A DNA stretch of 64,000 nucleotides from Solitalea longa (GTDB taxonomy: Bacteria > Bacteroidota > Bacteroidia > Sphingobacteriales > Sphingobacteriaceae), in the NCBI RefSeq assembly GCF_002920915.1, contig NZ_PQVF01000001.1:124001-188000 (forward strand), given 5' to 3'. Positions within the stretch are counted from its first letter, which is position 1. Each line of letters starts with the position of its first letter. The notes beneath the pieces were generated by a model. It searched no databases. It saw only the letters and a list, made by a program, of their open reading frames with translations, and was not told where the DNA came from. The position numbers and the translations under genes were made by a program. Positions 1 through 64,000 of the stretch are shown in pieces.

Positions 1-55
1 CGATAGGTTCATTCAAAAAAAATAAGGCTAGAAAAGCAACTGAGAATAGTTTCAT
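1..55 (-). CDS. Start of a secreted protein cut by the window edge
   Basis: A reverse-strand ATG at 55..53 opens a frame running off the left edge; the 18 visible residues (MKLFSVAFLALFFLNEPI) look like the start of a signal peptide: one lysine, then a hydrophobic stretch. Nothing can be said about function. It is co-directional with the next reverse-strand gene (130-1077), with about 75 bp between them, so the two could be co-transcribed. Confidence 0.5.
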   Translation of the reverse strand, partial: MKLFSVAFLALFFLNEPI

Positions 56-129
56 ATACTTTATCCCCAAACGGAATTCAAAATACTGAATTGTTGCCTT
101 TTAGCAAAATAGCTTTGCCGGGAGTATAA

Positions 130-1077
130 TTATTTAGAGTAACCGTAGTGCTTAACGTTAAAGGCTGCAATTTCTTTCTTCTTAAAAGGAACGTCCCAAT
201 TACCATTATAGTTAATGCGAACCGGCAGAAGATCATCGCCAAAGTAGTTCATCTCAATATTCATTTTTACATCAAAACTAAAGGCCATGTTATCATAACT
301 CATATCGATAAAACGTCCCAAGATCTGAAAATTTCGCTTGTCAAAAATAGTGGTCAATTCATTTATCATCACCTTGCTGGTGTTTCGGTATTCGGGTTTA
401 GCAACGCATTTGAAACGATATACCGGAATGTTTCCCATATAAGTACCGCTGAAAAATTGATAATCATAATACTGACGCATATCGGGCTCAAAGATTGCAG
501 CCTTCTCACTTATAAATGGTACCCCCTTAATTGGCTTTCCAGGACTAAAAATGAGTACTTTCAGTTTGTCTTTATAGCCTTCTTCACCTTTTTCCCCTTT
601 TGACGGCTTATTGCCTGTAAACTCAGAATTGTTCATGTTCTCAAAAATGTAACTGAACATTTGAACAGTATAAAGTTCATACCTGCCATTACTTTTAAAT
701 ACCTCACCACTATCTATTTTGCTAAGCACTTTCTGTGTGTATTTACCGTTTAAATGTTCGTGATATATTTTTTTGAAGATGTGCGCGTTTCGTCTATATT
801 TTTTATTGAACGTAAGAACATCGTTTTCTGCATAGAAATTATAGTCCTTCGTTTTTTTGAAACCCTGGTAAAAGACAGTATCTGTTAAAATTTGATCAAT
901 GAAATCTTGAACAAATAAGCCATGCTTACCGGTAACTAAAATTGCCGAATCAAGCTGGAAATTAAGTATGGTATCCTGAGGTAATTCCCTTCCTGGTTTT
1001 GCCTTTTTTTTCTCCTGGGCAAACATTGGACTGCTAAACAAAAAGAAGAGTATAAAAACAATGGAAAAACGCTTCAT
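130..1077 (-). CDS. Secreted protein of unknown function, 315 aa
   Basis: I do not recognise the family. I chose the ATG at 1077 rather than the upstream in-frame start at 1167 because it begins a textbook signal peptide (MKRFSIVFILFFLFSSPMFAQ) and the 30 residues before it look non-coding. The mature part is lysine- and aromatic-rich, with a highly charged stretch near residues 160-175 (GEKGEEGYKDKLK) and a C-terminal half of alternating hydrophobic and polar residues that suggests beta strands. There are no cysteine motifs, no lipobox and no repeated domain. The segment around 'PFISEKAAIFEPDMRQYYDYQF' faintly recalls the middle of DUF5686-type outer-membrane proteins, but this is only a resemblance. 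Probably periplasmic or outer-membrane associated. Confidence 0.8.
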   Translation of the reverse strand: MKRFSIVFILFFLFSSPMFAQEKKKAKPGRELPQDTILNFQLDSAILVTGKHGLFVQDFIDQILTDTVFYQGFKKTKDYNFYAENDVLTFNKKYRRNAHIFKKIYHEHLNGKYTQKVLSKIDSGEVFKSNGRYELYTVQMFSYIFENMNNSEFTGNKPSKGEKGEEGYKDKLKVLIFSPGKPIKGVPFISEKAAIFEPDMRQYYDYQFFSGTYMGNIPVYRFKCVAKPEYRNTSKVMINELTTIFDKRNFQILGRFIDMSYDNMAFSFDVKMNIEMNYFGDDLLPVRINYNGNWDVPFKKKEIAAFNVKHYGYSK

Positions 1078-1551
1078 TGAAAATTTTAAAAATAGTTGCC
1101 AAATACGCCCCGAAGTTAAGTTTAATTTATGATTAACACTATAACTATACTTATGGTTAGTAATCAAAGCTCATTATTTGCCTGGTAGTACGCAGTTTTC
1201 CTCTACTACTCATATTTAATAGGTAATTAGTTGAAAATCTGTAATTTGATTTTACGAGGCAATTCTCTTTTTAGTTCGTTATTTACTATAAAGAATCAAA
1301 ATACCCTAAAAAGTCATATGCTTAAACTTAAAGTTAAGTGTTTTTTTGTGTTTTAAAGATTGGAAATTATGATCATAAATCATTGGATAAATCAGCATAC
1401 GTAATGCAAAAAATGAGGTTGTTTGCTTGTCTAAATTATAGTATCTTAATAGTTGACTGAGAATAAAGGTTTGCTAATTATCAGTATGGATAATTATTAA
1501 ATAATAAACTTTATTACGCTATAGTTTCAATCTAAAACAACTGCTGATCCA
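1078..1551. other. AT-rich divergent intergenic region without a gene
   Basis: This 474-bp gap separates a reverse-strand and a forward-strand gene, so it should hold both promoters. It is strongly AT-rich with stop codons in all frames. I see no strong hairpin, no direct repeat and no exact TAnnTTTG box close to either start. Nothing more specific can be supported. Confidence 0.4.
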
Positions 1552-2619
1552 ATGAAAAGAGCGCTCTCTCTACTTATTTTATTATGCTTTTGTTATACAG
1601 TAAAAGCGCAGTACACCAATGTACAACCCAAGAAAAAACGGGATCAATATATTGATAGCTTAAAAAAAACCAAATACCCTTATGTTTTCCCTGCACTTGG
1701 ACAAAAAGCCAGGAAACAAGGTATCGATGTAATTTTGCCTCATGGAATTATGGCCAATGGCGTATATACCAAGCAAAACCTTAAACTTAACGACCTGCAA
1801 GTTGCTTTTAACGACGGGGCGCCTATTAGCCTGGATTCAATAGCAAAATTTGATTATATAACAGGAGAAGGATACATCACTAATTTCAGGTTCGATACCT
1901 ATGTTTTCCCCTTTTTAAATCTTTATGCACTGGCGGGAACCTTAACCGGCCATACCACTGTTTCTTTGGCTGAACCAATAAAGTTTACAACTACTACCAG
2001 TAATCCTGGGCAATATTACGGATTAGGAGTAATGCTGGCTGGAGGTTTCGGTTCGTTTTGGGTTACAAGTGACTTTAATTTTGCCTGGACCGATCTTGAG
2101 TTGCTCGACCATCCGGTAAAGACACGACTGATTGGCTTGCGAGTGGGAAAGGCTTTTAAGATGCCGGATCATCCACAACAGAACTTTGCTTTATGGGTTG
2201 CTACCCAAAATCAAAAAGTATTTAATGAAACAAGCGGCAAGATCAGTGCACAGGATCTTGGTATTACCGGTGGAAAAATAAATGATATGCAGGATCAGTT
2301 GGATACCTGGTATCAGAACTTACCTCCACCAAAGCAGCAACTTTACGAAGGCCTTTACAACCGACTAAACAATGGCCTTGCTGATCTTGAAAGCAATCTG
2401 ACAAATGGCTCTATTACTTATCAGTTTAATAAAAGTTTGTTAACTCCATGGCACGTTTCGTTAGGAGGGCAATGGCAAATTAACAAACACTGGCAAATAC
2501 GTGGCGAAGCTGGTGGTGCATACAAGAAACAACAATATATGCTCTCAGTGAATTATCGTTTCGGTATTAAAGGACGAAATATTATGTCGGGTGAAAAAAA
2601 AGAAAGCACACCCCAATAA
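1552..2619 (+). CDS. Outer-membrane beta-barrel-like protein of unknown function, 355 aa
   Basis: The protein begins with a clear signal peptide (MKRALSLLILLCFCYTVKAQ). Glycine- and aromatic-rich alternating segments follow, for example near residues 160-200 (YGLGVMLAGGFGSFWVTSDF, then RLIGLRVGKAF), and the last 60 residues (WHVSLGGQWQINKHWQIRGE, then QYMLSVNYRFGI) look like the closing strands of a beta barrel. That architecture suggests an integral outer-membrane protein with a periplasmic N-terminal part. A helical, Gln- and Asn-rich insert lies around residues 220-290. I do not recognise a named family and no neighbour gives a functional clue. The gene converges on the AspT-type transporter gene. 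Confidence 0.8.
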   Translation: MKRALSLLILLCFCYTVKAQYTNVQPKKKRDQYIDSLKKTKYPYVFPALGQKARKQGIDVILPHGIMANGVYTKQNLKLNDLQVAFNDGAPISLDSIAKFDYITGEGYITNFRFDTYVFPFLNLYALAGTLTGHTTVSLAEPIKFTTTTSNPGQYYGLGVMLAGGFGSFWVTSDFNFAWTDLELLDHPVKTRLIGLRVGKAFKMPDHPQQNFALWVATQNQKVFNETSGKISAQDLGITGGKINDMQDQLDTWYQNLPPPKQQLYEGLYNRLNNGLADLESNLTNGSITYQFNKSLLTPWHVSLGGQWQINKHWQIRGEAGGAYKKQQYMLSVNYRFGIKGRNIMSGEKKESTPQ

Positions 2620-2701
2620 TGAACTCAAAATAATTCGATAAGTAATCAGTTTATTAAATAGATAAGTAAGCTTTGATTTGATGTAGCGTCCTTTCTTTTT
2701 C

Positions 2702-4387
2702 TTAAACAAGATTGACAATTATTGGCCCCCATATAGCTAACAAAACATTTCCAATTGCATAGGTTACGGTAAAGCCTAAAACCGGAGTGGTACTTTCCGC
2801 CTCGTCCGATACTGCCGATAATGCTGCTGCTACAGTTTGGCTTCCACATAAACCTCCAACTAAAATAATGGGATTTAGCTTTAACAGTTTATGACCAACA
2901 AAGAGACCTACTACCTGTGGCACGAGTGCAACTATGATCCCTAAAACTATCAGTTCCGGCCCCGATTGATGCAGCGCCTCAATTGCCGCAGGTCCTGCTG
3001 ATAGTCCAACCACTGCGGCGAAAGCACTTAAGCCAAATTCTTGTAATACCCACTGTGCCGCCCCTGGAAGGCTTCCAAAAACAGGATACTTAGAACGCAA
3101 CCAGCCAAAAAATAATCCAGAGACCAATACTCCTCCGCCAACACCTAATGTTATGGGAATTCCGCCAATGTTTACCGATAACAAACCAAGTAAAATGCCC
3201 AAAACAATTCCGGTAGTAAGCATGATAAGGTCGCTTTTATCACTTGATTTTTCAACATAGCCAATTTTAACACTGATCTTATCCACTTGTGCTTTATCCC
3301 CCATTAATTGAACTACATCACCTCTGCGTAAGACTGTATTGGGGAACATAGGGATCTCGTTTTCCTGTCGCTTTATATTAATTAGAAAAACTCCTCTTAA
3401 ATCATGAGCGTCTGCATCTCCCGCAATTTCTTTAATACTTTTATTATGATATCTGCTATTGGTAAGCACCACCTTAACTAATTTTCCATTGTAGGTCAAT
3501 ACTTCAGGATTATTTACTTCCGGGCCAATAATCTTCTCGGCATTCATAACTGTTGAATAGTTGCCCATCATTGCCACTATGTCACCTTTTGCAATTGAAG
3601 TTTCCGGAGTACAGTCAAAAATTTTATCCTGCTTCATTACCCTGAATACAGAAGTCCTGTCGCCCAACAGAAATTCAATATCAGCGGCTGTTTTAATTGA
3701 GTCGGGTATAAAAACCACCTTATATGCACGGGCTATAATAGGTGAATAGGGATTAATGGAACCTGAAATTTCTTTTCCCTCACCCGAAAGTGACGCTTCC
3801 AGCTTTTTGGCTTCTTCTTTTAAATTGACCTTTAAAATATGAGGGACAATGTTTCGTAAAAAAATAATTACTGTTATGGTCCCCAAGACATAGGTAATGG
3901 CAAATGCTACGGCCATATTTGAGCTGAGCTTTTGAGTTTCCTCCGCACTTAACCCCAAACGATTTATGGCATCGGAAGCTGTACCCATCGTTGCCGATTC
4001 GGTTAATGCACCTGCAGCTAAACCTGCAGCCAGCCCTTTATTCATTCCCAATAAATGACAAATAACGATTACCAAAAATAGTCCGGTTACACATACTACC
4101 AAAGCTAGAATTAGCAATTTTACTGTTCCCCGATTGAGACTGCCAAAAAACTCCGGACCACTTTTAAAACCAATTGAATAGACAAACAAAGCAAAGCATG
4201 CCGCTTTAAAAACCGGAGAAATTGAAACGCCCAACTGCCCGATGATAAGGGCGAAAATTAAGGTGCTCGCCACGCTTCCTAAACTAAAACTGCCTACCTT
4301 GATTTTACCAACCGCATGACCCAGTACCAACGAAAAGAACACAGCAAATTCAGGTGCTTCATGTATAATGTGTTTTAAAACTTCCAT
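2702..4387 (-). CDS. AspT/YidE-type transporter (aspartate:alanine exchanger family) with two TrkA-C domains
   Basis: A 561-residue polytopic inner-membrane protein with the classic layout of the AAEx family. An N-terminal block of about five membrane helices (residues 10-180) includes the conserved GLAAGALTESATMGTASDA region. A soluble centre (about 205-380) holds two TrkA-C/RCK-C regulatory folds, visible as two 'ITV..IIF/KLVKVVL...G D V V Q L M G' type units. A second block of membrane helices (385-560) contains GLCGSQTVAAALSAVSDEA. Family members exchange aspartate for alanine or move other dicarboxylates; the substrate here cannot be told from sequence. Length fits the family (about 540-565). 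Convergent with the beta-barrel gene; no operon partner. Confidence 0.9.
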   Translation of the reverse strand: MEVLKHIIHEAPEFAVFFSLVLGHAVGKIKVGSFSLGSVASTLIFALIIGQLGVSISPVFKAACFALFVYSIGFKSGPEFFGSLNRGTVKLLILALVVCVTGLFLVIVICHLLGMNKGLAAGLAAGALTESATMGTASDAINRLGLSAEETQKLSSNMAVAFAITYVLGTITVIIFLRNIVPHILKVNLKEEAKKLEASLSGEGKEISGSINPYSPIIARAYKVVFIPDSIKTAADIEFLLGDRTSVFRVMKQDKIFDCTPETSIAKGDIVAMMGNYSTVMNAEKIIGPEVNNPEVLTYNGKLVKVVLTNSRYHNKSIKEIAGDADAHDLRGVFLINIKRQENEIPMFPNTVLRRGDVVQLMGDKAQVDKISVKIGYVEKSSDKSDLIMLTTGIVLGILLGLLSVNIGGIPITLGVGGGVLVSGLFFGWLRSKYPVFGSLPGAAQWVLQEFGLSAFAAVVGLSAGPAAIEALHQSGPELIVLGIIVALVPQVVGLFVGHKLLKLNPIILVGGLCGSQTVAAALSAVSDEAESTTPVLGFTVTYAIGNVLLAIWGPIIVNLV

Positions 4388-4620
4388 GGTTAAATGTTTA
4401 ATTGGTTAAGGGGGAAGGGCTAAAAACGAATAGTTCATTGCTTAGACTATTCTTTAATTTAAGAGAAATTTCAGACTTTATTCCATGATGAATGTTCTTA
4501 CGAAAATTTGGATTGAAGATGTAAGGAAAATCGAGGGTAATTTTAATTCCAAATCATGCTTTACTTTTATCGTCATTGATTAAATTTAAAAATATGCTTT
4601 CATCTTAAAATCAGTATCTA

Positions 4621-5487
4621 ATGAAATTTACGCAAGCTCTCTTATTGACCATATATGGTCTTTTGCTTATTTCCTGTCAACAAAAATTCAGCGTCCCGCC
4701 GGTTAGTAAAGAACCTACCAATGTATATACCCCGGGCCGTTTTGTATGGCATGACCTGGTTACACCTGATGTTGAACAATCGAAGAAGTTTTATGGAGAA
4801 GTATTTGGTTGGAGTTTTGAATCCATAGGATCGGGTGAGAAGCTTTATACCATCATTAAAAAGGATAATGAAAATATTGGTGGAATTTTTCCTATTCCAA
4901 CAAACTCAAAGGTTAAAGCAGGCGAGTGGGTTGCTTCATTATCGGTAAGCAATATCAATGATGCAGTTAATCAAACTGTATTATCCGGTGGTAAGGTTTT
5001 AAGAGGAATACAAGAATTGAATGGCCGCGGGAAAACAGCTTTGGTGAGTGATCCACAGGGAGGAATTCTTGCTTACATTAAAGCCGATGGCGGAGATCCG
5101 GTTCAAAAATCGCCTGGATTTAATGAATGGCTAGGCATGGAGTTGTGGACCAATAATATGGAAGCTTCCAAAGAGTTTTACCGTTTTTTAGTTGGTTATG
5201 AAACCGAAGACAGAAAAGATGATAAAGTGTCCTTTACCGCGTTTACTAAAAACGGAAAGATCTATGCCGCTTTGCTGAAAAATCCAACACCAGAAGTTCG
5301 AACACACTGGATGCCTTACATACGGGTTGAAAATGTTATTACGATGGTGGAAAAAGCAAAAGCTGCAGGCGCAACTGTTTTACTGGCACCATCCGCAGCA
5401 GTAAGAAATAGTACGGTAGCCATCATTCTCGACCCAACAAGGGCTCCATTGGTTTTACAAGAATTCACCCCCACTGCTCAAAATTAA
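4621..5487 (+). CDS. Lipoprotein with two VOC (glyoxalase/bleomycin-resistance) domains
   Basis: The N-terminus has a lipoprotein signal (LLISC, acylated Cys at about residue 19), so the protein is probably anchored in a membrane facing the periplasm. Two VOC modules follow: residues 42-155 (FVWHDLVTPDVEQSKKFYGE ... VSDPQGGILAYIK) and 165-283 (NEWLGMELWTNNMEASKEFY ... ILDPTRAPLVLQEF). Each has the beta-alpha-beta-beta-beta pattern with 'F Y' after the first helix. VOC proteins are metal-dependent isomerases, dioxygenases or binding proteins; the substrate is unknown. A secreted, lipid-anchored VOC protein is less common than cytosolic ones. The stop is 11 bp before the next small lipoprotein gene, suggesting co-transcription. 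Confidence 0.85.
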   Translation: MKFTQALLLTIYGLLLISCQQKFSVPPVSKEPTNVYTPGRFVWHDLVTPDVEQSKKFYGEVFGWSFESIGSGEKLYTIIKKDNENIGGIFPIPTNSKVKAGEWVASLSVSNINDAVNQTVLSGGKVLRGIQELNGRGKTALVSDPQGGILAYIKADGGDPVQKSPGFNEWLGMELWTNNMEASKEFYRFLVGYETEDRKDDKVSFTAFTKNGKIYAALLKNPTPEVRTHWMPYIRVENVITMVEKAKAAGATVLLAPSAAVRNSTVAIILDPTRAPLVLQEFTPTAQN

Positions 5488-5498
5488 AACTCATCATC

Positions 5499-5681
5499 AT
5501 GAAAAAACATTATAGAATAATTGTCGCAGTTGCATTGATTGCTTTTTTGACAGGATGCAGCGGAGTTTCGGTTGGTTACGGCGTTAGCTATGTCGGGGCG
5601 CCTTATGGTCCATACGGGCCTTATGGACCGGCAATGGCTCCAACAATTGGGGTTGGTGTTTATGGGGGGCATAGCTGGTAA
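5499..5681 (+). CDS. Small Gly/Tyr/Pro-rich lipoprotein, 60 aa
   Basis: A short gene with a good lipoprotein signal (FLTGC, Cys near residue 20). The mature peptide is only about 40 residues and low in complexity: GVSVGYGVSYVGAPYGPYGP, then AMAPTIGVGVYGGHSW. The YGP repeat and glycine content recall small surface or envelope peptides annotated as hypothetical in Bacteroidota. It lies 11 bp after the VOC lipoprotein gene and 51 bp before the FGE gene in the same orientation. No function can be assigned; the clean lipobox and position argue that it is real. Confidence 0.65.
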   Translation: MKKHYRIIVAVALIAFLTGCSGVSVGYGVSYVGAPYGPYGPYGPAMAPTIGVGVYGGHSW

Positions 5682-5732
5682 GGCCAATTTCTCGTAAAAA
5701 CGTATATTAGAGGTTCTGAACTCATCTTAATT

Positions 5733-6917
5733 ATGAAATTTAACAATCTATTTACTTTCATGGCCTTGCTCATTGCAAGTGTTTATTTAAGTTCCTGCCA
5801 AAAAGCCAAAAGCTCTCAATCGTCTCAGTTATTTGCTAACGCTAACAGTAAATTAGACGGCATGTCGACTTGTACATCAAATGGTCTCTTCCCAACCGAT
5901 AGTGCCTTGTACATGGAAGGCGGCGGTAAAGATTTTTATGAATCGAAGATCAACACAGCTAAGCCAACAGGAGCTGCTCCTGCAGGCATGGTATTTATTC
6001 CAGGAGGAGAGTTTAGTATGGGTGGAGTAAATCCTGTAGGAATGGGCGACGGAGGCGACCAGGCGATGGATGATGCGCGGCCTGTACACCGGGTAAAAGT
6101 TAAAGGGTTTTATATGGATGTTACGGAAGTAACCAACGCAGAGTTTGCCGCTTTTGTAAAAGCAACTCATTATATAACCATTGCCGAACGAAAACCAACA
6201 AAAGAAGAATTTCCTGAAGCCGCGGAAGAAAACCTGGTGGCTGGTTCAGTAGTGTTTACTCCACCTGATAAAAAAGTAGCATTAAATAACCATTTGCAAT
6301 GGTGGAGTTATATGAAAGGGGCTGACTGGCGTCATCCATTTGGGCCAGAAAGCTCAATAACGGGGAAGGATGATTTCCCGGTTGTGCACATTGCCTGGGA
6401 AGATGCGCAGGCTTATGCTAAATGGGCCGGTAAACGCCTGCCAACTGAAGCAGAATGGGAGTTTGCCGCTCGCGGAGGTGACTATGGTAAATTATATTTC
6501 TGGGGAAATCAGTTTAAGCCTGATGATAAATGGATGGCTAATATTTTCCAGGGTGAATTTCCTTTTAAAGATGCCGGTAAAGACGGCTATATCGGCATTG
6601 CTCCGGTGAAGAAATTTCCTGTTAATAAATACGGATTATATGATATTGCTGGTAACGTTTGGGAATGGTGCCAGGATTGGTATCGGGCCGATTATTATGG
6701 AACTTTAGCAAAAACTGAAGTTTCAAACAATCCTCAAGGGCCAGATGCGCCTTACGATCCTACGGAACCTACCGAGAAGAAAAAAGTACAGCGCGGTGGT
6801 TCATTTTTATGTACCGATCAATATTGCACACGTTATATGGTGGGTACCCGAGGAAAAGGCGAATACCGATCGGCATCAAACCATGTAGGTTTTAGATGTG
6901 TTAAAGATATTAACTAA
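5733..6917 (+). CDS. Formylglycine-generating-enzyme (SUMF1) homologue with lipoprotein signal
   Basis: A 394-residue protein with a lipoprotein signal (YLSSC near residue 22) followed by an FGE-sulfatase domain (about 80-392): PAGMVFIPGGEFSMGG, VHRVKVKGFYMDVTEVTNAE, FPVVHIAWEDAQAYAKWAGK, RLPTEAEWEFAARGG, YGLYDIAGNVWEW and VGFRCVKD. Near the C-terminus the motif GGSFLC-TDQ-YCTRY carries Cys360 and Cys365, spaced as the catalytic Cys336/Cys341 pair of human FGE, followed by an S-x-N-H-x-GFRC end. Most bacterial proteins with this fold, including GldJ and GldK, lack this pair. A true FGE oxidises a sulfatase cysteine to formylglycine; no sulfatase gene is in the window. Export with a lipid anchor is unusual because bacterial FGE normally acts before sulfatase folding in the cytoplasm. 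Confidence 0.85.
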   Translation: MKFNNLFTFMALLIASVYLSSCQKAKSSQSSQLFANANSKLDGMSTCTSNGLFPTDSALYMEGGGKDFYESKINTAKPTGAAPAGMVFIPGGEFSMGGVNPVGMGDGGDQAMDDARPVHRVKVKGFYMDVTEVTNAEFAAFVKATHYITIAERKPTKEEFPEAAEENLVAGSVVFTPPDKKVALNNHLQWWSYMKGADWRHPFGPESSITGKDDFPVVHIAWEDAQAYAKWAGKRLPTEAEWEFAARGGDYGKLYFWGNQFKPDDKWMANIFQGEFPFKDAGKDGYIGIAPVKKFPVNKYGLYDIAGNVWEWCQDWYRADYYGTLAKTEVSNNPQGPDAPYDPTEPTEKKKVQRGGSFLCTDQYCTRYMVGTRGKGEYRSASNHVGFRCVKDIN

Positions 6918-6937
6918 AAAAATCGGACCTCGTTATA

Positions 6938-6978
6938 AAAAGAAAGCGGCACATACATACATGTGCCGCTTTCTTTTT
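6938..6978. terminator. Bidirectional intrinsic terminator between convergent genes
   Basis: A near-perfect hairpin has arms at about 6938-6954 and 6961-6978 around core GCGGCACAT/ATGTGCCGC, with a 6-nt loop, flanked by A-rich sequence on one side and T-rich on the other. It ends the FGE transcript on the plus strand and touches the stop codon of the M61 peptidase gene on the minus strand. Confidence 0.85.
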
Positions 6979-8824
6979 AATTAACCGATGTTGCCTTCAT
7001 GCCAAGCCACTCTTCCCTGAGTTTTTTCATCGCAGCCGTTACATCTAATCCGGCTTGCTCATACGTAATAGCTGTCAAATAAGGATTCTCCTGTAATGTT
7101 AAGATAGTTGAATTATTTGTGCCGCGATGATCATAAACTATTGTTAGTCGGTCACCTACATTATGGCCCGCTATTAAACGCTGGAAAGCAGAAAAATCAG
7201 ATATATTTTGTCCATCTACTGAAAGAATGATGTCGTTGATATCCAATCCCGCTTCATATAAAGGGCTTCCTTTTTGAGTAGCCGAAGCTATTTTTAGGCC
7301 TCGGTATGTACTTTGACCCGGTTGAAAATCTCCCAGCCATGCTTTTTCGGGAGCTGTTTTGCGCAGTAAGATCCCCGCTTTACCCAATAACAGTTCATAG
7401 TTATTCTTTTCAGCGTTGTAGATGTAGCGGTTAAAGAAATCGTCCGCAAAATCTTTGCTGCCGGTAAATTCTCCCAATAGCTTTTGAAGGTCGGAGTTGG
7501 TATAAGGAATTTCGGTTTTGCCATGTTTTTGCCAAACCAGCTGCATGAATTTATCGAGGGTAAGATTTTTGAATTCGGTTCTTAATCGCAAGTCAAGAGC
7601 CAGTGCGGTAGCTTCCCCATACGGATAATAGGAAACAAAAATATTTGGGTAGTTAGTTTGATCAACAGCCACCCCGGCATCAACAAACACTGCCTGGTTG
7701 CTCATGGTTACAGGCGAATACTGTTTTGCCCCCGGCAAGGATAATACACTGTTAAGGCATGAGTTGAGCATCATGCAATAGGTATCAAAAGAATAAAACC
7801 CCGCCCTTTTTAACAATAAGGTTCCGTAATAATTTGTAAAGCCTTCAGCAAACCACAACTCATTGCTCATATTGGCATGTTCAAAATCAAATGGCTCCAG
7901 GGTTTTAGGTCGAATGCGTTCAACGTTCCATTGATGGAAAAACTCATGAGAAAGGGTACTTAACAGATCAATTTCATTTCCTCTGAATGCCCCCTGATTG
8001 GTGATCATTGTTGAATTCCGGTGTTCCATACCATCTCCTTTAACATACATATTTACATTTTGAATAAAGGTATAGTTGCCGAAGTCATAGTTCGGCAGTT
8101 CCCCAAAAACCGCCTTTTGTTCCAAAACCAATCTTTTAACCATTTCGGTATAATTATCCACCTCTGCATCGGTAGCTATGGTATGCAATGCCAGTTTAAT
8201 GCTTTGCTGTTTTCCATCCGGATTTTTTAGTTGCCAGCTACGCTGAAAATGATTGCTCAGTTCAGTAGGGCTATCCATAAAATACTGCAGGCTCGGAGCG
8301 TAATAAACATCATTGGGCTTATAGTCTAACTGCGAAGCTACTTTCCAGTTTAGGCCCTCCGGAATATTAAACTTAACCTCAACCGGACTCTTTTCTTTTC
8401 CTTTAACCCACATAAAGCTAGCCGGAATATTCAAATGCGCTTGGGTGGGGTCTATATCTGCATATGTACCATCGGCATGAACACCGTAGAGCGTATAGCT
8501 TAGTTTTATTGCGCCTTTATGATTTGGCACCTCGTATAAATCGCCCTCCAGTCGTTTAACATCAAGCGGTTTGCCTTGCTGATCGAAGGCTTTTACATTG
8601 TAAACATTCTTTCCAAATTCATGCGTTGCATAACGTCCCGGCGAAGAGCGGCTCATTCGAAATAGCACCGGACCGGAGCTCAGCTCATCAACATTAATGG
8701 TTATTTCGGCCTCATGATGTTTGTAATTTGTAAATGAAACATCATAGCGAACTGCATGCTGAGCAACTATAATTTTTGCCGACAGGAGTAATACGGTTAA
8801 GGTAGTTAACGTTTTATAATTCAT
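6977..8824 (-). CDS. M61 family (glycyl aminopeptidase-like) metallopeptidase with PDZ domain
   Basis: A 615-residue secreted peptidase. The signal peptide is MNYKTLTTLTVLLLSAKIIVAQ. An M61 N-terminal beta-sandwich covers about residues 25-190. The catalytic domain carries the zinc motif HEFFH (His293, Glu294, His297) followed by QWNVERIRP and, downstream, NELWFAEGFTNYYG supplying the third zinc-binding Glu. A PDZ domain lies at about 500-585 (GLKIASATQKGSPLYEAGLD, DIILSVDGQ). This matches the length and order of glycyl aminopeptidases such as that of Sphingomonas. It probably acts in the periplasm on peptides. It stands alone on its strand, with its 3' end at the shared terminator. Confidence 0.93.
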   Translation of the reverse strand: MNYKTLTTLTVLLLSAKIIVAQHAVRYDVSFTNYKHHEAEITINVDELSSGPVLFRMSRSSPGRYATHEFGKNVYNVKAFDQQGKPLDVKRLEGDLYEVPNHKGAIKLSYTLYGVHADGTYADIDPTQAHLNIPASFMWVKGKEKSPVEVKFNIPEGLNWKVASQLDYKPNDVYYAPSLQYFMDSPTELSNHFQRSWQLKNPDGKQQSIKLALHTIATDAEVDNYTEMVKRLVLEQKAVFGELPNYDFGNYTFIQNVNMYVKGDGMEHRNSTMITNQGAFRGNEIDLLSTLSHEFFHQWNVERIRPKTLEPFDFEHANMSNELWFAEGFTNYYGTLLLKRAGFYSFDTYCMMLNSCLNSVLSLPGAKQYSPVTMSNQAVFVDAGVAVDQTNYPNIFVSYYPYGEATALALDLRLRTEFKNLTLDKFMQLVWQKHGKTEIPYTNSDLQKLLGEFTGSKDFADDFFNRYIYNAEKNNYELLLGKAGILLRKTAPEKAWLGDFQPGQSTYRGLKIASATQKGSPLYEAGLDINDIILSVDGQNISDFSAFQRLIAGHNVGDRLTIVYDHRGTNNSTILTLQENPYLTAITYEQAGLDVTAAMKKLREEWLGMKATSVN

Positions 8825-8886
8825 TGACTTTTATAGGTTTTGTATAAGATAAAGTTTGGCAAAATGAAAGCTGATTTATAAACTTG

Positions 8887-8894
8887 TATCTTTG
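8887..8894 (+). promoter_or_regulatory. Bacteroidota -7 box (TATCTTTG) ahead of the rhodanese gene
   Basis: TATCTTTG exactly matches the Bacteroidota -7 consensus TAnnTTTG and lies about 120 bp upstream of the rhodanese start, in the only gap where its promoter could be. I see no clear -33 TTTG at the ideal spacing, so this rests on the -7 box. Confidence 0.45.
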
Positions 8895-9012
8895 TGATCC
8901 TAAACTAAAACAAATCGGCTTATTATGAAATTTGTAATAAGTAATAACATTGTTAAACCCACGTTGAATTTATCTGGTGATTTGTAAGATAGTTCAATCA
9001 ATTATTATTTAA

Positions 9013-9330
9013 ATGAAAGAAATTACAGTACAGGAATTAAAGCAAAAAATTGATAACAACGAAGATTTTCAATTGATAGATGTTCGCGAAGAGTTCGAAT
9101 ATCAGGATGCCAACATTGGCGGGTTGTTAATTCCATTGGGTAATATTTTATTAGAAGCTGATAAAATCGCTAAAGACAAACCTGTTGTTGTTCACTGCCG
9201 TAGTGGAAAACGTAGCGCTGCAGCTATTATGCAATTAGAACAACAATTGGGCTTTACCAATCTTTCTAATTTGCAGGGTGGTATTATGGCTTGGGCCTCA
9301 GATATCGACCCAACTATGAACGTAAGTTAA
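9013..9330 (+). CDS. Single-domain rhodanese-like sulfurtransferase
   Basis: A 105-residue cytoplasmic protein consisting of one rhodanese domain. Recognisable parts are the N-terminal helix and ITVQELKQKI, the CH2A-like motif FQLIDVREEFEYQDANIGG, and the active-site loop VVHCRSGKRSAAA, where the Cys would carry the persulfide. The six-residue loop C-R-S-G-K-R is typical of GlpE/PspE-type enzymes that move sulfane sulfur from thiosulfate or persulfides to thiol acceptors. The physiological acceptor is unknown. The gene is followed after 5 bp by a small membrane protein gene, and both end at the terminator at 9544-9578, so they form a two-gene operon. Confidence 0.92.
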   Translation: MKEITVQELKQKIDNNEDFQLIDVREEFEYQDANIGGLLIPLGNILLEADKIAKDKPVVVHCRSGKRSAAAIMQLEQQLGFTNLSNLQGGIMAWASDIDPTMNVS

Positions 9331-9335
9331 TTCAT

Positions 9336-9524
9336 ATGGGCAAGAAAATTATTCTGAATACCTGCATTACCATCATGCTCTTCATTTCGTTTATAATGTT
9401 TTTATTTTCGTTTGAAGCACGTAACTGGGTAAATGTGAGTATTGCAGCAATTGCTTTCGTTGTTTTCATGGCTATTAAAATTATGTACGTTAAAAATGTA
9501 CACCGTGAATTGAAAGGAAAGTAA
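9336..9524 (+). CDS. Small two-helix membrane protein, 62 aa
   Basis: I take the ATG at 9336, five bases after the rhodanese stop, as the start; an earlier in-frame codon at 9291 would overlap rhodanese. The protein has two hydrophobic segments, about residues 6-27 (ILNTCITIMLFISFIMFLFS) and 32-52 (VNVSIAAIAFVVFMAIKIMY), separated by a short polar turn with an Arg and Asn, and a basic tail (VKNVHRELKGK). It is a hypothetical inner-membrane protein translationally linked to the rhodanese; whether it helps sulfur transfer is speculation. Confidence 0.75.
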   Translation: MGKKIILNTCITIMLFISFIMFLFSFEARNWVNVSIAAIAFVVFMAIKIMYVKNVHRELKGK

Positions 9525-9543
9525 AGACATCAGTATATTTTAT

Positions 9544-9578
9544 AAAAGGCAATTTGGGATAACCAGATTGCCTTTTTT
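9544..9578 (+). terminator. Intrinsic terminator of the rhodanese operon
   Basis: The arms AAAAGGCAAT (9544-9553) and ATTGCCTTTT (9567-9576) form a hairpin that runs into a T tract on the plus strand, 20 bp after the last operon stop. Confidence 0.85.
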
Positions 9579-9712
9579 ATTTGGCCTGCATTACGACAAG
9601 GTTAAATCACTTAATTATTATACCCGATTTTGTATCAATAATTGCTAAGTCATTAATTTTAATTAAATTAAAGTATCCATGATTGCCCCTAACTCTAAAT
9701 TTATACTCAGCA

Positions 9713-10168
9713 ATGAAAAATCCTCTCCTGAATGCATTTGCAATAGTTTGCATTGTTTTATTCCTATCTGCCTGTAGCACCACCAAGCATTCCCTTTATA
9801 ATACCCGTTGGGAACTTGGCGAAGTGCAGGGTGTGGTTATTGATTATATGGTGAACCCTAAAGCCGAGATCTATTTAGTCTTTGATGAAACCAAGAAACA
9901 ATTTTACGGTTCAACCGGATGTAATAAGGTGGGTGGAAAACTAACCGTAGAAGAAGGTAATAAAATAAAGCTATCGGAGTTTTATTCAACAAAAATGGCC
10001 TGCGAAAAAATGCGAGCCGAACGCCTTTACCTGAGTTTATTAGAATCGGCTGACAACTATAAATTTAGCGGTTCCACACTTACACTTTACCAGGGAACCA
10101 ATCAAGTTGCCTCATACACAAAGAGTAAACTTCCAGTTCCTACTGGTTTAGCCGTTCCAACTAATTAA
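9713..10168 (+). CDS. META-domain lipoprotein (HslJ-like)
   Basis: I chose the ATG at 9713, not the upstream one at 9683, because it opens directly on a lipoprotein signal (MKNPLL...LFLSAC, Cys near residue 21). The mature part, about residues 30-130, is a META/HslJ domain: LYNTRWELGEVQG, then YLVFDETKKQFYGSTGCNKV with the typical Gly-Cys-Asn turn, then KLSEFYSTKMACEKM, where a second Cys pairs with the first in family members, and ERLYLSLLESADNYKFSGST near the end. META proteins are envelope proteins linked to heat shock or antibiotic resistance in some species; no enzymatic activity is known. Monocistronic by context. Confidence 0.88.
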   Translation: MKNPLLNAFAIVCIVLFLSACSTTKHSLYNTRWELGEVQGVVIDYMVNPKAEIYLVFDETKKQFYGSTGCNKVGGKLTVEEGNKIKLSEFYSTKMACEKMRAERLYLSLLESADNYKFSGSTLTLYQGTNQVASYTKSKLPVPTGLAVPTN

Positions 10169-10318
10169 GCATGATCCTTGTTTTTTGTGCATAATGCACA
10201 CGGCAAACATAAATGCAGCCATCATTCAAAGTAGGAGATAAAAAAAAGAAAACGGCTACTAGTAAAATCCTATAAAGCTTTAAAAGCAGCTGGTTGGGAG
10301 CAATGATCTTTTTCCTGG

Positions 10319-11905
10319 TTATTTCTTTATAAAAACAGCAGATACAGAAGGTTCAAAAATATCTTTGCCTTCTGCTATTTTTCTGTATCCCATCGTTTCA
10401 AGCTCCTTCTGCCGTGTCTTTCGGCTGATAATTGCTGCTCCGGGATTTTGCGCAAGGAATTTCTTTAAGGCAGCAGTGTCAGAACAAATTGTAATAACTT
10501 TATTCAAGGCGAAGTTGTAGGCAGGATTATACTTTCCTAAAGAAGCAATTGGCCGATTGGGATCAATAAACCGGTAACTTTTTTCAACAGGATTTTCTGA
10601 ATAAACCTTTGGATAGATCCAGCCCATCAATAAAAAGTTCATTATAATAAATGAAGCGGCTATGGTTGATATCACATGGCTTAATTTATTCTTGTAAGCA
10701 AACCGCAAAGCAATAGCCGCACTAGTTGGCAATAAAACAAACCAATAGGATAAATAAGATAGGTTGTGAATAGAAGGCTCGTTACTAATAACAATTTTTA
10801 AAGCCCCAGGCAAGGCCAGCATTAAAAGCAAATAAATCCATAACGAAACTTTAATAGATGCCACAGATTGAACAGTAATTTGGTTAAGCCAGCTGCCTAT
10901 TAGTAAGGCTATAAAGGCAAATGCAGGCATCGGATAGTTTGGCAATTGTGTTTTCGACAAAGAAAAGAAAACGATAAAAACCAGTGCTGTAATAACCGAA
11001 AATGAGATAACAGGCTCTTTAAAGTTTTTAACTGCAAATCTGGCTGACTGGAAAATAAAAATTGAAAACGGCAGCAGTCCTATAAGAATGTAGGCCAAAG
11101 TAAGCAAATAGGAGCCTCCGTGACCTTCCTTTTTAGTCGAAAACCGTTGCAAATTATGCTCCATGAAAAAGCCATACGTCCATGCGCCATTTGTAGCCCG
11201 GTGAACCAACCAATACCAAGGTAATGCTATTGTCGTAACTATAAACAAGCCCAAAAACGGCTGCAATTGAACAAACAAGGTTTTTAGGGTAAGCCGTTTT
11301 TGCGTTATGAGGTAAATAATAACGATTAGCCCCGGTAATGCTATTGCGACTGGGCCTTTTGCAATAGTGCCAACACCTAAGCAAACATAAAAGAGCCACA
11401 AGAACGTTTTTTCGTTTGTTTGCAAATACGTTAAAACCGAAAAAAGGGCCGAAGTGAGAAAAAAGATAAGGTACGGGTCAGGAACCGACCAATGGAACTC
11501 AAGCGTAAAATTCATTGAGGCCAATAAAACCAAAGCGGTTAAAAAAGCAGCACGTATGCCGATGAATCGCTTTGCAAACAAATAGATGCTTGCAATTGTC
11601 AAAACTCCAAAAAGGGCTGAAAAGAAACGTGCTGAAAAAGGGGTTACCCCAAAAAGCTTATACCCCAGCATCATGAAAAAGAGATGCAGGGGAGGCTTAT
11701 CGGTTCGCAGTTCATTATTAAAAACCGGAACTATGAAGTTATTCCGCTCATACATTTCCCGTGCACATTGTGCATTTTTGGCTCCATCATAAATATAGAT
11801 TGGTGGCTTACCCAAGTGAGGAAAATAGGCAAACAATGCGAGGACAATTACAACAATGAAATAGTAATTGTTTTCAGACAAGTTAAACCTACCTTTAGTT
11901 TGCAT
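10319..11905 (-). CDS. ArnT-like membrane glycosyltransferase (GT39/GT83 family)
   Basis: A 528-residue polytopic membrane protein. After a first membrane helix comes the GT-C signature loop with acidic residues (GKPPIYIYDGAKNAQCAREM), then the family motif RTDKPPLHLFF around residues 68-78. Roughly ten further hydrophobic segments reach residue 410, and a soluble periplasmic C-terminal domain follows (about 415-528). This is the layout of ArnT/PMT enzymes, which transfer a sugar from a polyprenyl-phosphate donor to lipid A or protein. Donor and acceptor cannot be told here. It is divergent from the nucleotide-sugar epimerase gene 118 bp away, which fits a role in surface glycan or lipid A modification. 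Confidence 0.88.
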   Translation of the reverse strand: MQTKGRFNLSENNYYFIVVIVLALFAYFPHLGKPPIYIYDGAKNAQCAREMYERNNFIVPVFNNELRTDKPPLHLFFMMLGYKLFGVTPFSARFFSALFGVLTIASIYLFAKRFIGIRAAFLTALVLLASMNFTLEFHWSVPDPYLIFFLTSALFSVLTYLQTNEKTFLWLFYVCLGVGTIAKGPVAIALPGLIVIIYLITQKRLTLKTLFVQLQPFLGLFIVTTIALPWYWLVHRATNGAWTYGFFMEHNLQRFSTKKEGHGGSYLLTLAYILIGLLPFSIFIFQSARFAVKNFKEPVISFSVITALVFIVFFSLSKTQLPNYPMPAFAFIALLIGSWLNQITVQSVASIKVSLWIYLLLMLALPGALKIVISNEPSIHNLSYLSYWFVLLPTSAAIALRFAYKNKLSHVISTIAASFIIMNFLLMGWIYPKVYSENPVEKSYRFIDPNRPIASLGKYNPAYNFALNKVITICSDTAALKKFLAQNPGAAIISRKTRQKELETMGYRKIAEGKDIFEPSVSAVFIKK

Positions 11906-12022
11906 AATTTATTGCTAAAGTTTATCTCTCATGGTTATAAAGCTAATAGTACTTTCATATTATAGCTTAGTGCATGTGCAGTTTTTTTTTGAACTTTACT
12001 CAGCTCAATTTTTAATTATTAC

Positions 12023-12982
12023 ATGAAGCATTTATTAATAACCGGCGGAGCCGGATTTATCGGAAGTAATCTTATAAAGCACTTATTAACAGAACGAAAA
12101 TTTAAGATTACCTGTGTCGATAATTTCGACCCGTTTTATTCACGTAATATTAAAGAATTGAATTTGTTGCCGTTAAAAAACCATCCTGATTTTGAGTTGC
12201 TGGAATTTGATTTAGCTGATGAAAAGAGTATAAAAGAACAATTGCGCGGACAATATGATGTGATTATTCATTTAGCCGGAAAAGCAGGAGTAAGGCCAAG
12301 TATAGAACACCCTCGGGCTTATCAGCGCGCCAATGTTGATGCTACTCAAAATTTGTTAGAATTTGCGAAAAATAAGGGAATCAGGCAATTTGTTTTTGCC
12401 TCCTCAAGCAGTGTTTATGGCGTTAACCCGAATACTCCCTGGCGAGAGGATGAACCATTGATGCCAATTAGTCCTTATGCAAGTACCAAACTTTCCTGTG
12501 AACAGTTAGGTCATGTATACAGTCACCTTTACGGTATTCGTTTCCTGGCGCTTCGCTTTTTCACTGTTTATGGACCCGGTCAGCGTCCTGACCTTGCCAT
12601 ACATAAGTTCTTTAAATCGATAATGAAGGAAGAAGCGATCCCGGTTTTTGGCGATGGAAGCACCAGCAGGGATTACACCTTTATTACTGATATTGTTTCG
12701 GGCATTAAGGCCTGTATTGATTACGAGGAAAGTCGTTATGAGATCATCAATTTGGGTAATCATCAAACCATAACATTAAGCGGACTAATTGAAGCTATAG
12801 AAGTTACCTGCGGAAAAAAGGCCATTATTAACCGCATGCCTAACCAGCCCGGCGATGTGCCTAAAACCTATGCCGATGTTTCAAAGGCGAACCGATTGTT
12901 AGGTTATCAGCCTAAAACTGCACTAAAGGAAGGCCTTCAAAAGTTTTATGAATGGTATTGTATAAATAAGGGGACGCTTTAA
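12023..12982 (+). CDS. NAD-dependent nucleotide-sugar epimerase, UDP-glucuronate 4-epimerase-like
   Basis: An extended short-chain dehydrogenase of 319 residues. The NAD-binding motif GGAGFIGSNL is at residues 7-16, the active-site Ser region VFASSSSVYG at about 125-134, and the catalytic YASTK near 152-156. The string AGKAGVRPSIEHPRAYQRAN and, later, YGPGQRPDLAIHKFFK are hallmarks of the UDP-glucuronate 4-epimerase branch (CapI/LpsL-like) rather than GalE. It would supply UDP-galacturonate or a related sugar for surface polysaccharide. It is divergent from the ArnT-like gene. The exact substrate is inferred only from these motifs. Confidence 0.88.
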   Translation: MKHLLITGGAGFIGSNLIKHLLTERKFKITCVDNFDPFYSRNIKELNLLPLKNHPDFELLEFDLADEKSIKEQLRGQYDVIIHLAGKAGVRPSIEHPRAYQRANVDATQNLLEFAKNKGIRQFVFASSSSVYGVNPNTPWREDEPLMPISPYASTKLSCEQLGHVYSHLYGIRFLALRFFTVYGPGQRPDLAIHKFFKSIMKEEAIPVFGDGSTSRDYTFITDIVSGIKACIDYEESRYEIINLGNHQTITLSGLIEAIEVTCGKKAIINRMPNQPGDVPKTYADVSKANRLLGYQPKTALKEGLQKFYEWYCINKGTL

Positions 12983-13046
12983 AATTTTACCAATGTACGG
13001 AGGTGGAAAGATTTTACCTTTTCGATTCTGCGGCACAGCAGATTGC

Positions 13047-14066
13047 TTATCTATCTTTTAATCTAATCCCTAAACCTGGCTGGTCGGAAAGTGTGATCTT
13101 GCCATCTTTGAGTTCTGGATCTTGAAAAGGTTTGTCTATGGTCATCCAAGGGCCATCTAAATCAGCATAATCACATAGAGGGGCTAATGTTGCCGCAGCC
13201 ATAATTGCGCATGAAGTTTCGCTCATACAGCCGATCATCACTTTTAAATCCAACTGGCGGGCCTTTTTAATCATTCTTGAAGCTTCATGTATACCGGTGC
13301 ATTTCATTAGTTTGAGGTTAACGCCTGAATATACTCCTTGCGCCTTTTCCACATCAGCGAAACGTTGAACGGCTTCATCTCCAAAAGTAGGGATTGGGCT
13401 GTTTTCGGTGAGCCACGAATTTTCATCGATCATTGTCTTCGGCATGGCCTGCTCCACAAATACGGCACCATGCTCTGCCAACCAAAAGATCTTTTCCAAC
13501 GCTTCATGCCGGTCTTTCCAGCCCTGGTTGGCATCAATGTACAATGGCTTATCCGTTACAGAGCGGATTGCCCCGATCATTTCAGCATCGTTGTTTCCTC
13601 CCAATTTCACTTTTAATACGTTAAAATCAGAAGTTTCCAGCACTTTCTTTCTAACGGTTTCAGCGCTATCAATTCCTATGGTACAACTGGTTACAGGCAT
13701 TTTATCCGGAATGCTTCCAAAGAAACTATAACAAGGTTTATTAAGCAATTTGCCTAACAGATCATGCAGAGCAATATCAATTGAGGCCTTTGCTGAGGGG
13801 TTACCGGGAGCAATAGAATCAATATAGGTAAGGATTTCCTCTATATTTTCAGGCGATGAAAACTGCTTCAGATTTACTTTTGTTAAAAACTCGGCAGCAC
13901 TCTTATGCGACTCTCCTAAATAGGGTGGCATCGAGGCCTCGCCATAACCCACATGACCGTCAAACTCAATCTGCGTTAGCATTATGGGTGTGGAGGTTCG
14001 GGAAAAATTAGCGATCGTAAACGGATATTTTAACTTCAGATCAAATGCTTTGTAGCTTAACTTCAT
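13047..14066 (-). CDS. Dipeptide epimerase (L-Ala-D/L-Glu type), enolase superfamily
   Basis: A 339-residue enolase-superfamily protein with the muconate-lactonising capping domain (about 1-115) and a TIM barrel. Catalytic elements are visible: the KxK motif NVLKVKLGG (about 150-158), the metal ligands in YIDANQGW (Asp), VFVEQAMP (Glu) and TFGDEAVQ (Asp), and the opposing lysine in NLKLMKCTG. This set fits L-Ala-D/L-Glu epimerases such as YcjG/YkfB, which convert murein dipeptide L-Ala-D-Glu so that it can be degraded. The GDE..Q and C-terminal DLDGPW segments are typical. A related dipeptide specificity is possible. No murein-recycling gene is adjacent. Confidence 0.88.
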   Translation of the reverse strand: MKLSYKAFDLKLKYPFTIANFSRTSTPIMLTQIEFDGHVGYGEASMPPYLGESHKSAAEFLTKVNLKQFSSPENIEEILTYIDSIAPGNPSAKASIDIALHDLLGKLLNKPCYSFFGSIPDKMPVTSCTIGIDSAETVRKKVLETSDFNVLKVKLGGNNDAEMIGAIRSVTDKPLYIDANQGWKDRHEALEKIFWLAEHGAVFVEQAMPKTMIDENSWLTENSPIPTFGDEAVQRFADVEKAQGVYSGVNLKLMKCTGIHEASRMIKKARQLDLKVMIGCMSETSCAIMAAATLAPLCDYADLDGPWMTIDKPFQDPELKDGKITLSDQPGLGIRLKDR

Positions 14067-14153
14067 AATGGACTAAAGATTGATTAATTTAGAATTCATC
14101 AGCATTTTATCCTTTTTTCAATAAAAAAATGTGTTGGCCAAGTTAACATTTAT

Positions 14154-15287
14154 ATGAAATTATTCATTCCAGTTTTAATTGTAGCGTTTATCACTCTTTC
14201 ATGTGGTTCGGCACAAAAATCATTTGAAAAAGGTGACTATATCTCTGCGTTTGAAAAAGCCGCAAAGGAACTTAAGGCTAAACCTGACGATAAGAATTTA
14301 GAGGAAATAGTAAAGAGCTCATACAAAGCAGGTGTAACGCAACAACTGGATAAAGTTAAAACGTTGGAGTCAGGAAATGATCCGTATAAATATGAAAAAA
14401 TCGCAGCTGAATATGCTTCTATAAACAAGATGTATGATATTCTTCAAAGCGTTGACTGTTGCGATAATTTTAAAGAAAGCTATCGGGATTTTAAGGAGGA
14501 GCAACATCAAGCACTTAATTTTGCTGCCGAAACACGTTATCATTATGGCGAACAAGCCATGACCCTGAATAGCCGTGAAGGTGCCAAGCAAGCCTATTTC
14601 GAATTTAGCAAGGCGGCAGAGTTAATTCCGGGATATAAGGATGCTGCTCAGCTGGCGCAGCAGTCGAGGGATGCTGCCACAGTAACCATTTTTATCCAGG
14701 ATTTTGCAAATGCTCAACCCTATTATTCACTTAATTATAACCCCTTTTACAATCAAGTGAGCAATTACCTTTTTCAGCTCAATCGCCCCGGAAGCTTTAC
14801 CCAATTTATTAACGGCTCAACCCCTGGCTATAATGTTAGTTCGAAACAACCTGATCAAGTCATTCAACTGAGCTTTCCGATGATCTCGTTCAGCCCGCCA
14901 TTAATTACCAAACAAACCGTAAATAACTCTCAACAGGTGGGTACCGGTAAGAAAAATGCCGACGGTAAGGAGATCATGCAAACTGTTACCTCAACAGTAA
15001 CTATTTATACCAAAACCGTAAATACCCGCGCTGAATTATTTTACCAGATCCTGGACAATCATACGGGTGCTTTTATCTATTCTAACCGGGCCTATTCTGA
15101 TTACTTATGGACCTATACATGGGCAACTGTGCAGGGAGATCGCCGGGCTTTAGATGCAAATAATCAACGATTAATAGGTTTGACTGAAATTGCCCCGCCA
15201 CAAAATCAGTTTTTATTTGACGAGCTAACCCGTAGGCTCTACGATGACTTTACCTATCAGATAAATAATTTTTACAGTAATTACTAA
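14154..15287 (+). CDS. Lipoprotein of unknown function, first of a tandem paralogous pair
   Basis: A 377-residue predicted lipoprotein (FITLSC, Cys near residue 17). The N-terminal third is helical and TPR-like (KSFEKGDYISAFEKAAKELK, then a second and third helical pair up to about residue 180). The C-terminal half is beta-rich and contains KQPDQVIQLSF, a conserved tryptophan block (DYLWTYTWATVQGDRRALD) and an end LYDDFTYQINNFY. The next gene has the same layout and motifs, so the pair arose by tandem duplication. There is a CC dipeptide in SVDCCDNF. No enzymatic motif is present. Probably an envelope scaffold or assembly protein; this is a guess from the architecture. Confidence 0.8.
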   Translation: MKLFIPVLIVAFITLSCGSAQKSFEKGDYISAFEKAAKELKAKPDDKNLEEIVKSSYKAGVTQQLDKVKTLESGNDPYKYEKIAAEYASINKMYDILQSVDCCDNFKESYRDFKEEQHQALNFAAETRYHYGEQAMTLNSREGAKQAYFEFSKAAELIPGYKDAAQLAQQSRDAATVTIFIQDFANAQPYYSLNYNPFYNQVSNYLFQLNRPGSFTQFINGSTPGYNVSSKQPDQVIQLSFPMISFSPPLITKQTVNNSQQVGTGKKNADGKEIMQTVTSTVTIYTKTVNTRAELFYQILDNHTGAFIYSNRAYSDYLWTYTWATVQGDRRALDANNQRLIGLTEIAPPQNQFLFDELTRRLYDDFTYQINNFYSNY

Positions 15288-15364
15288 ATTGCTTTATTTT
15301 TAACCCGAAATTCTTAATAGTTAACCTATTATTGAGAAGCTAAATTTTCAAACCAAATCTTTGT

Positions 15365-16495
15365 ATGAAAAACCTTATTCGGGCTTTTATTCCTTGTGCA
15401 ATTTTTATTGCTGCTTGTTCGTCTCCTAAAAGTTCATTTGATAAAGGCGATTATACCAAGGCATTTTCTCAATCTGTAAACCGATTAAAAAAGGATCCTG
15501 AGGATAAAAAAGCCCTAGCGGTTTTAAAGGATGCCTTTGAATTTGCCAAGAATGACCATATCCGGATTATAAACGATGCCAAGCTTTCGAACAATGTTTA
15601 TCGCTGGGAAACAGTGGGACGCGAATACCAGGCGTTGAATTCACTAGTAAATCAACTGAATTATTGTCCGGCTTGCATGAAAATTATCGGCCCTACTGAA
15701 AACTTTAAATCTGCTGAAAGTGAAGCTTTTTTAAAAGCAGCAGAGGTTCGCTATCAACTTGGAGAAAAAGAATTAGCAACCGGTTACCGCGAGAATGCGC
15801 GCACTGCATACGATCATTTTTTGGCAGCCGATAACTTATATGCCGGTTACAAAGACGCTCGTAAAAAAGCACAGGATGCATATTGGGATGCTACCGTAAA
15901 AGTTTTAGTTGAAGACATTCCGGTGCAAAGCCGTGTGTTTAGCTTAAGCAATGATTTCTTCCGCGAGCAGGTTTGGAAATACCTTAACAGCCTTTCGAAC
16001 CGCGATAATTCCTTCGTTTACTTTTATAATCCAAAGGATTTTAAACAAAGCGGATTAAAACAACCCGACCAGGTTTTACAGTTAGCCTTTGATGAATACA
16101 TTGTAGGTAACACCTATGTAAAAGAAAACAATTACGATATGCGAAAGGATTCGATAATTGTAGGAAAGGTTGAAAATAAAAATGTTTACGGAACAGTAAA
16201 GGCCAAAGTTAAAGTGATGAGAAAAGAGGTTTCGACTTCGGGAGCATTGACCGTTCGGTTGATTGATTCGTATTCAAATAAAGTAATACAGCAGGAACGC
16301 TTACCTGGAACCTTTGTTTGGGCCTATGAATGGGGTTCTTTTAATGGTGATGAGCGCGCTTTAACTAAAGATCAGTTAAGTATTTGTAATAAACGTGAGC
16401 TTCTACCCCCGCCGCCGCAGGATTTGTTTGTGGAGTTTACAAAGCCTATTTATGATCAGTTGACATATAAGCTGAAGAGATATTATGTGAATTAA
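15365..16495 (+). CDS. Lipoprotein of unknown function, second of the tandem paralogous pair
   Basis: This 376-residue lipoprotein (FIAAC, Cys near residue 18) mirrors its upstream neighbour. It shares the N-terminal FDKGDYTKAF repeat helix and the central KQPDQVLQLAF. It also shares the tryptophan block TFVWAYEWGSFNGDERALT and the terminal PIYDQLTYKLKRYY. Conservation is clear in the motifs but low overall, so the duplication is not recent. The genes are 77 bp apart and probably co-transcribed. In the cysteine pattern, CPACMKI stands where the first copy has SVDCCDNF. No known family assigned. Confidence 0.8.
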   Translation: MKNLIRAFIPCAIFIAACSSPKSSFDKGDYTKAFSQSVNRLKKDPEDKKALAVLKDAFEFAKNDHIRIINDAKLSNNVYRWETVGREYQALNSLVNQLNYCPACMKIIGPTENFKSAESEAFLKAAEVRYQLGEKELATGYRENARTAYDHFLAADNLYAGYKDARKKAQDAYWDATVKVLVEDIPVQSRVFSLSNDFFREQVWKYLNSLSNRDNSFVYFYNPKDFKQSGLKQPDQVLQLAFDEYIVGNTYVKENNYDMRKDSIIVGKVENKNVYGTVKAKVKVMRKEVSTSGALTVRLIDSYSNKVIQQERLPGTFVWAYEWGSFNGDERALTKDQLSICNKRELLPPPPQDLFVEFTKPIYDQLTYKLKRYYVN

Positions 16496-16526
16496 GAATT
16501 GTCCTTATTCATACATACTCGGTGTA

Positions 16527-16555
16527 ACTCTGTGGTAAAGAATAAACCACAGAGT
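16527..16555. repeat. Short inverted repeat ACTCTGTGGT/ACCACAGAGT
   Basis: Perfect 10-bp arms ACTCTGTGGT (16527-16536) and ACCACAGAGT (16546-16555) surround a 9-nt loop in a non-coding gap just after the second lipoprotein gene. There is no T tract, so it is not a classical terminator. The core resembles the element at 19311-19359. Confidence 0.6.
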
Positions 16556-16715
16556 GGCACAAAGTTAGAACCACCTTTCAATACCAATTAAAAAGCTTGT
16601 AAGGCCATGGATCCTTCCTCAGGACAATTATTTTATGGCGAATTTTATCCTATTTTTGTCCGCAACTCGAACATTTCTGAAGCTTTAGGGTTTTAGAATC
16701 TTTAATAGTGCATTC

Positions 16716-17690
16716 ATGAATCTTCATACCCCTTTCGATAATTTCAACTTTGGCAATAAAACCTGTTATTTAAGTGGCCAAGCCGCTGATGAAAAAGTGG
16801 AAGTATTTCCACTTTGGTTACAAAACCGTTTTCAGTTGCAGGATAAGCCTTTTCGTCAGTTAAACGAGAAGTATACCACCTATGGGAAGCTAAAGGTTCC
16901 GGTTAATACAGGTTTACAAAAAGAGGTAATTAATCCTTTTGAAACTAAGGTTGAAAATGCATTTACCAGTGGTTATGAAGCAGTAAAAGAACTCAGTGAA
17001 CAGGAGTTGTTTTGGTGGTTCGGCAAGCTCATGTACGGTATTATTTTTAATGAGATTCAGGTAGCCCTATTGGAGAAGCCTGCTAACGAGCCCCTTTCTT
17101 TTTCTGCCACACTGATCAGCAAGTTTTCCAATCATTTACGGTTTCTGCAATCACTGTTTGTTCCTACAGAGTTCGAAGAGTTTGTGCCCTATTCAGTAAG
17201 CGTGTTTAAGGTAAAGCAGGGTGATGATCGTTTCGATTACCGGAATGAGATGAATACGCTGGTTGCTTCGCTGCAAATGAACGGTTTCGGCATTGTGGTA
17301 TGCATGCAAGATAATGGAGAGAATAAGCGCCTCCATCGTCCGGCATTAGAGCTGGTGCACGGAAAAGAACTACACCCTATCCAGTTTCAGGAGATGAATG
17401 CCCGGTTCTATTATTCGGCTTATTTATTCAACCGTATTCCTCAGTATGTGATGTTGCCTCCGGCTGATGCATCACAAAAATACACCATTAGCGCCATGCC
17501 TTTACATGGAGGTGAAGGAAAGTCGTTATTTGATCAATGGAACAATAAAACATATTGCCAGGTGCTGGAAGCCTTTTGGAAACCATGGGGTTTTGTATTG
17601 TACGAGATCTATAAAAATCCGGAGCAGCCAATGAGCTTTTTGGTTGATGAGCATGGTGACTTCAATGGAAAGGTAGATCAACCGTTTTAA
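16716..17690 (+). CDS. Protein of unknown function with an HNH-like N-terminal motif, 324 aa
   Basis: I do not recognise the family. No signal peptide or membrane segment is seen, so it is probably cytoplasmic. The first 50 residues, NKTCYLSGQAADEKVEVFPLW followed by LQNRF, resemble the start of HNH-nuclease-like proteins (C..CG...HVFP.W), but the second cysteine is a serine and the histidine position is a glutamate, so it would be catalytically degenerate. The rest is mixed alpha/beta, rich in aromatic residues, with ELFWWFGKLMYGIIFNE and EAFWKPWGFVLYEIY as conspicuous blocks. It lies alone between the tandem lipoproteins and the toxin-antitoxin module. Confidence 0.75.
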   Translation: MNLHTPFDNFNFGNKTCYLSGQAADEKVEVFPLWLQNRFQLQDKPFRQLNEKYTTYGKLKVPVNTGLQKEVINPFETKVENAFTSGYEAVKELSEQELFWWFGKLMYGIIFNEIQVALLEKPANEPLSFSATLISKFSNHLRFLQSLFVPTEFEEFVPYSVSVFKVKQGDDRFDYRNEMNTLVASLQMNGFGIVVCMQDNGENKRLHRPALELVHGKELHPIQFQEMNARFYYSAYLFNRIPQYVMLPPADASQKYTISAMPLHGGEGKSLFDQWNNKTYCQVLEAFWKPWGFVLYEIYKNPEQPMSFLVDEHGDFNGKVDQPF

Positions 17691-17819
17691 ATGAATAGCT
17701 TCCTTTTGACTTGCAAGTAATAGCACAAATTATTACAACTTTCCCTTAGATTGCTTATTTCTAAGTCCTTTAGCGATAGTTAATTCTAAATAAATCATAC
17801 GTTTAGTCACCTTTTTCAA

Positions 17820-17841
17820 ATACCAATAATTGGTATATTTG
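17820..17841 (+). promoter_or_regulatory. parDE promoter with overlapping palindromic operator
   Basis: TACCAAT-A-ATTGGTA is a perfect 15-bp inverted repeat (17821-17835, extended to 17820-17836 by an A/T pair). It overlaps an exact Bacteroidota -7 box TATATTTG (17834-17841). The antitoxin start codon is 23 bp downstream. A symmetric site touching the -7 box and lying between it and the -33 region is what is expected for autorepression by a ribbon-helix-helix antitoxin. Confidence 0.7.
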
Positions 17842-17864
17842 TGTTAGGAATAAATTAGAAACGT

Positions 17865-18113
17865 ATGGCTAAAAACACCTCTATTTTGTTGGGAGATCAT
17901 TTTGACAATTTTATAAACCAACAAATCAAAACCGGTAAATTTTCTACAGCAAGCGAAGTTGTAAGAGCCGCATTAAGAATGTTTGAACACGAAGAAACTA
18001 AGAAATCCGAATTAATAAAAGAGCTTCAAAAGGGAGAAAAATCTGGATTTGTAGAAAGTTTTGATCGAGAGGTTTTTCTTAAAAGCTTGAAACAAAAACA
18101 TTCGGCTGAATGA
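17865..18113 (+). CDS. ParD-family antitoxin (ribbon-helix-helix)
   Basis: An 82-residue protein with a CopG/ParD ribbon-helix-helix domain. The N-terminal strand is KNTSILLGDHFDNFINQQIK, followed by GKFSTASEVVRAALRMFE, the diagnostic S-x-S/A-E-V-V-R-A-A-L-R motif of ParD antitoxins. The C-terminal half (ETKKSELIKELQKGEKSGF) is charged and would wrap and neutralise the toxin. It should bind its own promoter at 17820-17841. Its TGA stop overlaps the toxin's start codon, so the two are translationally coupled. Confidence 0.93.
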   Translation: MAKNTSILLGDHFDNFINQQIKTGKFSTASEVVRAALRMFEHEETKKSELIKELQKGEKSGFVESFDREVFLKSLKQKHSAE

Positions 18114-18412
18114 TGAAATACAGAATCAGTAAGGAAGCTTTGAATGATTTAGAAAAAATTTGGCTTTATACTTTCGAGAATTGGTCGGTTGTACAGGCGG
18201 ACCGATATTTTAACTTGATAATGGATGAAATTGAGTATATATCCAGTAATCCAAAATCCGGGAAAGATTACAGTGAGGTGCGAAGTGGATACTTTCGCTC
18301 AAGAGTAAAATCCCATTTTATTTTCTACAAAATCAATTTAAAAAAAGAAGAAATTGAAATCATAAGAATTCTTCATCAACGTATGGATATCGATTCTCAT
18401 TTGGAGACCTAA
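18110..18412 (+). CDS. RelE/ParE-family toxin
   Basis: A 99-100-residue toxin of the RelE/ParE fold: YRISKEALNDLEKIWLYTFE, WSVVQADRYFNLIMDEIEYI, SGKDYSEVRSGYFRSRVKSH and FIFYKINLKKEEIEIIRILHQRMD, with the conserved terminal R-I-L-H-x-R-M-D. ParE-type members poison DNA gyrase, whereas RelE-type cut mRNA on the ribosome; the pairing with a ParD antitoxin favours ParE. Two adjacent ATG codons exist (18110 and 18113); either overlaps the antitoxin stop. The reading frame is intact, so the module looks functional. Confidence 0.92.
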   Translation: MMKYRISKEALNDLEKIWLYTFENWSVVQADRYFNLIMDEIEYISSNPKSGKDYSEVRSGYFRSRVKSHFIFYKINLKKEEIEIIRILHQRMDIDSHLET

Positions 18413-18539
18413 ATTGAGATTAGCTTCGAATATTTTGATGAGTTTATTACTCTTCAAGGATTGAGTAAGTAGTAATTTGGCCTGGCTGCCCTCAAACACT
18501 TCATATAAATCAACGTTGTACTATAAAAATTAAACAACG

Positions 18540-19304
18540 ATGAGTACAAAAAATAAGATCGCCCTTGTTACCGGTGGCAGCCGTGGCTTAGGAAAAGACA
18601 TGGCCCTTAATATTGCTAAAAAAGGAATTGATGTGGTATTTACCTATCACAGCAATAAAGAGGAAGCGGATAAAGTAGTTGCTGAAATTCAATCAAAAGG
18701 TCAAAAAGCAGCTGCATTTCAACTGGACACTGGTCACGTTAAATCCTTCGATAATTTTTTTAAACAGCTTTCTGAATATTTGGTTAACGAAACGGGTCAT
18801 CCTCATTTCGATTTCCTGATCAATAATGCCGGAACTGCATTATACGCACCATTTGCCGAAACTACTGAAGAACAGTTTGATACAGCTCTTAATATTCATT
18901 ACAAGGGTGTGTTTTTTCTAACTCAAAAAGCATTGTCGTTTATTAATAATGGAGGGCGCATCATTAATATTTCTTCAGGATTGGCGCGTTTCTCCTACCC
19001 GGGTTCTTCAGCCTACGGCTCAATGAAAGGAGCTATTGAAGTGCTTACACGCTATCTGGCAAAAGAATTGGGACCTAGAGGCATTGCCGCAAATGTGGTT
19101 GCACCAGGGGCTATAGCTACTGATTTTGGAGGAGGAAGAGTTCGAGACAACAAAGACATCAATCAAAATATTGCCACCCAAACAGCTTTAGGTCGTGTTG
19201 GCCAGGCGGATGATATTGGTAGCGTGGTGGCATTCTTATGTACCGATGATGCAAAATGGATCAATGGCCAACGCATTGAAGTTACTGGAGGAATAAATTT
19301 GTAG
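18540..19304 (+). CDS. Short-chain dehydrogenase/reductase (FabG-like)
   Basis: A classical SDR of 254 residues. It has the cofactor motif TGGSRGLGKDMA (about 10-21), NNAG (about 96-99), the catalytic Ser region IINISSGLARF, and the YGSMK tetrad motif (about 158-162). The C-terminal INGQRIEVTGGINL is the usual FabG-like end. An arginine-free VFTYHSNKEEAD after the second strand leaves the NAD versus NADP preference open. Probably an oxidoreductase of a small alcohol or ketone; the substrate is unknown. Orphan gene with a 127-bp upstream gap and an inverted repeat downstream. Confidence 0.9.
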   Translation: MSTKNKIALVTGGSRGLGKDMALNIAKKGIDVVFTYHSNKEEADKVVAEIQSKGQKAAAFQLDTGHVKSFDNFFKQLSEYLVNETGHPHFDFLINNAGTALYAPFAETTEEQFDTALNIHYKGVFFLTQKALSFINNGGRIINISSGLARFSYPGSSAYGSMKGAIEVLTRYLAKELGPRGIAANVVAPGAIATDFGGGRVRDNKDINQNIATQTALGRVGQADDIGSVVAFLCTDDAKWINGQRIEVTGGINL

Positions 19305-19310
19305 TGTTAT

Positions 19311-19359
19311 TTAACCGCAGAGGGACAAAAACTTTACGACTCTGCATCTCTGCGGTTAA
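19311..19359. repeat. Inverted repeat TTAACCGCAGAG/CTCTGCGGTTAA between convergent genes
   Basis: Perfect 12-bp arms at 19311-19322 and 19348-19359 surround a 25-nt loop, directly between the SDR stop and the stop of the convergent DUF4342 gene. It may act as a bidirectional transcription end. The core (CCGCAGAG) resembles the CCACAGAG element at 16527-16555, so both may belong to one dispersed small repeat family. Confidence 0.65.
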
Positions 19360-19365
19360 TGATTC

Positions 19366-19617
19366 TTATTCCTCAGGTTCACGTTCAACAGATATTGTAC
19401 ACTCACCTATTAAAGCCGCCATGGCGCCGATAGCTGCCAAAACCGGCGCAAACACAGCTCCCACAACCCCAATGGTAAGCGGTATCGACATGATCTCTTT
19501 TCCGCTTTTATCCAAAATAATGATCTTTCGAACATTGCCTTCGTTGATCAATTCCTTTATCTTATTTAACAGTTCCTCGCCTTTTACATTAAAGGTCTCT
19601 TTAAATGAGTTTCCCAT
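19366..19617 (-). CDS. DUF4342 family protein, 83 aa
   Basis: A small protein whose sequence fits DUF4342: FKETFNVKGEELLNKIKELI, then EGNVRKIIILDKSGKEIMSI, then the hydrophobic PLTIGVVGAVFAPVLAAIGA and a terminal ECTISVERE. The N-terminal half resembles a nucleic-acid- or ubiquitin-associated three-helix bundle seen fused to this domain elsewhere, and the hydrophobic segment could be a single membrane helix or hairpin. Function is unknown. It is divergent from katG across a 291-bp gap and convergent with the SDR gene. Confidence 0.85.
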   Translation of the reverse strand: MGNSFKETFNVKGEELLNKIKELINEGNVRKIIILDKSGKEIMSIPLTIGVVGAVFAPVLAAIGAMAALIGECTISVEREPEE

Positions 19618-19816
19618 CGTTTTTGCTATACTGGTTTAATAATCAGTAATTTAGTTATAGATCGATAGTATATCAAATGCTATGGATCAATAGCCATTTA
19701 AGTTACATACTAAAGTCCCTAATTTAGAATAACAATTATTAGAATATATCCGATTTTCTATCGTTATTTGTTAAACTCCCATCAATTTCTTGCCCTAAGT
19801 TACTTCCCGTCAAAGC

Positions 19817-19852
19817 ATAGATAATATCTATGCGTTCATAAATATTATCGCT
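19817..19852 (+). promoter_or_regulatory. OxyR-type binding site upstream of katG
   Basis: ATAG-ATAATAT-CTAT (19817-19831) matches the OxyR half-operator consensus ATAGntnnnanCTAT at every specified base and sits within a perfect GCATAGAT/ATCTATGC palindrome (19815-19833). A weaker second half-operator follows at about 19838-19852 (ATAA-a-T-att-A-t-C..). The katG start is at 19909. An OxyR gene with both redox cysteines is present at 31419-32354. Confidence 0.65.
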
Positions 19853-19902
19853 TTGATTTATGTTTATAAGTGAATTAAATTCGAAATAAATAAATAAAAT
19901 AA

Positions 19903-22188
<2,286 letters not shown>

Positions 22189-22254
22189 AAAGAATGGCCA
22201 ACCTTTTGGTGAATTATTCCTTAAAAGTTAGGCTGTAAAAATAAATTCAGATCA

Positions 22255-22291
22255 ATAGAATGAGCCCGGTACTGTGCCGGGCTCATTCTAT
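22255..22291. terminator. Strong bidirectional terminator after katG
   Basis: A perfect 15-bp stem, ATAGAATGAGCCCGG (22255-22269) with CCGGGCTCATTCTAT (22277-22291), has a 7-nt loop and is followed by TTTTA. It lies between katG and the convergent NmrA-like gene. Confidence 0.9.
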
Positions 22292-22363
22292 TTTATGGCT
22301 AATCTGCCTTTTTCATTATTGTAAATCTATAGCCTACTTATTGGCGTTAATAAAAATTTGCTA

Positions 22364-23011
22364 TTATATTTTACTGGCAACAAAAGGCGCTTTCTGAATA
22401 AATCTTCGGTCTGTTAATTGTTCGATTAGAAAATCCGCCAAATCAGTTGCACTTATCTTTTCTCCTGGGCAATCTTCTAAACTTGCAGTCACTTCGCCAA
22501 CTTCATCAGTAAGTTCAATTAATGGGAGCCTTACCAATGTCCAATCGATACTACTAGCTTTTAAAATATCATACTCCAATTGCTTGTTAGCTGTTGAAAG
22601 AGGGAAGGTTTTCTTCATCCAATCGGTGCCAAACGCTGTTGTACCGGTCTTTTTGTCAAACGGGGTGTCAACATTCAGTCCGGTGGTTACAATATATCGC
22701 CGAACAGCTAGTTCATTCATTGCTTTTAAAACATTTGAAGATGATTGAGAGAAGATTGTTGGTTCGCTTGCTGGAATTCCTAAACCTAAAGTGCTTATTA
22801 CAGCATCACAACCTTTGATCAGTTGATAAATGGTAGTGTAATCATTTATATCACCTGTGATGATTTCAATTTTAGGGCTTTTGATTTGAAGCTTATCAGG
22901 ATTTCTAAGGAGTAGTTTAAGCTGATAACCTTGATTCAATAATTGTTTTACAAGGTAACTTCCCGATTTTCCGGTGCCGCCGATTACGGCTATTATTAAT
23001 GATGGATTCAT
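22364..23011 (-). CDS. NAD(P)-binding NmrA/atypical-SDR protein
   Basis: I take the ATG at 23011 as the start because the Rossmann strand begins right after it (MNPSLIIAVIGGTGKSGSYL); an upstream ATG at 23035 would add eight residues. The GGTGKSGSYL nucleotide-binding loop, LLLRNPDKL with the NADP-type arginine, and DAVISTLGLG identify an atypical SDR of the NmrA/YwnB group, about 215 residues long. The canonical YxxxK is absent, as in NmrA-like sensors, so a redox-sensing or isomerase-like role is possible. RRYIVTTGLNVDTP and DWTLVRLPLIELTD fit family positions. Monocistronic. Confidence 0.85.
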   Translation of the reverse strand: MNPSLIIAVIGGTGKSGSYLVKQLLNQGYQLKLLLRNPDKLQIKSPKIEIITGDINDYTTIYQLIKGCDAVISTLGLGIPASEPTIFSQSSSNVLKAMNELAVRRYIVTTGLNVDTPFDKKTGTTAFGTDWMKKTFPLSTANKQLEYDILKASSIDWTLVRLPLIELTDEVGEVTASLEDCPGEKISATDLADFLIEQLTDRRFIQKAPFVASKI

Positions 23012-23298
23012 GATTCTCTTTATAAAATATAACAAATAGACTAAACGCTCGGACTTGTTTTCTAAACAAATCGAGCTGTGAAAAGCTTTTACACTTTTGA
23101 ATAGATCAGATCAATATTTTATAAAGAGATTTTAATGACGCAAAAATAAACCTTTCCTGCAGAATGCAAATACGTATTGATCTACAGTCGTTTTTAAACC
23201 TCTTATTTTTTTTATAAATTCTAATTCGATTAGCATTACTGATGATCTGATCAAAGACAAATCCAATGCTTAAATCTTTTATTCATCAATCTTATCTT

Positions 23299-24252
23299 AT
23301 GAAAAAACTGATCCTGGTTCTTGTTCTATTGCATGTTATCTATCCTATTTATGCTCAAGATGGCAAGATTATAACGAAGGAACCTTACGTATTACCCGAC
23401 AGCGTTGTTGCCATGATTAAAACACGTCATGACGAACCTATTGCCTCCAAAATTCTCGGCTTAAACTATTCCCGAATAACCTATTTATCGGACGGTTTAA
23501 AGGTAACGGCCTATCTTATCGAGCCCCAAGAGCCCGGTAAATACCCTTGCATAATTTCGAATCGTGGCGGAAACAGAGATTTTGGCCAATGGACCCCATT
23601 AGGCATCGGACGCTCTTTAGGCCGATTGGCTAGTTGGGATTACGTGGTTATTGCCAGCCAGTACCGAGGGAATGACGGAGGCGAAGGCAAGGAAGAGTAT
23701 GGAGGAAAAGATGTGGACGATGTGCTTAACCTGGTCCAAGTGCTTGCACAGATCCCTAAGGCCGATACCTCAAGAATTGGAATGGAAGGAACGAGCAGAG
23801 GTGGCATGATGACTTATCTGGCCCTCAAAAGAAGTTGCAGATTTAAGGCTGCTGTTGTTACTGCCGGCTTGGCAAACGCTTTTAAAAACATTGCCAGTAG
23901 ACCTAATATGGAGAAAAACGTCTTTAGCCAACTCATTCCAAATTATAACACCACCAAAGAAACAAGTTTAAAGGAGCGTTCAGCAGTGTTTTGGGCCGAC
24001 CAACTTTGTCCTACAACCCCTATTCTACTTATGCAAGGCAGTGCCGACTGGAGAGTCCTTCCGGAGGAATCGATGGAGATGCTGAACAAACTTTATGAAT
24101 GCAGGCATCCCGTACGGTTCATTCTTTATGAGGGTGCTGATCACGGTATAACTGAATATCGAGAGGAAAAACTGGCAGAAATGAAAAGGCATTTTGATTA
24201 TTACTTACGGGATATCAAAAAATTGCCTAACATGGTCCCTCATGGCGATTAA
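23299..24252 (+). CDS. Secreted S9-like alpha/beta hydrolase (dipeptidyl peptidase-type)
   Basis: The start at ATG 23299 opens a signal peptide (MKKLILVLVLLHVIYPIYAQ); an earlier ATG at 23266 would bury it. The 317-residue protein is a single alpha/beta-hydrolase domain of the prolyl oligopeptidase (S9) type, without a propeller. The nucleophile elbow GMEGTSRGGMMTYLAL contains Ser, the acid is in LLMQGSADWRVLPEESMEML, and the histidine in YEGADHGITEY. The oxyanion region SNRGGNRDFGQW and the QYRGNDGGEG loop are typical. It probably hydrolyses short peptides or esters in the periplasm. It precedes a DinB-like gene by 30 bp. Confidence 0.88.
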   Translation: MKKLILVLVLLHVIYPIYAQDGKIITKEPYVLPDSVVAMIKTRHDEPIASKILGLNYSRITYLSDGLKVTAYLIEPQEPGKYPCIISNRGGNRDFGQWTPLGIGRSLGRLASWDYVVIASQYRGNDGGEGKEEYGGKDVDDVLNLVQVLAQIPKADTSRIGMEGTSRGGMMTYLALKRSCRFKAAVVTAGLANAFKNIASRPNMEKNVFSQLIPNYNTTKETSLKERSAVFWADQLCPTTPILLMQGSADWRVLPEESMEMLNKLYECRHPVRFILYEGADHGITEYREEKLAEMKRHFDYYLRDIKKLPNMVPHGD

Positions 24253-24282
24253 TTATCAATTCACAATTAAACAATTAAAAAC

Positions 24283-24765
24283 ATGACCATTACAACTCAA
24301 ATAGCTCAGCATTTTAAAAGCGTTTATTTTGGAGGAAACTGGACATCTGTGAATTTCAAGGAGAGCCTTGCTGATGTTACATGGGAGCAAGCTACAACAA
24401 AAATTTACGCTTTCAATACTATTGCAGCATTGGTTTTTCATACCAATTATTATGTAAGTGCAATTATTGAGGTTTTACAAGGAAAACCGCTCAATGCACA
24501 TGATAAGTTCAGTTTTGATCTTGCTCCGATCACCTCTGAACAAGATTGGGAAAACTTGCTCAACAAAAGTTTTACGGAAGCTGAACGGCTTACGAAGTTA
24601 ATTGAGCAATTGCCAGAAAATAAGCTATGGGAACCTTTTTCAGATGAAAAATATGGCAACTATTACCGAAATATCCATGGCTTAATTGAACATTGCCATT
24701 ACCATTTAGGGCAGATTGTATTGATTAAAAAGATCATTCTATTAAACAGTCATTCTTCACTTTAG
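24283..24765 (+). CDS. DinB-superfamily protein (DUF1572-like)
   Basis: A 160-residue four-helix-bundle protein of the DinB/YfiT fold. Putative metal ligands are a histidine in ALVFHTNYYV (helix 2) and the HCHYHLGQIV motif in the last helix, which matches the H-x3-H arrangement of the family. FNTIAALVFHTNYYVSAIIE and NIHGLIEHCHYHLGQIVLIK anchor the bundle. Family members include thiol-dependent transferases (bacillithiol or mycothiol S-transferases) and proteins of unknown function; the activity here is not assignable. It lies 30 bp downstream of the secreted hydrolase. Its 3' end overlaps the convergent ceramidase-like gene by 9 bp. Confidence 0.85.
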   Translation: MTITTQIAQHFKSVYFGGNWTSVNFKESLADVTWEQATTKIYAFNTIAALVFHTNYYVSAIIEVLQGKPLNAHDKFSFDLAPITSEQDWENLLNKSFTEAERLTKLIEQLPENKLWEPFSDEKYGNYYRNIHGLIEHCHYHLGQIVLIKKIILLNSHSSL

Positions 24766-26088
24766 GATCAAACCGTTAACCAATTCACTGAAATAACGAC
24801 CGTTATGAGGGCCAAACCAGTTCATTTCGCGGGTTTCTGCTTTAACGCTATCGTAGTATTTATCAGGAGTGATATAGCCCACATAGCCGCCATTGAAAGA
24901 GGTAATGAGCAAGTTTCGTTTGGTTTTAGTACTCACTTCTTCTGATAGCTCCACCATTTCGCCCGAATAGTCACACGGAGTACCTATCAGCACAATGTTG
25001 CCTAATTGAAGGCGGTTCATCCCAATTTGTTGTTCACCCAATAAGGCATTAAACACCCATGGGCGTAAGCGATATTCGTCGTTTACCCGTAATTGAGGTT
25101 CATGTAATTGCAATGGAAGGTAAGCTGTAGAGATAAAGGAAGTGGTATCTGTTTTTATACTATCATGGTCCGAAAGTCGCTGCTGAAGTTTAGTGGCCAG
25201 GGCTTCTGCCTTTGGGAATCCTTTGAGGCTATCTATTACCGGGCGCATACTGCCAACCGCCCCGGCAAAAAAAGTGGCAAAGTTACAGGTGCCTGCCTTT
25301 TCAAGCTTTTGCACCAGCATTCCCGGATAATCACAGCTTATGAGGTTATCTCGTTTAGAGATACAAGTGGCATGAGCCGAATAGCTTAACAGCATGGCCG
25401 ATTCATGGTTCGCTTTTTCAATTTTAATCACCCGTAAATAAGGATCTTCTGGAAATTTATCACCAAATAGTCGGTTAGATACAAGGTCTGCCGCATTGAT
25501 CGCCTCAAAACCGATAGTGCATTTTGCACTGCTGGCTTGGGCTCTTTTAATGCCGTTTACAATTCCGTCGGCAACCTTATTTATCATTTCCTCATTGAAC
25601 GGCCCCGCAAGTGCCCATCCTCCCAAGCCTTTTGCCCATCCTCCTGCACTGCTGTGTGTATGTGTGGCACCAAAGTAAACCTGCGCACGCGAAAACCCCA
25701 TCTTCTTTAGCTTCGGCATCACCTTATCAACCACCAACGGTGGAACGATCATCATGTCGAGTGAAACTAACGCCGCCTTTTGCAACCCATTATCAAAGAC
25801 CAGGGTCCTCACAAAAATGCTGTCATGAATACCCGAATAGTTTTTCCATCGAACCCCGTAACCTGCTACATGCACCTTAAAATCTGGTGTGATGTTCTCC
25901 ATTGCCCAGCCGCATTTTAAAGCCTTGCCATAGCCTTTGTTAGGCGCTAAGGCTGTTAAGGCTTGCATGGTAGCCGGGTAATATTGCGTTTGCTCCAGAG
26001 GCGTAAAATCGTTACGCTTTAACAAGCAGGCGCCAGCCAACAAAAGGATAATGATAGTGGTTATAAAAAGGCGAATTAATTTTTTCAA
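24757..26088 (-). CDS. Neutral/alkaline non-lysosomal ceramidase-like lipoprotein
   Basis: A 443-residue protein with a lipoprotein signal (LLLAGAC, Cys near 21). The rest corresponds to the neutral ceramidase N-terminal catalytic domain. It shows GWAMENITPDFKVHVAGYG (the conserved 'xITP' start), ALVSLDMMIVPP, the zinc-site motif YFGATHTHSSAGGW, SYSAHATCISKRDNLISCDY and a terminal FNGGYVGYITPDKYYD. Ceramidases hydrolyse the amide of ceramides or related lipids, plausible because Bacteroidota make sphingolipids. The C-terminal immunoglobulin-like domain of longer ceramidases is missing, as in many bacterial homologues. Whether the substrate is ceramide is an inference. Monocistronic, upstream of the divergent ars operon. 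Confidence 0.85.
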   Translation of the reverse strand: MKKLIRLFITTIIILLLAGACLLKRNDFTPLEQTQYYPATMQALTALAPNKGYGKALKCGWAMENITPDFKVHVAGYGVRWKNYSGIHDSIFVRTLVFDNGLQKAALVSLDMMIVPPLVVDKVMPKLKKMGFSRAQVYFGATHTHSSAGGWAKGLGGWALAGPFNEEMINKVADGIVNGIKRAQASSAKCTIGFEAINAADLVSNRLFGDKFPEDPYLRVIKIEKANHESAMLLSYSAHATCISKRDNLISCDYPGMLVQKLEKAGTCNFATFFAGAVGSMRPVIDSLKGFPKAEALATKLQQRLSDHDSIKTDTTSFISTAYLPLQLHEPQLRVNDEYRLRPWVFNALLGEQQIGMNRLQLGNIVLIGTPCDYSGEMVELSEEVSTKTKRNLLITSFNGGYVGYITPDKYYDSVKAETREMNWFGPHNGRYFSELVNGLILK

Positions 26089-26186
26089 CTTACAAATGAT
26101 TAAACGTTGAGGTCAAAAATACAAAAAGCAAGAGGCACAATTAATCGAGCTGTAATTTTAAAATTTATTTGCGGAATAAAATATTA

Positions 26187-26202
26187 ATCGTAATATTACG
26201 AT
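26187..26202. promoter_or_regulatory. Palindromic ArsR-type operator upstream of arsR
   Basis: ATCGTAATATTACGAT is a perfect 16-bp palindrome 15 bp before the arsR start codon. A near copy occurs at 26569-26584, between arsR and arsM. A dyad of this size and AT-rich composition next to an ArsR/SmtB gene is the expected binding site for that repressor. Confidence 0.75.
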
Positions 26203-26217
26203 ATATAAATTAACAAA

Positions 26218-26550
26218 ATGGGAGTTACCCGTACTGAAATATTTACCCAGGAACAAAACGAGCTGGCGCAAATGATGAAAGCATTGGCTCACCCGGCCCG
26301 AATAGCCATTATTCAACAGCTCTTGAAATCGCAAAGCTGTATCTGTGGCGATTTAGTTGACGAGATTGGATTGGCTCAAGCTACCATTTCCCAGCATTTG
26401 CGTGAACTAAAAGCAGTAGGAATTATAAAAGGGACCATTGAAGGCACAAGTGTTTGTTATTGCATTGACGAAGAGGTATGGAAACACTATAACAAAACTT
26501 TCGGAAGTCTTTTTAATAGCCTGCCAATAGTAGGTAAATCCTGTTGTTAA
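26218..26550 (+). CDS. arsR: ArsR/SmtB-family arsenic-responsive repressor
   Basis: A 110-residue winged-helix repressor: MMKALAHPARIAIIQQLLKS, then SCICGDLVDEIGLAQATISQ with the CxCGDL metal-site motif of As(III)-sensing ArsR proteins at the start of the recognition region, then HLRELKAVGIIKGTIEGTSV and the wing. Trivalent arsenic binding to the cysteines (C-x-C here, plus a C-terminal CC that may add ligands) would release it from DNA. It is the first gene of the operon, followed after 55 bp by arsM, with operator-like dyads on both sides. Confidence 0.93.
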   Translation: MGVTRTEIFTQEQNELAQMMKALAHPARIAIIQQLLKSQSCICGDLVDEIGLAQATISQHLRELKAVGIIKGTIEGTSVCYCIDEEVWKHYNKTFGSLFNSLPIVGKSCC

Positions 26551-26568
26551 AAAAATTTATCTCTATTT

Positions 26569-26584
26569 ATCGTAATATTGCAAT
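26569..26584. promoter_or_regulatory. Second, imperfect ArsR-type operator between arsR and arsM
   Basis: ATCGTAATATTGCAAT differs from the 26187-26202 palindrome at 2 of 16 positions and lies 21 bp ahead of the arsM start. The left half-site ATCGTAAT is identical. This suggests a second repressor site controlling arsM and downstream genes separately from arsR. Confidence 0.6.
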
Positions 26585-26605
26585 CAAGCATTTAATCTAA
26601 TTATT

Positions 26606-27442
26606 ATGAAAACAGAAGTAGAATTAAAAAACCTGGTAAAAGAAAAGTATACCGAAATTGCCTTACAGGATAAGGAAACAAACATGGGCTCTTGCTGCGG
26701 AGCGAGTTGCTGCTCGGAAGAAGTGTATAACATCATGAGCGATGACTATACGAAACTCGAAGGTTACAACGCAGATGCTGACTTAGGATTAGGTTGCGGT
26801 TTGCCTACAGAATTTGCCAAAATTAAAAAGGGCAATGTGGTAATTGATCTTGGCTCAGGTGCCGGAAACGACTGCTTTGTTGCCAGAAGCCAAACCGGTG
26901 ACACGGGTAATGTAATCGGTATTGATTTCACCGAGGCAATGATTAACAAGGCCCGGGCTAATGCAGAGAAACTGGGGTATAACAATGTGGAATTTCGTTA
27001 TGGCGATATTGAGAAAATGCCCGTTACATCAGCAATCGCCGACGTAATTGTGAGTAACTGCGTATTAAACCTTGTTCCGAATAAGGAAAATGTGATTAAC
27101 GAAATTTATCGTGTACTTAAACCTGGCGGGCATTTCAGCATTTCAGACATAGTATTGGTGGGAGCATTACCGGAAGCTTTAAAGCAAACCGCCGAAATGT
27201 ATGCAGGCTGTGTATCGGGAGCGATTCAAAAAGATGAGTATCTTGGATTTATTTCGAAGGCCGGCTTTAAGAATATAACATTGCAGAAAGAAAAAGTCAT
27301 CAATATTCCTGATGATATACTTTTGAATTATATAAGTGAAGAAGAGCTATCTGCTTTTAAGGAAAGTAAACTTGGAATTTACAGCATTACGGTTTATGCC
27401 GAAAAACCTGAAGCTTGTTGCCAGCCGGGTTGTTGTAGTTAA
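26606..27442 (+). CDS. arsM: Arsenite S-adenosylmethionine methyltransferase
   Basis: A 278-residue class I methyltransferase of the ArsM family. The N-terminal cysteine-rich segment MGSCCGASCCSEE is followed by the SAM-binding motif VIDLGSGAGNDCFVA. The three conserved As(III)-binding cysteines are all present: Cys64 in LGLGCGLP, Cys152 in IVSNCVLNLVP and Cys202 in MYAGCVSGAI. A terminal CCQPGCCS adds further thiols. It methylates As(III) to mono-, di- and trimethylated species, some of them volatile. Second gene of the operon, followed by a 109-bp gap containing a small repeat. Confidence 0.95.
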   Translation: MKTEVELKNLVKEKYTEIALQDKETNMGSCCGASCCSEEVYNIMSDDYTKLEGYNADADLGLGCGLPTEFAKIKKGNVVIDLGSGAGNDCFVARSQTGDTGNVIGIDFTEAMINKARANAEKLGYNNVEFRYGDIEKMPVTSAIADVIVSNCVLNLVPNKENVINEIYRVLKPGGHFSISDIVLVGALPEALKQTAEMYAGCVSGAIQKDEYLGFISKAGFKNITLQKEKVINIPDDILLNYISEEELSAFKESKLGIYSITVYAEKPEACCQPGCCS

Positions 27443-27470
27443 CCCTAAATCCCCTAAAGGGGACTTTGGA
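27443..27470. repeat. CCCCTAAAGGGG-type intergenic repeat
   Basis: Directly after the arsM stop, CCCTAAATCCCCTAAAGGGG and following ACTTTGGA form a GC-rich dyad centred on CCCCTAAAGGGG (imperfect, arms CCCC/GGGG with a TAAA loop). I recall similar 'CCCCTAAAGGGGAC' elements scattered in other Bacteroidota genomes. It might attenuate transcription into the rest of the operon, but it lacks a T tract. Confidence 0.5.
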
Positions 27471-27551
27471 TTCATCTCAAGGAAAACTTAAATTCAATGA
27501 AGAAACCAGTTGAACAACGTTCGTTCTCCACCGGAATAACTTATCAACTAT

Positions 27552-28043
27552 ATGACAATTTCTCCTTTGCTTCCCGAACATTGGGAAGCTGTAAAAACAA
27601 TTTATGAAGAAGGTATCGCCACCGGTAATGCCACCTTTCAACAGTCGGCTCCAACCTGGGAAGAGTGGAATGAAGGTCATTTACAAGAGTGTCGATTCGT
27701 AGCACTTATTGACGATAAAGTTGCTGGCTGGGCGGCCTTAACCAGGGTCTCGGGTCGTTGTGTGTATGCAGGCGTGGCCGAAGTGAGTGTTTACGTGGGC
27801 GAAAACTATCGCGGCTATGGTATTGGTGCTTTATTGCTCAATCATTTGGTCGCCGAGAGTGAGAAAAATAACCTTTGGACGCTTCAGGCTGGCATTTTTC
27901 CAGAAAATAAAGGAAGCTTAGCTCTTCATCAAAAATTTGATTTCCGGATTGTGGGCAAGCGTGAAAAAATTGGCAAAATGGATGGTGTTTGGAGAGATAC
28001 CATATTGTTGGAACGAAGAAGTAAAATAGTAGGAATTGAATAG
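27552..28043 (+). CDS. ArsN1-like GNAT acetyltransferase
   Basis: A 163-residue GNAT protein close to phosphinothricin/arsinothricin N-acetyltransferases. It has the N-terminal motif [31 protein letters not shown], then [20 protein letters not shown], which holds the acetyl-CoA loop R-G-Y-G-I-G, and [20 protein letters not shown] with the conserved N-x-x-S-L-A-L-H segment. The start at 27552 fits the first strand ([11 protein letters not shown]). Its position inside an ars operon supports the ArsN1 subfamily, which inactivates the arsenic antibiotic arsinothricin. Acetylation of another amino compound is possible. It ends one base before the acr3 start, so they are translationally coupled. 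Confidence 0.85.
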
Positions 28044-28044
28044 C

Positions 28045-29088
28045 ATGCAAAAACGACTTTCATTTTTAGACCGAAACCTAACGCTGTGGATCTTTCTTGC
28101 CATGGCTATGGGTGTAGGAATTGGATACTTTTCCCCCTCAACCCCAAATTTCATTAACCGCTTTAACCGTGGAACAACGAACGTTCCTATAGCCATCGGT
28201 TTAATTTTAATGATGTATCCCCCATTAGCCAAGGTGCGATACGACAGGCTGGGGGATGTATTCAGAAATAAAAAAATATTGGGTTTATCCTTAATCCAGA
28301 ACTGGATCATAGGTCCTGCCTTGATGTTTATACTCGCCGTTGTATTTCTTCGGGATTATCCTGAATACATGATCGGTTTAATTATGATAGGTATTGCCAG
28401 ATGTATAGCAATGGTCATCGTTTGGAATGATCTGGCAGGGGGCGACAGAGAATATGTCGCCGGCTTAGTTGCCTTCAATAGTATTTTTCAGGTGTTGTTT
28501 TACAGTTTATACGCCTGGATTTTTGTCACCAAACTGCCTTTGCTTTTCGGAATCCAATCTACAATAGTTGATATCAGTATTGGACAGATTGCCCAAAGTG
28601 TATTCATCTATTTGGGTATTCCATTTATTGCCGGTTTCCTGTCTCGAACCTTATTGATGAAACTTAAAGGAAGAGAATGGTATGAACATACCTTTTTACC
28701 TGCCATCAGCCCAATTACCTTGATCTCTTTATTATTTACCATTGTTGTAATGTTCAGTTTAAAAGGAGATCTAATCGTAAAAATCCCTTCTGATGTGGTA
28801 CATATCGCTATTCCTTTACTATTATACTTTGGAATCATGTTTTTCTCTGCCTTCTTTCTGGCTAAAAAAGCAGGAACCGATTATGAGAAGTCAACATCTC
28901 TTGCCTTTACGGCTGCAGGGAATAATTTTGAGCTGGGTATTGCTGTGGCCATTGCGGTTTTCGGGATCAATTCGGGAGTAGCCTTTGCAGCGGTAATAGG
29001 TCCGTTGATTGAGGTTCCTGTACTTATCTTGCTAGTAAATTTCGCCCTCAAGCAAAAAACAAAGTTCCAAGAAATAAAATCAACCTAG
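28045..29088 (+). CDS. acr3: ACR3-family arsenite efflux permease
   Basis: I place the start at ATG 28045, one base after the ArsN1-like stop; an earlier TTG at 28036 would overlap it. The 347-residue protein has about ten membrane helices of the BART superfamily: [40 protein letters not shown], and the essential cysteine of helix 4, Cys120 in [19 protein letters not shown]. The conserved glutamate of the later helix is Glu296 in [16 protein letters not shown]. It exports As(III), driven by the proton gradient, and completes detoxification after reduction. It is followed 21 bp later by arsC. Confidence 0.95.
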
Positions 29089-29109
29089 ATAATCAACAAC
29101 TATTTAAAA

Positions 29110-29523
29110 ATGAAAAAAGTATTGGTACTCTGTACAGGTAATTCATGTCGTAGTCAGATGGCACATGGTTACTTACAGCTTTTTGCAGGTGATAAAGCAG
29201 AAATTTATAGTGCCGGCGTAGAAACTCACGGGATTAACCCCCAAGCGGTAAAAGTAATGGCTGAAGACGGAATTGATATTTCAAAACATACCTCCAATAA
29301 TGTAGATGAATATGCAGGTATTGATTTCGATTTTGTGATTACCGTATGTGATAATGCGAAGGAACGTTGTCCGGTGTTTCCTACTATAGCAAAACAATTC
29401 CACCATGATTTTCCTGATCCGGCAAAACTACCCGGAGATTATGAGCAGAATCGTGAAGCCTTTATTCATACTCGAAATCTGATTAAAGGTTATATGAAGG
29501 CATTTGTAGAAAGAGAATTTTAG
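29110..29523 (+). CDS. arsC: Thioredoxin-coupled arsenate reductase
   Basis: A 137-residue protein of the low-molecular-weight phosphatase type: VLVLCTGNSCRSQMAHGYL contains the CX5R loop with nucleophile Cys8. The resolving pair is Cys80 and Cys87 in VITVCDNAKERCPVFP, and a catalytic FHHDFPDPAK loop follows, so all three redox cysteines of the thioredoxin-linked (pI258-type) family are present. It reduces As(V) to As(III), which then leaves through Acr3 or is methylated by ArsM. Last gene of the operon; a hairpin follows. Confidence 0.95.
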   Translation: MKKVLVLCTGNSCRSQMAHGYLQLFAGDKAEIYSAGVETHGINPQAVKVMAEDGIDISKHTSNNVDEYAGIDFDFVITVCDNAKERCPVFPTIAKQFHHDFPDPAKLPGDYEQNREAFIHTRNLIKGYMKAFVEREF

Positions 29524-29566
29524 AATTTTTTCTCTAACACTTTCCAAAGCAGACTAAGCCGTTCAG

Positions 29567-29592
29567 AAAGCCGGATGTTAGTATCCGGCTTT
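29567..29592. terminator. Hairpin ending the ars operon and overlapping the next gene's stop
   Basis: The arms AAAGCCGGAT (29567-29576) and ATCCGGCTTT (29583-29592), with a 6-nt loop, are perfectly complementary. The hairpin sits between arsC and the convergent lipoprotein gene and includes that gene's stop codon. It would work in both directions. Confidence 0.75.
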
Positions 29593-30159
29593 TACTTCCT
29601 TATCTTCTTTTTTACTGATACCACTTCGATGCAAGATGAGCACTTCTTTTCCTGTATTGATAGAGAGCTCTATCCAACCATGATATAGTGATTGATTCTT
29701 CTTAACCTGTACTGGAAGAAACTTATGATCGGCATCTTTCCAGAGACCCTCCCAAAAATTTCCATTGAAGGTTACAATTTTTTCTGCTAGTAATATGGAA
29801 GAATTCTCATACCAGGTATATCCTTCATGTGTATTAGAGACCGGATCGAACTTATTTAAAATCGGAGATTGATCCTGAGCATCATTCAATAAGTATCCCT
29901 GCTGTAAGGAGTTTGCTAAATATTGTATCCTGTCTCGTTGCTGAACCGGATCTCCCAATAATTGAACGTTAAAATAGAAATCTTTGGCCCCGTCGTTGTC
30001 AATGTCCAGGTATTTAATCTGGTCAAATCTCACTTCTGTGTCTTCGAGGTTTTTGTAAAACATTTCAGGATGCGTTTGAGGGTCCTCAATCTCATTGTCT
30101 CCTTTTTTGCAACCGATCAATAAAATACAACCAAGTAAGAGAACCAGACCGTTTTTCAT
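29578..30159 (-). CDS. Lipoprotein of unknown function, 193 aa
   Basis: A predicted lipoprotein (LLIGC, Cys near residue 17) followed by a low-complexity acidic linker KKGDNEIEDPQ. The mature part holds alternating strand-like segments (FDQIKYLDIDNDGAKDFYFN, with a calcium-binding-like D-I-D-N-D-G-A motif of the kind found in FG-GAP or dockerin-like loops) and a C-terminal WIELSINTGKEVLILHRSGI. This suggests a small beta-sandwich that may bind calcium. No known family recognised. It converges on arsC and stands alone. Confidence 0.8.
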   Translation of the reverse strand: MKNGLVLLLGCILLIGCKKGDNEIEDPQTHPEMFYKNLEDTEVRFDQIKYLDIDNDGAKDFYFNVQLLGDPVQQRDRIQYLANSLQQGYLLNDAQDQSPILNKFDPVSNTHEGYTWYENSSILLAEKIVTFNGNFWEGLWKDADHKFLPVQVKKNQSLYHGWIELSINTGKEVLILHRSGISKKEDKEVKAGY

Positions 30160-30325
30160 AAGTTTATAGTTGTTGTGAATGCTGTAAGTAATTAATAGGC
30201 TCGTTTATCTAAAATAAACAGATAAAACACTGGTTCCAAGTTAGTTCCTGCGTTTATTCATGATTATTACACTATTTACATCAACTACAGGTAAAACCTT
30301 CTCTGTGATTCCTGAAACTTGACCA

Positions 30326-30600
30326 TTAATACGTTGCCTTACGGCTTGCCGATTTCAGTTCAGCGAGTTTTGGTGAATTATCAGAATTATCACCGGTAGC
30401 CTCCTGACCGGTAACGTTAAAATAAACTTCATGAGCATTGGTGCCCCTGCCTTTTCGAATATCTTCCACGCGACTAAACATACTGGTTTATAATGGGTCA
30501 ACTAAAGCCTGAATTCGCACTCCGGTATGATTTAAATGATTAATCATTTTGGTAAACTTTACATCTTATTACTTTCCTGGGCTCATGTCGGCTTCTTTCT
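30326..30600 (-). pseudogene. Candidate decayed gene with in-frame stops
   Basis: One reverse frame from about 30600 down to 30326 reads like protein but has in-frame stops. After YDVDGVQKEADMSPGK there are two consecutive stops, then DVKFTKMINHLNHTGVRIQ, then ALVDPL, a third stop, and TSMFSRVEDIRKGRGTNAHE, VYFNVTGQEATGDNSDNS and a terminal KSASRKATY. The open part from ATG 30481 to the stop at 30326 is 51 codons. The text looks protein-like rather than random, but I do not recognise it. It could be a dead gene or a small real gene. It lies downstream of the rhomboid terminator. Confidence 0.4.
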
Positions 30601-30628
30601 GAACACCATCAACATCGTATAAATAAAA

Positions 30629-30652
30629 AGCACCGATACAAGTATCGGTGCT
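30629..30652 (-). terminator. Intrinsic terminator of the rhomboid gene
   Basis: The perfect 11-bp stem AGCACCGATAC/GTATCGGTGCT (30629-30639 and 30642-30652) is followed on the minus strand by TTTTTATTT. It is 29 bp after the rhomboid stop. Confidence 0.85.
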
Positions 30653-30680
30653 CAAAATATTGTTATTGAACCTAGCTGCC

Positions 30681-31316
30681 TTAGCCCAGCAATTGTTGTA
30701 AAAAGGCTGAAAGAATACCCGGAAACAGGATAATAGTAAACAGTAACCCCGCCACGGCGCCGTAAAAGTGTGCATCGTGGTTAACATTATCGCGTTGATT
30801 GCGGGATGAATAAACACAATACGCCAAATAGAGTGGCCCAAAAATGTAGGCCGGTATTCCTATTGGAATAAAAAGCATCCCAATTTTCATATTGGGCATA
30901 AATAAGATCATGCTGAATAAAATCGCTGAAATGGCTCCTGATGCCCCTAAACTATAATAATGAATATTGTTTTTGTGCTTAATAATGGTTGAAATATCAC
31001 TTAGTACCAAGGCGATAATATACATTGCTGCAAACAGCCAATGTCCCATTGGACCTTTAGCCATTACAAAGAACTGCTCAAGCTTAAAAGCGAAAAAGTA
31101 AAAGGTGAGCATATTAAATAATAAATGCCCCAGATCGCCGTGGACTAAGCCACTGGTTAAAACTGTGTAATAACGGCTTCCGCGGTTAATACTATAGGGA
31201 TGCAGACTGAATTGGTAGTTAACATCATGATTAAAATACAATCCATACGCGCTTGTAAAAACGGTAAAAGCGAATATAATTGTCGCAACCGGTGTGGTTT
31301 GAAGAATTTCTTGCAT
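30681..31316 (-). CDS. Rhomboid-family intramembrane serine protease
   Basis: A 211-residue six-helix membrane protein. The catalytic motifs are SLGASGAISAILFS (nucleophile Ser in GASGA) in the fourth core helix and NHDAHFYGAVAGLLFT (His-x-x-x-G) in the last. The conserved GLVHGDLGHLLFNMLTFYFF loop-helix 2 segment with HGDLGH-x-x-x-N completes the fold. It cleaves transmembrane substrates within the lipid bilayer. The substrate cannot be inferred. Monocistronic on the minus strand, between the terminator at 30629 and oxyR. Confidence 0.93.
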   Translation of the reverse strand: MQEILQTTPVATIIFAFTVFTSAYGLYFNHDVNYQFSLHPYSINRGSRYYTVLTSGLVHGDLGHLLFNMLTFYFFAFKLEQFFVMAKGPMGHWLFAAMYIIALVLSDISTIIKHKNNIHYYSLGASGAISAILFSMILFMPNMKIGMLFIPIGIPAYIFGPLYLAYCVYSSRNQRDNVNHDAHFYGAVAGLLFTIILFPGILSAFLQQLLG

Positions 31317-31384
31317 AAAATTTTAAATGGCTGCTAAGGTATTTTATTTAACGAAAAGAAAAAAGGGTTCAGTTGGCAGGATCC

Positions 31385-31417
31385 AGTCCTCAGTCTGCAG
31401 GCTGGTGACTGATGACT
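31385..31417. repeat. Imperfect inverted repeat after oxyR
   Basis: The arms AGTCCTCAGTC (31385-31395) and GACTGATGACT (31407-31417) pair at 10 of 11 positions, directly after the oxyR stop codon on the minus strand. There is no T tract on the minus strand, so it is a stem-loop or small repeat rather than a clear terminator. Confidence 0.45.
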
Positions 31418-31418
31418 A

Positions 31419-32354
31419 TTATATTGGTACAATATTCAATTGCTCACGCTGAAGCATATGCGCTGGAACAACATTTACTATTTCGGCCTTTAAAGCATCA
31501 ATTAAACGCTTCTTTACATAGCTGCGGTGCGTTACAATGCTTATCTCGCGTACCGGAACCGGGGCAATGAAATTGCGAACCTGAGTTTTCTTCTCCTCTG
31601 ATAAATCATTTACGGCCAGTTCAGGTAAAATGGTAATTCCGTTATTTAGCTCCACCATCTTTTTTAGGGTTTCAATACTGCCCGCCTCGTATTCAAAATT
31701 ATTATCGTCTTTTAATTGATTATGCAGTTGGCATAAGTTCATGATCTGCGAACGCATACAGTGACTTTCTTGCAGCAGCCACAGTTTTTTAATATCAATA
31801 TCATCTGCCAATACAAACTGCTTATCCATTAATTCGTTCCGTTGAGAAACATACAGAACAAGCTCCTCGTAAAACAATGGATATTCGAATATGCTATTGT
31901 CGTTCAATGGAGTGGCTAAAATGCCTGCATCTAATCGGTTGTATTTTAGGTGCTCAATAATGCTTTCGGTGGTTTGTTCCCAAACGCTGATTTTTACTTT
32001 TGGGTATTTCTCCAAAAATGAATTTAAAAACAGCGGCAGAAGATATGGCGCAAGCGTAGGAATTATGCCTAAACGCAAATGACCTTCAATTTCACCCACC
32101 TTATTTTTTACAATTTCCTTCAACCGAGCCGATTCCTGCAATACAATCCGCGCTTGAGCAATGACTTCCTTCCCTGCCTCAGTTGGTAATACCGGCTGCT
32201 TGCTTCGATCAAAAACCTTAATCCCTAACTCTTCCTCCAGCTTTTGAATTTGCATGCTTAGCGTTGGTTGAGTAATAAAACAGCTGTCGGCTGCCGATGC
32301 AAAATGTCTATGCGTATCCACGGCAACTATGTATTCTAATTGTGTTAATGTCAT
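31419..32354 (-). CDS. oxyR: Hydrogen-peroxide-sensing LysR-type regulator OxyR
   Basis: A 311-residue LysR-family protein. The N-terminal helix-turn-helix contains HFASAADSCFITQPTLSMQI. The effector domain carries SHCMRSQIMNLCQ with Cys199 and Cys208, the exact positions and spacing of the E. coli OxyR disulfide pair, in the same H-C-x-R-x-Q context. The reduced form is a repressor or inactive; the disulfide form activates peroxide-defence genes. An OxyR-type box precedes katG at 19817, and a divergent catalase remnant lies at 32467-32690. It ends at an inverted repeat. Length matches OxyR (about 305-315). Confidence 0.95.
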   Translation of the reverse strand: MTLTQLEYIVAVDTHRHFASAADSCFITQPTLSMQIQKLEEELGIKVFDRSKQPVLPTEAGKEVIAQARIVLQESARLKEIVKNKVGEIEGHLRLGIIPTLAPYLLPLFLNSFLEKYPKVKISVWEQTTESIIEHLKYNRLDAGILATPLNDNSIFEYPLFYEELVLYVSQRNELMDKQFVLADDIDIKKLWLLQESHCMRSQIMNLCQLHNQLKDDNNFEYEAGSIETLKKMVELNNGITILPELAVNDLSEEKKTQVRNFIAPVPVREISIVTHRSYVKKRLIDALKAEIVNVVPAHMLQREQLNIVPI

Positions 32355-32466
32355 GTTGTTAGTAGTAAATACTTGCTCAAAGATGGCAACTGAATATCTC
32401 TGCCCATCCTTTTAAGTCTGAACAAATATCAAGTTTTTCTATCAGGTTATAAAAGCAATCAATTTG

Positions 32467-32690
32467 ATTGATGCAAAGGGTGCCTTTAAATTTGAATTCA
32501 ACTTTTACGCAAACACTATTTATAATATGCCATGGAAGAAAAAGAGAAGAGAAATGATCAGCTGATACCGAACATGATCCTTGGGGATTTACAATTAAAT
32601 TTTATACCGAAGTCGTCAACCGGGACCCTACTGAAAAAAATACTCCGGTATTTTTTGTAAAGGGTCCAATTCGGCGATTTCATCCATACC
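32467..32690 (+). pseudogene. Remnant of a monofunctional heme catalase gene
   Basis: Fragments of a clade-3-type catalase are spread over several frames. At 32467 the sequence reads IDAKGAFKFEF (intact catalases: HAKGxGAFGYFEV). In another frame EEK[22 protein letters not shown] matches the conserved GEKGSADTxRDPRGFAIKFYTE, with the Gly codon GGA changed to a TGA stop at 32555-32557. [11 protein letters not shown] then follows, and after one more frame change DFIHT (intact: FPDFIHT). The rest of the roughly 480-codon gene is gone. It is divergent from oxyR, a common oxyR-catalase arrangement. A catalase here was inactivated and mostly deleted. Confidence 0.85.
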
Positions 32691-32729
32691 CCCTTACCTA
32701 TTTGTGCTCATACTTTTTGATAAAACAAA

Positions 32730-32749
32730 CGCTCCGAATGTTCGGAGCG
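32730..32749 (-). terminator. Hairpin after the M14 carboxypeptidase gene
   Basis: CGCTCCGAA (32730-32738) pairs with TTCGGAGCG (32741-32749) around a 2-nt loop; on the minus strand it is followed by TTTGTTTTATC. It lies 8 bp beyond the stop codon. Confidence 0.7.
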
Positions 32750-32756
32750 CTTTAAT

Positions 32757-34496
32757 TTAATATCCTAAGTAAATCGGTTGTAATAGTCGCATTACCGGGT
32801 ATCGGTTATGAGTTTTTTCGTAATAAGGTGAGTTCTTATAAACAAAATCGAGTTGGGCATAGGCGTTTTGAGCCAATTTAGGGTCGGCAGCACGCTTGGC
32901 GTCGAGCTTTTCCTTTAATGCTTTATCATTTTTCAATAGCTCCGAAGCAATATCTTCAAACAGATAATCAGAAAAGCCCTCTTTTTGCCCTAAAATACTG
33001 TCGAAAAAGTTCCAGTTAAAGTAAGAATCAATGGCCTGCGGTTCCAACGTCTCTACAATATATCGGTTTACTGTTTGGTCAACTTGTACAACAAAATCGC
33101 CTTTATAATATTGAACACTCATGGTATCCTTCCTCACAATGACTGCTGAATGATTGTAATGGCCTTCATAGGGTCGGTTCCCTGTTTTATAATCATCTAT
33201 ATAATACATTTCCCCTTTTAAAGTCATATCTTTTGGCAAAGGCTTCATTTGAACACCGTTAAGTTTCAGCAGCTCAATTATCTTGGTCCATGATTGCGGA
33301 ATTACATAGGCCCAGGGTTTTTCAACAGTTACTGTTGGAATAAATGAATTACGATAATTGATTGTCTTTTCATAAGGTGCTGTACGGTCATAATACAAGC
33401 GTTCTAAGCCGCTTACTTCGCTTGGTTTATACTTTCCTTCAAAACCTTTAAAGATAAATTGTTCGGCCTTTGCGGTATCTAATTTCCAATTCAAGGGATA
33501 AGAAACCTGGGTTTTCAATGACTCGTCTGCCTTGCGTTTGGTTTCAACAATTTGCTTTGTATCAGTATTCACTTGTTTGATCAATTCTTCCATAAACCCA
33601 TAAGTGGCCCAAACACGCTGATCAAATGGTTTCCACATATGCGTTTCAACCACAAAGCCAATCGTATTAAACAAGGTAGAATAACCGGTGGTATATCTTG
33701 GCGAATCATCAAAGCCATCATAACCTTTGTCGGGTGTGGCTCCCCAAACATTTACATAGGGAACCATTTCAAACTTACGAGCCTTCATTTTATCCAGCAA
33801 CACCGGGATCAGTTTTTTATTCATATAGGTTGATACATCAGGCTGGAGCTTATCTTTTTGTGTGGCGATATAGGTCATCACATATTGATAATCGGCTCCG
33901 TTGCTGGTATGGTTATCTACAAAAACCTCGGGTTTCCATTGCTGAAAGATCTGCTGAAACGCTAATGAATTGCGGGAATCGGTTTTAATACAATCACGGT
34001 TAAGGTCTAGGTTTCTATAATTTCCACGGAAGCCATATTCAAGCGGTCCATTTTGGTTAACTCTTGAGTTTGGTCCCCGGTTCAGCATTCCATCAATATT
34101 ATAAACCGGAATAAAACAAAGGACTACATCTTCGGGCAATTGTTTTTTCTCCAGTAGGTCTCGCACCAGCATCATGGTGGCATCAATTCCTTCCGGCTCG
34201 CCCGGATGAATTCCATTATTGACCAATACGATCGCTTTGCCTTTATTATGCAGCGAAACCGGGTCGAAATCTTTTGATTTAGAAAGAACGATCAGGTTTA
34301 GCGGTTTACCTACATCGGTAGTTCCATAATCAATGAACTTAGCTTCCTGATATTTTTGAGCTATGTTTTTGAAATAGCTGATGACTTCGGTATAGGTAGC
34401 CGTTTGCTTTCCTCCACTCAGCTCAAACGGAGTTTGCTGAGCATGTACTAAAAGTGAAATGGTAAAGGCAAAAAATAACAATAGGGTCTTCTTCAT
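32757..34496 (-). CDS. M14-family zinc carboxypeptidase, secreted
   Basis: A 579-residue secreted protein (signal MKKTLLLFFAFTISLLVHAQ). The M14 core contains the zinc motif HPGEPEG (His-x-x-Glu, about residues 98-104), YRNLDLNRDCIKTD with the substrate-binding N-R-D, VDNHTSNGADYQ (third zinc His), and a later FVVETHMWKPF segment with the catalytic Glu. The C-terminal 200 residues are outside the core and carry family-specific beta strands. It would remove C-terminal or act on gamma-D-Glu-type residues in the periplasm; specificity is unknown. Monocistronic. Confidence 0.92.
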   Translation of the reverse strand: MKKTLLLFFAFTISLLVHAQQTPFELSGGKQTATYTEVISYFKNIAQKYQEAKFIDYGTTDVGKPLNLIVLSKSKDFDPVSLHNKGKAIVLVNNGIHPGEPEGIDATMMLVRDLLEKKQLPEDVVLCFIPVYNIDGMLNRGPNSRVNQNGPLEYGFRGNYRNLDLNRDCIKTDSRNSLAFQQIFQQWKPEVFVDNHTSNGADYQYVMTYIATQKDKLQPDVSTYMNKKLIPVLLDKMKARKFEMVPYVNVWGATPDKGYDGFDDSPRYTTGYSTLFNTIGFVVETHMWKPFDQRVWATYGFMEELIKQVNTDTKQIVETKRKADESLKTQVSYPLNWKLDTAKAEQFIFKGFEGKYKPSEVSGLERLYYDRTAPYEKTINYRNSFIPTVTVEKPWAYVIPQSWTKIIELLKLNGVQMKPLPKDMTLKGEMYYIDDYKTGNRPYEGHYNHSAVIVRKDTMSVQYYKGDFVVQVDQTVNRYIVETLEPQAIDSYFNWNFFDSILGQKEGFSDYLFEDIASELLKNDKALKEKLDAKRAADPKLAQNAYAQLDFVYKNSPYYEKTHNRYPVMRLLQPIYLGY

Positions 34497-34585
34497 AAAT
34501 TGAATTAATGGAAGCCTAAAGTATTAATACGGCAGAAGATTTTGGAGCCGCGAAAGCGCGGGAAACGTCACTTTATTGTGGCAAA

Positions 34586-34819
34586 CTACCTTAGCAGCTG
34601 ATCAATGGCCAGTGCCAGTTCCCGGTCTTTATCTGTGACAATATCACCTGCATCGTGTGTACTTAGTTTAATATCAACAGTACTGTACACATTTGTCCAT
34701 TCAGGATGATGGTTCATTCGCTCGGCAAGCAAGGCTACTTTGCTCATAAAACCCCAAGCTTCTACAAAAGTGGCAAACTGGAAAGTTCGCGTAAGCTTAT
34801 TATCAACTTCGGCCCACAT
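34586..34819 (-). CDS. phhB: Pterin-4a-carbinolamine dehydratase
   Basis: A 77-residue enzyme of the PCD/DCoH family. The active-site histidines are in ERMNHHPEWTNVYSTVDIKL and STHDAGDIVTDKD, both matching the family signature. It dehydrates 4a-hydroxytetrahydropterin so that the cofactor of aromatic amino acid hydroxylases can be recycled; related proteins also serve as Moco-related or DNA-binding cofactors. Bacterial members are often 95-110 residues; this one lacks the N-terminal extension, as is usual in Bacteroidota. It is followed on the minus strand by the M14 gene at some distance, and preceded 40 bp upstream by the MmcQ/YjbR gene. A phenylalanine hydroxylase is not in the window. Confidence 0.9.
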   Translation of the reverse strand: MWAEVDNKLTRTFQFATFVEAWGFMSKVALLAERMNHHPEWTNVYSTVDIKLSTHDAGDIVTDKDRELALAIDQLLR

Positions 34820-34859
34820 AGTTTATTGATTAAGGTGAAAAATAATTGTTCAGCTAAAT

Positions 34860-35216
34860 TTAATTAAACTTAGCCAACTCTTCTTTTACTTTTTTTGGCA
34901 AACCTGCTATCACCAATTCATACGAATCAGTGATCCAGTTAAAGATATCGGAGTCATTCAAAGTCCCCTCAAAGCTAACGGTATTCCAATGAACCTTATT
35001 CATATGAAAGGCTCCTGTAACTTCAAAATGCTCTTCTCGTAATTGAACAGCTTTCTCCGGATCGCATTTTAAATTACATGAATGAGGATTGCTTAGGCTG
35101 ATCAAACAAAACATTTTGCCCATTACCTTAAAAACCAGTGTGTCCTCACCAAAAGGAAACTCTTCCGTTACACCTTTTTTAGCAATACAAAAATCTCGAA
35201 GTAATTCAATATTCAT
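34860..35216 (-). CDS. MmcQ/YjbR-family protein
   Basis: A 118-residue protein matching the MmcQ/YjbR fold (cyaY-like). It contains CIAKKGVTEEFPFGEDTLVF, KVMGKMFCLISLS, NLKCDPEKAVQLREEH and KVHWNTVSFEGTLNDSDIFN followed by LVIAGLPKKVKEEL. The W-x-x-V segment and the PFG motif are diagnostic. YjbR-type proteins are small DNA-binding or protein-interaction modules; their function is not known. It sits between trmO (33 bp upstream) and the PCD gene, all on the minus strand, so it is probably in an operon with them. Confidence 0.9.
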   Translation of the reverse strand: MNIELLRDFCIAKKGVTEEFPFGEDTLVFKVMGKMFCLISLSNPHSCNLKCDPEKAVQLREEHFEVTGAFHMNKVHWNTVSFEGTLNDSDIFNWITDSYELVIAGLPKKVKEELAKFN

Positions 35217-35249
35217 AGCTACAAGTTAAAGATGTTGCTGGTAATTGTT

Positions 35250-35948
35250 TTACTTAAAGTTGATAATTTCGATAACTGTGGCTATCCCACTTTCAATGGT
35301 AAATTTTACATCAACATCACCTATTGCAATGCCATAAATTTTTTCATCAGCTTTTGCGGATTTATAGGCAGGTCGAGGATCAAGGCTGATGATCTCAGTG
35401 ATTAACTGTTTAAGCTGAGGGTTAGTTTGAAGATCAGTTTCAGCTTTGGCGCTAAACCGAACGCTTAATTTTTGTGATGGAGCATCACTTGCATAGCCGC
35501 CTTTGGCCCCTGGAATTGCATCGGCATATGGGAGGTAAGGTTTGATATCCAGAACCGGAGTTCCATCCATCAAATCGATATTTCGTAGCTGAATAAGCAC
35601 TTTTCCGTTTTCGGTTTCAATCTTTCCGAGTTCCGCCACCGACAGGCCAATTGGATTTGGTCGATGAGTGGAGCGGGTTGCAAAAACTCCAACATGCTCG
35701 TTTCCGCCCAATCGTGGTGGACGAACCGTTGGCGTCCATCCTCGTTCCGCGGTAGCATGAAACACAAAGGTCACCCATACATGTGAGAATTGCGATAAAC
35801 CTTCAACCGTTTCAGTCAGGTTAAAAGGTGGAACTAATTCGATAACTGCGGTAGATGAAGGAGCTAGTCCGGGTTGACGTGGAATTCCGAATTTCTCTTT
35901 AAACGGAGAGTGAACAATGCCGATGGGTTGAAAAGAGAATGGTGTCAA
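35250..35948 (-). CDS. trmO: tRNA (N6-threonylcarbamoyladenosine37-N6)-methyltransferase TrmO
   Basis: A 232-residue protein of the TrmO/TsaA family (the VirR-like beta barrel). It starts with FQPIGIVHSPFKEKFGIPRQ and includes FSHVWVTFVFH, RPPRLGGNEHVGVFATRSTH, and RPNPIGLSVAELGKIE, the SAM-binding and substrate-binding core. The C-terminal domain (DPRPAYKSAKADEKIYGIAI) is present. It methylates the t6A37 modification to m6t6A in some threonine tRNAs. TsaE, which is needed to make t6A, is encoded at 55475. Its stop is followed after 33 bp by the MmcQ/YjbR gene. Confidence 0.95.
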   Translation of the reverse strand: MTPFSFQPIGIVHSPFKEKFGIPRQPGLAPSSTAVIELVPPFNLTETVEGLSQFSHVWVTFVFHATAERGWTPTVRPPRLGGNEHVGVFATRSTHRPNPIGLSVAELGKIETENGKVLIQLRNIDLMDGTPVLDIKPYLPYADAIPGAKGGYASDAPSQKLSVRFSAKAETDLQTNPQLKQLITEIISLDPRPAYKSAKADEKIYGIAIGDVDVKFTIESGIATVIEIINFK

Positions 35949-35974
35949 TTGAAAAATTTACGTTTTCAATATGC

Positions 35975-36010
35975 CATTCCGAAGCAAGAGGTTTTTCCTT
36001 TATCGGAATG
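35975..36010. repeat. Inverted repeat CATTCCGA/TCGGAATG between trmO and the methyltransferase gene
   Basis: The arms at 35975-35982 and 36003-36010 enclose a 20-nt loop. It lies in the 86-bp gap between two reverse-strand genes and resembles the GTCATTCCGA intergenic element seen in other Bacteroidota; there is no clear T tract. Confidence 0.45.
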
Positions 36011-36034
36011 ACAAATTATTGTTGAATAATACTT

Positions 36035-37225
36035 TTACTCTGTTTTTCTCTTTGGTCGGTCTTCTTCGCTCCGCTTAGTACCGTCGTATAATTCATATTC
36101 CAACAACCGACACTCAAGTTTTGAGTTGAAGAATTCGATTTTACGGGAAGCTTTCAAACCAACTTTTTTTGCCAAATTCGGACTTCCTGTAAAAATATAG
36201 CCGTTATAGCCTTTGCATTTCTGCTTTAAGAAATCGCCAATGGCTTTGTAAATCTCAACCAATTCTTCATAATCACCCAAACGCTCTCCGTACTCAGGAT
36301 TGAAAACAATCACACCTTCTCCTTCGGGAATTTCGGTATCGCGGAAATCACAAACGTCAAATTCAATGTACTGCTCTACTCCGGCAGTTATAGCATTCTT
36401 GCGGGCAAGTTCTACTGCTTTAGGATTTAAGTCTGTCGCGATGATTTTACCAGGGATCAGCTTTTTGGCTAGCTCGCGAGCTTTACGACGCTCAGCGACA
36501 TAAGCCTCTTCCTCAAAACCTTTAATGTGCATAAAGCCAAAATTATCACGGAATAAACCTACCGAACGATTTAATGCAAACAAAGCTGCTTCAATCGCAA
36601 GGGTACCACTTCCACACATTGGGTTGATCAAGTGGCCGCTTCCGTTCCAGCCGGTTGCCATTACAACTGCCGCTGCTAAACTTTCCTGCATAGGGGCTAA
36701 ACCCGGATGCTTACGATAGCCGTGTTTCGAAAGCGTTTCACCTGATGAATCGATATAAACCGAAGCGCGATCTTCCTGCCAATGCAAGTGAATAACCGCT
36801 TTGTCGCGTTTAGGTCCTGAATCGGGGCGACGGCCACGCTTTTGGGTAAGTCGATCTACAATGGCGTCTTTAACACGCATATTGGCAAACATGGTGTTGT
36901 CTATAAACGGATTGTTAACATTACAAGTCACCGAAACATAACCGGCTTCATCTAACCATGCTTCCCAAGGCATCTGAATCAATTCGTCATATAATTTATC
37001 AGCGTCCATGGCCCGGAAGCTTTTCAATTCATACAGCACATTGTTTCCGGTGCGCAAATTAAGGTTGAGCTTAATACAGTCAGTGAGCGTTCCGTGGGTT
37101 TCTATATAGGTTTGTCCCTGATCTACAATCTCAAAACCCATGTATAATACCTCTCTTCGGAGATAGGTGGCAAGGTGTTTGGGACAGGTAACAATAATTT
37201 TTTCAGCTTTGTTGAAAACAGACAT
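36035..37225 (-). CDS. THUMP-domain RNA methyltransferase, RlmL N-terminal-like
   Basis: A 396-residue protein with an N-terminal ferredoxin-like/THUMP module (about 1-160: FNKAEKIIVTCPKHLATYLR, EVLYMGFEIVDQGQTYIETH) and a class I methyltransferase domain with NPMCGSGTLAIEAALFALNR (motif I), KIIATDLNPKAVELARKNA and the catalytic motif IVFNPEYGERLGDYEELVE. The normal N-P-P-Y of this family is N-P-E-Y here, as in other Bacteroidota copies I recall. It matches RlmL (23S rRNA m2G2445) but lacks the RlmK half of the E. coli fusion. A basic tail TKRSEEDRPKRKTE ends the protein. Monocistronic, divergent from the DUF3127 gene. Confidence 0.9.
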   Translation of the reverse strand: MSVFNKAEKIIVTCPKHLATYLRREVLYMGFEIVDQGQTYIETHGTLTDCIKLNLNLRTGNNVLYELKSFRAMDADKLYDELIQMPWEAWLDEAGYVSVTCNVNNPFIDNTMFANMRVKDAIVDRLTQKRGRRPDSGPKRDKAVIHLHWQEDRASVYIDSSGETLSKHGYRKHPGLAPMQESLAAAVVMATGWNGSGHLINPMCGSGTLAIEAALFALNRSVGLFRDNFGFMHIKGFEEEAYVAERRKARELAKKLIPGKIIATDLNPKAVELARKNAITAGVEQYIEFDVCDFRDTEIPEGEGVIVFNPEYGERLGDYEELVEIYKAIGDFLKQKCKGYNGYIFTGSPNLAKKVGLKASRKIEFFNSKLECRLLEYELYDGTKRSEEDRPKRKTE

Positions 37226-37276
37226 CTGTTAATAAGGAATTGATTATTAATTTTGCAGGCTAAATTCGTCAATATT

Positions 37277-37654
37277 ATGGACATTAAAGGTAAAGTACAC
37301 GAAATTTCGGAAGTGATGGAAGTAACCTCTTCATTCCGTAAACGTGAATTAGTTATTGAATACGCAGAAAACCCTTCATATCCTGAGTATATTAAATTCG
37401 AAGCTATTCAGGATCGAGTTTCTCTAATGGATAAATGTAAAGTGGGTGATATGGTGGAAGTGTCATTCAATTTAAAAGGTCGTGCCTGGAACAATCCAAA
37501 GACTGGTAAGACTGATTATTTTAACACACTTCAGATTTGGAGAGTAAGTCCTCTTTCGGGAGCAGCTGCAGGAGCGCCTGTTGACGAGATGCCATCGTTT
37601 ACGCCTCCTGATTTATCAAGTGCACCGGGAGAAGCTGACGATCTTCCATTCTAA
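37277..37654 (+). CDS. DUF3127 protein with SSB-like acidic C-terminal tip
   Basis: I take ATG 37277 as the start (MDIKGKVHEISEVMEVTSSF); a TTG eight codons earlier is unlikely. The 125-residue protein carries DUF3127 (about 1-95), an OB-fold-like beta barrel: RKRELVIEYAENPSYPEYIK, FEAIQDRVSLMDKCKVGDMV, EVSFNLKGRAWNNPKTGKTD. The C-terminal 30 residues are a low-complexity Gly/Pro/Ser linker ending in EADDLPF, which closely mimics the DDxPF tip by which bacterial SSB recruits partner proteins. This suggests a single-stranded-DNA-binding paralogue. Function unproven. Monocistronic with a terminator at 37676. Confidence 0.85.
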   Translation: MDIKGKVHEISEVMEVTSSFRKRELVIEYAENPSYPEYIKFEAIQDRVSLMDKCKVGDMVEVSFNLKGRAWNNPKTGKTDYFNTLQIWRVSPLSGAAAGAPVDEMPSFTPPDLSSAPGEADDLPF

Positions 37655-37675
37655 CAATTTGATTAGAAGAATATT

Positions 37676-37700
37676 AACCGACCACCGAGTCGGTTTTTTT
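37676..37700 (+). terminator. Intrinsic terminator after the DUF3127 gene
   Basis: AACCGAC (37676-37682) pairs with GTCGGTT (37689-37695), 6-nt loop, followed by a T tract to 37700 on the plus strand. Confidence 0.85.
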
Positions 37701-37871
37701 ATGCCTGTTTAAATTGTTTTAACTTCTAACAGAACTATTAAGAATTAAATACAGCTAAAAGTTACCAGATACAGCCATTGGCTATGAATAAATATTGATA
37801 TTTCTTTTGCTATAGAAAATGCTGTTCGGTAAGGTTGAAATAATTTTGGCCGATCTCTTATATAACAAAAA

Positions 37872-37897
37872 AGCCGTTCCAATATTCTAGAACGGCT
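37872..37897 (-). terminator. Intrinsic terminator of the secreted-protein gene divergent from the two-component system
   Basis: AGCCGTTC (37872-37879) and GAACGGCT (37890-37897) form an 8-bp stem with a 10-nt loop; on the minus strand TTTTTTGTTATA follows. It lies 25 bp beyond the stop of the 37922-38680 gene. Confidence 0.75.
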
Positions 37898-37921
37898 ACT
37901 TGGTTATATATAAAGAGAAAT

Positions 37922-38680
37922 TTATTTAAAAAAGCTATAACTCAATACTTCTTTGCCCTTTTGCTGAACCAAAAGCAGGTATTTGCCCGGAAACAGTTCA
38001 ATGGTTTTAGAGAAGTTCCCCGAGAAATTATTCACCGTTTCCTTAAACACTTCTTTACCGGTTTCATCTTTCACTTTTACCAAAATGGCTCCTTTAGTCG
38101 GAAGTTTAAAATTTAACTCATATTCAGGACTGAAATGCTTACGAAACATCATTCTGTCCCCTTTGGCCCTTGGCACTCTTTCAATCACAATGTCATCACC
38201 TGGCATGCCGGGAGGAGGCATCAGCTCATCATCATCACCATCAGTTTCTAAAACAATCACTTTCTTTTTACCGGTGCTATCAACAGTAATCTGAACTTTT
38301 TTGTTAACCCTTTTTTCGAAAAAGTGCTCGTCTCCCGGTGGCGGCATCAGAATTCCATGACCATTAGCAATGATCACATCAGTATTATCTGCTTCAACCC
38401 ATTTTCCTTCTTTTTTTAATTTGGCAATTTGAACGCTGTCAAGTTTTTTCACCACTTTAACCCGATGAGCATCAGGAGTAATTCTTATCTCTTTTAACTG
38501 GTCTAGATCCTTGCGTTCTGCCTCCGAAAGTTGATCATAGTTTTTAGTTACATCTACAATCGTATCGTTGCCTTTAATTTCTATTTTACGATAAATGACT
38601 TCCTTCTTAGGCGCTTTTTCCTGCGCAAACGCAGCAGCGCTTATCACGGATAATACCACTGGTAATACGTACTTCTTCAT
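37922..38680 (-). CDS. Secreted protein of unknown function with repeated LMPPPG motifs
   Basis: The start is the ATG at 38680, which opens a signal peptide (MKKYVLPVVLSVISAAAFAQ); an ATG at 38719 would prefix 13 non-coding-looking residues. The 252-residue protein has acidic-proline repeats, GHGILMPPPGDEHFFEKRV and DDELMPPPGMPGDDIVIERV. The C-terminal 60 residues, KGAILVKVKDETGKEVFKET, then VNNFSGNFSKTIELFPGKYL, resemble a small beta-sandwich like those in type IX sorting domains. It is divergent from a sensor kinase, suggesting that it belongs to that system's regulon. Family unknown; a periplasmic or surface role is likely. Confidence 0.8.
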   Translation of the reverse strand: MKKYVLPVVLSVISAAAFAQEKAPKKEVIYRKIEIKGNDTIVDVTKNYDQLSEAERKDLDQLKEIRITPDAHRVKVVKKLDSVQIAKLKKEGKWVEADNTDVIIANGHGILMPPPGDEHFFEKRVNKKVQITVDSTGKKKVIVLETDGDDDELMPPPGMPGDDIVIERVPRAKGDRMMFRKHFSPEYELNFKLPTKGAILVKVKDETGKEVFKETVNNFSGNFSKTIELFPGKYLLLVQQKGKEVLSYSFFK

Positions 38681-38730
38681 AATTAGTACTTGTTTATACG
38701 CCAAATGTAGTTTCAGCAACCGTGAAAATT

Positions 38731-38757
38731 TGTTAACGTGATGTTAAAAAGTGTTAA
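38731..38757. promoter_or_regulatory. Three helically phased TGTTAA repeats between the secreted-protein gene and the kinase operon
   Basis: TGTTAA occurs at 38731-38736, 38742-38747 and 38752-38757, that is, at 11- and 10-bp periods, so on the same face of the helix. Phased direct repeats of 6 bp are typical of OmpR-family response regulator sites, and the partner regulator is encoded just downstream. They lie in the shared 132-bp divergent promoter region. Confidence 0.5.
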
Positions 38758-38812
38758 ATATTGCAGCTCCCGTGCTTTGCTGCTTAGTTTTGTGCTGTTA
38801 ATATTATAGAAG

Positions 38813-40594
38813 ATGAAGAAAAAAAGCTTTGTATTCATTGTAATAGCAATTGGTCTCGGCCTTATTTGCTTGATGGGCATGCAAGCCTACTTTCTATTCG
38901 ATTCTTATCGGGTTAAATCGCAGCTGTTTGATCAAACTGTTAAAACAGTGATGCAAACCGTGGCTGCAAAACTCGAAAAAAATGAAGCTTTGGGATTTAT
39001 TAAAACCAAAGTAGAGGCTCCTCCTGTTTTTAAGTTTCCTGCCCCAGGCAAAATGCCGGCAAATAAACATAAGCAACCAAAAGAAAAGCATGTTGAAGAA
39101 GTTAAACTAGTTAGAACAAGACCGTTTGAAGCTTTTAGATCTGATTCAGTTGTTATAAATCCTAAAGTTTTAGTTTTCAATCATGCTGAAGAATCCAAAG
39201 TGATGGATCCTGCAGATATTAAGCAGATGCTTAAAGGACGGCATTTGCAGCTAAAAAGGGATCGTTTAAATCAGCGAGTTATTGTAAGAATCGGCCCTGA
39301 TGGGCAGATTGATTCTAACATTGTTTTCTTCAGGTACCCAGTTGCCCCTGTTGCCTCTGAGGTTTACACTCGGGAACTGCCCGAAGAGTTCAGGATTGAG
39401 CGCAGAAGAGAATTAGTTGAAAAGGAACAAAATGCCGAAATAAAAGAGGATGTATTGGTTACCTCTTGGCTAGATTCCGTTTCAAAATTCAAGAAAAGAG
39501 TAGAAATTTTTGAAAAGTTAGCTATGGAAGCCAATTTAAAGAAGCAATCATTAATTGATCGGGTTAAACCTCATATAGTTGATTCATTGCTGCATGAAGG
39601 ATTTACAGAGGCGAAAATTAACCTCGATTTTCAATTTTCATTGGTTGACGACAGTAGTAGAACAATATTCCATTCAGTTGCTGACAAAGCCTTTTCCTCA
39701 AAAAAGACAAAATACAGTTATCAAACAGCATTATTTCCTCAGGATGTTTTGCACAGCGCCGGAATATTAAATGTAGTTTTTCCCAATAAGGCTGATTTCT
39801 TGCTAAAGAAAATGGGGATATTGATCATCGCCTCTTCATTAATTGTTTTAGTGATTATGGCTTGTTTCGCCATTGCGCTTACGGCACTTTTACGTCAAAA
39901 GAAATTATCGGAGATGAAGAGTGATTTCATCAATAATATGACTCATGAGTTTAAAACTCCTGTAGCCACCATTATGCTGGCCAGCGAAGCCCTGCGTGAT
40001 GAGCAAATGGCCGATGACAAAAAAATGGTGAACCGATATGCGGGTATTATCTATGATGAAAACCTGCGTTTGAGCAGCTATGTGGAGCGGGTGTTAAGCA
40101 TGGCTCGTTTAGAGAAAAGCGACCTTAAGCTGGAACAGAAACAGGTGAATATGCACACTTTAATTGCCGCCGTTGCCGATAGCATGGATCTGCAATTTAA
40201 ACGTAGAAATGCTTTACTCAACTTTGACCTGCAAGCAACAGATTCAATAATAACCGGGGATGAACTTCATCTTTCAAATGTTATTTATAACCTGTTGGAT
40301 AATGCCTTGAAATATTCAGAAACTGATCCAGCCATCATTATTTCAACCCAAAACCTTGGAAATTTGATATTAATAAAAGTAATTGATAACGGAATAGGAA
40401 TGACTCGCGAGCAGCAAAGTAAGGTGTTCGATCAATTCTACCGTGCTCATACCGGAAACCTGCATAATGTTAAAGGCTTCGGATTGGGACTTAACTATGT
40501 ATATTCAATTGTTAAACTGTTAAAAGGGAATATTTCGGTTAAAAGCGAGCCACAAAGGGGCAGTACTTTCGAGCTGAGTTTTCTAATAAGCTAA
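38813..40594 (+). CDS. Sensor histidine kinase (RprX-like)
   Basis: A 593-residue membrane kinase. An N-terminal helix (about 5-27) and a second near residues 338-362 (LLKKMGILIIASSLIVLVIM) flank a large periplasmic sensor domain of about 300 residues, unusually rich in Lys and Pro at its start (PPVFKFPAPGKMPANKHKQP). The cytoplasmic part has a HisKA dimerisation motif NNMTHEFKTPVATIM with His378 as the phosphorylation site, then N, G1 and G2 ATP-binding boxes (LLDNALKYSE, IKVIDNGIGMT, GFGLGLNYVY). The overall plan matches Bacteroides RprX. Its response regulator starts 13 bp later. Input signal unknown. Confidence 0.92.
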   Translation: MKKKSFVFIVIAIGLGLICLMGMQAYFLFDSYRVKSQLFDQTVKTVMQTVAAKLEKNEALGFIKTKVEAPPVFKFPAPGKMPANKHKQPKEKHVEEVKLVRTRPFEAFRSDSVVINPKVLVFNHAEESKVMDPADIKQMLKGRHLQLKRDRLNQRVIVRIGPDGQIDSNIVFFRYPVAPVASEVYTRELPEEFRIERRRELVEKEQNAEIKEDVLVTSWLDSVSKFKKRVEIFEKLAMEANLKKQSLIDRVKPHIVDSLLHEGFTEAKINLDFQFSLVDDSSRTIFHSVADKAFSSKKTKYSYQTALFPQDVLHSAGILNVVFPNKADFLLKKMGILIIASSLIVLVIMACFAIALTALLRQKKLSEMKSDFINNMTHEFKTPVATIMLASEALRDEQMADDKKMVNRYAGIIYDENLRLSSYVERVLSMARLEKSDLKLEQKQVNMHTLIAAVADSMDLQFKRRNALLNFDLQATDSIITGDELHLSNVIYNLLDNALKYSETDPAIIISTQNLGNLILIKVIDNGIGMTREQQSKVFDQFYRAHTGNLHNVKGFGLGLNYVYSIVKLLKGNISVKSEPQRGSTFELSFLIS

Positions 40595-40607
40595 TCATTG
40601 ATAAATA

Positions 40608-41297
40608 ATGAGTAAAAAAATTCTGCTGGTTGAAGACGACCCAAACCTGGGAATGGTTTTGCAGGAGTATCTGCAGTTTAAAGGAGGATATGAAGTAACG
40701 CTTTGCGTAGACGGCATGCAAGGTTTAGCGGCTTTTAAACTCAAGAGTTTCGACCTATGTATTTTAGATGTAATGATGCCCAGGAAAGATGGTTTTACCC
40801 TGGGACAAGAGATCAGGGCGCTTAATCAGCGAATTCCTATTATTTTTGCTACCGCCAAATCAATGTTGGAGGACAAAATTCAGGGTTTTAATATTGGCGG
40901 TGATGATTATATCACTAAACCGTTTAGGATCGAAGAGCTTTTACTGCGTATAAATGCCTTGCTAAAACGCAGCAATAATCCACCTGTAGAAGAAAAGCAT
41001 CCTGATAAGTTTCAGGTTGGGGCTATTTTATTCGACCCCATTTCGCAAGAGATTTATAATGGCTATAATGCCCAAAAACTTTCGGCAAAGGAATCGGAAT
41101 TACTTCATCTGCTTTGCAAACATAAGAACGATGTTTTAAGCCGGGAGCAGGCTCTGGTTTCGATATGGGGAAGTGATAATTATTTTAATGCCCGCAGCAT
41201 GGATGTTTATATCAGCAAATTGCGAAAGCTGTTAAAAGATGACGAAACTGTGGAGATCATCAATGTACATGGTAGAGGCTATAAACTGATATTCTAG
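40608..41297 (+). CDS. OmpR-family response regulator (RprY-like)
   Basis: A 229-residue regulator with a CheY-like receiver domain (1-120), acceptor Asp54 in LCILDVMMPRKDGF, the conserved Thr/Lys region (IIFATAKSML and DYITKPFRIEELL), and a winged-helix OmpR DNA-binding domain (about 130-229: KLSAKESELLHLLCKHKNDV, LSREQALVSIWGSDNYFNAR, SMDVYISKLRKLLKDD). It pairs with the kinase gene directly upstream. The plausible target is the phased TGTTAA site at 38731-38757, through which it could control the divergent secreted protein and itself. Confidence 0.94.
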   Translation: MSKKILLVEDDPNLGMVLQEYLQFKGGYEVTLCVDGMQGLAAFKLKSFDLCILDVMMPRKDGFTLGQEIRALNQRIPIIFATAKSMLEDKIQGFNIGGDDYITKPFRIEELLLRINALLKRSNNPPVEEKHPDKFQVGAILFDPISQEIYNGYNAQKLSAKESELLHLLCKHKNDVLSREQALVSIWGSDNYFNARSMDVYISKLRKLLKDDETVEIINVHGRGYKLIF

Positions 41298-41313
41298 CCG
41301 GCAAGCCCAAAAG

Positions 41314-41350
41314 AAAGAGGCCTTTGCAATACGTTTGCAAAGGCCTCTTT
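41314..41350. terminator. Bidirectional terminator between the response regulator and efp
   Basis: AAAGAGGCCTTTGCAA (41314-41329) and TTGCAAAGGCCTCTTT (41335-41350) make a perfect 16-bp stem with a 5-nt loop, with T-rich sequence on both outer sides. It ends the two-component operon and the efp operon. Confidence 0.9.
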
Positions 41351-41369
41351 TATACTATTTTGAAAAGAA

Positions 41370-41933
41370 TTATTCTTTTACGCGCTCAATATAATCGCCA
41401 GTGCGAGTATCAATTCTAACTTTATCGCCTTCGTTAATAAATAAAGGAACACGAATTTCGGCGCCAGTTGAAACTGTTGCTGATTTAGTAACGTTCGTTG
41501 CGGTATCACCTTTAACAGCAGGCTCTGAATAAGTGATTTCCAGTGTAACGTGGCTAGGCATTGTTGCCATAATAGCATCATCGTTTTCCAATGCCACCAT
41601 CACTTGCATTCCTTCAGCTAAAAATTTAACTGCATCACCAAACATTGCTTTAGGAACATAGATCTGGTCGTAAGTATTGTTGTCCATTACCACCAAATTC
41701 TCGCCATCCTCATATAAATATTGATAGTTTTGAGTTTCTACACGGGCAATTGTCACCTCCTCATCAGTACGGAAACGATATTCAACCAATTTATTGGTTT
41801 TTATGTTACGCATGCTCGCCTGGTAGAAAGCACGAAGGTTTCCTGGTGTGCGGTGAATGAATTCTTCAACCAATACCAATTCGCCGTTAAAGCGAAGAAT
41901 ATTACCGGTTTTTACGTCTGAAGCCTTAGCCAT
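41370..41933 (-). CDS. efp: Translation elongation factor P
   Basis: A 187-residue EF-P with three OB-like domains. EF-P enters stalled ribosomes and helps peptide bonds at consecutive prolines; in many species a lysine or arginine at the tip of domain I must be modified. Here the loop is EEFIHRTPGNLRAFYQ: the residue that aligns to E. coli Lys34 is Asn32, and no lysine is present in the loop; an arginine (Arg34) is nearby. The loop form is intact and, as I recall, shared by other Sphingobacteriaceae. Last gene of the lpx run, 100 bp after the ABC gene, and it ends at the terminator at 41314. Confidence 0.96.
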   Translation of the reverse strand: MAKASDVKTGNILRFNGELVLVEEFIHRTPGNLRAFYQASMRNIKTNKLVEYRFRTDEEVTIARVETQNYQYLYEDGENLVVMDNNTYDQIYVPKAMFGDAVKFLAEGMQVMVALENDDAIMATMPSHVTLEITYSEPAVKGDTATNVTKSATVSTGAEIRVPLFINEGDKVRIDTRTGDYIERVKE

Positions 41934-42033
41934 AAAAAATTAAAGTGTTTGTAATTGAGCGGCAAAGATAATAAAAACTCAGAAAGATTAGGTTGTTGAA
42001 CTAAATGTGGATGAAGCGATTGAAGCCGATTAT

Positions 42034-42654
42034 TTAACTCTTGTAATCAACAATATTAAGCTGTTGTTTGCAAAAGGAGTATTCATGTTCCTGGTTTGAA
42101 CAGATGATCGTAAGACGGTCGGCAGCAAAGCGCTCAATAAGGTTCAGGTACCAGTCAACACCCTGATTATCAAGGTTAGCGGTAGGTTCATCGAGTAACA
42201 ACAATGGGGATTTTGAGGAGAAAGCCAGAGCCAGCTTTACCCGTTGTTTCATGCCCGATGAATAATTCTTTATTAACCGGTCGCGGTATTTCTCAAACCC
42301 TAGTAATTCAATAACCTGATTTTTATCGAATCCGCTAATAAACTGTTTAAAGTTGAAATGAAAGTCGATGAGCTCGTTGAGTGTGAAGTCTTCGAGTAAT
42401 TCGAGATAAGGAGAAGCGAAGCTGAGGAGGCGGAAAACCTCTTCAGCTTCTACTTTTTTTCCTTGATATTGGTGAGTGATCGTTCCTTCGGAAGGACTTA
42501 AACTTGCTGCAATAATTTGAACCAGCGTGGATTTACCCGAACCATTGGGTCCTAAAATGGCGTATGAATTGCCCTGTTCAAAGCGGTAATCAATACCTTT
42601 AAAGATCCAGTCGCGGTTAAACCGTCGGCCAATATTTTGCAGGCTTATCTCCAT
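42034..42654 (-). CDS. Orphan ABC-transporter ATPase subunit
   Basis: A 206-residue ABC ATPase: Walker A GPNGSGKST, signature YSSGMKQR, Walker B LLLLDEPTANLD, with a Q loop (SFASPYLELLEDFTLNELID). The H-loop position is taken by NQEHEY. Length and pattern recall CcmA-type (heme exporter) ATPases, but no membrane subunit gene is adjacent, so the partner and substrate are unknown. Its start overlaps the lpxA stop by one base, and it is transcribed with the lipid A genes; a role in envelope lipid export is possible. Confidence 0.88.
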   Translation of the reverse strand: MEISLQNIGRRFNRDWIFKGIDYRFEQGNSYAILGPNGSGKSTLVQIIAASLSPSEGTITHQYQGKKVEAEEVFRLLSFASPYLELLEDFTLNELIDFHFNFKQFISGFDKNQVIELLGFEKYRDRLIKNYSSGMKQRVKLALAFSSKSPLLLLDEPTANLDNQGVDWYLNLIERFAADRLTIICSNQEHEYSFCKQQLNIVDYKS

Positions 42655-43436
42655 TAATTGCTAGAGAAGCCTTTCATGATACCACGGTTCGAATTGCGGA
42701 TGAAATTAACGATTTCATCGCGTTCTTCCGTAGGGGTAATATCAGCTTCAATAATATCCAATGCTTTGGTGGTATTGAAGTTCTTCATGTATAAAATACG
42801 GTAAACCTCTTGTATTTGATTGATCTTTTCAGAATCGAAACCACGACGACGCAAGCCTACCGAGTTGATACCAACAAATGAAAGCGGCTCACGACCAGCT
42901 TTTGTATAAGGAGGAATATCTTTCTTAACCAATGATCCGCCTGATACCATCACATGCGCACCAATTGAAACAAACTGGTGAATAGCTGAAGTTCCGCCTA
43001 TGATCGCCCAGTCATCAACCGTTACGTGACCGGCAACCTGAACGGCGTTTGCTAAAATACAGTTATCGCCAATTTTACAATCGTGGGCAATATGAACATA
43101 AGCCATTAAAAGACAGTTTTTGCCTATTCTGGTCTCTTGACGGTCGCTTGTACCACGATTTACGGTTACACACTCGCGAATAGTTGTACCGTCGCCAATA
43201 ACTGCTGTTGTATATTCTCCACCGAATTTTAAATCCTGGGGAACAGCTGAAATAACAGCTCCTGGAAAAATACGACAATTTTTACCGATGCGGGCACCGT
43301 CCATAATGGTCACATTCGAACCGATCCATGTACCTTCTCCAATTTCAACATCTTTATGGATGGTTACAAAGGGTTCAATTACCACATTATCGGCAATTTT
43401 AGCTTGAGGGTGAATGTATGCTAATGGTTGAATCAT
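42654..43436 (-). CDS. lpxA: UDP-N-acetylglucosamine acyltransferase LpxA
   Basis: A 260-residue left-handed beta-helix protein of hexapeptide repeats (for example IADNVVIEPFVTIHKDVEIG, IGKNCLLMAYVHIAHDCKIG, ILANAVQVAGHVTVDDWAII). It carries the catalytic histidine region AYVHIAHDCK and a C-terminal helical domain KINQIQEVYRILYMKNFNTT. It adds the first 3-hydroxyacyl chain to UDP-GlcNAc in lipid A synthesis, using acyl-ACP. It overlaps lpxC/fabZ by 4 bp and the ABC gene by 1 bp. Confidence 0.97.
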   Translation of the reverse strand: MIQPLAYIHPQAKIADNVVIEPFVTIHKDVEIGEGTWIGSNVTIMDGARIGKNCRIFPGAVISAVPQDLKFGGEYTTAVIGDGTTIRECVTVNRGTSDRQETRIGKNCLLMAYVHIAHDCKIGDNCILANAVQVAGHVTVDDWAIIGGTSAIHQFVSIGAHVMVSGGSLVKKDIPPYTKAGREPLSFVGINSVGLRRRGFDSEKINQIQEVYRILYMKNFNTTKALDIIEADITPTEERDEIVNFIRNSNRGIMKGFSSN

Positions 43437-44833
43437 ACGTTTGGTTTTCTTACAATTTGGGCCATCATTTCAGCCTCGGTTACAACTTTATCGCCAACAA
43501 TTACAACACCTTTCATCTGGCAAATGCCACGTCTGATCGGTGCGGTAAGGTCACATCTTAAGATCAATGTATCGCCCGGAAGTACTTTTTCCTTGAATCT
43601 TACATTTTCTATTTTCATAAAATAGGTAAGGTAGTTCTCTGGATCAGGTACCGTATTCAACACTAAAATTCCTCCGTTTTGAGCAAGGGCCTCTACTTGC
43701 AGAACGCCAGGCATAACCGGACTTCCAGGGAAATGACCCACAAAGAACGGCTCATTCATGGTTACATTCTTTACACCTACCACGTGGTTTTGAGAAATTT
43801 CCATGATCTTATCTACCAACAAAAATGGAGGACGATGCGGTAAACGAGCCATGATCTCATTTACATCATAAACTGGTTTGGCGTTTGTGTTGTATAACGG
43901 AATTGTTTTACCTCTACGTTCTTTTTTGATCATAGCTTTAATTTTTCTCGCAAAAGCTACGTTTGCAGCATGGCCCGGACGAGCAGCCATGATATGTGCT
44001 TTTAACGGCATTCCTGCTAACGCTAAATCACCAATAACATCCAGCAACTTGTGTCGTGCCGGCTCATTTTGATGACGAAGCGAAATATTATTTAAGATAC
44101 CTTCTTTAGCAACTGCAATTTCCTGACGGTTGAACAGTTTAGCTAAATGCGTTAATTCTTCAGGGTGAACCTCTCTATCAACAATTACAATTGCGTTATT
44201 TAAATCACCGCCTTTAATTAAGCCGTGTTTTAACAAAAGCTCTAGTTCATGTAAAAACACGAACGTTCGGCAAGAAGAAATTTCACTTCTGAATTCGGAA
44301 ATATGAGAGATGTTGGCATGCTGAGTTCCCAAAACCGGCGAGTTGTAATCAACCATAACAGTTAAACGGTAATCATCAGCAGGCATAGCGATCATTTCAA
44401 CTTTTCTGTCAGCCTCTGCATAATGAATGTTTTGGTTGATATGAAAATATTCCCGATCAGCCTTTTGGTCTTCAAAGCCAACTTTTTCGAAAGACTCGAT
44501 AAATTGAATAGAACTTCCATCCATTATCGGCGCCTCAGGGCCATCCACTTCGATCAATACGTTGTCAACTTCTGATCCTACCAAAGCCGCTAATACGTGC
44601 TCAATGGTACTAATGCGACCGCCATTTTGTTCAAGAGTAGTGCCTCGCGAGGTATCCACCACGTTATCAACATCAGCATCGATAATCGGGTTGCCCGGTA
44701 AATCAATACGCTGAAACTTATAACCGTGATTTTCAGGAGCGGGCTTAAAAGTAAGAGTTACACTTGCTCCGGTGTGAAGGCCTACGCCCGATACTGATAC
44801 AGGTGCCTTGAGGGTTCTTTGCTTAATGTTCAT
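43433..44833 (-). CDS. lpxC/fabZ: Fused LpxC deacetylase / FabZ dehydratase
   Basis: A 466-residue fusion. The N-terminal half (1-300) is LpxC, the zinc UDP-3-O-acyl-GlcNAc deacetylase: SGVGLHTGASVTLTFKPAP, STIEHVLAALVGSEVDNVLI with the first zinc histidine, and HKLLDVIGDLALAGMPLKAH with further zinc ligands. The C-terminal part (about 320-460) is FabZ: IMARLPHRPPFLLVDKIMEI, FFVGHFPGSPVMPGVLQVEA with the catalytic His and Glu. LpxC performs the committed step of lipid A; FabZ dehydrates 3-hydroxyacyl-ACP, competing for the same substrate. The fusion is characteristic of Bacteroidota. Confidence 0.97.
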   Translation of the reverse strand: MNIKQRTLKAPVSVSGVGLHTGASVTLTFKPAPENHGYKFQRIDLPGNPIIDADVDNVVDTSRGTTLEQNGGRISTIEHVLAALVGSEVDNVLIEVDGPEAPIMDGSSIQFIESFEKVGFEDQKADREYFHINQNIHYAEADRKVEMIAMPADDYRLTVMVDYNSPVLGTQHANISHISEFRSEISSCRTFVFLHELELLLKHGLIKGGDLNNAIVIVDREVHPEELTHLAKLFNRQEIAVAKEGILNNISLRHQNEPARHKLLDVIGDLALAGMPLKAHIMAARPGHAANVAFARKIKAMIKKERRGKTIPLYNTNAKPVYDVNEIMARLPHRPPFLLVDKIMEISQNHVVGVKNVTMNEPFFVGHFPGSPVMPGVLQVEALAQNGGILVLNTVPDPENYLTYFMKIENVRFKEKVLPGDTLILRCDLTAPIRRGICQMKGVVIVGDKVVTEAEMMAQIVRKPNV

Positions 44834-44917
44834 TCAAAGTAATTTTATTCGGCTGTAACAACAAGAGCTACTGCTTATTGCTGCTGATATAAATACAGCG
44901 CTAATTATTTCAGCCTG

Positions 44918-44925
44918 CAAAATTA
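44918..44925 (-). promoter_or_regulatory. Possible -7 box for lpxC/fabZ
   Basis: The minus strand reads TAATTTTG, an exact fit to TAnnTTTG, 84 bp upstream of the lpxC/fabZ start within the 177-bp gap after lpxD. No convincing -33 partner, so this is a weak call; the gap makes an internal promoter plausible. Confidence 0.35.
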
Positions 44926-45010
44926 CTAAAAACTACTTCTTAAGTAATGAAAAATGCAATTTTTACTTAAAAGACTGTATACCGTTTTATTATCGGGTAC
45001 AAAACCTTTG

Positions 45011-46054
45011 TTATTTATCTCCTTTTAGTTCTTTTATGGTTTTGTCGAGTTCGTAAACCTTGCGTTCGAGCTCCGGAAGACGAGGTAACACTTGGATAGT
45101 TTTGAGGGAGTTAAAGTAAGGATCGATTGGAGAACCGTTCCATTTTTTGTTTTCTTCGGTAATTGTTTTATGAACGCCTGATTGAGCTCCAAATTGAGAA
45201 CCTTTGGCAATTGTGATGTGGCCAACGATACCAACCTGGCCGGCAATTACACAGCTTTCACCAATTTTGGTACTTCCTGAAATTCCAGCCTGGGCAGCTA
45301 CAACTGTATTTGCACCAAGTTCAACATTGTGAGCAATTTGAATCAGGTTATCCAGTTTTACGCCTTTACCAATTATGGTTGAACCCATGGTAGCACGGTC
45401 AATTGTTGTATTAGCACCAATTTCAACATTGTCTTCAATGACAACGTTTCCGATTTGAGCTACTTTAGAATATGAACCATCGGCTTGCGGAGCAAAGCCA
45501 AATCCGTCGCTACCAATTACGGTACCGGCATGAATGGTTACATTGTTTCCAACAACACAATCTGAATAAATTTTAACCCCGGCAAAGATCACTGAGTTGT
45601 CGCCAACTTTTACATTGTCGCCAATATATGCCTGAGGATAAATTTTTACGTTTTTACCAATCTTAGCATTGTTGCCAATGTAAGCAAAAGCGCCCAGGTA
45701 CAAATTCTCGCCAACCGTTGCTGAAGTGCTAATGAACGATGGCTGTTCAATACCTGTTTTGTTTTGTTTAATGGTATTATATTTTTCCAATAGAACTGAA
45801 AATGCAGAATACGCATCATCAACCCTGATGAGCGTACTTTTTACATCACCAGTAAGTACCAGGTCTTTGTTAACAATTACTACTGAAGCGTTTGTAGTAT
45901 ATAAGTGAGGGGCGTACTTTGGGTTTGCTAAAAATGAAAGAGAGCCAGTTGAGCCTTCCTCAATTTTAGCAAGTTCTGAAACTGTAACATCCGGATTGCC
46001 TTCAACAACCCCATTTAATAATTTGCCTAATTCCGCTGCGGTAAACCGGATCAT
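45011..46054 (-). CDS. lpxD: UDP-3-O-(3-hydroxyacyl)glucosamine N-acyltransferase LpxD
   Basis: A 347-residue trimeric hexapeptide-repeat acyltransferase. The N-terminal uridine-binding domain (about 1-100: [40 protein letters not shown]) precedes the beta-helix core (110-310), with the catalytic histidine in [11 protein letters not shown], and a C-terminal helix ([20 protein letters not shown]). It adds the second acyl chain to lipid A precursor using 3-hydroxyacyl-ACP. First of the lipid A block, followed by lpxC/fabZ after 177 bp and preceded by an HD-domain gene 180 bp upstream. Confidence 0.97.
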
Positions 46055-46234
46055 GTAAATATTTTGAAACTAAAAATTTTACAAAGGTGAAGAAAATTCC
46101 TCCACATTAACAAATGAATAATTTGCTTAACACTATTTTTAAATACGAATTGCCCTTAATTCGCTGATATGTTGCGTGCTTGCAAAATACCTTTTACCCT
46201 ATTTTTATTGATTTTGTTTCGCTTTTGGCCATTC

Positions 46235-47455
46235 TTAAATTCTTGGAGTACATAAGTAGTATTTCTCCACGGTTTTAGCTAAAGCTTCAATATTAAAATT
46301 GTCAGATGCTTCTGTTAGATCGATTACAGTATTGTCTTTTCGTAAAATTTCAATCCTGTCAACCTTTTTATAGGCACTATTAGAAATCATATCAGAAAAT
46401 ACGAAATATTGCACCTCTTCATCAGTTATGCCGAAATGTTGTTTTACCTGACGCTTTATTTCTTCAATTCTGATTTTGCCAATAGGCTCCTTCTGAATTT
46501 CAACACGGTAAAGTTTTCTGTTTATCAGTGATTGGCATAGATACGATAGGATTTTATCGTTATGGTCGGCCCAAACTTTTATACACGCATTAATATCATG
46601 ATCATCTAGTCTTACAAAATGATCCAGGTACTGTTCATCTGAAAGAAAACGTTCTCTTGCGATCCGGTTATATAAAAACAAACGAAATGAAGGTGTGGTA
46701 AACAATTCTACTCCATTTAGGGCCAGCTCTTTGGCTCTTTTCAATATTTTAAAAAGCATGGTTTCGCCTGCAATTACCGTTTTGTGTAAATACACCTGCC
46801 AGTACATTAACCTGCGGGCAATAATGAATTTTTCAATGGAGTAAATCCCTTTTTCCTCCACCACAATGCGGTCATTGGCAACGTTAAGCATTTTTAGAAT
46901 ACGGTCGTAGCTGATCACCCCCTCTGAAACACCGGTAAAGAAACTGTCGCGGTTCAGGTAATCCATTCGATCAAGATCGAGCTGGCTTGAAACCAATTGA
47001 TGTAAGAATTTTTTGCTGTATCGATTATTGAATATATCGATAGCTAGTGTTAAACGGCCATTAAACTCTTCATTAAGCTTATCCATTATTAATGCCGAAA
47101 TGGTTTCATGGTGAACATCTTCAATAATGCAGTTCTCCAGGGCGTGAGAAAATGGGCCATGGCCAATATCGTGCAATAAAATAGCAACGGTAACGGCCTC
47201 CGCTTCTTCATCGGTAATTTCATGTCCTTTTGCCCTAAGGGTTTCTATGGCCAGGCTCATTAAATGAGTTGCACCCAAAGCATGCTGAAAGCGGGTATGC
47301 ATGGCTCCCGGATAAACCAGGTGTGTCATGGCACATTGTTTAATATTTCTTAACCGCTGAAACCAGGGATGAGACAATAAATCAAAGATGATTTCGTATT
47401 GTATATTAATGAACCCATAAACCGGGTCGTTCACAATTTTCTTCTTATTGAGCAT
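46235..47455 (-). CDS. HD-domain phosphohydrolase
   Basis: A 406-residue HD-superfamily protein: TRFQHALGATHLMSLAIETL contains the first metal His, LLHDIGHGPFSHALEN the HD pair and a third His, and LVSSQLDLDRMDYLNRDSFF the later Asp. This matches the dGTPase-like/SAMHD group that hydrolyses (d)NTPs or ppGpp-like nucleotides. A long helical C-terminal domain (about 240-400) follows. Bacteroidota carry it next to lpxD frequently, as far as I recall, but a functional connection is not known. It is divergent from porX across about 110 bp. Confidence 0.9.
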   Translation of the reverse strand: MLNKKKIVNDPVYGFINIQYEIIFDLLSHPWFQRLRNIKQCAMTHLVYPGAMHTRFQHALGATHLMSLAIETLRAKGHEITDEEAEAVTVAILLHDIGHGPFSHALENCIIEDVHHETISALIMDKLNEEFNGRLTLAIDIFNNRYSKKFLHQLVSSQLDLDRMDYLNRDSFFTGVSEGVISYDRILKMLNVANDRIVVEEKGIYSIEKFIIARRLMYWQVYLHKTVIAGETMLFKILKRAKELALNGVELFTTPSFRLFLYNRIARERFLSDEQYLDHFVRLDDHDINACIKVWADHNDKILSYLCQSLINRKLYRVEIQKEPIGKIRIEEIKRQVKQHFGITDEEVQYFVFSDMISNSAYKKVDRIEILRKDNTVIDLTEASDNFNIEALAKTVEKYYLCTPRI

Positions 47456-47568
47456 ATCTACTTTAAGACTACAATTTGGTAAATTTACAGTTGAAACGCA
47501 TCAAGTGCTTCTCTGTTTGGATACTAAAGCTTTTTAGCCGTTTTTTAACCATTTTTAATTCAACACGT

Positions 47569-49119
47569 ATGCAGGAACCTACAATACTTTGGGCTGACGA
47601 TGAAATTGATTTGCTCAAACCCCATATCCTTTTTTTAAAAGATAAAGGCTACACCATAAAAACCGTTACCAATGGCAGTGATGCCCTTGATGCCTTTAAA
47701 GCCGAGCACTTCGATCTTATTTTTTTAGATGAAAACATGCCAGGTTTAACAGGACTTGAAACACTTACTGAAATTAAAAACATTAATACAGATATTCCCG
47801 TGGTGCTGATCACTAAAAGTGAAGAAGAGTACCTCATGGAAGATGCTATAGGGTCAAAGATAGACGATTACCTGATTAAACCGGTTAATCCGAAACAGAT
47901 TCTGCTTACGATTAAAAAAATACTCGATAATAAGCGCCTAGTGGGAGAAAAGACCGCCTCTGCTTATCAGCAGGATTTCAGGAACTTATTGATGACGCTG
48001 AATGATAATCTTTCGTACGAAGAATGGGCTGATGTTTACAAAAAACTGATCTATTGGGAACTTGAACTTCAAAACCTCGAAGACCAAGGAATGCATGAGA
48101 TTTTAACCCAACAGAAACGGGAAGCGAATACGCAGTTCTCGAAATTTGTGGAGAAGAACTATGTAAAGTGGCTTAACCATCCTGAAGATGCACCTACGCA
48201 ATCCCATCAGTTGTTGCGCACCAAAGTTTTTCCGTTTTTAGATTCAACGCCAACTTTCTTTGTACTGATCGATAATCTCCGCTATGATCAATGGAAGATC
48301 ATTAGCCCTATTGTAAGTGAGTATTTTAGAATTGAAAGCGAAGAAAGTTATTACAGTATTCTTCCAACGGCAACTCAGTATGCCCGTAATGCTATTTTCG
48401 CCGGGTTATTGCCTTCAGAAATGGAGAAACGTCATCCCAATTTATGGCAAAACGATGATGATGAAGGGGGTAAAAACATGTATGAAGAAGATTTCTTGGC
48501 TGATCATTTAAAAAGGGCACGAAAAGAGGTGAAATTCTCTTATACAAAGGTTTTAAATTACGAACAAGGAAAAGATCTGGTAGATAATATCCACAACCTG
48601 ATAAATAATCCGTTCAATGTGATTGTTTACAATTTCGTTGACATGTTGTCACATGCTCGTACAGAGATGGAGATTATCCGAGAGCTGGCTTCGGATGAAA
48701 AGGCTTACCGTTCTCTCACTCTTTCGTGGTTCGAGAACTCTCCTTTACTGGAAGCGCTTAAAAAACTATCACAAAAGAATATTCGCCTTGTCATTACCAC
48801 CGATCATGGAACCATAAGGGTTAAAACGCCAAGTAAAGTTGTTGGAGATCGGAATACGAATACAAACCTTCGTTATAAGCAGGGAAAAAACCTTGCATTT
48901 GATGCTAAAGAGGTTTTCCATGTTAAAAACCCAGCTGATGCGTTTTTGCCAAAGGTGAATGTTAGTCAAAGCTTCATTTTTGCCAAGGAAGATGAGTACT
49001 TCATTTATCCGAATAACTATAATCAGTTTGTGAATTACTACAATAACACATTCCAGCATGGAGGTATTTCACTGGAAGAAATGGTAATACCGTTCATCAT
49101 GCTTAGTTCAAAGGGTTAA
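47569..49119 (+). CDS. porX: PorX, response regulator with PglZ domain, T9SS regulator
   Basis: I take the ATG at 47569 (MQEPTILWADDEIDLLKPHI); the longer frame from 47476 adds 31 hydrophobic and basic residues not found at the start of PorX. The 516-residue protein has a receiver domain (acceptor Asp54 in LIFLDENMPGLTG), a helical linker and a C-terminal PglZ/alkaline-phosphatase-like domain (about 210-510: FFVLIDNLRYDQWKIISPIV, ILPTATQYARNAIFAGLLPS, LVITTDHGTIRVKTPSKVVG). PorX regulates type IX secretion genes in Porphyromonas and gliding bacteria and acts with an extracytoplasmic sigma factor. The T9SS components PorV and GldJ are at 61-64 kb. Confidence 0.95.
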   Translation: MQEPTILWADDEIDLLKPHILFLKDKGYTIKTVTNGSDALDAFKAEHFDLIFLDENMPGLTGLETLTEIKNINTDIPVVLITKSEEEYLMEDAIGSKIDDYLIKPVNPKQILLTIKKILDNKRLVGEKTASAYQQDFRNLLMTLNDNLSYEEWADVYKKLIYWELELQNLEDQGMHEILTQQKREANTQFSKFVEKNYVKWLNHPEDAPTQSHQLLRTKVFPFLDSTPTFFVLIDNLRYDQWKIISPIVSEYFRIESEESYYSILPTATQYARNAIFAGLLPSEMEKRHPNLWQNDDDEGGKNMYEEDFLADHLKRARKEVKFSYTKVLNYEQGKDLVDNIHNLINNPFNVIVYNFVDMLSHARTEMEIIRELASDEKAYRSLTLSWFENSPLLEALKKLSQKNIRLVITTDHGTIRVKTPSKVVGDRNTNTNLRYKQGKNLAFDAKEVFHVKNPADAFLPKVNVSQSFIFAKEDEYFIYPNNYNQFVNYYNNTFQHGGISLEEMVIPFIMLSSKG

Positions 49120-49139
49120 CTAAACGGTTAGTTCGAAAA

Positions 49140-49174
49140 AAAAATAGCCCGAGGTAATCCTCGGGCTATTTTTT
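49140..49174. terminator. Bidirectional terminator between porX and the DUF2911 gene
   Basis: AATAGCCCGAGG pairs with CCTCGGGCTATT around a TAAT loop (about 49143-49170), with A-tracts before and T-tracts after. It ends both convergent transcripts. Confidence 0.9.
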
Positions 49175-49188
49175 TATAAGCGATTAAT

Positions 49189-50046
49189 TTATTTTCCGCT
49201 TTTCGCATCAGCGATTAATTTATCATTTAAAGCAACGTAGTCGTTGTTATTGGCCTTAGCAGCAACTGCTTTTGACTGTTCAGCAGTGGCAATAGCTCCT
49301 TTATAATCTTTCAGTTTATATTGGATCTTAGCCTTAAGGTGCATTACCCAAAATGCATCAGGTTGAGTCTTAATCGCTTCGTCTGACCAGGAAAGCGCCT
49401 GTTTCAAATCACGACCGGTCTCATAATAATAAGCTGCAGCCTGAAAATAAGGTTTTTTATCCCCTTTCATGGCTTCATCAATTGAGGCTATGATTTTATT
49501 ATCAATATCGGCAGTAACAGTAAAAAACACCTGAAGATTATCCCATAGCAAATCTACCTCAGCCGAATTTGGTTTTACATTATCGATAGTCATTGTGAAG
49601 GTTTCGAGACTGAAAGGCAATGTGCGGGCTGTTGCTTTAAAGCGAGCAACATCTTCTTCTTTTTTATAGCCATCAATTCCCCAGTTTTTTAACCCTTTAT
49701 TCAAAATTACTTCCCAGTCGCCTGTTGCCGAAGGAATAGTGTATAAAACATATTCTCCTGCAGGCACAGCAACTCCATTAACTTTCACATCCTCGCCAAA
49801 AGTGATTTTGGTGGCAGCATTAGCACCTGTTCTCCATAATTTATCATAAGGAACTAAATCGCCGAAAATTTTACGTCCTTTAACGCCCGGACGTGAATAC
49901 GTAAGCTCAATTGAAGAAAGAGCAAAATCTTGTTTAATTGTTTGAGTTGGACTCGGTGCAGGCATTTTAATACCTTGAGCCTTAACACCTGAACCAGTAA
50001 TTGCCACTGCGGCAACTACCAGCAGTGAAAGAAGAGTTTTTTTCAT
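49189..50046 (-). CDS. DUF2911 secreted protein with TPR-like C-terminal part
   Basis: A 285-residue secreted protein (signal MKKTLLSLLVVAAVAITGSG... cleaved near VKAQ). DUF2911 spans about 30-190: LSSIELTYSRPGVKGRKIFG, DLVPYDKLWRTGANAATKIT, VPAGEYVLYTIPSATGDWEV, a beta-sandwich of unknown function. The C-terminal 80 residues form two or three TPR-like helix pairs (KPYFQAAAYYYETGRDLKQA, ALSWSDEAIKTQPDAFWVMH). Common in Bacteroidota; function unknown. A TAGATTTG box on the minus strand at 50236-50243 may be its promoter. Confidence 0.9.
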   Translation of the reverse strand: MKKTLLSLLVVAAVAITGSGVKAQGIKMPAPSPTQTIKQDFALSSIELTYSRPGVKGRKIFGDLVPYDKLWRTGANAATKITFGEDVKVNGVAVPAGEYVLYTIPSATGDWEVILNKGLKNWGIDGYKKEEDVARFKATARTLPFSLETFTMTIDNVKPNSAEVDLLWDNLQVFFTVTADIDNKIIASIDEAMKGDKKPYFQAAAYYYETGRDLKQALSWSDEAIKTQPDAFWVMHLKAKIQYKLKDYKGAIATAEQSKAVAAKANNNDYVALNDKLIADAKSGK

Positions 50047-50386
50047 GATGATAGCATTGGTTGAAGGTTCTAAGTTAAGAAAGTATACAATAGAGGTTCT
50101 TATTATTTTTGTTACGAAAATGAAGGTAGATTCATGAATCTTTTGTCAAAAATTAACTTCAAAAAAACTGTTAGTGTATATTTCGTTGTCAGCTAATACG
50201 AAAAGTTAACATTAGTTTAAAGTTCAGATAAGGCTCAAATCTATAATCTTCTTGAAATCCACTCTCCTAATAATTATTTAATTTAACGCTGGATAAATAA
50301 TACCTATTTAATATTCTTTAAAACCACCTTTATGATCTTGACAATGGCAATAATTCAATTAAATTGCCCCTAAGATTTACAACAAA
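50047..50386. other. Divergent intergenic region
   Basis: 340 bp of AT-rich sequence between the DUF2911 gene and a forward small membrane gene. The minus strand holds an exact -7-like TAGATTTG at 50236-50243, about 190 bp upstream of the DUF2911 start. I see no conserved hairpin or repeat. Confidence 0.35.
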
Positions 50387-50641
50387 ATGAGGAAATTTGA
50401 ATTTTTTGATGTTTTTTATGTAGGACTTTTTATATTTTTCATAGTACAGGTTTTCCATACTGACGCACCAAAGGGGAAGCTATTGGTTTCTCTTTTATGT
50501 GGAGTCTCACTGATTAACCTATTGAAAGGCAGGGTTTCAAATCGCATTTTATATACTATAAGCGCTCCCATTTTAATAGGCCTTCTCTATGTAATTTTTA
50601 TTAATAACTTCCCAATGTACACACCTTCTTGTTTAAGGTGA
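50387..50641 (+). CDS. Small membrane protein of unknown function, 84 aa
   Basis: A small protein with three hydrophobic segments: about residues 7-22 (DVFYVGLFIFFIVQVF), 31-46 (LLVSLLCGVSLINLLK) and 54-73 (ILYTISAPILIGLLYVIFIN). Short polar loops and positively charged residues at the first junctions (HTDAPKGK) suggest an inner-membrane protein with an outside C-terminus (NNFPMYTPSCLR). No family recognised. It is isolated between two reverse-strand genes, so the case for a real gene rests on its length and hydrophobic pattern. Confidence 0.5.
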   Translation: MRKFEFFDVFYVGLFIFFIVQVFHTDAPKGKLLVSLLCGVSLINLLKGRVSNRILYTISAPILIGLLYVIFINNFPMYTPSCLR

Positions 50642-50717
50642 TAATACGACTCAAAACCTTTGTGTTTTGCAAGTTCATTTTAACCGATGTCTAATCAAAC
50701 TAACATTCTGCTATAAA

Positions 50718-52259
50718 TCACCCCGCCCAACCATCCCGATCTAAACTTCTGAAATGAATTGCTTCGGCTAAGTGCTCGACCTCTATTGTATCAGATTTAG
50801 CTAAATCGGCAATGGTACGTGAAACTTTAAGAATACGGTCGTAAGCACGGGCCGATAAACCAAGTCGTTCCATAGCTGTTTTTAACAGCAATTGCCCTGC
50901 CTCATTGATCTTGCATATTTCCCGTACCATCTTAGCACTCATCTGCGCATTGCAATACACCTCTTTTTTTCCTTCGAAGCGAAGCTGTTGAATATCTCTT
51001 GCTGCAATAACCCTTTCGCGAATGATGGAACTCTTTTCCGTTAAGCGTTCTCCTGAAAGCTCTTTGAAGGAGACTGGTGTAACTTCCACATGAATATCAA
51101 TCCGATCCAATAAAGGACCCGATATCTTACTTAAATACTTTTGCACAATACCGGGAGCGCAAACACATTCTTTCTCAGGATGATTATAAAAACCACAGGG
51201 ACATGGATTCATAGACGCCACCAGCATAAAGCTCGCAGGGTAATCAACCGAAATTTTTGCTCTTGAGATTGTGACTCTTCGCTCTTCCAGCGGTTGGCGC
51301 ATTACTTCGAGCACCGTTCGTTTAAACTCTGGAAGTTCATCCAAAAATAAAACACCATTATGTGCAAGAGAAATTTCGCCCGGTTGTGGGTTGCCACCTC
51401 CACCAACTAAGGCGACATCCGAAACCGTATGGTGAGGTGAACGAAAAGGGCGAATAGTTAACAGCGCATCAGACGCTTTAAGCTTACCTGCAACAGAATG
51501 GATCTTTGTTGTTTCAAGGGCCTCATGCAGATTTAAGGGAGGCAGAATGGTAGGCAAACGTTTAGCCAACATCGTTTTTCCGGCTCCGGGCGGGCCTATC
51601 AAAATCAGGTTATGACCACCAGCCGCAGCAATTTCAAGCGCCCTCTTTATATTTTCCTGGCCTTTTACATCAGAAAAATCAAATTCGTAATTGTTGATGT
51701 TGTTATAAAACTCTTCACGGGTATTAACTGTAACTGGTGTTAGCGTGGTGTTTCCATTCAGCAGATCCACTACTTCTGTTATGGTTTCAACCCCATAAAC
51801 ATCCAGGTCGCTAACTATTGCAGCTTCGCGTGCATTTTGTTTGGGTAAAATTATCCCTTTAAAGCCTTCCTTTTTAGCTTGAATAGCTATGGGTAACGCA
51901 CCTTTAAGAGGCTGGACTCCACCATCTAATGATAGTTCGCCCATGATCAAATACTGCCCAACAGTTTCAGCATTTATAATTTGCCCGGATGCAGCCAGAA
52001 TGCCTGTGGCAATGGTCAGATCATACGCTGAGCCTTCTTTTCGAATATCAGCAGGAGCCATGTTTACCACAATCTTCATCCGTGGCAAATGAAAATCAGT
52101 ATTCTTAATAGCGGCCTCAATTCGCTGGTAACTTTCTTTAACGGCGTTGTCGGGCAGGCCCACAATAAAATATTTGATTCCCGCAGTAACATTTACTTCA
52201 ACGGTAATAGTAATGGCCTGAACACCGAAAACGGCGCTGCCAAAAGTTTTTACAAGCAT
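50718..52259 (-). CDS. YifB/ComM-family Mg-chelatase-like AAA+ ATPase
   Basis: A 513-residue protein with an N-terminal S5-like/Lon-type domain (about 1-170: GSAVFGVQAITITVEVNVTA, GELSLDGGVQPLKGALPIAI). The AAA+ core follows, with Walker A in LIGPPGAGKTMLAKRLPTIL, GVLFLDELPEFKRTVLEVMR (Walker B) and FMLVASMNPCPCGFYNHPEK, whose cysteines are characteristic of YifB/ComM. The C-terminal SARAYDRILKVSRTIADLAK closes the family pattern. ComM promotes branch migration in natural transformation in Vibrio and Haemophilus; competence genes are not seen here. Divergent from the PLP enzyme gene by about 100 bp. Confidence 0.95.
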   Translation of the reverse strand: MLVKTFGSAVFGVQAITITVEVNVTAGIKYFIVGLPDNAVKESYQRIEAAIKNTDFHLPRMKIVVNMAPADIRKEGSAYDLTIATGILAASGQIINAETVGQYLIMGELSLDGGVQPLKGALPIAIQAKKEGFKGIILPKQNAREAAIVSDLDVYGVETITEVVDLLNGNTTLTPVTVNTREEFYNNINNYEFDFSDVKGQENIKRALEIAAAGGHNLILIGPPGAGKTMLAKRLPTILPPLNLHEALETTKIHSVAGKLKASDALLTIRPFRSPHHTVSDVALVGGGGNPQPGEISLAHNGVLFLDELPEFKRTVLEVMRQPLEERRVTISRAKISVDYPASFMLVASMNPCPCGFYNHPEKECVCAPGIVQKYLSKISGPLLDRIDIHVEVTPVSFKELSGERLTEKSSIIRERVIAARDIQQLRFEGKKEVYCNAQMSAKMVREICKINEAGQLLLKTAMERLGLSARAYDRILKVSRTIADLAKSDTIEVEHLAEAIHFRSLDRDGWAG

Positions 52260-52361
52260 AGGTAGTAGGTATTATGTTTTGTAAGCGATAACAAATAATA
52301 GTTATGCTTTAACTATTAAGTTAATCTTTTCTTATTAAGAAGATTACTATTTTAGAGAAAT

Positions 52362-53426
52362 ATGTTTAATAAACTTAACATATCGGCTCATAAGGGACGA
52401 ACCGCCTGGTTAAATAATGAGGAATACTTGGTTTTTGCCGGTACCTCTTATTTAGGAATAGCCTATAATACCGAATTCAGAAATTATTTAGCTGAAGGCT
52501 TTCAACTTTATGGAAGCAACTTTGGCAGTTCAAGACTAGGGAATGTGACGATTGATGTTTTCGAACTTGCGGAAACAGAAATTGCCAAATTGGTCGGTGC
52601 TGAAAGTGCACTTACCGTATCATCGGGTATGCTGGCCGGTCAAATGGTACTTCGGCAGTTTGAAGATCATGCGCATTTATTCATTGCGCCGGGGATTCAC
52701 CCTGCATTAAAACCCCTTAACTATCAATCGAGAAATTATTCTTATGAGCAATGGACGGCACACGTGCTTTCGGAGCTGCATTCACATAAATTTCCAGAAG
52801 CTGTTATTTTCATCAATACCATAGATATTTTAAATGCCAGAAGGTATGATTTAACATGGCTTCAATTGCTTCCTGACGACTTAAACCTGATAATTGTTAT
52901 TGATGATTCTCATGCGTTAGGTTTAATTGGAGAGCATGGCGAAGGACACTGGTCATTTTTGCCAGTGCTGCCCAATATTGAGCGAATTATGGTAGCTTCG
53001 ATGGGAAAGGCATTTGGTATACCCGCTGGTGTTATTACTGGTAATCTAAATCGAATTAATAAAATACGAAAGGATGGTGTTTTTGGAGGAAGCTCACCAA
53101 CGGTTCCTGCCTATTTACATGCTTTTTTACAATCAACAGATCTTTATCATTCATCTCGAAAAGCCTTAAACAAACTCATAACTCAATTCAGTGTTTTAAT
53201 AAAGCCGCTTTCTGCTATTGTTCAATCCGATGGATTGCCAATCTATTTTATTGATGATAAGACCATAGAAAACCGATTGTTAGATCAAAAGATAATTGTT
53301 TCATCCTTTCCCTATCCAAATCCAAACAGCGAGCCGGTAACCAGGGTGGTTATCAACAGCATTCACACTGCTGAGGATATTGAACGGTTGGCTTTCGTCT
53401 TAGTTTATACCTTGCAGACTTTGTAA
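52362..53426 (+). CDS. PLP-dependent alpha-oxoamine synthase-like enzyme (BioF/KBL family)
   Basis: A 354-residue fold-type I PLP enzyme. QLYGSNFGSSRLGNVTIDVF and ALTVSSGMLAGQMVLRQ fit the KBL/8-amino-7-oxononanoate synthase branch, as do the cofactor Asp-His in IVIDDSHALGLIGEHGEG and the Schiff-base Lys in VASMGKAFGIPAGVITG. It is about 30 residues shorter than BioF and the usual S-x-(S/T)-K-A-L motif is replaced by SMGKAF, so its acyl-CoA substrate may differ; serine palmitoyltransferase-like or biotin-related activity cannot be told. No bio genes or sphingolipid partners lie next to it. Its 3' end overlaps the convergent M15 gene by 27 bp. Confidence 0.82.
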   Translation: MFNKLNISAHKGRTAWLNNEEYLVFAGTSYLGIAYNTEFRNYLAEGFQLYGSNFGSSRLGNVTIDVFELAETEIAKLVGAESALTVSSGMLAGQMVLRQFEDHAHLFIAPGIHPALKPLNYQSRNYSYEQWTAHVLSELHSHKFPEAVIFINTIDILNARRYDLTWLQLLPDDLNLIIVIDDSHALGLIGEHGEGHWSFLPVLPNIERIMVASMGKAFGIPAGVITGNLNRINKIRKDGVFGGSSPTVPAYLHAFLQSTDLYHSSRKALNKLITQFSVLIKPLSAIVQSDGLPIYFIDDKTIENRLLDQKIIVSSFPYPNPNSEPVTRVVINSIHTAEDIERLAFVLVYTLQTL

Positions 53427-54113
53427 TTCATCAAAGGTGATATCGGTTATCTCAAATGCTTTCCAGTTGTTAAAATCAAAGTGCCACCACTCATCTTTAT
53501 AAACATTAAAACCATTTTTGGTCATTACATCGCGTAACAATTGTCTGTTTTCAATCACCTTCTGAGGTAGGTGGGGGTAATCAGCGCTGGCTTTAGGGCT
53601 AAAATCGTCAAAAGCTGTTGGCATTTTTAACTCTTTGCCAGTTATAAGATTTACGATAGTTAAATCGATGGCGCATCCACGGTTATGACGAGAACCTTTC
53701 CAGGGAGGAGCCACAAAAATGGAATCTTTTTGCTTTTCATAAAAGGAAACAGTTACTGTGTAAGTGCGGTAGGCATCAAAAATTTTAAGCACTAATCCTT
53801 TGGTGTTTAATTCACGCTGTACATTTTGCAATGCCCTTAAAACAGGCAATCGAGTAAATGCACCCGCCACATTATACATTTTTTCATGCATAAAGTTATT
53901 GCTGGTGGCATACCTTATATCCAAAATAATGTTAGGAATTGCTCGTTTAATATCAACTAATGCCTTTGTCGAATCTTCTTTTACCTGTTGCTGATACAAG
54001 GCAACTGTTGAAACCACCTTCAAGCCATATTTGTTCAACGGGATGTTTTGAGCCTGGCTTACTGAGAAAATGGGTAATATGGCAATTAATAAAATGAATA
54101 GGCTTTTTCTCAC
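53400..54113 (-). CDS. M15D family D-Ala-D-Ala dipeptidase (VanX/DdpX-like)
   Basis: A 237-residue secreted protein (signal MRKSLFILLIAILPIFSVSQ, AQ cleavage). The M15 core has KIFDAYRTYTVTVSFYEKQK with an essential Arg, the zinc motif SRHNRGCAIDLTIV (His, Asp), and the catalytic Glu and last zinc His in DEWWHFDF. These are the VanX features: S/T-x-H-x-x-G-x-A-x-D and E-x-x-H. It splits D-Ala-D-Ala dipeptides; chromosomal homologues recycle cell-wall D-Ala rather than giving vancomycin resistance. No vanHA genes nearby. The alanine dehydrogenase gene starts upstream and ends 5 bp before it, suggesting one operon. Confidence 0.92.
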   Translation of the reverse strand: MRKSLFILLIAILPIFSVSQAQNIPLNKYGLKVVSTVALYQQQVKEDSTKALVDIKRAIPNIILDIRYATSNNFMHEKMYNVAGAFTRLPVLRALQNVQRELNTKGLVLKIFDAYRTYTVTVSFYEKQKDSIFVAPPWKGSRHNRGCAIDLTIVNLITGKELKMPTAFDDFSPKASADYPHLPQKVIENRQLLRDVMTKNGFNVYKDEWWHFDFNNWKAFEITDITFDELQSLQGIN

Positions 54114-54118
54114 GAGGC

Positions 54119-55342
54119 TTAAACTTGTGCAGCTACTAATAGATCAAGGTCTTTAAATGGAAGATTAAACTGTTCTGCCAGGTATTTATTGGTTAAATGA
54201 CCTTGATAGATGTACACCCCGTGGCGAACACCGGTTCGGCTCCAAAGCATGTTTTTAATACCGCCATGATCGCCAAGATCAAGCAAAATTGGAGTGAAAA
54301 TATTGGTTAAGGCATACGAGGCGGTTCGGGCCACTCTCGATGCTATGTTAGGAACACAATAATGAATTACATCACTTTTCATAAACACCGGACTATCGTG
54401 GTTGGTTACATGTGAGGTTTCGAAACAACCACCCTGATCAATGCTTACATCAATAATCACTGAGTCAGATGGCATTTGACCCACCATTTCGGCATTTACC
54501 ACACATGGCACGGAACCATTTTTTGCCCTTATTGCTCCAATGGCCACATCGCATGTTTTTAGGGCTTTCAATAAAACTTTAGGCTGAATAACAGAGGTAA
54601 ATACGCGTTGGGTGAGATTTCCTTGCAAGCGACGAAGGCGATACAGTGAATCATCGAAAACTTTTACCTCACACCCCAGCGAAAGGGCTGCACGAGCGGC
54701 AAATTCACCAACAGTTCCGGCTCCCAAAATCACCACTTCGGTAGAAGGAATACCGGTAACACCACCAAACATCATTCCCTTGCCGTGTTTACTGTTACTT
54801 AAATATTCGGCAGCAATTAATATGGCTGTGTTCCCAACAATCTCACTCATCGAACGCACCACCATCAAACTGCCGTCCTCGTCTTTCATATATTCATATC
54901 CAAGCGCAGTCACTTTCTTTGCTACCAAGGCTTTGATAGTCTCATCTTTAAGGCTCGACAGGTTTAATGCGGATATTAAAGTTTGTCCCGGCTTCATTAG
55001 CTCTATCTCAGCCATTGAAGGAGGGGCCACTTTCATCAACACATCCGATTGAAACAACGCTTTACGGTCATAAATTATTTTTGCTCCGGCCTCGCTGTAT
55101 TTCTTATCAGAAAAGCGTGCACCTTCGCCGGCACCGGCTTCTACATGCACATCATGCCCATTGTTAACTAATACTTCTACAGAAGAAGGAGTAATTGCAA
55201 TTCTCTTTTCCTGAAAGGAGGTTTCGCGAGGGATCGCAATAACCAATTCCTGTTTCTTTTGCTTTAATTTCAGCAATGACTCTTGCGGTTGCATAAGTGC
55301 CTGTTTGGCAACTTCACTAAATCCCTGCATGGTAGAACTCAT
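54119..55342 (-). CDS. ald: Alanine dehydrogenase
   Basis: A 407-residue NAD-dependent alanine dehydrogenase of the AlaDH/PNT family: VIAIPRETSFQEKRIAITPS with a substrate-binding Arg, FQSDVLMKVAPPSMAEIELM with the conserved Lys, and the NAD motif VVILGAGTVGEFAARAALSL. The catalytic Asp region VIIDVSIDQGGCFETSHVTN is present. It interconverts alanine and pyruvate plus ammonia. It is slightly longer than the 370-residue Bacillus type, with an N-terminal extension of about 30 residues and a C-terminal tail ending FKDLDLLVAAQV. It ends 5 bp before the dipeptidase gene. Confidence 0.92.
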   Translation of the reverse strand: MSSTMQGFSEVAKQALMQPQESLLKLKQKKQELVIAIPRETSFQEKRIAITPSSVEVLVNNGHDVHVEAGAGEGARFSDKKYSEAGAKIIYDRKALFQSDVLMKVAPPSMAEIELMKPGQTLISALNLSSLKDETIKALVAKKVTALGYEYMKDEDGSLMVVRSMSEIVGNTAILIAAEYLSNSKHGKGMMFGGVTGIPSTEVVILGAGTVGEFAARAALSLGCEVKVFDDSLYRLRRLQGNLTQRVFTSVIQPKVLLKALKTCDVAIGAIRAKNGSVPCVVNAEMVGQMPSDSVIIDVSIDQGGCFETSHVTNHDSPVFMKSDVIHYCVPNIASRVARTASYALTNIFTPILLDLGDHGGIKNMLWSRTGVRHGVYIYQGHLTNKYLAEQFNLPFKDLDLLVAAQV

Positions 55343-55474
55343 TTATTCCTTTAATATAAATTAGCCTTGAATGTCAAAAATAGCAAAATAATAGATTGAA
55401 GATGAAAGGAGTAAGTGTTGTTTTGGCAAACGATACCCTTTTCTTCTATTTATCATCAAAAAAATAGGGTTAAA

Positions 55475-55909
55475 TTATTTTTTATGCTGGATAAATTGAA
55501 ACTGACGGCTTCCATTATCAACCTCTGCAATAATAACTTCTGTATACTGCCCTGGTAACAAATTAGGGATTTTGGACGGCCACTCCACAAAACAATAATT
55601 TCCGCTAAAGAAATACTCTTCGTAACCCATGTCAAAAGCTTCCATTTCATTCTTCAGGCGATAAAAATCAAAGTGATAGATCATTGATTGTTCGCCATCA
55701 TATTGATTGACCAATGAAAAAGTAGGACTTGATACAACTTCGTTAACGCCAAGTGCCCTGCATATTTCCTTGATAAAAGTGGTTTTACCAGCCCCTAAAT
55801 CCCCATTAAAAATAACTACCTTATTATTGCCTGCAAAAGACAAAAGCGCATTGGCTATCTCTGGCAGCATTTCAATATTGTCAATTTTAAACTCCTTTTT
55901 GTCCTCCAT
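55475..55909 (-). CDS. tsaE: tRNA threonylcarbamoyladenosine ATPase TsaE
   Basis: A 144-residue P-loop ATPase of the TsaE/YjeE family: Walker A VIFNGDLGAGKTTFIKEICR, SSPTFSLVNQYDGEQSMIYH with the SPT motif, HFDFYRLKNEMEAFDMGYEE and FVEWPSKIPNLLPGQ (the E-W-P motif). It is required with TsaB/D to form t6A on tRNA. It lies 66 bp downstream of the histidine kinase gene and 132 bp upstream of ald on the same strand. Confidence 0.96.
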   Translation of the reverse strand: MEDKKEFKIDNIEMLPEIANALLSFAGNNKVVIFNGDLGAGKTTFIKEICRALGVNEVVSSPTFSLVNQYDGEQSMIYHFDFYRLKNEMEAFDMGYEEYFFSGNYCFVEWPSKIPNLLPGQYTEVIIAEVDNGSRQFQFIQHKK

Positions 55910-55975
55910 TTTACCGGTAACTTTAAACTGTAGCTCGCAAAAATAAGAAATACATATAAATGGGGTCCTGCAGTA

Positions 55976-57172
55976 TTAATGACCGGCATTTAAAACTACC
56001 CTGAATGTTGTTCCTTTACCTAATTCGGAGTCTTTAACATACACTTGTCCTTTATGATAATTTTCAACAATACGGCGGGTTAATGAAAGACCAAGCCCCC
56101 AACCACGCTTACGGGTAGTATAACCTGGCTGAAAAACGGTTTCGAATTTCGATTTGGGAATGCCAGTTCCCGTATCACTTATATCAATATAAACATGGGT
56201 TTTATTCTGAGAGACATTCAATGAGATTTTCCCTTCGCTGGTTCCTATCGCATTTACTGCGTTTTTACAGAGATTTTCAATAACCCATTCAAACAAAGGC
56301 ACGCTAAGTTCGGCATTCACCGGCTCGCCTTTCACTTCAAATTTTATTTTCTTAGATATACGTTTTTCGAGATAATCGATAAAGTTTCTAACCACCTCCT
56401 TAACATTATGCTTTTCTAAAACCGGAGCCGAACCAATTTTAGAAAAACGGTCGGCGATGATCTGCAACCGTGTAACATCATTCTCCATTTCATCAAGCAA
56501 CTCCTCGTCCTTCTCGCCATATTTTTCTTTTAAAATCTCGATCCAGGCCATAATCGAAGAAATGGGTGTTCCCAATTGATGTGCGGTTTCTTTGGCCATA
56601 CCCACCCACACCTGGTTTTGTTCGGAACGACGGGAAGAGCTAAAGGCCAGGTAAGCGAGTATGAGGAAAACAGTAATACCTGTTAACTGACGATAAGGAT
56701 AATACTTTAATGAAGTTAGTAATTGCGAATCTTTATAAAATACGTACAGTTCATCACCGCTTCCAATGGAGATAATGATTGGAGTGTGTTGCTCCTTCAT
56801 TATTTTTAGTTGCTCTCGGAAATAGGCGGGATCATAATGCTTGCTTTTATCGTTTGGGTTGTTGGTTTTTAATGAGTCGAGTTCTTTATAGGCCAGGATC
56901 TTGTCATGAGAATCGGCAATTATGGCCGGTATTTGCGTGTACTTATTCTGAATTTCTGTTAGGAAATCGAGAAAATGCTCATCTTCCATTTCAATTTTTA
57001 GTTTGGTACTTAATGCCCACAATTCGGCATTGCGACGTTCACTTACGGCCATTGATCCAACTAAATAATTAGTATATACCAGCGACATTGCGCCAATTGA
57101 TAAAGCAAAAAGTAATAGTAAGAGTTTCCAGCGCCTTTTTTGGCTATATACGTCCATTCTCATTAGGGCCAA
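55976..57172 (-). CDS. Membrane sensor histidine kinase with HQLGTP motif
   Basis: A 398-residue kinase: N-terminal membrane helix (about 16-38: LLLLLFALSIGAMSLVYTNY), a short extracytoplasmic sensor region, a second helix (about 163-181), and a kinase core. The phosphorylation motif is KETAHQLGTPISSIM with His198. ATP-binding boxes are ENLCKNAVNAIG, IDISDTGTGIP and GWGLGLSLTRRI. The divergent HQLGTP dimerisation motif characterises a Bacteroidota-specific kinase group that, as far as I recall, includes PorY, the proposed partner of PorX. No response regulator gene is adjacent, so it is an orphan that could signal to PorX (47569). This link is an inference. gltX is divergent. Confidence 0.88.
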   Translation of the reverse strand: MALMRMDVYSQKRRWKLLLLLFALSIGAMSLVYTNYLVGSMAVSERRNAELWALSTKLKIEMEDEHFLDFLTEIQNKYTQIPAIIADSHDKILAYKELDSLKTNNPNDKSKHYDPAYFREQLKIMKEQHTPIIISIGSGDELYVFYKDSQLLTSLKYYPYRQLTGITVFLILAYLAFSSSRRSEQNQVWVGMAKETAHQLGTPISSIMAWIEILKEKYGEKDEELLDEMENDVTRLQIIADRFSKIGSAPVLEKHNVKEVVRNFIDYLEKRISKKIKFEVKGEPVNAELSVPLFEWVIENLCKNAVNAIGTSEGKISLNVSQNKTHVYIDISDTGTGIPKSKFETVFQPGYTTRKRGWGLGLSLTRRIVENYHKGQVYVKDSELGKGTTFRVVLNAGH

Positions 57173-57272
57173 ATTACAAAACCTACATGAACAACCACTT
57201 AAAAAGAAGAATTTTAGCTTTACGCATTTGCAAATTTACCTGGTTATAAAACGGCTTGAGGATAATTTAAGG

Positions 57273-57280
57273 TATATTTG
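57273..57280 (+). promoter_or_regulatory. -7 box for gltX (TATATTTG)
   Basis: TATATTTG fits TAnnTTTG exactly, 69 bp upstream of the gltX start, in the divergent gap with the histidine kinase gene. The -33 element is not obvious. Confidence 0.5.
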
Positions 57281-57348
57281 CACCGATTTAGAATTTAAAA
57301 GTAAAACACACTGTTGGTTTTTACTGATTCTTTCATCCCTAAAATTTT

Positions 57349-58866
57349 ATGGCAACTAAAGTAAGAGTTCGTTTTGCTCCAAGTCCGACCGGAGGCTTGC
57401 ACCTTGGTGGTGTACGCACTGTTTTGTTTAATTATTTATTCGCAAAGCATCATAATGGAGAGTTTGTATTGCGTATAGAAGATACCGATCAAACTCGTTA
57501 TGTGCCCGGCGCCGAAGAATATATTATTGAGTGTTTGAAATGGTGTGGATTAAATCCTGATGAAAGTCCTCAGTTGGGTGGACCATTTGCTCCATATCGT
57601 CAAAGCGAGCGTAAACCAATGTATCGCCAATATGCCGAACAATTAGTAAAAGACGGTTATGCTTATTATGCATTCGATACTCCTGAAGAACTCAATGCAA
57701 AAAGAGAAGCGATTCCTAACTTTCAATACGGTCACCAGTTTCGTAAAGAAATGAGAAACTCTTTGTCGCTTTCGCCAAAAGAAGTTAAGGATCTGATCGA
57801 ACAGGGAGTACCACATGTGGTGCGGGTAAAAATGCCTGAAAATGAGACCGTTACTTTTAATGACATGATCAGGGCGGAAGTAAGTTTCGACACCAATTTG
57901 GTTGATGATAAAGTTTTATTAAAAGCCGATGGAATGCCAACTTATCATTTGGCAGTTGTGGTTGACGATTACTTAATGAAGATTTCTCATGCATTTCGCG
58001 GAGAAGAATGGCTGCCATCTGCTCCTGTACATATTTTACTTTGGAAATATTTGGGTTGGGAAGCCGATATGCCTCAATGGGCGCATTTACCGCTGATCTT
58101 AAAACCGGATGGGAACGGTAAACTAAGCAAACGTGATGGCGACCGCTTAGGTTTTCCGGTTTATGCAATGAACTGGGCCGACCCTAAAACTGGCGATTTA
58201 ACTAAAGGTTTCAGAGAATTAGGATTTCTGCCGGAAGCGTTCATCAATTTATTGGTAATGTTGGGTTGGAATGATGGAACCGATCAGGAAGTTTTTTCGT
58301 TAGATGAAATGATCGAGAAGTTCTCAATTGAAAGAGTAAGTAAGGCTGGAGCAAAATTCGATTTTGAAAAAGCTAAATGGTACAACGCCGAATGGATTAA
58401 GAAAACACCTGTTGAAAAGATCCGTAGTTCGTTTACCGCTATTTTAGATGATAATGGTATTGCAGGAGTAGAAGAGCATTACCTTAATAGCGTGATAGGC
58501 CTTATTAAAGAACGTTGCGTTTTGTTAACAGATTTTTGGCAACAAGCATCTTTCTTCTTCCGTCGTCCGCATGAGTTTGACATGGATGCAGTAAAACCAA
58601 AATGGACAAATGAGAAAACTGAGTTTTTCAAGTCCTTGGTTTCTACTTTTCCTGCACTACCATCATGGAATGCAACGGATCTGGAGAATGAATTTAAAGC
58701 ATTAGCAGCTGACAAAGGATTAAAAATAGGCGATGTTATGCTGCCATTCCGCATAATGCTGGTTGGTGGAAAATTTGGTCCGGCGGTATTTGATATTGCC
58801 GCCCTAATTGGGAAAGAGGAAAGTTCGGAACGTGTAAGTCAGTTTCTCGACCTGATCAATCAGTAA
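57349..58866 (+). CDS. gltX: Glutamyl-tRNA synthetase
   Basis: A 505-residue class I aminoacyl-tRNA synthetase: RFAPSPTGGLHLGGVRT includes the HIGH-equivalent LHLGG, RIEDTDQTRYVPG binds glutamate, HLPLILKPDGNGKLSKRDGD contains the KMSKS-equivalent KLSKR. The C-terminal anticodon-binding domain (about 350-505) is present. It charges tRNA-Glu (possibly also tRNA-Gln). Monocistronic, with a -7 box upstream and a terminator at 58882-58917. Confidence 0.98.
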   Translation: MATKVRVRFAPSPTGGLHLGGVRTVLFNYLFAKHHNGEFVLRIEDTDQTRYVPGAEEYIIECLKWCGLNPDESPQLGGPFAPYRQSERKPMYRQYAEQLVKDGYAYYAFDTPEELNAKREAIPNFQYGHQFRKEMRNSLSLSPKEVKDLIEQGVPHVVRVKMPENETVTFNDMIRAEVSFDTNLVDDKVLLKADGMPTYHLAVVVDDYLMKISHAFRGEEWLPSAPVHILLWKYLGWEADMPQWAHLPLILKPDGNGKLSKRDGDRLGFPVYAMNWADPKTGDLTKGFRELGFLPEAFINLLVMLGWNDGTDQEVFSLDEMIEKFSIERVSKAGAKFDFEKAKWYNAEWIKKTPVEKIRSSFTAILDDNGIAGVEEHYLNSVIGLIKERCVLLTDFWQQASFFFRRPHEFDMDAVKPKWTNEKTEFFKSLVSTFPALPSWNATDLENEFKALAADKGLKIGDVMLPFRIMLVGGKFGPAVFDIAALIGKEESSERVSQFLDLINQ

Positions 58867-58881
58867 GAATTTTATCTATTC

Positions 58882-58917
58882 AAAAACGGCCGGCCTCTTA
58901 ATTAGCCGGCCGTTTTT
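58882..58917 (+). terminator. Intrinsic terminator of gltX
   Basis: A 13-bp stem, AAAAACGGCCGGC and GCCGGCCGTTTTT (about 58882-58894 and 58905-58917), with a 10-nt loop, ends in a T run on the plus strand. Confidence 0.92.
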
Positions 58918-58961
58918 ATATCCAACGGAAATCTTAACTTTCGTCCAATTTTCAATTAATA

Positions 58962-59777
58962 ATGAATCAAAAACTGTTTAAATCCATACCATTGTTAAGT
59001 GTTTTGTTGTTGGCAGCGTGTTCATCCAATCCTTATTCTGCCAGCAAAAAAATATATAAGCAGCAGCTTAAAACCTTAGTAAAAACGATAAAGCAAACCG
59101 AACCTTATGTGCTTGATTCTGTTCCCGCAGCAGAATGGATCTCGACCGTAAACTTTAACTTACGTAAACCAAACTTTGTAATTATACATCATACTGCTCA
59201 AGACTCGTTAGGGCAAACCCTAAAAACTTTTACACTTACAAAAACGCAGGTAAGTGCTCATTACGTGGTTAGTAAAGACGGTAAGGTGGTGCACATGTTG
59301 AATGATTATCTTAGGGCATGGCATGCTGGTAATGCACGTTGGGGGAATTGTACCGATATCAATTCTAATTCATTAGGCATTGAACTGGATAATAATGGAA
59401 AAGAGCCTTTTACCCAACCACAAATAAATAGCCTGTTGGTTTTATTAGGCAAACTAAAGAAAACCTATAATATTCCAACAGCCAATTTTATTGGTCATGC
59501 CGATATTGCGCCAACTCGTAAACCTGATCCGAGTGAATTATTTCCATGGAAAACCCTAGCTGATAAAGGATTTGGCTTATGGTATACTCAACCATTGGAT
59601 AGTGTTCCTGCAAATTTTAATGTTAACCAGGCCTTAAGAATAATTGGTTACGATACAAGAGATTCCAATGCAGCTTTAATTGCATTTAAGCGCCATTTTA
59701 TTCAATCAGATGTAGGTCCAATAGTTACTGATTCAACAAAAATGATATTAAATAATCTCTATAAAAAATATCAGTAG
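58962..59777 (+). CDS. N-acetylmuramoyl-L-alanine amidase, lipoprotein
   Basis: A 271-residue lipoprotein (LLLAAC, Cys near 20) with an Amidase_2 domain: PNFVIIHHTAQDSLGQTLKT with the first zinc His, AHYVVSKDGKVVHMLNDYLR, AWHAGNARWGNCTDINSNSL (second zinc His), and HADIAPTRKPDPSELFPWKT with the third zinc His. This is the AmpD/AmiD pattern. It cleaves the bond between MurNAc and L-Ala in peptidoglycan, probably on the outer membrane like E. coli AmiD. A C-terminal peptidoglycan-binding-like helical part (about 215-271) is typical. Monocistronic. Confidence 0.93.
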   Translation: MNQKLFKSIPLLSVLLLAACSSNPYSASKKIYKQQLKTLVKTIKQTEPYVLDSVPAAEWISTVNFNLRKPNFVIIHHTAQDSLGQTLKTFTLTKTQVSAHYVVSKDGKVVHMLNDYLRAWHAGNARWGNCTDINSNSLGIELDNNGKEPFTQPQINSLLVLLGKLKKTYNIPTANFIGHADIAPTRKPDPSELFPWKTLADKGFGLWYTQPLDSVPANFNVNQALRIIGYDTRDSNAALIAFKRHFIQSDVGPIVTDSTKMILNNLYKKYQ

Positions 59778-59952
59778 CTAAGCCTTACAAGCAGTAACCT
59801 ACAGATAACATTATGCCGGCTTTTTGCTTTTATGGCTTAGATAGATTTACTTTCGAAGCAAGAATTTTATATGCAATTGTTAACAACACGTAATGATTGC
59901 CGCAGTATAACACAAACTTAACATTTACCTAATCTTTAGATTTGATATTTGT

Positions 59953-60030
59953 ATGACAAAAAAGACACTTACTTTTCTTCATATACATTGGATTGGATGA
60001 ACCGGTATGCTGGGAAGCTGCCGGTTTTTT
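59953..60030 (+). ncRNA. Candidate small RNA (or 15-codon leader) with its own terminator
   Basis: An isolated intrinsic terminator lies at 60000-60030 (AACCGG, interrupted stem with GCT/AGC, CCGGTT, then T8) in the 370-bp gap between the amidase and YceI genes. It is 120 bp before YceI and 220 bp after the amidase stop, so it belongs to neither obviously. A near -7 box (GATATTTG, 59944-59951) lies just upstream. A 15-codon ORF (MTKKTLTFLHIHWIG) starts at 59953 and stops exactly where the hairpin begins, so a short leader peptide is an alternative. No homology to a known RNA family is claimed. Confidence 0.4.
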
Positions 60031-60147
60031 TGTTTTTTACAACTGATTTAAACCATTTTACCAGACACTTTAATTAACTATGATGAATGTCATGTAACTA
60101 ATAATTATTTATAAGCTTTTTTTTGTATATCAATAATCAATAACAAA

Positions 60148-60738
60148 ATGCGTAAATTTCTATTAGTTATTTTATTTGCCTCTCTAAACATCTCAGCATT
60201 GTTTGCCCAAACAAAACTTAATCTATCAGGAAATGAAAGTAAAGTGTTAATCAAGGGTACCTCAAGTGTTCATGATTGGACGGCCAAATGTGATAATAAA
60301 TCGGGTGACATTTCTGCAACACTCGATAAAAACACATTAAAGGTATTACAGGTATTAAATTTAAAGATCGCTTCCAAATCTGTAAGAAGTATTGATGAAA
60401 AAGGTGAGTATTACGATGATGTAATGGATAGCCGAATTTGGAAAGCATTTGAGACTGAGAAATTTCCGGAGTTAACCGTTGTTTTAAAGCAGGTAAAATC
60501 AATAACAATGGTTGGAAATAAAGCCGATATTGATGCTATAGCTTTTGTAACCATACATGGGATTAAAAAGGAGGTGCCTGTTAAAGCCAGTGCTGAAATA
60601 AGCAACAACACAATAAGAATAAAAGGGAAGAAGGACATAAAAATGCTCGATTATGGGGTTCAACCACCAACCATTTTATTAGAGTTTCTGAAAACAGGCA
60701 ATGAAGTTACTATCGAGTTTGATCTACTTTATAAGTAA
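60148..60738 (+). CDS. YceI-family secreted protein
   Basis: A 196-residue secreted protein (signal MRKFLLVILFASLNISALFAQ). The YceI lipocalin-like beta barrel covers about 22-196: TSSVHDWTAKCDNKSGDISA, LKIASKSVRSIDEKGEYYDD, VMDSRIWKAFETEKFPELTV and ADIDAIAFVTIHGIKKEVPV. The family binds polyisoprenoids or quinones in the periplasm. The conserved S-V-H-D-W start and D-x-R-x-W (VMDSRIW) positions are intact. It may be involved in lipid transport or stress; no partner is adjacent. It ends at the terminator at 60761-60797. Confidence 0.92.
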   Translation: MRKFLLVILFASLNISALFAQTKLNLSGNESKVLIKGTSSVHDWTAKCDNKSGDISATLDKNTLKVLQVLNLKIASKSVRSIDEKGEYYDDVMDSRIWKAFETEKFPELTVVLKQVKSITMVGNKADIDAIAFVTIHGIKKEVPVKASAEISNNTIRIKGKKDIKMLDYGVQPPTILLEFLKTGNEVTIEFDLLYK

Positions 60739-60760
60739 ATTTTAGAGCCGTAGTCTAAAA

Positions 60761-60797
60761 AAGAAGGGGGAAACGTGTTTCCTCCTTCTTTTTTTCA
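60761..60797 (+). terminator. Intrinsic terminator after the YceI gene
   Basis: AAGAAGGGGGAAAC (60761-60774) pairs with GTTTCCTCCTTCTT (60777-60790) with one G-T wobble, followed by T7. Confidence 0.88.
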
Positions 60798-61040
60798 AAT
60801 TCTGATACAATTAAATAATCCACCCATTGATATATCAAGAGTATAACAAATTGTTCGGAGAGTTTTAACTGATAAATGTTGTTTGCCGGTTTCCACCCGG
60901 GCTATATTAATGCCAGTCAGCTGATAGAAATCTTTTTGGCTAAGTCGTTTTACCTCCCTGGCTCGTTTTATTTCCAATGCAATTCTTAACCTAAACTTGG
61001 CGTCCGTCGTTTCCAGATAATCAAAATCGGTATTGAGCAT
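60795..61040 (-). CDS. XRE-family helix-turn-helix regulator, 81 aa
   Basis: A short protein with an XRE-type helix-turn-helix: LRIALEIKRAREVKRLSQKD, FYQLTGINIARVETGKQHLS and VKTLRTICYTLDISMGGLFN. The Q-x-D/E and R-V-E-x-G-K positions are standard. It has no other domain; such proteins act as small repressors or antitoxin-like regulators. No toxin gene is next to it. The start at 61040 gives a 14-residue N-terminal tail before the fold. Its target is unknown. Confidence 0.85.
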   Translation of the reverse strand: MLNTDFDYLETTDAKFRLRIALEIKRAREVKRLSQKDFYQLTGINIARVETGKQHLSVKTLRTICYTLDISMGGLFNCIRI

Positions 61041-61241
61041 ACGTAAAGATACACTAAAATAAAACGTTCATTTTTTAACACTCAGATATAAAACTGCAAA
61101 TTACGCTTATAATAAATTTATTATCAACTCCTTAAAAGGTCAAAATGACAAAAAAGTCATTTTGTGAAAATAAATACTCTATCAAACTTATTAACTAGCT
61201 AGATTTGAAACAGATTGATTTTGAATGTTACATTTCTTGCA

Positions 61242-61309
61242 TCTACCTAATTAAAAACAAGAAATTAAACAGTATCCCAAAGCCAACTTTCCTCGGTTGG
61301 CTTTTTTTT
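61242..61309 (+). ncRNA. Second candidate small RNA with its own promoter-like box and terminator
   Basis: Between two reverse-strand genes, the plus strand carries an intrinsic terminator, AAAGCCAAC/GTTGGCTTT with T8 (61279-61309), that no forward gene explains: the last forward gene (YceI) already ends at 60797. A -7-like box TACATTTC (61229-61236, one mismatch to TAnnTTTG) with TTTG at 61204-61207 lies upstream at near-consensus spacing (21 bp), predicting a transcript of about 68 nt. No coding potential is seen. Confidence 0.45.
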
Positions 61310-61350
61310 AACCTCATACAATGGCAGCCCTAAATTTTTAAAATAAACAA

Positions 61351-61375
61351 AAAGCCCGTTTTGTATAAAACGGGC
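61351..61375 (-). terminator. Intrinsic terminator of porV
   Basis: GCCCGTTTT (61354-61362) pairs with AAAACGGGC (61367-61375), loop of four, and on the minus strand TTTTTGTTTATT follows. It lies 21 bp after the porV stop. Confidence 0.85.
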
Positions 61376-61395
61376 CCTATTTTTCAAAAAAACGG

Positions 61396-62568
61396 TTATA
61401 ATTTCTTTTGTCCAAAATTAAACAGCAGCGAAAACCTTAAGGTTTTTTCCATTGGATTATTTTGCTTACCTGGAATCAAATAAGAAAAATCAAAACAAAT
61501 ATCATCGTATTTAATGCCTGTTCCCAAAGTCACATATTGACGATTACCTTTATTGGGGTTCTCATAGAAATAACCGGTTCGTAAGGCGATCATATTGCTA
61601 AACCAATATTCTAAACCCGTAGCGATGTTAATTTCCTGTAATTCTTCCTTAAAACCTCCTGGAGCATCACTAAACGACCCAAAGATTCCACCTGGGACTG
61701 TTTTATCCGGGTCTTCACCAGCTACGATATTTCCTTCGTCATCATAAATAGGATTGGTTGGAACCAATAATTTATTCAAGTCTATGGTAAAACATAAAGA
61801 GTTTGCTTCATTAAATTTAAAAGTAGAAGCACCTGCAATTCTTAAATTGGTGGGTAAAAAATTTTTCTTTGTTCCATATTGCATCTTAGTGCCAATATTT
61901 GAAATATTAACTCCCCAGGCAATATTTGCGTCGGTATTAAAAAGTGAAACATCCTTATTATAATAAACAGCAACATCACAGGCAAATGCATTGCCCGGAT
62001 TAAAGTCATTACCATTTACATTTCCCGATCCAAGATTAGAATGAATAAATCGGGCAGCCATGGCTAAAGAAAACAAATCACTTAACTTACGAATATAGGC
62101 TGCATCAAATGAATATTCGCTTGGATTATATTGCCCAAATTGCTGACCGGTATTATCAGTAAAAATAAGCTCTCCCAACGAAAAAAACCTAAAAGAAGAG
62201 GCAATGGTTTGACGGTCATCAATTTTATAATAGCCGGAAAGATAAGCCAGATTAATATCCTGGATTCCTAATGAGCGTAACCAGGGACTATAGTCAATTC
62301 CTACGCCAGCCTTATCACTACAAAAAGCATACTTAGCCGGATTCCAATGCATTGAACTCACATCAGCTCCTGTTGCACCCCCTGCGTCTCCCATTCCTCC
62401 AGATCTTGAATCAGGGCCAATTAATAAAAATGGTACAGCAGTTGTAATAGAGTTTACTCTTTTGCCATCTGTTTGAACGTCGCCACCAATTGTCTGGGCG
62501 CTACTATGCACAATTCCGGCACATGTAAAAGAGAGCATCAGTAACAAATGTTTATTACCTATTTTCAT
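61396..62568 (-). CDS. porV: PorV (LptO), type IX secretion outer-membrane shuttle protein
   Basis: A 390-residue outer-membrane beta-barrel protein with a signal peptide (first 25 residues: KIGNKHLLLMLSFTCAGIVH). The start of the mature protein, GDVQTDGKRVNSITTAVPFL, LIGPDSRSGGMGDAGGATGA and DVSSMHWNPAKYAF, is the diagnostic PorV signature; the FadL-like strands continue to KTLRFSLLFNFGQKKL. PorV binds type IX cargo proteins after translocation and hands them to the sortase PorU. It is divergent from gldJ; porU is not in the gap. Confidence 0.95.
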   Translation of the reverse strand: MKIGNKHLLLMLSFTCAGIVHSSAQTIGGDVQTDGKRVNSITTAVPFLLIGPDSRSGGMGDAGGATGADVSSMHWNPAKYAFCSDKAGVGIDYSPWLRSLGIQDINLAYLSGYYKIDDRQTIASSFRFFSLGELIFTDNTGQQFGQYNPSEYSFDAAYIRKLSDLFSLAMAARFIHSNLGSGNVNGNDFNPGNAFACDVAVYYNKDVSLFNTDANIAWGVNISNIGTKMQYGTKKNFLPTNLRIAGASTFKFNEANSLCFTIDLNKLLVPTNPIYDDEGNIVAGEDPDKTVPGGIFGSFSDAPGGFKEELQEINIATGLEYWFSNMIALRTGYFYENPNKGNRQYVTLGTGIKYDDICFDFSYLIPGKQNNPMEKTLRFSLLFNFGQKKL

Positions 62569-62883
62569 ATATGATTAAAACAATTCATTATTTATAAATT
62601 TATCAATTGGCGTGAGTTTAATTACTAACGAAGAAAAATTAAATTTATACACTTCGTTTTCATATAATTACAATGGCATATATAAAAGATAAATTGCAAA
62701 GTGCAGAATTATCTGTCGAAATTCAAAGAAATATTTTTATTAAAAACCTTGGATGAATTTGCAACTATTTGATGATATGTGCGTATAATTGGGTTGGAGC
62801 ACTTTTTAAACTATAAAGAAAATTTATAGCTTTGAATTAAATTAAATCGAAACCTACATAACCAACAACTATTCACAGGCAGG
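62569..62883. other. Divergent promoter region between porV and gldJ
   Basis: 315 bp, very AT-rich, with stop codons in all frames. It contains an exact -7 box for gldJ (62827-62834). I see no sequence resembling porU, which in several Flavobacteria is encoded between gldJ and porV. Confidence 0.4.
62827..62834 (+). promoter_or_regulatory. -7 box for gldJ (TAGCTTTG)
   Basis: TAGCTTTG is an exact TAnnTTTG match, 50 bp upstream of the gldJ start. Confidence 0.5.
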
Positions 62884-64000
62884 ATGAAAAGAACTACACG
62901 ATATCTTATACTGGCTTGCGCATTAGGTTTGCCTCTGTCGTTCATTGCATGTAACAAAAAAGAACGATCATCAACTACCGGATGGAATTATAATGATCCC
63001 AAAAACGGTGGTTTTCAGAAAATAACCTATAAAAAAGACCAGTTAGGACCTGGTCTTGTAGCCATTGAAGGAGGAACATTTGTAATGGGTTCCTTAGAAC
63101 AAGATCTTGGATATGACAATGACAACACCGAGAAAAGGGTAACGGTAACATCTTTTTATATGGATGAAACCGAAGTTCGTAATATCGATTGGTTGGAATA
63201 TCTATACTGGTTAGGCCGTGTGTATAAAGGCCATCCCCAGGTATATGAGCGTGCATTGCCAGATACCATGGTTTGGAGAAAGCCATTAGCATACAACGAG
63301 CCTTACGTAGATAACTATCTTAGACACCCCGCATTCGCAGATTATCCGGTTGTTGGAGTTAACTGGAACCAGGCCAGCGAATATTGTATTTGGAGAACGG
63401 ATCGTGCTAACGAGTCGATCTTAATCAATAAAGGGATTTTAAAAGCAGATCCTAATCAAACTGACGCGAATAACTTCAATACTGATTCTTATTACGCAGG
63501 TCAATACGAAGGTGTGGTTAAAAAGAACGTTAAAAACCTTGATCCGGTAGCTACAAACAAAACTCGTTCGGTTCGTTATTCAGATGGTATCCTGCTTCCA
63601 GGTGCTTACCGTTTACCTTCTGAAGCTGAATGGGAATATGCAGCTTTAGCATTAAAAGGAAACGTTAAGTACGAAAATATTGAAGAGAAAAAACTTTACC
63701 CTTGGAACGGTTTAACAATGCGTAGTTCAGAAGGTAAAACTCAAGGTTTATTCTTAGCTAACTTTAAACGCGGAAGAGGTGATAATACAGGGGTTGCAGG
63801 TTACCTGAACGATAACGCTGATATTACCGCTCCTGTGAAAAGCTATCTTCCAAACGATTACGGATTGTATTGTATGGCCGGAAACGTGAACGAATGGGTG
63901 CAAGATGTTTATCGTCCGCTTTCATTTGAAGATATCAGTGATCAAAACCCTTTCCGTGGTAACCAATACACAGTTAAACAGAAAGATGCTAAAGGGGCTT
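62884..64000 (+). CDS. gldJ: GldJ, gliding-motility/T9SS lipoprotein (3' end outside the window)
   Basis: The first 372 codons of gldJ. It begins with a lipoprotein signal (LPLSFIAC, Cys near residue 23) and continues with an FGE-like (SUMF1) domain: LVAIEGGTFVMGSLEQDLGY, SFYMDETEVRNIDWLEYLYW, YPVVGVNWNQASEYCIWR, YRLPSEAEWEYAALALKG and YGLYCMAGNVNEWVQDVYRP. The catalytic-Cys region would lie beyond the window, so its absence cannot be checked, but GldJ proteins are not enzymes. GldJ is needed for type IX secretion and gliding, stabilising GldK. It is divergent from porV. The long insert of about 40 residues (KNVKNLDPVATNKTRSVRYS) before YRLPSEAEW is GldJ-specific. Confidence 0.95.
   Translation, partial: MKRTTRYLILACALGLPLSFIACNKKERSSTTGWNYNDPKNGGFQKITYKKDQLGPGLVAIEGGTFVMGSLEQDLGYDNDNTEKRVTVTSFYMDETEVRNIDWLEYLYWLGRVYKGHPQVYERALPDTMVWRKPLAYNEPYVDNYLRHPAFADYPVVGVNWNQASEYCIWRTDRANESILINKGILKADPNQTDANNFNTDSYYAGQYEGVVKKNVKNLDPVATNKTRSVRYSDGILLPGAYRLPSEAEWEYAALALKGNVKYENIEEKKLYPWNGLTMRSSEGKTQGLFLANFKRGRGDNTGVAGYLNDNADITAPVKSYLPNDYGLYCMAGNVNEWVQDVYRPLSFEDISDQNPFRGNQYTVKQKDAKGA

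Follow-up and report, generated by a model that had tools for sequence, protein, structure and literature searches.

We found a predicted OxyR operator at positions 19817-19852 of the window (the whole 64-kb stretch of DNA analysed here), which very probably makes katG peroxide-inducible; we put the probability of this reading at roughly 87%. That the operator ahead of katG is OxyR's had been proposed in a preliminary description of the window, and conservation, promoter register, ranking by operator models, and placement upstream of oxyR all agree with that proposal. At the level of sequence, the site, its conservation, its promoter register, and its recurrence at peroxide genes and upstream of oxyR can be documented, and a predicted OxyR operator is supported as the best reading of the site ahead of katG. 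It would be an OxyR switch of a familiar kind, with an ordinary mechanism and a modest variant in spacing.

Predicted operator and promoter ahead of katG

The distal half-site agrees at every specified base with ATAGntnnnanCTAT, reportedly the consensus of the E. coli OxyR operators as given by Toledano, and it is the sole exact match to the half-site within the 64-kb window (Table 1). The second half that had been described about 6 bp further on is also present and, as stated, is weaker than the distal one. Thus, the two halves were described correctly, while the characterization of the whole as a classical E. coli-type operator holds for the half-site, which is exact, and fails for the full operator, in which the gap is 6 bp and not the E. 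coli-type 7 nt (22-bp repeat). The E. coli gap of 7 nt is given in the part of PMC10580950 available to us, and for K-12 oxyRS, a gap of 7 scored best (16/20), with all other gaps at 13 or less.

Table 1. Features of the window that bear on the predicted OxyR switch.
Feature	Position	Strand	Details
Distal (recognition) OxyR half-site ATAGATAATATCTAT	19817..19831	+	10/10 specified bases of ATAGntnnnanCTAT
Proximal (activation) half-site ATAAATATTATCGCT	19838..19852	+	6 bp past distal half; abuts -33 element
Putative -33 element TTTG, katG promoter	19852..19855	+	Read from sequence; 20 bp from -7 element
Putative -7 element TAAATTCG (consensus TAnnTTTG)	19876..19883	+	59 bp from operator start
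katG, catalase-peroxidase HPI, 759 aa	19909..22188	+	NCBIfam TIGR00198 1200.8 bits, cut-off 770.25
oxyR, LysR-type peroxide sensor, 311 aa	31419..32354	-	Cysteines at 25, 199, 208
Second OxyR-type operator, upstream of oxyR, pointing away from oxyR	32428..32463	+	Third-best R2 region, E 0.03
Degenerate distal half of second operator	32428..32442	+	Gap 6 to proximal half
Proximal half of second operator ATAAAAGCAATCAAT	32449..32463	+	
-7 element TAAATTTG	32487..32494	+	59 bp from second operator's start
Decayed catalase remnant, divergent from oxyR	32543..32674	+	Covers about 90-133 of Pfam Catalase; one internal TGA

We scored gaps of 3 to 10 with a second-half consensus derived from the same sequences; the 80 loci counted had a distal half scoring 9/10 or better and a second half scoring 9/15 or better. 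The second half-site was conserved among relatives, and the gap between the halves was 6 in 48 of the scored family loci, 5 in 26, 9 in three, 8 in two, and 7 in a single one. A gap of 6 was typical of genus g13 (37 of 41 scored loci), while a gap of 5 was typical of genus g14 (18 of 21).

Downstream of the operator lies a putative promoter whose upstream element reads TTTG, which is the -33 consensus. Its downstream element corresponds to TAnnTTTG, described as the -7 consensus, located at -12 to -5, for Flavobacterium psychrophilum (PMC9723704, in part). The transcription start of katG is accordingly predicted near 19888, with half-site centres near -64 and -43. At 47 of the 48 scored loci with gap 6, the operator start was followed 59 bp on by a -7 box matching TAnnTT[TC][GA]; at 24 of the 26 with gap 5, this distance was 58 bp. 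Therefore, the proximal half and the promoter behave as one block, against which the distal half slides by 1 bp. We consider it rather likely that the OxyR of Bacteroidota acts on a shortened operator, with half-sites repeated at 21 bp (20 bp in one clade) and not 22, and with a proximal half held rigid to the -33/-7 promoter while the distal half slides by 1 bp; this would imply a tetramer geometry or a DNA bend unlike the proteobacterial one.

According to the mechanism that we propose, two OxyR dimers would bind two 15-bp inverted repeats, so that the distal consensus half would anchor the OxyR tetramer, with the weaker proximal half abutting the -33 element. Hydrogen peroxide would drive formation of a Cys199-Cys208 disulphide, upon which the tetramer would shift onto the proximal half, contact RNA polymerase at the -33/-7 promoter (TTTG, 20 bp, TAAATTCG), and switch katG on. 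Binding by the window's OxyR, the redox shift, and activation over repression would be expected by analogy with OxyR and LysR-type regulators generally, and we infer activation of katG from the layout of operator and promoter. The opposite outcome, in which OxyR binds here but mainly represses katG, is improbable. Although the position of a site alone is no proof of the sign of regulation, and OxyR represses catalase in Neisseria (PMC7999485, in part), a proximal half that abuts the -33 element and predicted centres close to those of oxyS, which is activated in E. coli (-66 and -44 relative to its start; PMC5002191, in part), form a typical activator layout. Moreover, the OxyR of P. intermedia is described as mainly activating, as are those of other Bacteroidetes, in the accessible part of PMC7999485. 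Thus, an OxyR operator that activates katG remains the preferred reading.

The window also holds, at 17865-18412, a pair consisting of a ParD-like antitoxin (NCBIfam TIGR02606) and a ParE-like toxin (Pfam PF05016). The region 26218-29523 encodes an ArsR/SmtB regulator, an ArsM-like methyltransferase, an Acr3-like SBF-family transporter, and an ArsC-like LMWPc-family protein; it is probably an arsenic resistance cluster, the arsenic role being deduced from the domains.

The regulator, the operator models, and recurrence at oxyR

The preliminary description had noted Cys199 and Cys208 in a regulator encoded in the same window, and oxyR indeed carries both. In an alignment with OxyR chain 3ho7, which is the second-best match among solved structures and is the P. 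gingivalis protein (PMC7999485, in part), both are paired with cysteines. The best NCBIfam model for the regulator is OxyR (PRK11151), with 234.7 bits, below the equivalog cut-off of 329, and 34 of 65 residues in its N-terminal DNA-binding domain are identical to those of E. coli OxyR. Because an OxyR relative was present in 80 of the 80 genomes tested, presence or absence of the regulator is uninformative on its link to the operator.

We used two operator models. R1 was built from 35 operators, among them that of the window, and R2 from 34 operators with their promoters, leaving out that of the window (leave-one-out). In the genome of the window, R1 ranked katG first (E 3.7e-6). Among 12 family genomes searched, it matched katG in 11, with no match in the remaining one (G016); since eight of the 11 katG operators were in its training set, R1 is informative mainly by the scarcity of other matches, of which these 12 genomes gave only four at E <= 0.05; one of the four lay immediately upstream of oxyR. 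R2 also placed katG first in the 4.5-Mb genome (E 3.8e-4). Its second match, C34:181063 (E 0.0011), is an operator that starts 107 bp ahead of an AhpC/TSA-family peroxiredoxin gene followed by an AhpD-like gene (Pfam CMD), with a gap of 6 and a -7 box, CACCTTTG, at offset 59. The third match lay in the window itself, at 32434-32493 upstream of oxyR, and the fourth was C36:67362 (E 0.16). We judged C33:174081 (E 0.058 under R1, 2.4 under R2) and the other weaker matches of either model below the third to be chance. Neither model gave a match ahead of KatE or any of this genome's three ferritin-family genes.

The third R2 region corresponds to a second OxyR-type operator, and within the 160 bp upstream of the window's oxyR no half-site scored above 7/10. 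The catalase remnant that follows (PF00199, E 1.1e-8, or 9e-10 with X at the stop) is 65% identical over 40 aa to the catalase of a relative, and the promoter of this decayed gene is still recognizable. Downstream of this second operator, an OxyS-like small RNA or a 43-aa peptide was considered, but both were rejected because the stretch is the catalase remnant.

Among 30 family oxyR loci, a catalase gene is divergent from oxyR in six, without a stop across 461-469 aligned query residues, as far as the fetched stretch extends. In the six intergenic regions, the best half-site scored 9/10 at L231, 7/10 at L230, and 8/10 at the other four loci. Within the genus of the window, G046 has a catalase next to oxyR that aligns over 444 residues, up to where the stretch ends. 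The operator of this catalase shows a gap of 6 and a -7 box, TAACTTTG, at offset 59, and no KatG was found in this genome. G029 retains only a C-terminal catalase remnant beside oxyR, and G004 has no catalase in the 1,500 bp searched beside oxyR; KatG is present in both. This pattern is suggestive of a catalase replaced by KatG under the same regulator, although four genomes are too few to claim it.

We also ran R2 on 148 phylum genomes of at least 90% completeness, own included, at E <= 0.002 with strict filters. The scan gave 14 matches in 12 genomes and none in the other 136; this count is a floor because the filters failed to pick up G035, in which katG is preceded by a half-site of 9/10. 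Thirteen of the 14 operators were outside the R2 training set, with only L310 within it. Twelve lay ahead of a gene for katG (L310, L311, L312, L316, L317, and own), catalase (L314 and L318), Dps-type ferritin (L313 and L319), rubrerythrin (L320), or ahpC (own genome), and, in all, 13 precede a peroxide-defence gene, oxyR, or both. The L315 match sits between oxyR and a GntP permease gene, while no related gene was recognized near L321. A gap of 6 in these matches is not independent evidence, as R2 was trained on gap-6 sites; for gap frequencies, the 80 scored family loci are the proper source. Of 31 oxyR upstreams, each 160 bp long and taken from 30 family loci plus the window, 13 contained a half-site scoring 9/10 or better, compared with one for the reversed motif, and motif and control were equal at 8/10 (15 and 15). 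Recurrence upstream of oxyR and at peroxide genes therefore points to OxyR as the binder.

Sites of LysR-type regulators generally follow T-N11-A, which the ATAG/CTAT palindromes resemble, and each genome has several LysR-type candidates (up to 19 at first look). Use of the site by another regulator, either a second LysR-type protein or PerR/Fur, is nevertheless very improbable, given that nine of the 14 phylum matches (L311-L315 and L317-L320) lie upstream of oxyR, the usual place of a LysR-type regulator's own site, and that the regulator's N-terminal DNA-binding domain closely resembles its E. coli OxyR counterpart.

Conservation of the half-site and its chance level

Of 301 family genomes (own included), 235 had KatG relatives. 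For the analysis of conservation, we took the best 110 of 150 listed places by KatG similarity, made up of 30 first loci (own included) and the next 80 listed; because they were taken in this order, more distant KatGs are absent from the sample. In these best 110 of 150 katG upstreams, the highest half-site score within 300 bp was 10/10 in 55, 9 in 33, 8 in 16, 7 in five, and 6 in one, so that 88 reached at least 9/10 and 22 did not. The same 110 sequences gave no exact match and two of at least 9/10 with the reversed motif, and no exact match and one of at least 9/10 after shuffling (one shuffle per sequence). By genus label, a half-site of at least 9/10 was present in 43 of 44 upstreams of g13, 22 of 31 of g14, and nine of 15 of g16. 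Pedobacter falls within the family, the operator stretch of L105 and L133 being the same as that of the Pedobacter records L012 and L025.

An exact half-site within 450 bp was present at 15 of 80 named katG loci drawn from many phyla; 14 of these 15 belong to Bacteroidota and one to Stenotrophomonas. The katG loci of Chryseobacterium, Flavobacterium, Niabella, Dyadobacter, and Gynurincola scored 9 or 10, and those of Emticicia and one Mucilaginibacter scored 7. Within the genus of the window, the two genomes with katG, G004 and G029, had no good site upstream of it, the best being 7/10. Since their KatGs are only 73-74% identical to that of the window and lack a good half-site, the sequences suggest that KatG origins differ within the genus.

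In four katG upstreams of genus g16 (L143, L187, L203, and L204), katG was preceded at 160-170 bp by half-sites of 9-10/10. Boxes resembling a -7 element occurred there at 48 and 58 bp, and neither gap 5 nor gap 6 showed a clear second half; the arrangement is possibly different in this genus.

The half-site alone carries no genome-wide signal, as it occurs exactly at 10 places in the 4,517,600-base genome, compared with 11 for the reversed pattern. Within the window, 46 matches with at most two mismatches were found, where 41.5 +/- 5.6 were expected. Calculated from these 10 places in 4,517,600 bases, the probability that one particular 300-bp upstream region contains an exact match is about 7e-4. 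The preliminary description had suggested a genome-wide half-site scan to see whether hits precede peroxide genes. In such a scan the motif occurs at random frequency, and besides katG, no recognizable peroxide gene lies at the ten places. For the nine others, this was judged by reading the neighbouring translations only; three lie inside an open reading frame, and one beside CysD/CysH-like genes was set aside as probable chance. Such a scan would seem to refute the operator because the half-site by itself is at random frequency, while operator and promoter together are specific. The site ahead of katG is more than chance because it is conserved among family katG upstreams. That it is a chance AT-rich palindrome, as the ten exact places against 11 reversed might suggest, is scarcely credible in view of the conservation, register, and model ranking, and is contradicted by the phylum scan as well.

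Comparison with known OxyR systems

Our results provide a usable operator and promoter model with which peroxide regulation can be traced in Sphingobacteriaceae and, more sparsely, across Bacteroidota, where the composite of operator and promoter succeeds and a half-site scan fails. The series of 20-, 21-, and 22-bp repeats is a natural test of how much the geometry of the OxyR tetramer weighs.

OxyR as such is well known in Bacteroidota: within this phylum, it governs oxidative-stress genes in Bacteroides, Porphyromonas, and Prevotella (PMC7999485 and PMC2430334, both in part), and the targets in P. gingivalis include fimA and sod (PMC2430334, in part). The accessible parts of these two papers carry no operator consensus, and our literature search, within a limited library and set of terms, found none stated for any Bacteroidota species.

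The operators of E. coli (oxyRS, katG, and ahpC) consist of the same 15-bp ATAGntnnnanCTAT half-sites in tandem. As in the genome of the window, katG and ahpC carry the site in E. coli (PMC10580950, in part), and a site upstream of oxyR is common to both. The predicted half-site centres lie 2 and 1 bp from those of oxyS (PMC5002191, in part). In contrast, the gap here is 6 (or 5) bp instead of 7, and the promoter is of the Bacteroidota -33/-7 type, unlike that of E. coli. The gene divergent from oxyR also differs, being katG or a gene for catalase, Dps-type ferritin, rubrerythrin, or GntP permease in the phylum matches and the small RNA oxyS in E. coli. Together, these comparisons suggest that Bacteroidota and Proteobacteria have retained a common OxyR half-site but differ in its spacing and in the promoter.
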